Source of the DNA: a virus
IMG/VR virus record: IMGVR_UViG_3300006738_000047
Coordinates: 1 to 29,997 of that record
Length of the DNA: 29,997 nt
Strand: one strand, 5' to 3'
This document shows, one piece after another, positions 1 to 29,997 of the stretch. A program made the translations under genes and the position numbers. The number at the start of each line of letters is the position of its first letter. The first letter of the stretch is position 1. Below the pieces are notes generated by a model, which was given only the letters and a program-made list of their open reading frames with translations, was not told the origin of the DNA and did no database searches.

Positions 1-1
1 A

Positions 2-490
2 TTACGTGGAGTTGAGCCTATAGCTGTGTTCGATACATCTGGTCCTCGTGAAATTACAATCCAAACGTCATATATCGTCGACTCTTTGGAAGAAAATCAT
101 GCTGCTTGGACTATTGGGCGTATCACAAAACAAATACGGACACTACGTGGGTACTTCGCTTTAGTTCGTGATTTAGGGACGTCTCGAAAGAACTTAGTTG
201 TAGAGGCTGAATTATGGTGTGTATTACCTCGTTCAGAAAGTGATGATGGCGAGGGAGGCGAGACAAAGGGTCGTATTGCCACTGGCCGTATCAAATCAAT
301 TGATGTAAAATATGGTGATGCTATGGTATACCCGCCTGGGAATCCCAAAGGTGCTTTTTATTTGCGTAGTGATGTTACCATCGACTTCAGATTATGGACG
401 AAAGCTGCTAATCGCGGCGAGGGTGAAGATGCGGCGATCGTCGCAGACATCGAAGGCTTGGCTGAACGCTCTAATCCTTCATGGTATTAA
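2..490 (+). CDS. Tail/baseplate structural protein, 5' end outside window
   Basis: The reading frame is open from the first base, so the gene most likely starts upstream. An internal GTG at 26 is the first possible start inside the window, but codons before it (ending VEPIAV) read like protein. About 160 residues are visible: a mixed beta-rich sequence, an acidic glycine-rich loop (ESDDGEGGETKG), and a C-terminus ending in NPSWY. I do not recognise the family with certainty. Its position directly before a gp53-like gene and the baseplate block suggests a tail-tube or baseplate component comparable in place to T4 gp48/gp54. That role is inferred from context only. The stop lies 2 bases before the next ATG, so the two genes are probably translated together. 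Confidence 0.6.
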   Translation, partial: LRGVEPIAVFDTSGPREITIQTSYIVDSLEENHAAWTIGRITKQIRTLRGYFALVRDLGTSRKNLVVEAELWCVLPRSESDDGEGGETKGRIATGRIKSIDVKYGDAMVYPPGNPKGAFYLRSDVTIDFRLWTKAANRGEGEDAAIVADIEGLAERSNPSWY

Positions 491-492
491 TT

Positions 493-807
493 ATGGCCAA
501 ATTAGACGATTTCTCGAGATTCTTTCAGACCGGCGAAACCATTGTCGATGGTAATGAAACGTTCGGTATATGGAAACCACCATCGTTCATCAGAGTTCGG
601 CCATTGGAAGAGAAGATCGGAAGATTTCGTGTCACTTCCCAAACAGAAGGTAGACCCGATCTGATTGCTAACGCGTTATATGGCACACCCTTATTAGATT
701 GGGTGTTGATCTCGTTCAATAAAGTTCGAGATCCTCTGAATTGGCCACGGGCCGGGACTACTATCGAGTATCCGATCGATAGTTTAGTATTCCCGCTGAT
801 CAGTTAG
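493..807 (+). CDS. gp53-like baseplate wedge protein
   Basis: A 104-residue protein from ATG 493. An in-frame ATG at 481 would overlap the previous gene and add four residues. The middle (about residues 35-85) reads RFRVTSQTEGRPDLIANALYG, then LLDWVLISFNKVRDPLNWP, then a short G-T-T-I-x-Y-P turn. This resembles the core of T4 gp53 and LysM-like tail proteins, in which a flexible start and 'x-A-x-x-x-Y-G-T-x-x-x-x-W-x-x-L-x-x-N-x-I-x-D-P' precede a P-rich end. gp53 joins neighbouring wedges of the baseplate. Length is about half that of T4 gp53 (196 aa), so this would be a compact version. A generic LysM-type tail protein is the main alternative. Its stop overlaps the end of the reverse-strand hub gene by 8 bases. 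Confidence 0.6.
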   Translation: MAKLDDFSRFFQTGETIVDGNETFGIWKPPSFIRVRPLEEKIGRFRVTSQTEGRPDLIANALYGTPLLDWVLISFNKVRDPLNWPRAGTTIEYPIDSLVFPLIS

Positions 808-2119
808 CACTGGGATCCCCGCCAACCTTCTTAGACGTAGAATCATAATCATATCTTGCGATATAAAGATCTGTATACCATTCTCCACGAGTGGCGATGT
901 GGTGGAATCCGTACACGATCCAGTTTCCATTTAGGAAATATTTCTTATCCTCACCCTCGCCAGCAGTCAACCATTTGAGGTAAATGGTGTCACACCCTAG
1001 CCCGGTGCAGTCCGACCATTCTCCGTGGCCTAAAACCTTTATTTTCATCCTCATCACGCTGTTAATAAGGTTGAGCCACATCCCTCTTGGGCGTCCATCT
1101 AGATACTGTTCATATGGTAACCCTATATCACCAGCTGAATATACCTCAGGGATTCCTTGGACCGTGGACCATCCATTATGGGGTGGTCCTGCTCCTGCTT
1201 CATCGTCTGGTTTGGTAAATGATTCTTTTTCGCTGGTTTTAGCAACCTTCTTGGCTTGTGTGGTCGTGTCCTTGACGAAGATTTTTTGTTCTTTTTCGTC
1301 AGTGATACGGTCTAGATATTGCCCAGAGATTGCTGACAGTCCTTGGGTCAACAATTTGGTTTGTACAATGGAGAGGGCGTTGTCGGCGAGGAATTCCCAT
1401 GATCTGAGGGTATCCATACCAGTGCCCTTCCAGTACCGATAAAATGCTCTTGGTTTGGACATGAGCTCTGATTGTTCTTTAATAGTGAGTTTGTTACCAT
1501 CCATAGCAATTAGCCAGTGTGTCTTATTGCGGGTAACGGATGCGGACCAGTCTACCAGGCTGGCTATGAATGTCTTGGGATCCTGCCTCATCATCCAGAA
1601 TTTGTTCTGTTCGTTATCGATAGTCTCACTAATATCAAGTTTGATTTTTGGAGCATATTCATTAACCACTTGTTTGATTACTTGGCTTACTTTGCCCTGG
1701 TATACGCCTCCGGATGAATCACCGGCGTTTAAATACCAGGATGGTGGGTCAATCGCAATGAATTCGAGACGGCCCATGTCGGGGGAACCACCAGTTGCAG
1801 CTAATGATAACACAATTGCTCGTTGCATCCTAGTGGCTGTCTCTGGAAATTCAGCTCCATCGGCACTTGCTCGCATTTGGAATCTGATTGGGAGAATTTG
1901 GCTTCGTGATTTTTCCAGATATCCGTTTTTGATGAGTTTGCTAAGTAGATTGAAGTGGGTGTCGAATAATGTGCAACGTACAATATACCCGCCATTTATC
2001 ATCGCTTTGAATTCAAAGCGTGAGAACAAACCACCAAAATCTGTGTCACCAAGATCACCGATTTCGAACATCAGTTTGATCTGAGGACGGGCTTGTGTTT
2101 TAGGAGCTGCTTCAACCAT
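800..2119 (-). CDS. Baseplate hub protein (gp27/gpD-like), reverse strand
   Basis: A 439-residue protein from an ATG read leftward at 2119. The N-terminal half is beta-rich (IGDLGDTDFGG, INGGYIVRCTLFD). The centre reads YQGKVSQVIKQVVNEYAPKI, followed by DPKTFIASLVDWSASV. That pattern, in which a loader segment with V-x-x-V-I-x-x-V-V precedes a region reading the test point from a matrix-like domain, is typical of phage hub proteins related to T4 gp27, P2 gpD and the first half of VgrG. The length is close to gp27 (391 aa). A lysine-rich linker (KKVAKTSEKESFTKPDD) precedes a C-terminal domain with W-rich beta strands. The hub trimer should carry the spike protein encoded next door. Oddly, all flanking tail genes are on the other strand and both ends overlap plus-strand genes. 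Function call is by fold-like pattern, not by strong identity. Confidence 0.65.
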   Translation of the reverse strand: MVEAAPKTQARPQIKLMFEIGDLGDTDFGGLFSRFEFKAMINGGYIVRCTLFDTHFNLLSKLIKNGYLEKSRSQILPIRFQMRASADGAEFPETATRMQRAIVLSLAATGGSPDMGRLEFIAIDPPSWYLNAGDSSGGVYQGKVSQVIKQVVNEYAPKIKLDISETIDNEQNKFWMMRQDPKTFIASLVDWSASVTRNKTHWLIAMDGNKLTIKEQSELMSKPRAFYRYWKGTGMDTLRSWEFLADNALSIVQTKLLTQGLSAISGQYLDRITDEKEQKIFVKDTTTQAKKVAKTSEKESFTKPDDEAGAGPPHNGWSTVQGIPEVYSAGDIGLPYEQYLDGRPRGMWLNLINSVMRMKIKVLGHGEWSDCTGLGCDTIYLKWLTAGEGEDKKYFLNGNWIVYGFHHIATRGEWYTDLYIARYDYDSTSKKVGGDPSAN

Positions 2120-2201
2120 GAAATTACTCTGGATACTTTACCGAGGGCAAAAGCGTACAAGATACATACTCTTTATCAGTTTGGGCATCCGAGGTGGCAA
2201 G

Positions 2202-2399
2202 ATGGCTGGTTTGGATGCCAAACTGGTGGATGACGCGTCAAGAGAGAAAATCCAATCAACGGAGTCATTTGAAAATTTATCTTTGGACGCCAAGATTAAA
2301 TGGCTCAAACATTACTGTCCAGGGACTATGAAGGCTGCGTACCGCGAATTGCGTCATGATTGTATAATTTCTTCCAAAGAATATAAGATACAATCATGA
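2202..2399 (+). CDS. Small unknown protein, 65 aa
   Basis: I chose ATG 2202 because GAGG at 2191-2194 sits 7 bases upstream. A longer frame from ATG 2118 exists, but that ATG overlaps the hub gene start head-to-head and the extra residues (KLLWILYRGQKRTRY) look like translated leader. The protein is charged and helical (LVDDASREKIQSTESFENLS, LDAKIKWLKHYCPG). No domain is recognised. It fills the gap between the divergent hub gene and the spike gene. It could be a small chaperone or assembly factor, but nothing in the sequence shows this. Confidence 0.5.
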   Translation: MAGLDAKLVDDASREKIQSTESFENLSLDAKIKWLKHYCPGTMKAAYRELRHDCIISSKEYKIQS

Positions 2400-2492
2400 A
2401 TTAAAATCGTTTGATGGCGTGTGCGAAAATAATTCTAGACATTCTTTTGGCGGGTATGTAAGTTGTCATAATTCTTTTCTCCGGGTTTGTTT

Positions 2493-4664
2493 ATGTCAGA
2501 TAATCTTGGTGTGGTTTGGGGGAAATTCTTTTCTGAGAGAACTCGATCTCTCTGGGACCGTTTCCCTGGACACTATCGGGCATTGGTGGTTGAAACTAAT
2601 GACCCTTTAAACATATTTCGCGTGAGGTTTAAGTGTCCTGATTTACATGATTATTCAATATCAGACGCTGATTGCCCCTGGGCAGTTCCAGCATTTGATC
2701 TTGGTGGTAAAAGAGCCGGAAGATTTTCGCACCCGGTTATCGGCGACTGGATTTGGATTACTTTCGAACGCAATCATCCATATGGTCCTATCTGGACTGG
2801 GTTCGCCAATCCCACTAGACGTAAATTCTACTCATATCCACAGATATTCACGCCGACACCACTAAGTGTCAACGAAGACGGTAAGCCAACAGATCAGCCG
2901 AAAGATTTTGATGAGGATTATCTGCCCAAAGACGGCCGCCCTATGGCTCATGGGTGGGTTGATCGATATGGCAACCTGGATATCCATTCATCCGTTGGGT
3001 ATTTTCCTAGAGAGCATGAGGATATGCCGCCGCCGCCCGACCATGATGCGGTACAAGGATCGGCATTCAAACAAAAGTCCAGTCCACCAGAGGTAAACAA
3101 CCCAGATAAGAAGTATATGTGCCGTGTCACTAAATACGGTAATATCTTCCTGCAGGGAGACCAAGGATATCATTGGAAGAAAGAGTATAGTGCTAGTGAA
3201 CTAGGTGAATTCAGGGGAGACTCCAAAGAAGACGAGCAATTCGAGACCAAACGGTGGCTTTTTCTTCAGAAGTTGCTCAATGACGGTGTGCCGAAGGCAT
3301 CTCAAAAGGATGGTGATCAGCGTAAGCAGATACTCCTAACACGATATGGTAATCGTATCGAGATGAGGGATACTGGATGGGGACAAGAAGGACCCATCAG
3401 ATCCAAGTCACGAGAAGGTGAATTCGGGCCATCACGGGTCTTGTCTAAAGAATCCACTAATGACTATCGGTGGATCAAGATTCGTACCAAAGGTGGCATG
3501 CTGTTCCAGGCATATGATAAGGGATTCCACCCCCAAGAAGATACCTTCGTAAAACGGCATCTATTGGAGGAATCCGGCTCTAAGAGTGAAAAAGAGGACA
3601 AATACTGGGGTGATAGGGATGCCCGATGGATCAGGATGATCACTAGATACGGTATCAAATCAGCCTGGGATGATCGGGGAAGCCACGACAAGCAAGCCCG
3701 TAAGCTCGAGGTGCCTCGAGGCGTCGGATACATGGTGAAGGGTCGGAGGTCACCGGCGGCCAAGAAGAGGGAAGCGAGAGGCAACTCGCGAGGTTTCCAA
3801 TGGGAGTTTAATGAGAGAGATGATGCCAATCACAGCACATGGTGTTCACCCTTAGGACAAGCAATTGAACTCAATGACCGCTACCAATATATGATGCTAA
3901 CTGCGGCTCTAGGAAAGAATTGGGTCCCCAAGTGGCAACATATCAAAGAGAACGAATTCATTGCCAAACCCACAATGATTAAGGACCCAGAGAAAAAGAC
4001 ACACCATCTCAAACTAGACCACGATAATGAGTATATCCGCCTTAAGACCAGAGCAAACAAAGGCGTAAAACCTGAAAAACCGGCAAACCCATCCGGAGTT
4101 GGCGGAGGTGAGATCCACCAAGGATTTGAGGCTCATGATGGCCGTAAGGGTGATGGTCCATGGGCGGAGGTGGTGGATTGCCAACGTCGTGGAATGTGGT
4201 TCAGTAAGCAGAATCAATTGGGTATTTGGCGTGCTAAGAAGGGTCGCCAGATGTACCAGTGGATGGATGATCGCCAGAAGAAAATTGTCATCTTTAACAA
4301 CGAAGAAGCTGGCACCATTGAAATTTATGCGAATCGGCAGGTGAATGTGATTACCAATGGTAGCATGAACTTGCGGGCTGACAAGCATATTTTTATCAAG
4401 GCTGGTCGATCAATCCGAATGCAGGCTGGTGGTACCAAGTTCACATTGTTTGGTGGTAATATTACTACTAATGGTGAGTACTTTGGTCCTAAAATAAATG
4501 CGTTCGTTTGTGGTGTTTTTCCTGGTCCTGGTGCTGGTTGTAGGAATTCTGGTGGTGCCCATGTGGAGCGGGTACCACGTCCTAAGCCTCCAACCCCTAG
4601 AGAACCAAAGGACAGAGCGAAAACATACAATAAACCATTCCAGGAAGCTGAGAAGATTAAATGA
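2493..4664 (+). CDS. gp5/VgrG-like baseplate central spike protein
   Basis: A 723-residue protein from ATG 2493 (a TTG at 2487 is in frame but less likely). The N-terminus holds an OB-fold of the gp5/VgrG type: VVETNDPLNIFRVRFKCPD, then S-D-A-D-C-P-W-A, then PVIGDWIWITFERN and GPIWTGFANP (residues about 28-115). The middle has repeated strands with R-Y-G-N or K-Y-G-N followed by D-x-G (TKYGNIFLQGDQG, TRYGNRIEMRDTG, TRYGIKSAWDDRG), suggesting repeated beta modules. Near the end, IEIYANRQVNVITNGSMNL and HIFIKAGRSIRMQAGG form short strands of the trimeric beta-helix or needle. I see no lysozyme domain like that of T4 gp5. The C-terminal tail is proline- and lysine-rich. It should form the membrane-piercing spike under the hub. 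The stop overlaps the next start (ATGA). Confidence 0.8.
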   Translation: MSDNLGVVWGKFFSERTRSLWDRFPGHYRALVVETNDPLNIFRVRFKCPDLHDYSISDADCPWAVPAFDLGGKRAGRFSHPVIGDWIWITFERNHPYGPIWTGFANPTRRKFYSYPQIFTPTPLSVNEDGKPTDQPKDFDEDYLPKDGRPMAHGWVDRYGNLDIHSSVGYFPREHEDMPPPPDHDAVQGSAFKQKSSPPEVNNPDKKYMCRVTKYGNIFLQGDQGYHWKKEYSASELGEFRGDSKEDEQFETKRWLFLQKLLNDGVPKASQKDGDQRKQILLTRYGNRIEMRDTGWGQEGPIRSKSREGEFGPSRVLSKESTNDYRWIKIRTKGGMLFQAYDKGFHPQEDTFVKRHLLEESGSKSEKEDKYWGDRDARWIRMITRYGIKSAWDDRGSHDKQARKLEVPRGVGYMVKGRRSPAAKKREARGNSRGFQWEFNERDDANHSTWCSPLGQAIELNDRYQYMMLTAALGKNWVPKWQHIKENEFIAKPTMIKDPEKKTHHLKLDHDNEYIRLKTRANKGVKPEKPANPSGVGGGEIHQGFEAHDGRKGDGPWAEVVDCQRRGMWFSKQNQLGIWRAKKGRQMYQWMDDRQKKIVIFNNEEAGTIEIYANRQVNVITNGSMNLRADKHIFIKAGRSIRMQAGGTKFTLFGGNITTNGEYFGPKINAFVCGVFPGPGAGCRNSGGAHVERVPRPKPPTPREPKDRAKTYNKPFQEAEKIK

Positions 4665-5389
4665 TAATCAAATTCCCCACAGGACTTTATGATTTACCGT
4701 CAAGTCCTTCTGATAATCAGAGTGTGACGTTCTTGGTTAGCAATTTGGCTCCACCACGCACTAGCTTGGTGTATCCGAAGATTCCTCCAGGGATTGTGGA
4801 TAGAAAGCATTCGGCCAAAATTATTTCCCTGGTAGAACGTAGGGGTGGTGTTGGCGATTTGATTTTTAATGTGTCTCGAGGATCAAGGGTCCAAGAGGGA
4901 AGCAATTCCAAGCAATTTGAGATCGGGCAAGTTTTGGTGTTTGGTGATTCACCTCTGAAGTCATTATCCCCAATGTTGGTTAGTGAGAAAACTGAAACTC
5001 AGCACGATTTAAACCGATTCGATTATGAAGCATTGGGTCTGACTGATGAGGAACAACAACTCATCAAGGATTCGTCGATCGATACTCATGATGCTCTTAC
5101 CGACCGCTTGAATGTTCTGAAGAAGGATCGTGCTGATGCTGAGGTGGAGGTAAACACACAACAGAAGCTTATCAATGAGGCTACTAGGAATATTGAGGCA
5201 CTGGAGGTAATTGCTGACAGTTCGGCACAAACCAGTGATGATGTGCTTGATCTGATTGGCAAGTTGACCCAGAAGAAGCAGACAGCTTTTACTGCCAGGG
5301 ATACAGCATCTGAACTTGCTAACGCTCTGGCCGCTGAGGCAGAATCAGTTGTAACAGAATTGAGAACAGTAGCAACGGTGTTGAAATGA
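4661..5389 (+). CDS. Unknown baseplate-region protein with C-terminal coiled coil
   Basis: A 242-residue protein whose start overlaps the spike gene stop by 4 bases (ATGA), so translation is probably coupled. Residues 1-115 look like a globular beta domain (FPTGLYDLPSSPSDNQSV, LVYPKIPPGIVDRKHSAKI). Residues about 120-242 are charged and heptad-like (LTDRLNVLKKDRADAEVEVN, then AFTARDTASELANALAAEAE), which predicts a long coiled coil. I do not recognise the family. Its place between the spike and the gp25-like gene points to a baseplate part or assembly protein. It again overlaps the next gene by 4 bases, showing a tightly packed unit of four tail genes. Confidence 0.7.
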   Translation: MIIKFPTGLYDLPSSPSDNQSVTFLVSNLAPPRTSLVYPKIPPGIVDRKHSAKIISLVERRGGVGDLIFNVSRGSRVQEGSNSKQFEIGQVLVFGDSPLKSLSPMLVSEKTETQHDLNRFDYEALGLTDEEQQLIKDSSIDTHDALTDRLNVLKKDRADAEVEVNTQQKLINEATRNIEALEVIADSSAQTSDDVLDLIGKLTQKKQTAFTARDTASELANALAAEAESVVTELRTVATVLK

Positions 5390-5775
5390 CCGCTGATTTC
5401 TTCGGATACAACCCGCCATTTCTTGGTGGAGTGCAAAACGTGCTCTCCCGTCAGGAGGATGTCCGTCTCATCCAAAATGACATCCTCCAGTTATTGCTCA
5501 CTATTCCTGGCGAGAGGGTTATGCGTCCGGATTTTGGTATCAATCTTCGGAGCTTTGTGTTTGAGCAGATGATTGGCTCGGAAATTTCTCTGTTGGAATC
5601 CGAAATTGTGTCTGCTATTGAAGAACAAGACCGACGTGTCACTGTTAGTTTTATCGAAATCAAGCAATCACCAGAATCTAATCGTGTCGATATTTCAGTC
5701 CATGCTAAACTGAAGAAGAACCCGACCAAAGTAGTAACGGTGGAACTATTCCTAGAGAATCCGGTGGGAGCATAA
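5386..5775 (+). CDS. gp25: gp25-like baseplate wedge subunit
   Basis: A 129-residue protein, close to T4 gp25 (132 aa) and P2 gpW. The family signature is visible: SRQEDVRLIQNDILQLLLTI at residues 22-41, followed directly by PGERVMRPDFGINLRSFVFE, the conserved 'x-x-P-G-E-R-x-M-x-P-x-F-G-x-x-L' core. The second half (ISLLESEIVSAIEEQDRRVTV, VDISVHAKLKK) gives the helix and strand pattern of the family. gp25 forms the wedge core with gp6 and gp53 and helps start sheath assembly. It overlaps the upstream gene by 4 bases and shares one base with the gp6-like gene downstream (TAATG). Confidence 0.9.
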   Translation: MTADFFGYNPPFLGGVQNVLSRQEDVRLIQNDILQLLLTIPGERVMRPDFGINLRSFVFEQMIGSEISLLESEIVSAIEEQDRRVTVSFIEIKQSPESNRVDISVHAKLKKNPTKVVTVELFLENPVGA

Positions 5776-7370
5776 TGGCTACTGACTCACGAGAAACATT
5801 ATTTGAATTGCCGAACACTCCTGATGAATTCGGCGTTATCTTACCGCCCAGTAATTTGCGTCGTCTTGATTTCAGCGGCCTGGACTATACAACGGCTAGA
5901 CGTTCGATCATTGAGTACATCCAGACGTACTTCCCGGATGATTTTAATGACTTTATAGCCAGCAATGGTATCATGATGATTATGGAGATTATCTCAGCTA
6001 CCACTGCCAAATTATCATTACGGTCCGATATCCTAGCCAATGAAGCTTTTCTTCCTACATCTCAGACGGAAGAAGCCGTCGTTAACCATCTGGCTTTGAT
6101 CAATCAAAGGATCAAACGGCAGACACCAGCGATCGCGGATGTTGAAATTACCATTGAACAACCGGTCTTCACCGATATTGAGATCGATGCTGGATTGTCC
6201 TTCTCTTCTTTTGGTGGCCCGGATGGTGAAGCTGTGATTTATGAGGTGTTTAGGGCACCTGGTGATTGGACTAGTAAAATCGTAGTACCTGCTGGGAAGC
6301 GTGGTGTGATTGCTTGGGCGGTTGAGGGGAAATTTGCTGCCCCATTTGTGGTTGCTAGTGCTGGAGGTCCAAATCAGACATTTACAATTGATGAAGCCAA
6401 CATGCTTGAAGATCCTATCTTCGTAGATGTTACTGTTGGCAATGAGACAGAGGCATGGGATGTTATTACGGAACCGATTGAGAAGTTTGGTCCTAATGAT
6501 AAGGTTGTGGAAGTCAATTTTGTTGAGGATAATGCTATATTCCGGTTCGGTGATGATGTGACTGGGAAATCCCCACAATCAGGTGCCTCTATTCAATTCC
6601 GATTCAGGGCTGGTGGTGGTATTCGTGGCCGGATTGGCGTGGCCCAGATTGATACGACTCGTCCAGTCACGCCGCTTCCACCAGCCAATGCCGCCACTAC
6701 TGTTAGATTCCGTAATATTTCGCCATCAGCTGGTGGTACTGATCGTGAGACGATTGAACAAGCTAAGAAGCGTGCTCCTCGTGATTTTGCCGTCCAGCGT
6801 AGTATTGTGACGTCAGATGATTATGCTCAGATGGCGAGTTCATTTTCTCATCCGGTCTTTGGTGCGATCAGTAAATCTTTGGCTACTATTAGGACTAGTC
6901 TTAATGCTAATTTGGTCGAGGTATATGCGTTAGCGGAGGGTCCGGATAGTGTGCCTGTGGTGCCTAATTCTGGTCTTAAGGCTGGTTTGGTCACTTTCTT
7001 CAGTGATTTGAACGTTCTTACTGATCATGTTGTCGTCTTGGATGGAGAGATTCGGTCGGTAGATATTGATATGACAGTGGTGATTAATCGCAATGCTGAT
7101 GCTTCTGTCATTAAGGAACGAGTGGAGAGTGCTATCACGGATTACTTCGACATTTCTCGTTGGGAGATGGGTCAAGAATTCTACTTGTCCAATTTAATTG
7201 AGATTGTGGAATCGATCGACGGCATTGCGTATGTTAATCTCTTTGAACCCGCTAATAATATCCTCAGGACTGGTGAGATCGCTGTTACTGGTAGCGATGG
7301 TATTGGGTTGAATGAGGTGATAGTGGAGGGGGAGAGAAAGACGGCCTATTTTTACGAGAAAAGTCAATAA
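5775..7370 (+). CDS. gp6: gp6/J-like baseplate wedge protein
   Basis: A 531-residue protein starting on the last base of the gp25-like stop codon. The N-terminus (LDYTTARRSIIEYIQTYFPD, then DFNDFIASNGIMMIMEIISA) matches the dimerising helices of gp6. Residues 70-110 (LRSDILANEAFLPTSQTEEA) are the usual 'x-x-R-x-x-x-N-E-x-F-L-x-x-A' segment. The later part has beta domains and SAGGTDRETIEQAKKRAPRD followed by R-S-I-V-T-S-D-D-Y, the hallmark of the baseplate J/gp6 core. It is shorter than T4 gp6 (660 aa). Together with gp25-like it forms the inner ring of the baseplate. It is the last gene of the tail block. Only 6 bases separate its stop from the end of the reverse-strand HNH-cupin gene. Confidence 0.88.
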   Translation: MATDSRETLFELPNTPDEFGVILPPSNLRRLDFSGLDYTTARRSIIEYIQTYFPDDFNDFIASNGIMMIMEIISATTAKLSLRSDILANEAFLPTSQTEEAVVNHLALINQRIKRQTPAIADVEITIEQPVFTDIEIDAGLSFSSFGGPDGEAVIYEVFRAPGDWTSKIVVPAGKRGVIAWAVEGKFAAPFVVASAGGPNQTFTIDEANMLEDPIFVDVTVGNETEAWDVITEPIEKFGPNDKVVEVNFVEDNAIFRFGDDVTGKSPQSGASIQFRFRAGGGIRGRIGVAQIDTTRPVTPLPPANAATTVRFRNISPSAGGTDRETIEQAKKRAPRDFAVQRSIVTSDDYAQMASSFSHPVFGAISKSLATIRTSLNANLVEVYALAEGPDSVPVVPNSGLKAGLVTFFSDLNVLTDHVVVLDGEIRSVDIDMTVVINRNADASVIKERVESAITDYFDISRWEMGQEFYLSNLIEIVESIDGIAYVNLFEPANNILRTGEIAVTGSDGIGLNEVIVEGERKTAYFYEKSQ

Positions 7371-7376
7371 GGAATG

Positions 7377-8576
7377 TTAAAATGCTCCACCCTCATCCCA
7401 TCTAATGATATCATCAAACTTGCAGAGGGAACCATCATTTGTCCAATATGTTTCGATTATTTTTCCTGATTCTAATACTCGGAATCTATGCCAAATTTTT
7501 GGCATGACCGCGAAACTATTGCCTGGCTCCAAGATTGTTGACGTTTCTAGAGACGGTTCATTCTTACAACTACCGAAGCACTCGATTTCTAACACAGCAT
7601 TGGTAGAAATAAAAGAATTCCACCTATCTGCGTGCCAATGTATAGAGCATTGCCATCCTTTATTAACCTCGAGTAGGCTTTCTCCCAGATGTTCATCGTA
7701 AAAACGATGCCAAGCACGTCCCCAGCATTTTTCCTCCCATGTTGGTTTGTAGTAAACCGTGAATAGTTGCTCTATCCACCTATTAAATTCTGCTGTGGTT
7801 CTGTCGAGCTTTCCTGCATTGCAGTATGTGCAACATGGTACAACATTGGTTTTAATATATCCTTTGGTGTTGTCAATCCTGTCTATTCCGTTATAGACAT
7901 AATCGCCATTATTGTGGGTACTTTTTTGCACTTTTTGTGGTGATGATCCACAGTAATGACAATTTTGACTGGTTAAATGTATGAACAGTTCCTTGCAGAT
8001 TCTGAATTTGATACCCCTCTTTTTTGACGATTTTTTATACGTTAGATATAATCTATGCTGTGCAGCAAGACCGTAACCAAATCTGCATTTTGGATCGTTA
8101 CAATCAGTGCTTGAATTTTGTAAAGTGCTGGTTGTTCTGACTACTTCGTTGCCGCAATCACATTTACATAGCCATTGATTACTGTGTTTGTGGCCATTTA
8201 TTATTTTGTATCCAGCATGTTTCAAAACAATCAACTTACCGAATTTCAATCCCGATAGATCTCTTTGACATTTTCCACAACTTGTCGATCTACCATCCAA
8301 CAAATGGTATTTAACAACAGGTTTTTCAGTTCCGCATTCGCATCGGCATAATGCGTTTTTGCTTGAAATGATTCCAGTTATTATCCACTTTCCATATCTA
8401 TCATCGATTTTGACGGCATTTTTTAGGCATTTTCCACAACTGGTTGATTGACCGTTTAACAGGTTATACTTGTTTACATTTTTTTCAGTGCCACATTTGC
8501 ATTTGCAGAGAACATATTTTCCATGTGCCTCTTGTAAAATTGTCCATTTTCCATATTCTTTTGCCAATTTTACCAT
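7377..8576 (-). CDS. HNH endonuclease fused to a C-terminal cupin domain
   Basis: A 399-residue protein on the minus strand. I prefer the ATG at 8576; a TTG at 8621 is in frame. Residues 1-165 contain three copies of a zinc-binding repeat: LCKCKCGTEK...SCGKC (24-50), LCRCECGTEK...SCGKC (77-103), LCKCDCGNEV...CNDPKC (137-164). Each starts with Y/F-G-K-(W/L). These repeats are common as DNA-binding modules in phage HNH nucleases. Residues 206-270 are an HNH domain: CHYCG, then GIDRIDNTKGYIKTNVVPCC, then YCNAGK. Residues 284-399 are a cupin-like beta barrel: WGRAWHRF, LLEVNKGWQCSIHWHADRW with H313 and H315, and LEPGNSFAVMPKIWHRF with H363. The usual cupin glutamate after H-x-H is not evident. 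The HNH part suggests a homing endonuclease; the cupin role is unknown. No internal start codon lies before the cupin. Base composition is visibly more AT-rich than its neighbours, which fits recent insertion. Confidence 0.85.
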   Translation of the reverse strand: MVKLAKEYGKWTILQEAHGKYVLCKCKCGTEKNVNKYNLLNGQSTSCGKCLKNAVKIDDRYGKWIITGIISSKNALCRCECGTEKPVVKYHLLDGRSTSCGKCQRDLSGLKFGKLIVLKHAGYKIINGHKHSNQWLCKCDCGNEVVRTTSTLQNSSTDCNDPKCRFGYGLAAQHRLYLTYKKSSKKRGIKFRICKELFIHLTSQNCHYCGSSPQKVQKSTHNNGDYVYNGIDRIDNTKGYIKTNVVPCCTYCNAGKLDRTTAEFNRWIEQLFTVYYKPTWEEKCWGRAWHRFYDEHLGESLLEVNKGWQCSIHWHADRWNSFISTNAVLEIECFGSCKNEPSLETSTILEPGNSFAVMPKIWHRFRVLESGKIIETYWTNDGSLCKFDDIIRWDEGGAF

Positions 8577-8654
8577 TTCAAACAAGCCTTGCAGTCGGGG
8601 ATAACAACAATTGCTTAACAAGGTATATTTGAACTGATAAAATTGAGGTCAGAT

Positions 8655-9020
8655 ATGTTTAAAGAACGTATTATCACAATATGGATGATCGTCTATGATG
8701 GTGATGCTAGTCGTGTTTACACGACCACCAGCTTTGACAAGATGTTGGCTTCTATTGAAGGCTCTCTGCGTGGTTATTGCGGAGATGAGACCCCGGCGTT
8801 GGAAGAGATGTACCAACAGGTCATTGATAGGATCAAAGCAGCTGAAGAGCAACCAGCCATCCCGATGCGGTTTAACAACTTACATGTGGTTGTATACCGG
8901 TGGGAAATAGATGGCTCGAATCCGATTCATCATATTCTTGGCCAATGCTATAGTGCGGTGGAGGACCCAGATTTGCGTGAGCAGATTGATTCCCTATTCT
9001 CTGCCAGTGTCTTTACCTAG
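8655..9020 (+). CDS. Unknown protein, 121 aa
   Basis: ATG 8655 is chosen because GAGG at 8645-8648 lies 6 bases upstream; a TTG at 8643 is a poorer start. The protein begins MFKERIITIWMIVYDGD and reads as a small alpha/beta protein with a charged helix (ETPALEEMYQQVIDRIKAAE) and a strand pair (NLHVVVYRWEIDG). No domain is recognised. It is divergent from the HNH-cupin gene, with a 78-base gap, and its end overlaps the convergent gene downstream by 8 bases. It belongs to the accessory islet between the tail genes and the reductase. Confidence 0.65.
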   Translation: MFKERIITIWMIVYDGDASRVYTTTSFDKMLASIEGSLRGYCGDETPALEEMYQQVIDRIKAAEEQPAIPMRFNNLHVVVYRWEIDGSNPIHHILGQCYSAVEDPDLREQIDSLFSASVFT

Positions 9021-9363
9021 GATCGGTGTCTAGGGATTGGGCGATGGTGGTCTTAAAGTTTCTCAGAACCTCTGCTGAGAGCGACATCGATTCCAAGATG
9101 GACCCACGGAAGAATACCATGGGTTGAGTGAATCGCTCAGCTTCTTCGGCGGACACACCATCTGGCTCAGGGTACACCGCCATAGCTATCGCCACTTCTA
9201 TTCCATGCTTCTCGCACTGTTCGCCGAATATATCCATCAGTTCATGGAATCGGTGTTCAAAGATGTCTTGTTCTTCGACTTCATCCTTATGGTTGTTGTC
9301 ATTTATTTCCGCCCCTGATACCTCCTCATTGGTGTCGTTCTGGAGTTCAGTTTTGTCAGTCAT
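9013..9363 (-). CDS. Small acidic unknown protein, 116 aa
   Basis: Read leftward from ATG 9363. The sequence just before it on that strand is GAGGAGACGCG, a good ribosome-binding site at normal spacing, so I prefer this start to the in-frame one at 9390. The N-terminal 40 residues are very acidic and probably disordered (MTDKTELQNDTNEEVSGAE, then HKDEVEEQD). The C-terminal part looks folded (EHRFHELMDIFGEQCEKHGI, AIAMAVYPEPDG, PMVFFRGSI). Family unknown. A plus-strand frame runs across the same bases but is low-complexity and serine-rich there, so the minus reading is preferred. Confidence 0.6.
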   Translation of the reverse strand: MTDKTELQNDTNEEVSGAEINDNNHKDEVEEQDIFEHRFHELMDIFGEQCEKHGIEVAIAMAVYPEPDGVSAEEAERFTQPMVFFRGSILESMSLSAEVLRNFKTTIAQSLDTDPR

Positions 9364-9388
9364 CGCGTCTCCTCGTATTGGCTCTAAC

Positions 9389-10051
9389 ATGAAGACATGT
9401 CATGTTGAAGCTGATAAGATCTGGAAAGTGTGGCACTGGTGCTCTGATTCATATCTACGACACGGTATCAAACTTGCATTTCCCAAACACACCGATCCGG
9501 TCAAGACTTACCAATGGCGTTATTGCCGTTCACTCGCTGAGAAATTTGAAGAGTGGGATTTCGACGACGAAATGTCGGTTCGTTTTATTGATACGGCGGT
9601 TAAGCATGCTAAGAAAATTGGTGTGCTCCGCAAGGGTTTGGCAGTTCTGCACCAAGGCAATATGCTAGATGTTGTCCTAGATCTGCTGAAGCATGAATCT
9701 GCATCCTATATTCAGTCTATAGAGTCATTAGTCTTTGTTAAGAAATGGCTGGACACTCAGATTGGAGATAAGGACCCGGTTGAAGCAATGTTAGATCGGG
9801 AACGTCCCGGCGCATTCTGCAATATTGTGATTTGGCATCAAGCCAGCAGGCTTCCAGCCATCTACATTTCATTATCCAAGTCATGTTGCAAAGCACTAGC
9901 TAAGCTGAAGAAACAAGAATTAGAAGAGCGTGGGTTGTTACCGAAAATGACGGATCTATATCGATTGAGATCTGATTTTATTCAGGACATAAACAACCTC
10001 AAACAAGCACGAAACATTTTAGGCGATGATTGGAGAAAATTGTGTCATTGA
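9389..10051 (+). CDS. Unknown protein, 220 aa, upstream of ribonucleotide reductase
   Basis: ATG 9389 gives a protein starting MKTCHVEADKIWKVWHWCSD. The frame is open further left to 9128, but those extra codons are antisense to the preceding gene and read as serine-rich noise. The protein is mostly helical, with aromatic and charged residues (FPKHTDPVKTYQWRYCRSLA, EKFEEWDFDDEMSVRFIDTA, LAKLKKQELEERGLLPKMTD). I do not recognise it. It lacks visible zinc or nucleotide-binding motifs. Its end overlaps the reductase start, so it is probably co-translated with it and may act in replication or nucleotide supply. Its start codon lies 25 bases from the divergent minus-strand gene. Confidence 0.65.
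   Translation: MKTCHVEADKIWKVWHWCSDSYLRHGIKLAFPKHTDPVKTYQWRYCRSLAEKFEEWDFDDEMSVRFIDTAVKHAKKIGVLRKGLAVLHQGNMLDVVLDLLKHESASYIQSIESLVFVKKWLDTQIGDKDPVEAMLDRERPGAFCNIVIWHQASRLPAIYISLSKSCCKALAKLKKQELEERGLLPKMTDLYRLRSDFIQDINNLKQARNILGDDWRKLCH
10032..10036 (+). promoter_or_regulatory. Ribosome-binding site deciding the reductase start
   Basis: GGAGA lies 5 bases before GTG 10042. No in-frame ATG exists near the beginning of the reductase, and an in-frame stop sits at 10027-10029, so the start must be TTG 10030, GTG 10042 or TTG 10048. The Shine-Dalgarno spacing favours GTG 10042. The site lies inside the end of the upstream gene, which would couple the two. Confidence 0.55.
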
Positions 10052-12225
10052 TTGCGACCCCCGCAAGCAGAACCAGGATAGACAATATATCCGAAACACA
10101 CTTTAGGAATCATAATGAAGAGGAACACTTCCGATTAGACGACAAATTCCTGCAAGCATATCGTGGGAAAAAACCAAATTTCGGATTTAATGGTCTTGGT
10201 GAATTTGTCTTCTTCCGGACCTATTCTCGCCTCAAAAAAGACGGTGCCAAAGAAACCTTTCTCGATTGCATCCAACGTGTAATTGAGGGATGCTTCGAGA
10301 TTTCCCGTCGCCATCAGCGATCACTCCATTTACCATGGGATTACGAACGGGCACAACCAGCCGCTCAAGAGATGTTCAACCGGATGTGGGAATTCAAGTT
10401 CCTTCCTCCCGGTCGTGGTATGTGGATGATGGGCACACCATTTATGTGGGAACGAGGCTCGGCTGCATTAAATAGTTGTGGATTCGTATCGACCCACGAT
10501 AAGATTGAGACTGACCCGGCGGAGCCATTCTGTTTCTTGATGGATATGGCAATGTTAGGTGTTGGAGTTGGCTTCGACACAAAAGGTGCTGGTCATATAC
10601 AAATCCAGCAGCCCAAAAAGGTATTTCACAAATATCAAATTCCAGATTCTCGTGAAGGATGGGCCGAATCGGTAAGACAACTCATCTACTCATATACCGC
10701 ACAGGCCGACGAAGGCTTCATTGAGTTTGATTACGACCAAATCCGTCCCGCTGGAACTGAAATCAATGGATTTGGCGGGCAGGCATCAGGACCAGCAATC
10801 CTGATTGAATTGCATGACCTGATCCGGAACCATCTTGATCGACGTGTTGGCCATGCTCTGTCTAGTGTGGACATTGTTGACCTTATGAATTATATTGGTC
10901 GATGTGTGGTAGCCGGTAATGTCCGCCGCACTGCGGAAATTGCATTTGGTAACCCAGAAGATTTTGATTATTGCAGCATGAAAAACCCAGCTGCGACCCT
11001 CACTGAGGATGACAAGACTAAGTTCTGGGAAATTGCCACCAAACTGTATGCCCAAAAGAAGCAAATAGGTGAAGTGGCAGACTTCAAGGACACTGGTATA
11101 CCGTTGGACCGATTGTGTCCGGCCCTGGAGACCTGGAATTCACTTAACCATCATCGATGGGCCTCTAACAATTCGATTTTCGCTAAGATCGGTCAAGATT
11201 ATTCCATGATTGGTGAGCAGATCGTTAATAATGGAGAGCCGGGCTTGATGTGGTTGGACAACATGCGTGATTTTGGACGCATGGCAGACGGACGACAGCC
11301 TGGTATTGATGGCCGTGTGATGGGTGGAAATCCGTGCCTCGAGCAATCACTGGAATCATACGAACTCTGCAATTTGTGCGAGACGTTCCCGGCTAATCAT
11401 GAAAATGCTGAAGACTACATGCGGACCCTCAAGTACGCATATCTCTACGCCAAGACAGTGACTCTGTTGCCGACACACAACCGTCGCACCAACCAAGTCA
11501 CACTCCGGAATCGGAGAATTGGTCTATCGCAGAGCGGGATCATTCAAGCGTTCGCCAAGTTTGGACGCCGTGCAATTCTCCACGATTTCTGCGATGCTGG
11601 TTACACTGAGATTCGTCGGTGGGACGACATCTACTCCGAGTGGATGTGCGTCAACAGGTCGATCAAGGTTACTTCGGTAAAGCCCAGTGGTACGGTCTCA
11701 TTGGTGGCTGGTGCTACGCCTGGTATACACCATCCAATTGCTAAGACTTATTGGCGACGAGTTAGGATTGCGGCGGATTCGGTGCTTGTTTCGATCTTAC
11801 AGGATGCTGGGTTCCATATTGAACCTGCGTCGAATGATAAGGATCGGACTGTGGTAGCGAAATTTGCTGTTACGGATGAATGTGTCCGACCAGTTAGTGA
11901 TGTGAGTGTTTGGGAGCAGATGCAGAATGTGGCTGATTACCAGGCTTTGTGGGCCGATAATCAGGTGTCCTGTACTATCACGTTTAAGAGTGATGAGGCG
12001 GGGGATATTGCTAGAGTATTGGAAGCTTACGAAGATAAGATTAAGGGAATTAGCTTCCTACCGGCTGAGGAGCATGGGTTCGACCAAGCTCCGTATGAAC
12101 CGTGTGAGCTGTCGGAAGTGGAGGAGTACAACGCTAAACTCAAATCAGCCGACTATTCGCCTTATATGATGGAAGCGGTTGGTGCCAAATATTGTGATGG
12201 GGATACCTGCACTGTCGTCAAATAA
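10042..12225 (+). CDS. nrdJ: Adenosylcobalamin-dependent (class II) ribonucleotide reductase
   Basis: A 727-residue enzyme that reduces ribonucleotides to deoxyribonucleotides, using B12 to make the thiyl radical. Its monomeric layout and length match the ribonucleoside-triphosphate reductase of Lactobacillus leichmannii (739 aa). Numbered from GTG 10042: the first active-site cysteine is C146 in LNSCGF; the radical cysteine is C432 in GNPCLEQ with E434 beside it; the partner cysteine is C443 in ELCNLCE, 11 residues on, exactly the spacing of C408 and C419 in the Lactobacillus enzyme. The loop VKPSGTVSLVAGATPGIHHP is diagnostic. The C-terminal pair C718/C723 in YCDGDTC keeps the five-residue spacing of the reducing cysteines. 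All key residues are present, so it should be active. It supplies dNTPs for phage replication and ends at a strong hairpin. Confidence 0.93.
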   Translation: MSLIATPASRTRIDNISETHFRNHNEEEHFRLDDKFLQAYRGKKPNFGFNGLGEFVFFRTYSRLKKDGAKETFLDCIQRVIEGCFEISRRHQRSLHLPWDYERAQPAAQEMFNRMWEFKFLPPGRGMWMMGTPFMWERGSAALNSCGFVSTHDKIETDPAEPFCFLMDMAMLGVGVGFDTKGAGHIQIQQPKKVFHKYQIPDSREGWAESVRQLIYSYTAQADEGFIEFDYDQIRPAGTEINGFGGQASGPAILIELHDLIRNHLDRRVGHALSSVDIVDLMNYIGRCVVAGNVRRTAEIAFGNPEDFDYCSMKNPAATLTEDDKTKFWEIATKLYAQKKQIGEVADFKDTGIPLDRLCPALETWNSLNHHRWASNNSIFAKIGQDYSMIGEQIVNNGEPGLMWLDNMRDFGRMADGRQPGIDGRVMGGNPCLEQSLESYELCNLCETFPANHENAEDYMRTLKYAYLYAKTVTLLPTHNRRTNQVTLRNRRIGLSQSGIIQAFAKFGRRAILHDFCDAGYTEIRRWDDIYSEWMCVNRSIKVTSVKPSGTVSLVAGATPGIHHPIAKTYWRRVRIAADSVLVSILQDAGFHIEPASNDKDRTVVAKFAVTDECVRPVSDVSVWEQMQNVADYQALWADNQVSCTITFKSDEAGDIARVLEAYEDKIKGISFLPAEEHGFDQAPYEPCELSEVEEYNAKLKSADYSPYMMEAVGAKYCDGDTCTVVK

Positions 12226-12245
12226 GCAGAACGTTGGGCAGTATT

Positions 12246-12277
12246 GAAGCGAGGCCGGTATTTACCGGCCTCGCTTC
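12246..12277 (+). terminator. Strong hairpin after the reductase gene
   Basis: A perfect 14-base-pair, GC-rich stem (gaagcgaggccggt / accggcctcgcttc) with loop attt at 12260-12263. It is followed by gtatttgaattgttt, which is T-rich but lacks a clean T run, so it may be a weak rho-independent terminator, a bidirectional one, or an mRNA-stabilising hairpin. It lies 20 bases after the reductase stop and ends the upstream transcript unit. Confidence 0.7.
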
Positions 12278-12324
12278 GTATTTGAATTGTTTAACGAAGC
12301 TGCCAGATTAGCAACAGGTGTAGT

Positions 12325-13941
12325 ATGCGTGCAATCCTTAATGACAATCAATGGATTTGGTTCGACAACCTTACTACCGCTGAGGAGGAGATCCTATGGG
12401 TCAACTTCAGTGTGCAATCCCCTGGAACCTATATTGATCCATCGCAACGCGGTATGTGGGACGGGATATATCGTAAGTATAATCGGGCTAAACAGAGAAT
12501 GGCCCGGCCTCTATTGAGCATGCTCCGTGGGGTGTGTATCAAACACGACCTACCATTGGTGGTTAAGGACAACCGCCCTAAATGGGATTACCACCCTCTA
12601 CACCCGGATGCGATAGGGCTGGATTTCCTACCGAACATTACTCTCGATCCACATCAGCAGCGTGCGATCCGAGCGGCTTGTAAGATCGAATGCGGGATAG
12701 TTGATATCCCGACTGGTGGTGGTAAGGGTGAGGTCATATGTGGTATTTGTAAGGCAATAGATTGTCCTACTATTATTGTTGCCGATCAGACAGTGGTTAT
12801 CGATCAGCTTAAGGCTCGCCTGGAATTGAGGGAGATCGATGAGGAGATCGGTTTGTTTTATGCTGGTGAGAGACCGAGTGGTGAGAAGATTGTTGTGGGC
12901 TCTATTCAGTCATTGCAGAGTCCCACTAAGCCACCGCCGGTCCCTGAACGTCATTCTGATGAGCCTGATGATAAATGGGAACAGCGGAATGTAAAGTGGG
13001 AGCAACAATTCCGTGCTTTTAAGACGCGGAAGAAGAATGCTAAATTCTTGCAGGCATATGCTAAGACTGCTGAGATGATCTTGGTGGATGAATGTGATAA
13101 AGCCACGTCAGACCCGTATAAGAAGATGTTTCGACATTGGTTCACTGGGCGTCGTCGATATGGATTCTCTGGCACACCATTTGATGATGATAAGCCGGTG
13201 GAGGGTATGGTGATGCAGGAGCATCTTGGCTCTGTGATTGCCAGGGAGACACGGGCTAATCTGGAGAAGATTGGTAGGATTATTCCATGTGAGTATTGGT
13301 CTATGGCTTTTGGAGTCGATGGGAGTATAAATGAAGGATCTGCGTATGATATTGCTCGTTCTGAGTATATGACTGAGAACGAGCAATATCATAAGTTGAT
13401 TTCTGCTCTATGTAATAAATATCAGGGAGATGGTACCCTGATTCTAGTCGACGCTATTGCTCTCGGTCAGCACTTGGAAGAAGTAATTAATGCTTCCGGG
13501 TTGAAGGCCCATTTCATCTATGGTAAAACCTCTAAGCGTCGTCGCGATGAGCTATTGCGGTCGTTCGAAGCGAGAGACTATGATGTGCTTATTGGTGGCA
13601 AGATTATAAATCGTGGTCTTGACCTTAAGGGTGGTTGTGAAAACCTGATTGTTGCCACCGGAGGGAAACTACAATCTGATTTTATTCAGAAGATCGGTCG
13701 TGCACTTCGGCACAACAAACGAGGAAGAAGCAGAGTCTTTGACTTCTATTTCAGATGCAACAGGTACCTTTACGATCACTCGAAAGCTCGACTAAAGGCC
13801 ATGGTGAAGGCCGGATATCGTACTGTGGTCGTATTTCCGGGCGGGAGTATTGATGGTGCCCAACTCATCAAAAACAGATTCCAAATTAGAAAACGGCTCT
13901 TAATGAAATCTTCTCAACACGAGCTTCCACTAACTTCTTAA
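12325..13941 (+). CDS. uvsW: UvsW-like superfamily 2 DNA helicase
   Basis: A 538-residue protein, close in size to T4 UvsW (503 aa), which unwinds recombination intermediates and R-loops and helps switch origin-dependent to recombination-dependent replication. Motifs in order: LDPHQQRAI (Q-like, about 108-116), Walker A PTGGGKGE (129-136, K134), LVDECD (DECD at 255-258, a variant of DEAH), motif III SGTP (282-285), a helicase C domain with IYGKTSKRRRDELLRSFE, and motif VI QKIGRALRH (455-463) with arginine fingers. The residue after the Walker lysine is glycine rather than the usual T/S, which is odd. The N-terminal 100 residues resemble the DNA-binding front part of UvsW. ATG 12325 has only a weak upstream AGG. 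Confidence 0.85.
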   Translation: MRAILNDNQWIWFDNLTTAEEEILWVNFSVQSPGTYIDPSQRGMWDGIYRKYNRAKQRMARPLLSMLRGVCIKHDLPLVVKDNRPKWDYHPLHPDAIGLDFLPNITLDPHQQRAIRAACKIECGIVDIPTGGGKGEVICGICKAIDCPTIIVADQTVVIDQLKARLELREIDEEIGLFYAGERPSGEKIVVGSIQSLQSPTKPPPVPERHSDEPDDKWEQRNVKWEQQFRAFKTRKKNAKFLQAYAKTAEMILVDECDKATSDPYKKMFRHWFTGRRRYGFSGTPFDDDKPVEGMVMQEHLGSVIARETRANLEKIGRIIPCEYWSMAFGVDGSINEGSAYDIARSEYMTENEQYHKLISALCNKYQGDGTLILVDAIALGQHLEEVINASGLKAHFIYGKTSKRRRDELLRSFEARDYDVLIGGKIINRGLDLKGGCENLIVATGGKLQSDFIQKIGRALRHNKRGRSRVFDFYFRCNRYLYDHSKARLKAMVKAGYRTVVVFPGGSIDGAQLIKNRFQIRKRLLMKSSQHELPLTS

Positions 13942-14096
13942 TTTATAAGACCTCTTGGGGCTTTCTAGCCATTCTGGCTTTGCAACCTGGCGATATGTGT
14001 TCGAATCTTGATTTTGCAATGTTTTGTTGGTAGTCATCATTCTAGCAATTGTTAAACAGCCTTTGAGTATATAGGGTTGGCTAGAAGAGGAATACA
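13942..14096. other. 155-base gap before the sigma gene
   Basis: This gap holds no convincing ORF. It has a short imperfect stem (agcc-attct-ggct, near 13973-13985) and a ttctagcca segment whose reverse complement tggctagaa occurs about 110 bases later, just before the sigma ribosome-binding site. The segment gagtatatagg near 14068 resembles a T4-type late promoter box only loosely. The sigma gene has GAGGAA directly upstream of its ATG. A promoter here is likely by position but I cannot define it. Confidence 0.35.
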
Positions 14097-15050
14097 ATGG
14101 AACAAGACGCTAAGCTTGAAGAGTTAAAGAAATCTGGGAAGATTTCTCCAGATACTGGTCGCAAGCTTTATTTCGTGAATGAAATAGTTGAGTGGCAATT
14201 AACCAAGTACCTCTGGACCGGGTGTACTCAGGTTTCTCTTCGCGATCAAATTATGTCACATGCTACGGAGCTGATCCGCCAGATCATCCGTAAGCAGGGA
14301 CTTCATACGATTTATCCTGGTCAGGAAGAATCGGCATTCGGAGATCTTCTACAAACAGCGTGGGTCCAAATTGAACGAACCCTGTACAAGTACCGTGGGT
14401 GCCCACATTGCAGGAATTGTTTCAATTACGAACGCCCCTCAGAGTCATTGCTGTACAAACCTGAGAATCGGGAGTACGGTATTAAGACTATGGAGGAGAC
14501 GATCAAGATGCATCGATCGTGTCCTCATTGCAATACACTATTATCTGCTGACCCTATAGTGGAACCAATCCAAGGGCGGTATGGTGGTTCTGAATCAATA
14601 TGTTATCGTGGAATGTCCAAAGTCTTCAATATGTGGTCACAGATTGCTCGTACAGTAATCCTGGCCTATATCAAGAAGGAAGGTAGAGACCGTAAGAATT
14701 CTGGTTCTTACATGACACATCTCTCAACTCGTTCTCGACCGGTTAGCGATATTATGCTCCGGTTTGTGGTTGAAGCTAAAGAGATGTGTCGATATAATGA
14801 GGATTACCTGTCGATAATTGAATCGATGGAATATCTTATTTCGAATGATGATAGGCCGCATGACGGTATCATCGGAAAGCTGGTACAACACTCTGGCCTC
14901 TCCAGAGCCACTGTAACCGGTTTCATGAAATTTGTGAAACTCCGTAGCCTGGAATTCACAGATTCTCCAATCAATCGAAGCCACAGCGATGAGTCCGCTT
15001 ATAGGACCGACGCCCGCCGTAAAAGCAACGTGGACTTCGACGAAGACTGA
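14097..15050 (+). CDS. gp55: gp55-like late sigma factor with zinc-ribbon insertion
   Basis: A 317-residue protein starting at ATG 14097 behind a clear GAGGAA. Residues 79-101 (SAFGDLLQTAWVQIERTLYK) match sigma region 2.1-2.2, where D-L-x-Q-x-A-W/x-x-I forms the core-binding helix. Residues 171-198 (VFNMWSQIARTVILAYIKKE) match region 2.3-2.4. Between these halves sits an insertion of about 70 residues with C102-P-H-C105-x2-C108 and C142-P-H-C145, a probable zinc ribbon. The C-terminal part (IIGKLVQHSGLSRATVTGFM) looks like a helix-turn-helix, perhaps region 4. T4 gp55 (185 aa) recruits RNA polymerase to late promoters and has no such zinc motif. The assignment as sigma is good; the late-gene role is inferred by analogy and from being just upstream of the head block. 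Confidence 0.75.
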   Translation: MEQDAKLEELKKSGKISPDTGRKLYFVNEIVEWQLTKYLWTGCTQVSLRDQIMSHATELIRQIIRKQGLHTIYPGQEESAFGDLLQTAWVQIERTLYKYRGCPHCRNCFNYERPSESLLYKPENREYGIKTMEETIKMHRSCPHCNTLLSADPIVEPIQGRYGGSESICYRGMSKVFNMWSQIARTVILAYIKKEGRDRKNSGSYMTHLSTRSRPVSDIMLRFVVEAKEMCRYNEDYLSIIESMEYLISNDDRPHDGIIGKLVQHSGLSRATVTGFMKFVKLRSLEFTDSPINRSHSDESAYRTDARRKSNVDFDED

Positions 15051-15051
15051 A

Positions 15052-15066
15052 TTTCCTCTTAGGAAA
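15052..15066. repeat. Palindromic hairpin, copy 1
   Basis: The sequence tttcctcttaggaaa forms a 6-bp stem with loop ctt, starting one base after the sigma stop. A near-identical copy follows at 15081-15097. The pair could be an operator, a protein-binding RNA hairpin, or a processing site between the sigma and acetyltransferase messages. Confidence 0.6.
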
Positions 15067-15080
15067 TGTCTACCTATCTT

Positions 15081-15097
15081 GTTTCCTCGTAGGAAAC
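15081..15097. repeat. Palindromic hairpin, copy 2
   Basis: The sequence gtttcctcgtaggaaac forms a 7-bp stem with loop cgt. It shares tttcctc-k-taggaaa with copy 1, differing only at one loop base, and the start points are 29-30 bases apart, about three helical turns. It ends 18 bases before the acetyltransferase ATG, so it could also shape translation of that gene. Confidence 0.6.
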
Positions 15098-15115
15098 TCC
15101 GCCAAAGATAAGAGT

Positions 15116-15622
15116 ATGAGACTACGGGAAATCCATATCTGCGAGTTCAAGGGACGGGTAGAGATTGTCCCAGTAGAATTCTCTGAAGAAGAATTCTATA
15201 GTGATGAGGGTTATACGGTATGGGAACAGGCTCTAGCAATTGCCAACCAATCCGGAATCCGCATTAATAGGAATAAGGATTTATTGTTGGTTGCGAAGGA
15301 TGAAGCTAACAAGGTTCATGGTGGTGTCTGGAGTTCTCTGGAACGCGATGATGATCAGGATGCGTGGATTTTCGATTTTGATGTCGCTGTCGATCCTGAT
15401 TCCAGGAGTTCTGGCGGGCTGGCATCTTCTTTGATCGGTCCTAAATTGATCGATGCGGCTCTGGAGGAATTTGAGGGTCATCGTGCTGAGCTTGAGAGAG
15501 TATACGTAAGAGTGTGGGTAATTAATCCAAAACTTGCTCGGTGGTTGGAAGATAAACGGGGTTTCGAACCAGAATCAGTTCATGGTGATGGGTCGACTCA
15601 TATGGTGTACTATGGTCAATAA
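15116..15622 (+). CDS. GNAT-family N-acetyltransferase
   Basis: A 168-residue protein, the usual GNAT length. LLLVAKDEANKVHGGVWSSL (about 57-76) fits strands 2-3; DAWIFDFDVAVDPDSRSSGG followed by LASSLIGPKLIDAALEEF fits motif A with strand 4 and the acetyl-CoA pyrophosphate loop and helix; YVRVWVINPKLARWLEDKRG followed by F-E-P-E is motif B, where asparagine-x-x-x-x-x-L/W-x-x-x-x-G-F is typical. The loop R-S-S-G-G-L-A is less standard than Q/R-x-x-G-x-G/A. Substrate unknown. Phage GNATs may modify host proteins, antitoxins or modified bases; there is no evidence here for any of these. It follows the hairpin pair. Confidence 0.7.
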   Translation: MRLREIHICEFKGRVEIVPVEFSEEEFYSDEGYTVWEQALAIANQSGIRINRNKDLLLVAKDEANKVHGGVWSSLERDDDQDAWIFDFDVAVDPDSRSSGGLASSLIGPKLIDAALEEFEGHRAELERVYVRVWVINPKLARWLEDKRGFEPESVHGDGSTHMVYYGQ

Positions 15623-15683
15623 AGCTAGAAGAGTTTTTGCTGAGAGTGAAAGATAAAAAGACATTCAAGATAGGCAGATTAAA

Positions 15684-16181
15684 ATGGAATCAACCGACCC
15701 TATTTTCGCTAAGATTGACGAAGGAACCGTCACTGTAGATGATTTCAACCGTCTAATCCAAGAAGCGACGCCAGAATCCCTACGTGACAGAGTCCGTCGA
15801 AGACCGATGGCTCAGCGGAATACAGTGAAAAGCCACCAGGATAATGAAACTGGTCACTCCGATCTGGAGCCGCCAGAATTCAATAAGAGAATCCAACCGA
15901 AACGTGAACGAGAAGGCCGTACTCAAATGCATGGTCGCGGAAAATCTGGCCATCGCCATAGTACTCGGACTCAGACAGGTGTTCCTCGCGAGAATAAATT
16001 CTCTGAAGCCCTCAATTTTGTTCTTGAGAATTACGGCAAACCGTTTGCCGATTATCAAGAATTATTGGCTGAGATTGAGGATAAGACAGCAGTAACTATA
16101 GTTGCACGCAGGCTAATGTCTAAACCTGGTGCAAATAGGGACTGGCTAAACGATATCTGTTTGAATGTGGAACGGTCATGA
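15684..16181 (+). CDS. Unknown basic protein upstream of small terminase
   Basis: A 165-residue protein. The N-terminus is a helical segment (IFAKIDEGTVTVDDFNRLIQ). The middle (about 45-100) is very basic and probably disordered (NKRIQPKREREGRTQMHGRG, HRHSTRTQTG). The C-terminal 60 residues look like a small helical domain (KFSEALNFVLENYGKPFADY, then RRLMSKPGANRDWLNDICLN). No family recognised. Its stop overlaps the small terminase start by 4 bases (ATGA), so it may belong to packaging, for instance as a DNA-binding helper. That is inference from position and charge. Confidence 0.65.
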   Translation: MESTDPIFAKIDEGTVTVDDFNRLIQEATPESLRDRVRRRPMAQRNTVKSHQDNETGHSDLEPPEFNKRIQPKREREGRTQMHGRGKSGHRHSTRTQTGVPRENKFSEALNFVLENYGKPFADYQELLAEIEDKTAVTIVARRLMSKPGANRDWLNDICLNVERS

Positions 16182-16846
16182 CTGACGAAGTAGCTGAAAA
16201 CGAAATGCCAGATGATGAACTGCAAAATTTGCTAGATCAATTGGACGAGCCTGATAGTTTAGTCACTGACACGATGGAGTCAGAGGCTGGAATTGAGGAA
16301 GCTCCAATTGAACCGGAGTGCGAAGCCAGCCCGGAGGTCCCAACTAAGAAAAAAGAAGACACCTCAGCTTCGTCTCTTAAAGCTTCAGAGACCACGATCC
16401 GGCCGGTCGTCGATGAATTAGTGGCTAGCGATGCTCGTCGATTCGATGGAGAAACTAAGGTCGATACCGAAGAAGAACAACAAGTCCAAAATAGCAGTCT
16501 TACAAAATATCTGGAACGCTTGGACGATGTTACCGATGAAGTCCTAGCTGCTTGTCGGTCAGATCGCCAAGAAGCCCAAGATGTCATCGGCATCTATAAG
16601 AAAGCAATCGAAGACGCATTAACGGCAAAAGCTCCACCAGCCCGAATGTGGGTTGATGGTCTAGTGAAAGCGGTTGAAGTAAAAGCCGGAATTAATGGTA
16701 ATGCTGTCAAAATGATCGAGGCTAACGCCAAGATGCTTGCAGCCACCAAAGGAGGCGGAACCTTCAACCAACAAATCAACGTCGGAGGCAGTGAAAATCT
16801 CGATGACGTTTTGAGCCAAGAATTAAGTGAGGATGATGAGTATTGA
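16178..16846 (+). CDS. gp16: Probable small terminase subunit (gp16-like)
   Basis: A 222-residue protein directly upstream of the large terminase block. The first 90 residues are acidic and low-complexity (PEVPTKKKEDTSASSLK, EPECEAS). Residues about 105-205 form a helical core: SSLTKYLERLDDVTDEVLAA, RQEAQDVIGIYKKAIEDAL, then PPARMWVDGLVKAVEVKAG, INGNAVKMIEANAKMLAATK. Two long antiparallel helices followed by a glycine turn and short strands is the usual small terminase plan, and the layout resembles T4 gp16, which forms rings that regulate the motor. The end (LSQELSEDDEY) is acidic. The function rests on position and helical pattern, not on a clear motif. Confidence 0.6.
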   Translation: MTDEVAENEMPDDELQNLLDQLDEPDSLVTDTMESEAGIEEAPIEPECEASPEVPTKKKEDTSASSLKASETTIRPVVDELVASDARRFDGETKVDTEEEQQVQNSSLTKYLERLDDVTDEVLAACRSDRQEAQDVIGIYKKAIEDALTAKAPPARMWVDGLVKAVEVKAGINGNAVKMIEANAKMLAATKGGGTFNQQINVGGSENLDDVLSQELSEDDEY

Positions 16847-17259
16847 TGAGTATTAATCCAAAAAGAATCGCTAAATTGATTACTGAAGACCCGGATGTCC
16901 CGGATTCGGATTATGATGGGTTGGAAGATGATGATCAATTCGCAGAAGATTCGCAATTGGTGAATTCACTGGACACTGAGCAATTGCTTACGTCTATCGC
17001 ACATCACTTAAATATTCCAGAATTGAAAGTTTTAGAATTAGCTGGGATTGAACCTGATGTTTATGATGACGGAGAATTAGATCTTTCTAATTCGTCTTAT
17101 GAATTGTTTGTGTGGATCAGCACGTCGTCATACATGTACCATTTTGAGGGTCCACATGATTCTTGGGGGACTATGGAGATAATCAACGACGTTACTGTAG
17201 AGAACGACAATCCTGTCGGACACGCGATCGATCGAGCTATAGAAGAAGTGGCGGAATGA
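16846..17259 (+). CDS. Small acidic protein with L-I-T-E leader
   Basis: 137 residues from ATG 16846, whose A is the last base of the small terminase stop. The N-terminus MSINPKRIAKLITEDPDV closely resembles that of the protein at 24431 (MIDTRQIATLITEDPDIF). The segment L-I-T-E fits the L/I-x-E cleavage rule of gp21-type prohead proteases, so the first 14 residues may be a capsid-targeting leader. The rest is acidic (DYDGLEDDDQFAEDSQ) followed by a folded domain (LTSIAHHLNIPELKVLELAG, YELFVWISTSSYMYHFEG). Function unknown. The first bases of the gene (atgagtattaatccaaaaag) are almost repeated at its own end, at 17256. Confidence 0.7.
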   Translation: MSINPKRIAKLITEDPDVPDSDYDGLEDDDQFAEDSQLVNSLDTEQLLTSIAHHLNIPELKVLELAGIEPDVYDDGELDLSNSSYELFVWISTSSYMYHFEGPHDSWGTMEIINDVTVENDNPVGHAIDRAIEEVAE

Positions 17260-17262
17260 GTA

Positions 17263-17355
17263 TTGATCCAAAAAAGAATATGCTCTGGTTGTGGTGTTCA
17301 AATGACCACCGGAGATTCACTTAATTGTGGTGCTTGTGATATAGTACATTATTAA
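17263..17355 (+). CDS. Zinc-ribbon miniprotein, 30 aa
   Basis: A very short frame from TTG 17263 encodes MIQKRICSGCGVQMTTGDSL followed by NCGACDIVHY. Cysteines are at 7, 10, 22 and 25: CxxC-x11-CxxC, a standard zinc-ribbon spacing. The stop TAA overlaps the ATG of the large terminase (TAATG), the same coupling used elsewhere in this window, which argues that ribosomes do end here. The sequence before the zinc knuckle copies the start of the previous gene (atgagtattgatccaaaaaag), with six A's rather than five; with five, ATG 17256 would read straight through as MSIDPKRICSGCG. So either TTG 17263 is the real start, or one A was gained, by mutation or by read error. Function unknown; it could bind nucleic acid or protein in packaging. 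Confidence 0.55.
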   Translation: MIQKRICSGCGVQMTTGDSLNCGACDIVHY

Positions 17356-19334
17356 TGGCTAGTAAAAAAGTAAACACCAAGCAACGCGAAGTAATTCGCC
17401 GAAGCCAGCGATCCTGCACTTGGTTCCTGCGGAACTTTGGGAAACTGAAGCACCCATCCGCAGGAGTCCTGCAGTTCTATCCATTTAGCTATCAACGAGA
17501 CGCTATTAGGTCATTCCGCAAAAATCGCCTAAACATTTTCAGAAAGTGTCGTCAGTCAGGGATAAGCAAAATCTCAGGAGCCTTTGCGACTTGGTTCGCA
17601 ATGTTCCATCCGCACAAAACAATTCTTATCGTTTCCCGTCGTAACGAAGATGCGATGGCTTTCTTGCGGGACCATGTGGTTTTCCTCTATGAGCACTTGC
17701 CCCAATGGATGAAGGAAGTATGGGAGCCTGCTAAACAAAATGAGCATGAGATTATTTTCCCTAATGGGTCGAGAATTCAATCTCTAACAAGCCACCCTGA
17801 TGTTCTACGATCGCACGCATCCTCTTTGAATATTATCGACGAAGCGGCATTTATTCAAGGTATGGATGTTATGTGGGCCGGTGGCTGGCCAACCTTGCAG
17901 CACGGTGGTAACGTCATTTGTATCAGTACAACGAATGGTCTAGGGAATTGGTATTGGAGCACCATGACCGACGCCGAAGCCGGTATCAACGGCTTTAATC
18001 CCATCGTTGTTAACTGGTGGGATATGGATTGGTCTATTGAATACCGCGATCCCCTATCTCGAGACTGGAAAAGGATCGCCCCACGAGACGGAATCCGAGA
18101 ATCACGGAGTAAGGACGAGGTCAATAAATTTGGCCCTTACTGGTCCCCATGGTTGCAGGAACAATATAACGCTCTGCAAGAGCAAGGGGAAGCTTGGAAA
18201 TTCCAACAAGAAATTCTAGCTTCTTTCATTGGTTCTGGTAATACAATTCTCTCGCCAGAAGTTATTCATCAGATTAGCACTACTGTCGACGACCCGCCAC
18301 AGGTGGTGACCGGATATCAGACTTATGTGCACCCAGTATCTGGCGATGTCGAAGACATCGATTTCACATTCCAACAGCCGGATGAAGGATTATGGATTTG
18401 GAAACAGCCAAAATTGGCGGTTCCTGAGAAGAGACGTGGCGACACAATTATCGAGCCTAGTATTGCAGCACACTCCTATGTAATGGGTGTCGATATCGCT
18501 ACCGGCAAGAGTCGTGACTACAGTGCGATTGAGATCTTTGACATCGACACGATGGAACAGGTCGCCGAATTCATGGCGAGGTGCCTACCGCGTGAATTGG
18601 TGAAGTTTATCGATCGCATTGGTCGTTGGTATAATTGTGCCTTGGCTGTTGTCGAGCGGAATAATGGTGGTGATATCCTTATCGACAGTTTGCGGTATGA
18701 TATGATGTATCCACGCCTTTGGCGTAAGAAAGACATCAATGACAAACCTCCTGCTCCCGGTTCTAAGACATCAGCTAGGGCTTTAAAGGTTGCTGCCTAC
18801 GGTTTCACGACCAGTATTGCCAGTAAACCCACAATGAATAAGTTCTTGATCGACTTTATCAGGGACAAGGATGACGATGGCTATAAAATTTATAGCAAGA
18901 GATTGTTGAAACAATTTCAGACCTATGTCCGGAAGAGAGACAGATTAGGTAAAGATACTGGCAAGACCGAGGCTGAAGAAGGTGCTGGAAACTTCGACGA
19001 CTTGGTCATGGCATGTGGCTTAGCGTTAATTGGAACACAAGATGGATCTATGATCGATGCTGGTAATCTGATGCCTTATGGAGCTGGTACCAATTTCCAA
19101 AGTGCATCTGGCCCGGTTATCTTGTCTGATGCGTCGATGGTGAATACTCAACAGCAGTACGTAGCATCGGGTGGACAACATCTATTGATGCCTATGGCAC
19201 TCGCTCCAGACGACGTACCAGAAATTTCTGCACAGAGACAAATTGACGAATACACGATGCAGCTTGGTGGTATCCCCATTGGTCAACAAGGCCCCACTGT
19301 AGTCCCATCTAAGTACTACTACGACAAAAAGTGA
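17355..19334 (+). CDS. gp17: Large terminase subunit (gp17-like)
   Basis: A 659-residue DNA-packaging motor with ATPase and nuclease domains (T4 gp17 is 610 aa). Walker A is RKCRQSGISK (residues 63-72, K72), the gp17-type loop. Walker B is NIIDEAAF with D162-E163. A coupling-type segment follows (VICISTTNGLGNWYWSTMTD, S/T-T-x-N-G). The nuclease domain begins with MGVDIATGKSRDYSAI (D380), then VVERNNGG (E434), then GAGNFDDLVMACGLAL (D548, D549), giving the RNase H-like acidic cluster. It docks on the portal and cuts concatemers into genome lengths. The C-terminal 80 residues are polar and probably flexible. Start ATG 17355 overlaps the mini zinc-ribbon stop. Confidence 0.95.
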   Translation: MASKKVNTKQREVIRRSQRSCTWFLRNFGKLKHPSAGVLQFYPFSYQRDAIRSFRKNRLNIFRKCRQSGISKISGAFATWFAMFHPHKTILIVSRRNEDAMAFLRDHVVFLYEHLPQWMKEVWEPAKQNEHEIIFPNGSRIQSLTSHPDVLRSHASSLNIIDEAAFIQGMDVMWAGGWPTLQHGGNVICISTTNGLGNWYWSTMTDAEAGINGFNPIVVNWWDMDWSIEYRDPLSRDWKRIAPRDGIRESRSKDEVNKFGPYWSPWLQEQYNALQEQGEAWKFQQEILASFIGSGNTILSPEVIHQISTTVDDPPQVVTGYQTYVHPVSGDVEDIDFTFQQPDEGLWIWKQPKLAVPEKRRGDTIIEPSIAAHSYVMGVDIATGKSRDYSAIEIFDIDTMEQVAEFMARCLPRELVKFIDRIGRWYNCALAVVERNNGGDILIDSLRYDMMYPRLWRKKDINDKPPAPGSKTSARALKVAAYGFTTSIASKPTMNKFLIDFIRDKDDDGYKIYSKRLLKQFQTYVRKRDRLGKDTGKTEAEEGAGNFDDLVMACGLALIGTQDGSMIDAGNLMPYGAGTNFQSASGPVILSDASMVNTQQQYVASGGQHLLMPMALAPDDVPEISAQRQIDEYTMQLGGIPIGQQGPTVVPSKYYYDKK

Positions 19335-19381
19335 TCCCCCGCTGCGGGTAAAACATAGAGTAATAAAATCGGGAATGACGT

Positions 19382-21331
19382 ATGCCAAGTAACTGGCTGA
19401 TATTCGACAGAATCCGGGCGATGACCCGGCAGCACCAGATATTCCAGGCAGAACGTGTATTCCAAGACCAATCGTCTTTGGATCGCCTCACTGCTGGCGG
19501 TGAATTTCTCGATTTTAATGCTCAAGCGGCGATCCTAGATCAGACCAATCTCCAGATCAATAGGCTCGAACGGTACAAAGACTACGAGCAAATGGATCAA
19601 ACTGGTGAGATTAGTCTTGCCTTGGATCTCTACGCCGATGAAGCAAGCCTGGTCGATCCAGAACGCAAGCACACACTAATTATCAGAGCACGGAATCGCC
19701 GTTTGAAGCGGGAATTGGAAGATTTATTCTTCGACACCCTTCTGTGGGATACTTATTGTCGCCCGTCAGTCCGATATCTCTGTAAGTACGGTGATTTGCC
19801 GTTTGAAGTAATCCCCACTATGGACCGTGATGGAGTTTCGTCGCTCCGGTTCATGAATGTCTACAATTTCACCAGAATTGAGACGCGGTTTGGTGATTTG
19901 GTTGGATTCTTCTATCAAGATGCTTTGTTCCCAGAACCGCAATTTATGCACCCATGGCAGGTTATGCATTTGCGGTTGACGAGTTTTGAGAACATTTACC
20001 ATCCATATGGTAGAGCTATTCTGGATGGTGGCCGTAAGGCATTCAAACAACTCCGACTAATGGAAGATGCGGCACTCATCTACCGTATTACTCGTGCTCC
20101 AGAGAAAAGAAAGTTCACTATCCCGGTGGGCCTCATTCCACCAAAAGAAGTTCCCGAGTATATGCAAATGATTGCTCGGAATTTCAAGAGGCAGAGATTT
20201 TATAACCCAACCACCGGTGCTTTCGATGAGCGATACTCTCCGCTGATTCAAGAGGATGACTTCTTTTTGCCACGGCGTCCGGATGGTACTGGACCTGATG
20301 TCGACACTCTGGCTGGAGCTGAGAACCTGGACCAGATTGCGGACATCGAATACTTCAAAAAGAAGATGATTGCCCCCACTAAGATTCCATTTGCCAGAGT
20401 CGGTATTGGTGAAGGCTCTGGCGAAGCTAGTGAGAAATCATTATCCCAATCACACTCTGAATTTGCTAAGGCTGTGCAATGGGTACAACGTGAAGTTTCT
20501 ACTGGTCTTACTAAAATTGCCATAATTCATCTAGCCCTTCGAGGATATTCTGTCGAGGATTTGAAGGGATTTGAGATCGCACTTACTGCGACCTCTGCAA
20601 TGGAGGAATTATACCGGATTGAGACATGGCAGACTAGAGTTGGTGTCATGGCTGATCTGAAAGACCTTGGTTGGTTCCCGAAGGAATGGATTGTCACCCA
20701 CTTCACCGATCTTTCTCCTGATGAGATTGAGGAATTGAAGGAGATTGAGGTTGAAGAGTCTGCTGGTGGCCCGACTGGTGGTGGTCCTGGTGGTTTGGAT
20801 GTTGAGCCTGATATGGCTGATGAAGGGCTTGAAGGTCTTGAGGGTGAGGGTGAGGAAGCCCCTGAAGATGAGATTGTGCCAGAAGAACCATCTCCCATTC
20901 CTGGGCTTGAGGGTTACGACTATGCGGCGGAGAAACGGTTGCTTCTTGAGTTGAGGAAACAAGGTAAGACTACTGAAGCCATGGCCATTGTGAAACGATG
21001 GGCACAGCGTATGGGTCGCCCTGATTCTACTGACGATCGTGAATTTGCTAGTGGTTTCGAGTTCTTGTTGGAGCACAATGAACTTGATGGTTTATCCTCT
21101 TCTAATTCTGCTAATCCAGCTGAATCTAATGGCGATGGCAAAAGTAAAATTCATAATCCCAACAAAGATACGGGTTTGCTGGTAGAATGGTCTGTTGATG
21201 AAGATGAGAGAGACCAAGCCATCACCGAAGTCTTCAATGTTATTACTGCTGGCGAAACCATAAATGGAGATGGTGATCAAGAAGAAATCACTGAAAGTGA
21301 TCTTCCTGTCACACCAGTAAGCAATCTGTAG
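19382..21331 (+). CDS. gp20: Portal protein (gp20-like)
   Basis: A 649-residue protein. T4 gp20 is 524 aa. Conserved portal features include YKDYEQMDQTGEISLALDLY followed by A-D-E-A (start of the core), DTLLWDTYCRPSVRYLCKYG, GDLPFEVIP, and FENIYHPYGRAILDGGRKAF (x-x-P-Y-G-x-S/A-x-L). The stem and helix part reads YFKKKMIAPTKIPFARVGIG and SQSHSEFAKAVQWVQREVST. From about residue 455 there is a glycine- and glutamate-rich linker (EESAGGPTGGGPGG, DEGLEGLEGEGEEAPEDE), and then an extra domain with YAAEKRLLLELRKQGKTTEA and WAQRMGRPDSTDD that T4 gp20 lacks. It forms the 12-subunit gate through which DNA enters and to which the tail joins. Confidence 0.93.
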   Translation: MPSNWLIFDRIRAMTRQHQIFQAERVFQDQSSLDRLTAGGEFLDFNAQAAILDQTNLQINRLERYKDYEQMDQTGEISLALDLYADEASLVDPERKHTLIIRARNRRLKRELEDLFFDTLLWDTYCRPSVRYLCKYGDLPFEVIPTMDRDGVSSLRFMNVYNFTRIETRFGDLVGFFYQDALFPEPQFMHPWQVMHLRLTSFENIYHPYGRAILDGGRKAFKQLRLMEDAALIYRITRAPEKRKFTIPVGLIPPKEVPEYMQMIARNFKRQRFYNPTTGAFDERYSPLIQEDDFFLPRRPDGTGPDVDTLAGAENLDQIADIEYFKKKMIAPTKIPFARVGIGEGSGEASEKSLSQSHSEFAKAVQWVQREVSTGLTKIAIIHLALRGYSVEDLKGFEIALTATSAMEELYRIETWQTRVGVMADLKDLGWFPKEWIVTHFTDLSPDEIEELKEIEVEESAGGPTGGGPGGLDVEPDMADEGLEGLEGEGEEAPEDEIVPEEPSPIPGLEGYDYAAEKRLLLELRKQGKTTEAMAIVKRWAQRMGRPDSTDDREFASGFEFLLEHNELDGLSSSNSANPAESNGDGKSKIHNPNKDTGLLVEWSVDEDERDQAITEVFNVITAGETINGDGDQEEITESDLPVTPVSNL

Positions 21332-21394
21332 GCACTCATGCAAAATTAGTATAGCTTCTTACACGACGCACTAAATTGCCATCGGAAAGAGCAT

Positions 21395-21421
21395 CGGACG
21401 ACAGCAATTATCTGTCATCCG
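21395..21421 (+). promoter_or_regulatory. Leader hairpin before the 993-aa protein
   Basis: The segments cggacgacag and ctgtcatccg pair with one internal mismatch around a 7-base loop (caattat). No T run follows, so it does not look like a terminator. It lies in the 114-base gap after the portal gene and 24 bases before ATG 21446, upstream of GGGAG. It could be a 5' leader structure or an mRNA processing site. Confidence 0.4.
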
Positions 21422-21445
21422 GCAGCCGAGCAATGGGAGTTAAAG

Positions 21446-24427
21446 ATGACGACGAAGGCCGCTACACAAGATCCTGCAGTAGTTATGGACAGCCGCAAAT
21501 TCCTTGGAGCCCTGAATGATTCAGCTCAGGCCAAGGTGTCTGAATTTGAAGGTCATATCCATGAGATGGGTCGAAAAGCTGGCAAAAGCTGGCGACTAAC
21601 TGCTCTCAAAGCCAAAGACCTCTACTTCGAAGACACTGAGACAAATCAGTACTTCGTAGCCGAGCATAAAACGGATCATGGCAAAGTCAAAATCCAAAAT
21701 ATCCGCCCCATCCAAATTCAAGAGGGCGAGAAACAAAAAGTCTTCGGCGAAACCTGTGGAAAACTGATCGACGCAATCGAAGAAAACGATCAAAGTGGCA
21801 TGCAATCCGCATTCAACCGAATGCGAAGTCATAAATTCTCCGGTCGATCTGTCCCCTACTCAGGATACGTACGGTGTCGTGACAATGTCACCCGCCAAAT
21901 CCAAATCTCCAGTAATGACTCACTGTCCGAAGAAGTCCGCAGCCGCCTTATCGCCGCAATCGTCGAAGGTCTTCGGGACCAAGTATTGGTCGAGAATGGT
22001 CAAGTTGTATCAGCTTCATTCAGTAACGGCGACCCAGTCAAACTACCAGTAACCAAATGGGCCGCCCGCAAACTAGTCGCAAAGAAAATGCGATCTGCCG
22101 CAGAAGGTGCATACTGGTCAGAGGGATTCCAAACCCGAATCAAGCACCTCGCCCAACTAGTGTCCGAAAGCCGAATCGAAGACGCCGTCAAATTCGCGTC
22201 GCCATTTCTAGACGACATGGAAGAATTTACCCTACTATCACGGCCCGGAGTCCAAACACTTGTTGAGAACTCTTTGGCGGCCAAAGCAATATTCAACCAG
22301 TCACTTTGCGACGATGTCGCGACCCTCTTTCACCGCACCAATCTGCGAGTCAATCGCCGGAAGATTATCGACGAATGGAGAAATATCTCCAGGAAGTCCG
22401 AACACGCAGTTTTGGCAGAGAATGTGCAAATCCTTGAAGACGCAAACAATTTCGAGGCTGCCTACAATAAATTCCTTGAACTGATCTTCGAAGCGATTTC
22501 CAACAAGGAAGTTGCTGCCGAAGCTCTCGCCACGACGCTGGAAGTCCTGAAAGAGAAAACACCCAGAATCAAGGAATCACACGATCTGTCGTCCAAATTG
22601 GACAATTTGATTACTCGTCTGAAGGATCCATCCTTCGATGATGCTGCGATTTATGAGGCGGAAGATCTCATCGCGACAATCCAGGAAGAATTGGCCGCTA
22701 CTGAGACATTAGGCAGTTTTGACCAGATGCCTGGTGGTGAAGACGATATCGGGCTCGATGAATTAGGTGCTGAGGACTTTGCCTCCTCCAGTGTCGATGG
22801 TGGTGGGGCTCCCATCATCAATATTAATTCCCCACTTATTCAAGTTGGTGGGACCAGCTCAGCTGCCGGTGGTGAAGAAGAGCTAGGCGGCTTAGAAGAT
22901 GAACTTGCTGGTGCGGAAGCAGTGCCAGAAGAGCCAATGCCAGAAGAAGGTATGGGTGGTGGTGAAGAAGAAGACTTGGCTGCACTCCTTGGCGGCGGTG
23001 GCGGTGCTCCTGCGGCTGGTGGAATGGGTCTTGAGAGCCGTAAGCGGCGTGGCAAGGCCGTCAGCGAATCTCGTCCGAAGCATTATGAGATGAAGGATGA
23101 CGAAGACGATGATGATGCGGAAGGTCCTGGCGAACTCGATGAGAGCCATGACCCGTACGCCATCCGAGAGAGTGAATTCAAAACAGCGAAGGACGTCAAT
23201 ATTTCGTCCTATGGTGCTCCGGTTATTACGGACCACAAACAACTTCGCCAAGTCGTTGGTATTATGAACCAACTAGCTGCCGAGCATCGTTTGACAGGTC
23301 GAGCTCTGGTCGAGAATTTGGAATCGATGGCGGAGGCCAGCATTTCTGCTATTGGTCTTCGAGTTCCGAAGGGTCGATTGCCTAAGGCTATGGAGCAGGC
23401 GATTGAATTGTTCAACGAGATGGTTGGAGCCGACGCTGTTGCGGATGTTGTTGGTGGAGCCGCTGATGATCTGGATACTGACGACGACACGGACGACTTG
23501 GGTCTCGGAGATGACGATGACCTGGGTGAAGACCAATTCAAGGGTCCTCGAATTCGTGGCCGTGGTTTCAAGAAGACTGCTTACGAGCCTCGTGAACTCA
23601 AGAATGAATCCATCGAATGGGGTGAAGCCCAGGATGATGCCATGCTTGGGTCTCTTGGCGGCGTGAATTTCATCTTCGATCATGGTGGGGCTGATGAGAG
23701 TCTTACCCCGATTATCATGAGTGAGGATGGGTCGGTGGAATTGCCGATTCCAGCGAAACTCTATGATGCCGCTTTCGCTTCTGCGAATATGATTGAAGAG
23801 GGTGACACGAGACCATTCCTATCGTGGCTGTCTGGTTCATTGGAACAATTGCGGCCGATCACCAATGAAGAAGATCAGGCTTTGGAAGAAGCCATGGCCA
23901 AGATTACTACTACTCCTGATGGTGGTCTAGCTGTTGAAGTTAGCGATGACGCCGAGGTTGGTGAACTCGGAATGGATGGTGAAGAAGAATACGACACGGC
24001 TGGTATGGAACCAGTTGATGCTGTCGATCCTGGTGGTGAAGAAATGGATCCGATGGCTGGTGGTGAAGAAATGGATCCGATGGCTGGTGGCGAAGAAATG
24101 GGTGCGGAAACCATGCCGGACTATGAGGAGCAGGACACCTTCCCCCCTGGTGAGCCGCAGGATGAGGTAACAGATACCCCTGGTGGTGAGATGGCTCAGC
24201 AACCCACGGCCCCTGAAGAAGAAGAGCCTCGATTTGAAGACAAGGATATCACCGAGCCATCGTCCTCGAAGTACACCAAGCATGTCAAAGACAACAAGCG
24301 GGATATGCCGGATCACAAGCCTACTAAGGCATCCGATGACAAGCTCGACTCGCTTGGTCCAGACCTGAAGGTTGATGATGGGTCCGGCACCAAGCCGCCT
24401 ACTGCGAAGTCGATGAGCCAGAAATAA
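21446..24427 (+). CDS. Large acidic head-region protein, 993 aa
   Basis: The start ATG 21446 has GGGAG upstream. Residues 1-400 are ordered and helical with mixed charge (LGALNDSAQAKVSEFEGHIH, WRLTALKAKDLYFEDTETNQ, SEEVRSRLIAAIVEGLRDQV, KIIDEWRNISRKSEHAVLAE). From about 425 there are long acidic and glycine stretches (GGEEELGGLEDELAGAEAVP, KDDEDDDDAEGPGELDESHD), then a second folded part (MNQLAAEHRLTGRALVENLE). Near 863-890 a nine-residue repeat GGEEMDPMA occurs twice and a third copy is partial. The family is not recognised. Lying between portal and prohead protease, it occupies the place of T4 core proteins gp67/gp68, but it is far larger. A prohead core or internal protein is the best guess, by context and acidity. 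Confidence 0.6.
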   Translation: MTTKAATQDPAVVMDSRKFLGALNDSAQAKVSEFEGHIHEMGRKAGKSWRLTALKAKDLYFEDTETNQYFVAEHKTDHGKVKIQNIRPIQIQEGEKQKVFGETCGKLIDAIEENDQSGMQSAFNRMRSHKFSGRSVPYSGYVRCRDNVTRQIQISSNDSLSEEVRSRLIAAIVEGLRDQVLVENGQVVSASFSNGDPVKLPVTKWAARKLVAKKMRSAAEGAYWSEGFQTRIKHLAQLVSESRIEDAVKFASPFLDDMEEFTLLSRPGVQTLVENSLAAKAIFNQSLCDDVATLFHRTNLRVNRRKIIDEWRNISRKSEHAVLAENVQILEDANNFEAAYNKFLELIFEAISNKEVAAEALATTLEVLKEKTPRIKESHDLSSKLDNLITRLKDPSFDDAAIYEAEDLIATIQEELAATETLGSFDQMPGGEDDIGLDELGAEDFASSSVDGGGAPIININSPLIQVGGTSSAAGGEEELGGLEDELAGAEAVPEEPMPEEGMGGGEEEDLAALLGGGGGAPAAGGMGLESRKRRGKAVSESRPKHYEMKDDEDDDDAEGPGELDESHDPYAIRESEFKTAKDVNISSYGAPVITDHKQLRQVVGIMNQLAAEHRLTGRALVENLESMAEASISAIGLRVPKGRLPKAMEQAIELFNEMVGADAVADVVGGAADDLDTDDDTDDLGLGDDDDLGEDQFKGPRIRGRGFKKTAYEPRELKNESIEWGEAQDDAMLGSLGGVNFIFDHGGADESLTPIIMSEDGSVELPIPAKLYDAAFASANMIEEGDTRPFLSWLSGSLEQLRPITNEEDQALEEAMAKITTTPDGGLAVEVSDDAEVGELGMDGEEEYDTAGMEPVDAVDPGGEEMDPMAGGEEMDPMAGGEEMGAETMPDYEEQDTFPPGEPQDEVTDTPGGEMAQQPTAPEEEEPRFEDKDITEPSSSKYTKHVKDNKRDMPDHKPTKASDDKLDSLGPDLKVDDGSGTKPPTAKSMSQK
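24032..24106 (+). repeat. 27-bp in-frame tandem repeat
   Basis: The unit ggtggtgaagaaatggatccgatggct at 24032-24058 is repeated exactly at 24059-24085, followed by a partial third copy starting ggtggcgaagaaatggg. It encodes GGEEMDPMA. Copy number probably changes by slippage. Confidence 0.9.
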
Positions 24428-24430
24428 TAA

Positions 24431-24712
24431 ATGATCGACACACGACAAATTGCGACGCTGATTACTGAAGATCCAGACATCTTCAATGAAGATCTGAGTA
24501 GATTGGTGATCCCACTTTTGCCTAGCAATATTGGGAATCTTTATGGTCAAAATCCAAAGGTAACTTATAAGATAGATGAGATTATCTCTTTGGCTGAAAA
24601 GACCAACAATCTGGACCCAGAAGCAATTGCCAGAGAGATCATTGAGACTTTACGTAATTCAGCTGGCGATTATCCACCAGGTCATAAGCACCATCTCGGG
24701 GTGCAGATTTGA
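24431..24712 (+). CDS. Small protein with L-I-T-E leader, 93 aa
   Basis: ATG 24431 lies 3 bases after the stop of the 993-aa gene. The N-terminus MIDTRQIATLITEDPDIFNE matches the protein at 16846 (IAxLITEDPD) and carries L-I-T-E, a possible prohead protease site. The rest is helical (YKIDEIISLAEKTNNLDPEA, IAREIIETLRNSAG) and ends PPGHKHHLGVQI. Family unknown. Being directly upstream of the protease gene, it is a candidate small core protein that is targeted to the prohead and cut during maturation. That role is inferred. Confidence 0.65.
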   Translation: MIDTRQIATLITEDPDIFNEDLSRLVIPLLPSNIGNLYGQNPKVTYKIDEIISLAEKTNNLDPEAIAREIIETLRNSAGDYPPGHKHHLGVQI

Positions 24713-24740
24713 AATGGTGTCAGGAATAGTGGAGTAAATT

Positions 24741-25490
24741 ATGTTGCCTAGTAGAACTGGCCGAAGAGCGTTGATGGAAGATGCCATCAGTGACCCTTCG
24801 TACTTCAATCGTGGAATTATTGCTGAGACCGGTCGGATTCCAGTTGGATTCCGATTACTCCAGGATACATTCCCATTTGAGGTGATTGAGACCAAATCAA
24901 CAGTGACCGAAGATCGGAATGGTAATGAAATTCCGATTATGCGTGTGACTGGTCTGTTCCAAATGGGTGATAAGGAGAATGCGAATGGGCGGTTCTACCC
25001 GACCCAGGACGTGCTTTCTCCTGCTGTTCAGCAAATCCAAGAAGACGTCGGTGGCCGGGCGGTGATGGGTGAGTTTGACCATCCGGCCGACGCCAAGATT
25101 CACCTGGACCGAGTGAGTCATCTTATTTCCAAGGTATGGATGGATGGCCGTAAGGTATACGGTGAAGCTGAAGTCTTGCACAATTTACCCTGTGGTGCTT
25201 GTTTACGTGGCCTGTTCGAACACAAAGTTAGAGTAGGGATTTCATCTCGCGGTGTTGGCGATATGGAAGTTGCAGAACAGGGTGGTCACGAAGTGTACCG
25301 CGTAATGCCTGGCTATTCATTCGTTACCTGGGACGCAGTTGCTGAACCATCAGTCAACGGTGCCATTCTGAATATCCAAGAGGGCCTCTCTCGGCGGGTT
25401 CGACCACTTACCAAACAGAAAAGTAAATTCTCTCCAGAAGTTTTCGAGCGGATGCTGGTTAAGGAAATCAATACGTTCTTTGATCTGTAG
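24741..25490 (+). CDS. gp21: Prohead maturation protease (gp21-like)
   Basis: A 249-residue serine protease; T4 gp21 is 212 aa. The herpesvirus-assemblin/gp21 fold is shown by ENANGRFYPTQDVLSPAVQQ, then GEFDHPADAKIHLDRVSHLI with H114, then VRVGISSRGVGDME with S168/S169, and VTWDAVAEPSVNGAIL with D198. These give a likely His-Ser-acid site. The start (MLPSRTGRRALMEDAI) resembles the capsid protein leader (MLPTR...RRPLTEDA) and contains L-M-E, which fits self-cleavage. GGAG sits a few bases before ATG 24741. The protease cuts the scaffold, core and capsid proteins once the prohead is complete. Confidence 0.9.
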   Translation: MLPSRTGRRALMEDAISDPSYFNRGIIAETGRIPVGFRLLQDTFPFEVIETKSTVTEDRNGNEIPIMRVTGLFQMGDKENANGRFYPTQDVLSPAVQQIQEDVGGRAVMGEFDHPADAKIHLDRVSHLISKVWMDGRKVYGEAEVLHNLPCGACLRGLFEHKVRVGISSRGVGDMEVAEQGGHEVYRVMPGYSFVTWDAVAEPSVNGAILNIQEGLSRRVRPLTKQKSKFSPEVFERMLVKEINTFFDL

Positions 25491-25557
25491 GGATTGAGAA
25501 TCCGCTAGTTCACGCAAAAATAACTACAACACGACCAGTTTCGTGAGGAGTTGTCAA

Positions 25558-26292
25558 ATGGATAAAATTAAAGCACTGCTCGGAAAAGCCGGTGTAAATG
25601 GTGAACTAGCGAGTCGAATTGTCGGCTCACTGGAGAGCTACAAGACCACTCTTCGCGAACAATTCGAGCAGGAATATGCGGGTAAGGTCGAACAGGCCAA
25701 AAGGGTCTGTATCGAAGAAACCGAAACCCACAAAAGAGAACTTGCCCGCCGTCTCCAAATCTTCTGCGAGACAAAGGGAGCTGCAATCGAGGCACAACTT
25801 GCCAAATCGTCGGCCCTTAACGAATCCGAAGCTTTATCCAAGCTGACCGCCGTTCGAGCATTGCTCGAAGGCATCACGCTTAATGGAGAGCCCAACGGAG
25901 CAGTTACAGCCGGGTTGGAGAAATCCAAAAAGCAGGTCAAAGTTGCCGTCGAACAAAGAGACAGGGCTGTCGAGACTGCAAATCGGCAAACTGCCATCGC
26001 AGAAAAAGCCCTGAAAAAGAACCGAGTCCTTGCCACCGAAAACGCTCAACTCAAAAAACGGCGTAGCGGCAAACCGGTTACCGAAGGGAAGCAAAAGAAA
26101 TCTCGGCGAATTGATGGCACCCGAAAAGGTGCTCGCCAACCTGTCTCAACACGGCCGACTCTCGTTGAAAGTCAAGATCGGCGTCCCCCAAAGCAAAAGA
26201 AGAATCCCCACGTTTCCGGAACCGGCAACGGTCAAGGCAACGGCTACGGGATCTCAGACATTGCCAGCCAAGTGGACGAAGACCTAGTCTAA
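25558..26292 (+). CDS. gp22: Prohead scaffold protein (gp22-like)
   Basis: A 244-residue protein from ATG 25558, preceded by GAGGAG at 25545-25550; an in-frame GTG at 25543 is not preferred. It sits between protease and capsid genes, exactly where T4 places gp22 (269 aa). The sequence is helical and highly charged (YKTTLREQFEQEYAGKVEQA, KKQVKVAVEQRDRAVETANR, LATENAQLKKRRSG), which predicts a long coiled-coil scaffold. The C-terminus is basic and glycine-rich (RPTLVESQDRRPPKQKKN, GTGNGQGNGYG) and contains L-V-E, a possible maturation site. It should guide capsid assembly and then be degraded by the protease. Assignment rests on position and composition. Confidence 0.75.
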   Translation: MDKIKALLGKAGVNGELASRIVGSLESYKTTLREQFEQEYAGKVEQAKRVCIEETETHKRELARRLQIFCETKGAAIEAQLAKSSALNESEALSKLTAVRALLEGITLNGEPNGAVTAGLEKSKKQVKVAVEQRDRAVETANRQTAIAEKALKKNRVLATENAQLKKRRSGKPVTEGKQKKSRRIDGTRKGARQPVSTRPTLVESQDRRPPKQKKNPHVSGTGNGQGNGYGISDIASQVDEDLV

Positions 26293-26333
26293 GACCTGCC
26301 CAAAACTAAAAATCCAACCAGGAGTAATTCATA

Positions 26334-27956
26334 ATGTTACCTACCAGAGCAACCAAACGCCAACGCTTCAGTGGCGGCGGTCGTCGACAACTTGTTGAAG
26401 GTGCTGGCCAAGGTCGCCGCCCACTCACAGAAGACGCCACCGATCTGCACCAAGCATCCGTTATTCACGAAGCCAAGAAAAACCAGCTCGTGAGTAAATG
26501 GTCACCAGTCCTACGAAAATGCCGTGAAGTATCACAGCAAAAATTCGGACTCATGGCCGCCATCCTCGAAAACCAGTACAATTGCTGGAACCCCGAGAAC
26601 CGATCGGTCATCCTCGAAGACCAAACCACCACAGCCAACATCGCCGACTTCACACGATTCGCACTACCGCTAATCCGCAAGTCATACCCAAAGCTGATCG
26701 CAGACAACCTCGTCGGCGTCCAGCCAATGAGCCAACCAGCATCACTCATTTTCTACATCCGATACCGCTACGCCCTCACCAAGGGCCAAACGGTCGCCGG
26801 AACACAAATCATGCGTCAGAACACCGCACAGGTGTTCGCCCGCCAAAACGGATGGGCACTCGACCCGTACTACTCCTCACAAGAAGTACGCGGCGAAGAC
26901 GCCACAATCACCGGCAACACAGTAGTTTCCGCGACACTAGCACACCGCCCAGTCCTGGCCGGAACAGTCGTCGTCGAAGCATTCGAAACCGAAGCCGAAG
27001 CCGATCCAAACTGTGAAGAATCAGTACCATGCCTCCGAGTCAGCTTCGACTCCGATGGCTCACCCGACGTCGTTCTCGTCGGCGACTGCACAAACTTCAC
27101 CGACAACCTAGCCGTCGACACCGCAACAACCGGTGCCACCGAATTCAACCACACGAGTGGCGCCGTCCAAATCACACTGTCCGCAGGCGTCTTCCCAGCC
27201 GGAGCCGTCGCCAGAGTCAACTACGAATACGACCTGGAAGCCAACCCATTCCAGCCAGAAGTCACACTGAGCATCGACAGCGACTCAGTCGCCGCGATCA
27301 CTCGGAAACTAAAGACTTCCTGGAGCCTCGAAGCCGCCCAAGACCTCAAGTCAGTTCACAACATCGACGCCGAATCCACCCTCACCGACCTAATGGCCGA
27401 CGAGATGGTTGCGGAAATCGATCGTGAAATCATCAACGACCTGATCATTGCAGCCGCCATCCGAGCAGACCACAACTTCGCAACGGCTGCCGGAGCATCC
27501 GTCAACTTCACCGACCGCAACATCGCCCTGATGTACAAAGTCCTCGAAGTTGCCAACATCATCCACCGCACCACACTCCGTGGCCCCGCGAACTGGATGG
27601 TCATGAGTGCCGACATCTGCTCCAAATTCGAGCAGTTGAACGACTTCCGAGCCAGCGACGCATTCACCACCGAAGGCGTCGACATCGGAATCATGAACAT
27701 CGGCACAATCCAAGGCAAGATGAAGATCTACAAAGATCCACTCTTCCCCAATTGCAAAATCCTAATGGGCTTCAAAGGCAACTCAGTACTCGACGCCGGT
27801 TACTTCTACGCCCCATATATCCCACTGCTCAGCACCCCAACAGTGCTGGACCCGAACAGCTTCACCCCCAATAAGGGCGTGATGACGCGTTATGGCAAGA
27901 AGCTGATCGAAGATGGCGGGCTTTACTACGGCGTGGTAACTGTTAGCAATCTCTAA
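26334..27956 (+). CDS. gp23: Major capsid protein (gp23-like)
   Basis: A 540-residue protein close to T4 gp23 (521 aa), behind AGGAG. Residues 1-35 hold a basic leader with two possible cut sites, L20-V-E22 and L31-T-E33. The HK97-like core is visible: FALPLIRKSYPKLIADNLVG followed by V-Q-P-M-S-Q-P (a strong gp23 signature), IFYIRYRYA, TRKLKTSWSLEAAQDLKSVH, EMVAEIDREIINDLIIAAA, LRGPANWMVMSADICSKFEQ, then FKGNSVLDAGYFYAPYIPLL and TRYGKKLIEDGGLYYG. An extra domain of about 100 residues (TGNTVVSATLAHRPVLAGTV, then acidic EAEADPNCEESVPCLRVSFD) is inserted. Codons end in C far more often than in most neighbours, as expected for the most highly expressed gene. Confidence 0.95.
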   Translation: MLPTRATKRQRFSGGGRRQLVEGAGQGRRPLTEDATDLHQASVIHEAKKNQLVSKWSPVLRKCREVSQQKFGLMAAILENQYNCWNPENRSVILEDQTTTANIADFTRFALPLIRKSYPKLIADNLVGVQPMSQPASLIFYIRYRYALTKGQTVAGTQIMRQNTAQVFARQNGWALDPYYSSQEVRGEDATITGNTVVSATLAHRPVLAGTVVVEAFETEAEADPNCEESVPCLRVSFDSDGSPDVVLVGDCTNFTDNLAVDTATTGATEFNHTSGAVQITLSAGVFPAGAVARVNYEYDLEANPFQPEVTLSIDSDSVAAITRKLKTSWSLEAAQDLKSVHNIDAESTLTDLMADEMVAEIDREIINDLIIAAAIRADHNFATAAGASVNFTDRNIALMYKVLEVANIIHRTTLRGPANWMVMSADICSKFEQLNDFRASDAFTTEGVDIGIMNIGTIQGKMKIYKDPLFPNCKILMGFKGNSVLDAGYFYAPYIPLLSTPTVLDPNSFTPNKGVMTRYGKKLIEDGGLYYGVVTVSNL

Positions 27957-27976
27957 AAGATTCGAAAAAAGATTCG

Positions 27977-28005
27977 AAAACCCCGTTCTCGGACGGGGTT
28001 TTTTT
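27977..28005 (+). terminator. Rho-independent terminator after capsid gene
   Basis: The arms aaaaccccgt and acggggtttt form a 10-bp stem with loop tctcgg at 27987-27992, followed directly by a T run to 28005. It lies 20 bases after the capsid stop and closes the head transcript. A 13-base direct repeat (aaagattcgaaaa) precedes and touches the stem. Confidence 0.92.
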
Positions 28006-28020
28006 ATGCGCGTTCACTTC

Positions 28021-28060
28021 TTCATTCCAAATAAGTAAGGCAATATGTATTGGGAATGAA
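28021..28060. repeat. Inverted repeat between terminator and HNH-methyltransferase
   Basis: ttcattccaaata at 28021-28033 is the reverse complement of tattgggaatgaa at 28048-28060 except at one position, with a 14-base loop. The outer 8 bases (ttcattcc / ggaatgaa) pair perfectly. It lies 37 bases upstream of ATG 28098. It may be a regulatory site for that gene, a nuclease or methyltransferase target, or part of the boundary of an inserted cassette. Confidence 0.5.
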
Positions 28061-28097
28061 GGGGTTTCAGTTGTTTCACGTCTAATAAAGGTTGCCA

Positions 28098-29615
28098 ATG
28101 TCTAAAATATGTTCGATCTGTGAGTTTGAAAAAGGATTATCAGAATTTCCGAAAACCGGGACGGCTTGCAAGAAATGCAAAGCACAGAAATTACGTGAAT
28201 TTAGACAAACAGATCCTGAAGCTGTTGCAAAAAGAAAGAAGTATAGAGAAAAAAACAGAGATACAATAAATGAACAAAAACGAGCAAGCTACCGTCGCAA
28301 TTCAACTCAGGTAAAGACTGCGAATAATCAGTATTATCATAATAATACTGATAAATGCCGGGCGAGGCAGCGAGAATATCAAGAAAGAATCGAGACTGAG
28401 TCTATGGATTCATGGCTCGCCAAATGCTTTAAACATTGTAAGAAATCAGATAAGGATTGTGGACGTGAATTTTCAATCACATTGGATTATGTGATAAAAC
28501 TATGTGAGCGACAAGAGAGCCGCTGTGCTTTGACGAATATTCCTATGACACATCAGAGGAATGATCCATTTGCCGCTTCTATTGACCGTAGAGATTCTAA
28601 ACTAGGCCATATCCCTGGTAATGTTCATATAGTTTGCAGGGCTGCTAATTTGGCCAAACGAGAATTGTCAGATGCAGCAATAATAGAATGGTTTAGAGCC
28701 GTGGCTCAACATTTGCCAATAGTTGAATTTGATGGCTTAAATCATGAGGCGACTGCAGATTATCCAGAAATCAAAAAAGATGCAGTTAGAAATTGTTTGT
28801 TGAAAAATTTTGAGTGGGCTCCTCCACAATATGAACATAATGAATTGTTGCAAGATTGGGACAATGTATTAACTGAGTCCACAGAGAATTATATCTGCAA
28901 TGATTTTTGCAGATCACAGAAACCATCTAATAAGCAATATTCTGGGAAGAGACTGATTTGGCATTTTCAACCACATTTGTGGGCTGTCAGAACACAGAAA
29001 AAGCCTCTTATGGAAGAGGCTTGGAACAATAGTAAAATTCGGGATAGGACTGCTACTAACTTAGTGGATGGTAGAACCAGGATTTCGCAAGATAGAGTTA
29101 TTCGTGAATTCATTTTCGCTGGTGCTGGCGTTCCGTCTATTATGCACCCCGGATTTGCTAAAGCAGTTTTGGATGAATATGGGGTTAAGCCTGGCACAAC
29201 AGTATTTGACCCATTTGCTGGATGGGGGTCTAGGATGTTAGCGACTGTTGCGTTGCAAGCTCAGTATATTGCTGTTGATAAATCTCCTCCAACTGTAGAT
29301 GGCTTGCAAAAAATGCTGGGTTATTTAGAGAGAGATGCAAATGTTATGTGTGGGGACGTTTTTGATTGTGGAATTCCGGATGTAGATGTTTTGTTTACAT
29401 CGCCCCCTTTTGGGACTGAAGAATATATTGATTCAGATGCGGTTATCGATTTAAACAAATTGGTAGAATTGACAAAGCATATTAAATTAAGGATACTTCA
29501 TCTTAATGGAGCTATGCTTGAGCTTCTTGAATGCGATCATAAGGCTGTTCCAATATTAACTAAGTCTAAGATTAGCAGTAAGAATACTCATGAATATTTG
29601 GTAATTTTGGATTGA
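28098..29615 (+). CDS. HNH endonuclease fused to a DNA methyltransferase
   Basis: A 505-residue protein from ATG 28098, with AAAGG 6 bases upstream. Residues 5-27 form a treble-clef knuckle (CSIC...CKKC). After a basic, helical linker, residues 143-200 are an HNH domain: CALTNIPMTHQRNDPFAASI, D163-R-R-D166, LGHIPGNVHIVCRAANLAKR, then EWF. The C-terminal half is a SAM-dependent methyltransferase: VFDPFAGWGSRMLATVALQA with motif I FAGWG (373-377), IAVDKSPP, and motif IV TSPPFG (S435-P-P-F438). SPP(F/Y) is typical of N4-cytosine or N6-adenine DNA methylases; the order I then IV is that of alpha/gamma-type enzymes. The DPFAGWGxR loop occurs in phage DNA methylases. The region 260-350 (FQPHLWAVRTQKKPLMEEAW) could recognise DNA. 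It is AT-richer than the capsid gene. Homing nuclease with added methylase, or a cut-and-modify enzyme, are both possible. Confidence 0.85.
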   Translation: MSKICSICEFEKGLSEFPKTGTACKKCKAQKLREFRQTDPEAVAKRKKYREKNRDTINEQKRASYRRNSTQVKTANNQYYHNNTDKCRARQREYQERIETESMDSWLAKCFKHCKKSDKDCGREFSITLDYVIKLCERQESRCALTNIPMTHQRNDPFAASIDRRDSKLGHIPGNVHIVCRAANLAKRELSDAAIIEWFRAVAQHLPIVEFDGLNHEATADYPEIKKDAVRNCLLKNFEWAPPQYEHNELLQDWDNVLTESTENYICNDFCRSQKPSNKQYSGKRLIWHFQPHLWAVRTQKKPLMEEAWNNSKIRDRTATNLVDGRTRISQDRVIREFIFAGAGVPSIMHPGFAKAVLDEYGVKPGTTVFDPFAGWGSRMLATVALQAQYIAVDKSPPTVDGLQKMLGYLERDANVMCGDVFDCGIPDVDVLFTSPPFGTEEYIDSDAVIDLNKLVELTKHIKLRILHLNGAMLELLECDHKAVPILTKSKISSKNTHEYLVILD

Positions 29616-29713
29616 TAAAGTGCGGGCGGTTCGGCGGTGGAAATTGATTGGGATGAGGATGAATCCTCCTATAAATCATTTCGTTAAAAACCTCTAGGTG
29701 AGGCTCGGAGAAT

Positions 29714-29739
29714 AAGCCCGGTTCCAGCCGGGCTTTTTT
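29714..29739 (+). terminator. Rho-independent terminator after HNH-methyltransferase
   Basis: aagcccgg at 29714-29721 pairs with ccgggctt at 29728-29735 around loop ttccag; the T run extends to 29739. It lies about 100 bases after the methyltransferase stop and separates it from the next gene. The stretch 29616-29713 contains no convincing gene. Confidence 0.9.
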
Positions 29740-29763
29740 CGTATCTTGATTTGCGAGAGAGTA

Positions 29764-29778
29764 TTTTTTTGGGGGGGG
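29764..29778 (+). repeat. T7G8 homopolymer pair
   Basis: Seven T's followed by eight G's lie 13 bases before ATG 29792. Such tracts are prone to slippage and to sequencing error. The G run might also act as an overlong ribosome-binding site, though its spacing is longer than usual. Confidence 0.8.
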
Positions 29779-29791
29779 TCAAATATAGTTT

Positions 29792-29997
29792 ATGAAGCTT
29801 AGTGCTATTATTGAGGTTGATTCGCGGCGGGACTTCCTTAAGAAGTCTGGTGCGGGCATTGCTAATACTGCTGTTCCTGGGGCTTCTGTTCCTGGGGCGT
29901 TGGCTCCTGCTGTTTCTGCGATTGTTCCTAGTTTTGATTATTTGTGGAATCCGTTGTGGGGATATTGGACTAGCCGTGAGAAAGGTTATGATTTTTC
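29792..29997 (+). CDS. Unknown protein with SRRDFLK motif, 3' end outside window
   Basis: ATG 29792 opens a frame that stays open to the end of the window (68 codons). It begins MKLSAIIEVDSRRDFLKKSG, followed by an alanine- and proline-rich stretch (VPGASVPGALAPAVSAIVP) and WNPLWGYWTSREKGYDF. SRRDFLK fits the twin-arginine export motif (S/T)RRxFLK. The first eight residues (MKLSAIIE) also resemble the capsid-targeting leaders of T4 internal proteins, with I-I-E as a possible prohead protease site. The two readings make different predictions and cannot be separated without the rest of the gene. Product unknown. Confidence 0.6.
   Translation, partial: MKLSAIIEVDSRRDFLKKSGAGIANTAVPGASVPGALAPAVSAIVPSFDYLWNPLWGYWTSREKGYDF

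Follow-up and report, generated by a model that had tools for sequence, protein, structure and literature searches.

A PacI-like HNH nuclease fused to a DNA methyltransferase at a mobile nuclease hotspot behind the capsid gene of T4-like phages

Why should a nuclease and a DNA methyltransferase share one polypeptide directly behind the capsid gene of a T4-like virus? Homing endonucleases and restriction-modification systems have long been suspected to be evolutionary neighbours, yet they are treated as separate kinds, and a preliminary description of this locus offered two readings of the protein, either an enzyme that both cuts and modifies or a homing nuclease with an attached methylase. We addressed the question in the window, i.e., the whole stretch of 29,997 nucleotides taken from IMG/VR virus record IMGVR_UViG_3300006738_000047, whose numbering is used throughout, and in the capsid-gene neighbourhoods of its relatives.

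The presence of an HNH nuclease and a DNA methyltransferase in one polypeptide, as proposed in the preliminary description, is borne out by the reading frame, the domain matches, other contigs and homologous fusions. The open reading frame of the fusion (28098..29615, + strand) runs for 505 codons from the ATG at 28098 to the stop at 29613-29615 with zero internal stops in the translated window, a TTG two codons upstream (28092) being a possible alternative start. Residues 1-205 of the 505-aa product comprise a Cys4 zinc knuckle and an HNH nuclease, and residues 206-505 a complete SAM methyltransferase. In the AlphaFold model of the full chain, both halves are predicted with confidence (mean pLDDT 90.8), while their relative placement is less certain (pTM 0.64). 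A DUF559 match at residues 204-260 (E = 0.016) is under the cut-off and was taken as chance. Three other IMG/VR contigs from separate samples carry an identical or near-identical gene, one of them differing by a single amino acid, and two further virus groups carry full-length homologous fusions with 48% (L087/L088) and 46% (L060-L062/L089-L091) identity to the window protein, likewise directly 3' of a gp23-like capsid gene. Since the same gene recurs in other contigs and homologous fusions occur in other virus groups, a chimera produced by misassembly or a sequencing frameshift, for which we found nothing in favour, can be dismissed with near certainty. A wider search of IMG/VR with the three fusions as queries found no further HNH-methylase lineages. 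Catalytic residues are retained in both halves across the three fused lineages. Between the window and L087, one half has diverged as far as the other (48% and 47% identity; dN 0.46 and 0.49) and synonymous sites are near saturation (dS >1.5 or saturated), indicating that both halves are under purifying selection. Because the stretch between the domains has no in-frame ATG, the first one falling at residue 305, the methylase is probably not made separately from the fusion.

The nuclease half matches phage HNH endonuclease families over residues 65-203 (phrog_3322, 4.6e-20; phrog_1035, 5.1e-18). It begins with the N-terminal Cys4 zinc knuckle (28110..28178, +; C5, C8, C24 and C27), invariant in 15 HNH proteins of the hotspot and aligning with the knuckle of PacI, and continues into an HNH (beta-beta-alpha metal) domain (28437..28694, +), whose catalytic core, SIDRRDSKLGHIPGNVHIVCRAANLAK (28578..28658, +), contains nine residues, S161, D163, R164, D166, G170, N175, C180, N184 and K187, that are invariant across the same 15 proteins, fused and stand-alone alike. 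A profile built from the HNH proteins of the locus matched one solved nuclease, the Type IIP restriction endonuclease PacI (E = 2.6e-6), with the knuckle and the VDRSDS...N core aligned, and the nuclease half modelled alone (mean pLDDT 95.2) has PacI as its only PDB fold match below E = 0.001 (6.5e-4). By profile and by predicted fold, the nuclease half is thus PacI-like. The general base of the reaction is a histidine in most HNH enzymes and a tyrosine in PacI. No counterpart of this tyrosine was identified in the window nuclease; the residue after D163 is an arginine, as in PacI, and H152, present in most members, may stand in place of the catalytic tyrosine. D163 and N175 correspond to the Asp/Asn metal ligands of the core, a scheme described for PacI and Hpy99I (PMC4081073). 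PacI differs from the fusion in being a chain of 142 aa, as opposed to 505 aa, in having no methylase, and in its much shorter helical stretch between knuckle and core.

The second half begins with a region common to fused and stand-alone relatives (PPxY...LxxD...GKxLIWHFxPHLWxVxT; 28713..28952, +), itself without an in-frame ATG, followed by the catalytic domain of a SAM-dependent DNA methyltransferase (28953..29612, +), assigned from family matches, alignment and the structural model. Residues ~286-445 match DNA methylases (PADLOC mad2, 1.6e-10; Pfam N6_N4_Mtase, 1.6e-4, below the gathering cut-off), and the C-terminal half has weak PHROG matches (phrog_12517, 2.7e-9; phrog_498, 9.7e-4). In an alignment of 19 relatives, motif I (DPFAGWG at 29208..29228, +; family form DPxxGWGxR, with D, P, G, W, G and the next R invariant) and motif IV (TSPPF at 29397..29411, +; family form TSPP[FY], with TSPP invariant) are conserved throughout. 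TSPP[FY] is the classical form of N4-cytosine methylases, and a relative that stands alone in Vibrio phage 2.058.O is assigned to the entry for N4-cytosine-specific methylases, IPR017985. Judged by its motifs, this half is an amino-methyltransferase with an N4-cytosine signature, whose predicted product would be m4C. Stand-alone relatives of about 330 aa with the same motifs I and IV are common in phages (e.g., NVP2058O_092 of Vibrio phage 2.058.O and WNM50628.1 of Staphylococcus phage Alsa_2); these neither carry a nuclease part nor adjoin the capsid gene, so that the comparison proposed in the preliminary description, whether DPxAGWGxR methylases lack the HNH part, is answered plainly in the affirmative for methylases encoded elsewhere than beside the capsid gene. 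A plasmid search with the methylase half gave a single weak match. No obvious target-recognition domain lies 3' of motif IV, and a specificity shared by the two halves is for this reason not evident.

RNA rather than DNA might be the substrate of this half, i.e., it would modify tRNA or rRNA, and the HNH half would be an unrelated homing nuclease. The closest solved folds are indeed Trm11-type RNA methylases (tRNA m2G10), alongside other SAM enzymes, and NCBIfam TIGR01177 is matched at 9.1e-7, though far below the family cut-off. However, the invariant motif IV has the N4-cytosine DNA form, one relative is classified under IPR017985, pithovirus N4-cytosine DNA methylases are among the closest predicted folds of viral proteins, and fusion to a DNA nuclease agrees with DNA as the substrate, making an RNA substrate very improbable.

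The fusion lies behind the major capsid protein gene (26334..27956, +; gp23-like, Pfam Gp23 1.4e-79, phrog_138 1.3e-81) of a T4-type head module; a phosphotriesterase match within the capsid protein is a chance one. The terminator hairpin of the capsid gene (27977..28002) is kept behind the gene in relatives with every cassette type compared, and a second rho-independent terminator (29714..29735, +) follows the cassette, confirming the earlier placement of the cassette after the capsid gene and between two such terminators. The next gene starts at 29792 (29792..29997, +; an open reading frame beginning MKLSAIIEVD...) and runs past the window end. Independent transcription of the cassette, also suggested for the locus, is plausible in view of the two hairpins, but promoter-like matches are at chance level (7 observed against 5.0 expected) and no T4-type TATAAATA was found in the window, so that a separate cassette promoter is not demonstrable. 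The GC content of the window cassette is 36-41%, compared with 50-58% in the neighbouring capsid region.

A few further features of these surroundings were recorded. The hexamer ATGTAT occurs after the capsid terminator (28044-28051 in the window, same place in relatives) in 24 of 59 distinct loci as against 5.3 in shuffles, and is possibly a promoter element, although we left this enrichment out of the evidence because the sequences compared are related. Genes near the capsid gene that start MKLSxIxE(S) are found in the window (29792-29997) and in L026, L032, L033, L036 (four genes) and L037; this start may be a leader that targets the product to the capsid and is cleaved by the S77 prohead protease. 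Elsewhere in the window, on the - strand and antisense to its neighbours, 7377-8621 encodes a 414-aa composite with repeated CxC-type motifs, an HNH domain at residues ~188-286 and a C-terminal cupin or cysteine-dioxygenase-like stretch (phrog_7851, 1.5e-8).

The content of the site in other viruses places the fusion in a wider pattern. Among the 80 capsid-gene neighbourhoods fetched, 56 distinct loci had enough sequence for counting, and in 44 of these the models used detect a nuclease, a modifier or both at a variable site right after the conserved capsid terminator. The occupants include stand-alone HNH genes, HNH-methylase, LAGLIDADG-methylase and TnsA-like nuclease-methylase fusions, HNH genes with an overlapping methylase gene, and Vsr/MTES-like nuclease-Mom fusions; Pfam confirms LAGLIDADG_3, TnsA-like and Mom domains among the site proteins. 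Counted without regard to kinship, each of the 25 dereplicated capsid-flank methylases has a nuclease joined to it, in 21 cases by fusion to an HNH, LAGLIDADG or TnsA-like partner and in four through an HNH gene that overlaps the methylase gene (by 4-29 bp), whereas by the same models, and again ignoring kinship, only one of 45 methylase relatives away from the capsid gene is so joined. Three nuclease folds have been swapped onto one methylase family. Stand-alone HNH genes with no methylase occupy the site in 13 of the 56 loci, so the HNH element can persist there without one.

The individual architectures are diverse. Fusions of HTH, LAGLIDADG and methylase (556-625 aa) lie behind the capsid gene in L018, L035, L048, L066, L068, L071, L076, L084 and L105, and elsewhere in a 341-kb virus (L092/L093). 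Proteins of 613-729 aa joining HTH, a TnsA-like (gp4 head-completion-like) nuclease and a methylase are likewise placed behind the capsid gene (L020, L023, L038, L046, L052, L077, L084, L095, L096, L131 and L162), and a Vsr/MTES-like nuclease fused to Mom is encoded behind it or a few kb before it in L018, L024, L029, L040, L044, L045, L048 and L066. In L058, L059, L067, L075, L076 and L084, two PacI-like HNH domains stand in tandem in a protein of ~250 aa, perhaps a single-chain pseudo-dimer, whose gene mostly overlaps a methylase gene by 4-29 bp, with a 63 bp gap in L076. A contig of an Altiarchaeales MAG (L163:3426-5714) encodes a 762-aa protein with LAGLIDADG_2, HTH and methylase parts (Pfam), away from a capsid gene by the model used and close to a gene that weakly matches a transposase. 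This protein comes on top of the one joined methylase counted away from the capsid gene.

Quick trees of the methylase, HNH and capsid sequences, together with comparisons of near-identical phages, show how this content moves. The methylase tree unites the HNH fusions in a single clade (SH-aLRT 99), nested in a larger one of 17 rows (97) that consists mostly of methylases from the capsid site and includes LAGLIDADG and TnsA fusions; the stand-alone phage methylases from elsewhere make up a separate 34-row clade (99). Because fusions to all three nuclease types share a methylase clade, related methylases have changed their nuclease partner several times. In the HNH tree, fused domains and double-HNH proteins whose genes overlap or abut methylase genes make up one group (SH-aLRT 94), outside which lie the single HNHs, mostly methylase-free; two single HNHs adjoining the TnsA-methylase gene of L096 fall in the other HNH group. 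Carriers of the HNH-methylase fusion occur in three places of the capsid-gene tree, requiring three separate placements of the fusion, and L010, the closest capsid relative of the window, has no cassette. Two phages, L048 and L049, share 97.5% DNA identity until 4 bases before the capsid stop and none after, where the former has a LAGLIDADG-methylase and the latter an HNH; upstream, L048 carries a ~2.4 kb insertion with a nuclease-Mom gene that is absent from L049. L040 and L043 are 96% identical into the flank, in which L040 has a ~2 kb HNH-bearing block missing from L043. The capsid 3' flank is thus a nuclease hotspot with mobile content that differs between near-identical phages. Its location, the exchange of its content and the PacI- and LAGLIDADG-type nucleases point to homing-type mobility, while the regularity with which a modification enzyme is attached speaks for restriction-modification.

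How these two aspects are related is where the explanations diverge. The main rival to a restriction-modification-like element, to which we assign a minor but appreciable probability, is a plain homing endonuclease with hitch-hiking cargo, in which the HNH part would cut the cassette-free capsid 3' flank and be safe through its own insertion, and the methylase would guard against host restriction, the two activities being unrelated. A nuclease hotspot adjoining an essential gene agrees with this explanation, since T4 segD, which lies between genes 23 and 24 (PMC2988022), and homing endonuclease genes generally (PMC10448857) are placed in this way; outside the capsid flank, stand-alone relatives of the methylase are frequent in phages, and the methylase-free HNH genes at the same site keep the explanation alive. 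Mere cargo, however, should vary in kind, whereas here the joining is systematic, with three nuclease folds on one methylase family, and the methylase-partnered HNHs form their own group, with partner genes overlapping by 4-29 bp. Because the nuclease is PacI-like and its joining to a methylase is systematic at the site, functional coupling is favoured over hitch-hiking.

Coupling of another kind would arise if the nuclease domains guided the methylase by binding or nicking DNA, yielding a targeted methylase (e.g., one that marks the capsid region for late expression or packaging) with weak or absent cutting. HNH homing enzymes are often nickases, such as T4 MobA and MobE (PMC2988022), the methylase, having no obvious recognition domain of its own, might borrow one, and many relatives have helix-turn-helix parts beside or replacing the nuclease. 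This arrangement is nevertheless unlikely, given that the HNH catalytic residues are invariant in every fused and stand-alone member compared, and that the zinc knuckles of HNH restriction enzymes are structural and not reading heads (PMC4081073). An intein, an intron or a ShiLan-type insertion was rejected as the origin of the fusion, as the HNH part lies at the N-terminus and members of the methylase family align from end to end, uninterrupted.

Of the two readings offered in the preliminary description, the evidence supports a blend: the homing part is upheld by the hotspot and its mobile content, and the cut-and-modify part by the PacI-like nuclease and the systematic joining, hitch-hiking alone being less favoured. 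We therefore propose, at a confidence evenly balanced between acceptance and doubt, that the fusion is a mobile restriction-modification-like element, with both parts on one chain, found in T4-like phages whose capsid is of the gp23 type; these are probably jumbo phages, since the contigs of several relatives measure 340-408 kb. In this proposal, the methylase half would mark the phage's own DNA with m4C, and the nuclease half would cut unmarked DNA present in the same cell, be it that of cassette-free relatives, of other competitors or of the host. When the break is repaired with the marked genome as template, the cassette would be copied into place behind the conserved capsid gene. The element would in this way act as a homing endonuclease that owes its immunity, at least in part, to modification. 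With both activities on one chain, it would resemble a Type IIC enzyme, and the two halves would be expected to act on a common specificity.

Several known systems share parts of this design. The combination of nuclease and methyltransferase in one enzyme is familiar from the Type IIC enzymes (MmeI, BpuSI), which have the same order of an N-terminal nuclease and a C-terminal methyltransferase in one polypeptide. These mostly pair a PD-(D/E)XK nuclease with a gamma-class NPPY methylation domain (PMC4081073), whereas the fusion has HNH and TSPPF, lacks an evident C-terminal recognition domain and sits at a phage hotspot. The principle of a nuclease-modifier fusion is likewise already known from the Mom-nuclease proteins of jumbo phages (Iyer et al. 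2021, PMC7824862), predicted to be restriction-modification systems in which the modification shields phage DNA and the nuclease attacks host or superinfecting phage DNA. Relatives of the window have genes of this type beside the same capsid gene, but their modifier is a GNAT-fold Mom and their nuclease has the REase fold; Pfam finds no Mom match in the window protein, in contrast to relative L029 (1.4e-17). The free-standing homing endonucleases of T4-like phages (seg/mob) also adjoin an essential conserved gene, have a sporadic distribution and a low-GC foreign look and are bounded by terminators, yet those of T4 lack a methylase, and segD is oriented the other way. The nuclease gene described here shows the same trait, adjoining a conserved essential gene and occurring sporadically among close relatives. 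The ShiLan element (PMC11855218) similarly combines an HNH endonuclease with a DNA methylase at one phage locus; there, the HNH gene is inserted within the methylase gene in another reading frame, whereas the HNH part of the fusion is in frame and N-terminal and the methylase is uninterrupted.

The fusion itself matches no standard annotated family, an outcome on which the preliminary description had let its claim depend: a full-length match was found in none of 50,697 named phage records, and no matching family in Pfam, PHROGs, NCBIfam or PADLOC. Isolated phages of the named collection yielded no HNH-, LAGLIDADG- or TnsA-methylase fusion, nor did the literature searched yield a published description of one. 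According to a 2025 paper (PMC11855218), no strong association of HNH endonucleases with methylases was known as yet; the capsid-flank locus displays such an association, and its fusion is a candidate PacI-type cutter with the methylase built in.

The same design may extend beyond HNH. As a tentative generalization, we suggest that T4-like phages, probably jumbo ones, harbour a general class of mobile "homing restriction-modification" elements, in which at least four kinds of nuclease (PacI-like HNH, LAGLIDADG, TnsA-like and Vsr/MTES-like), each joined to an N4-cytosine methylase or to Mom, would have spread behind and before the capsid gene, with self-immunity drawn from base modification beyond the disruption of the target. 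Since immunity would derive from base modification, homing and restriction-modification would be one mechanism in this class. A hotspot at which one methylase family is joined again and again, through fusion or translational coupling, to homing-type nucleases of differing fold would be a natural setting in which to test the link between homing and restriction-modification.
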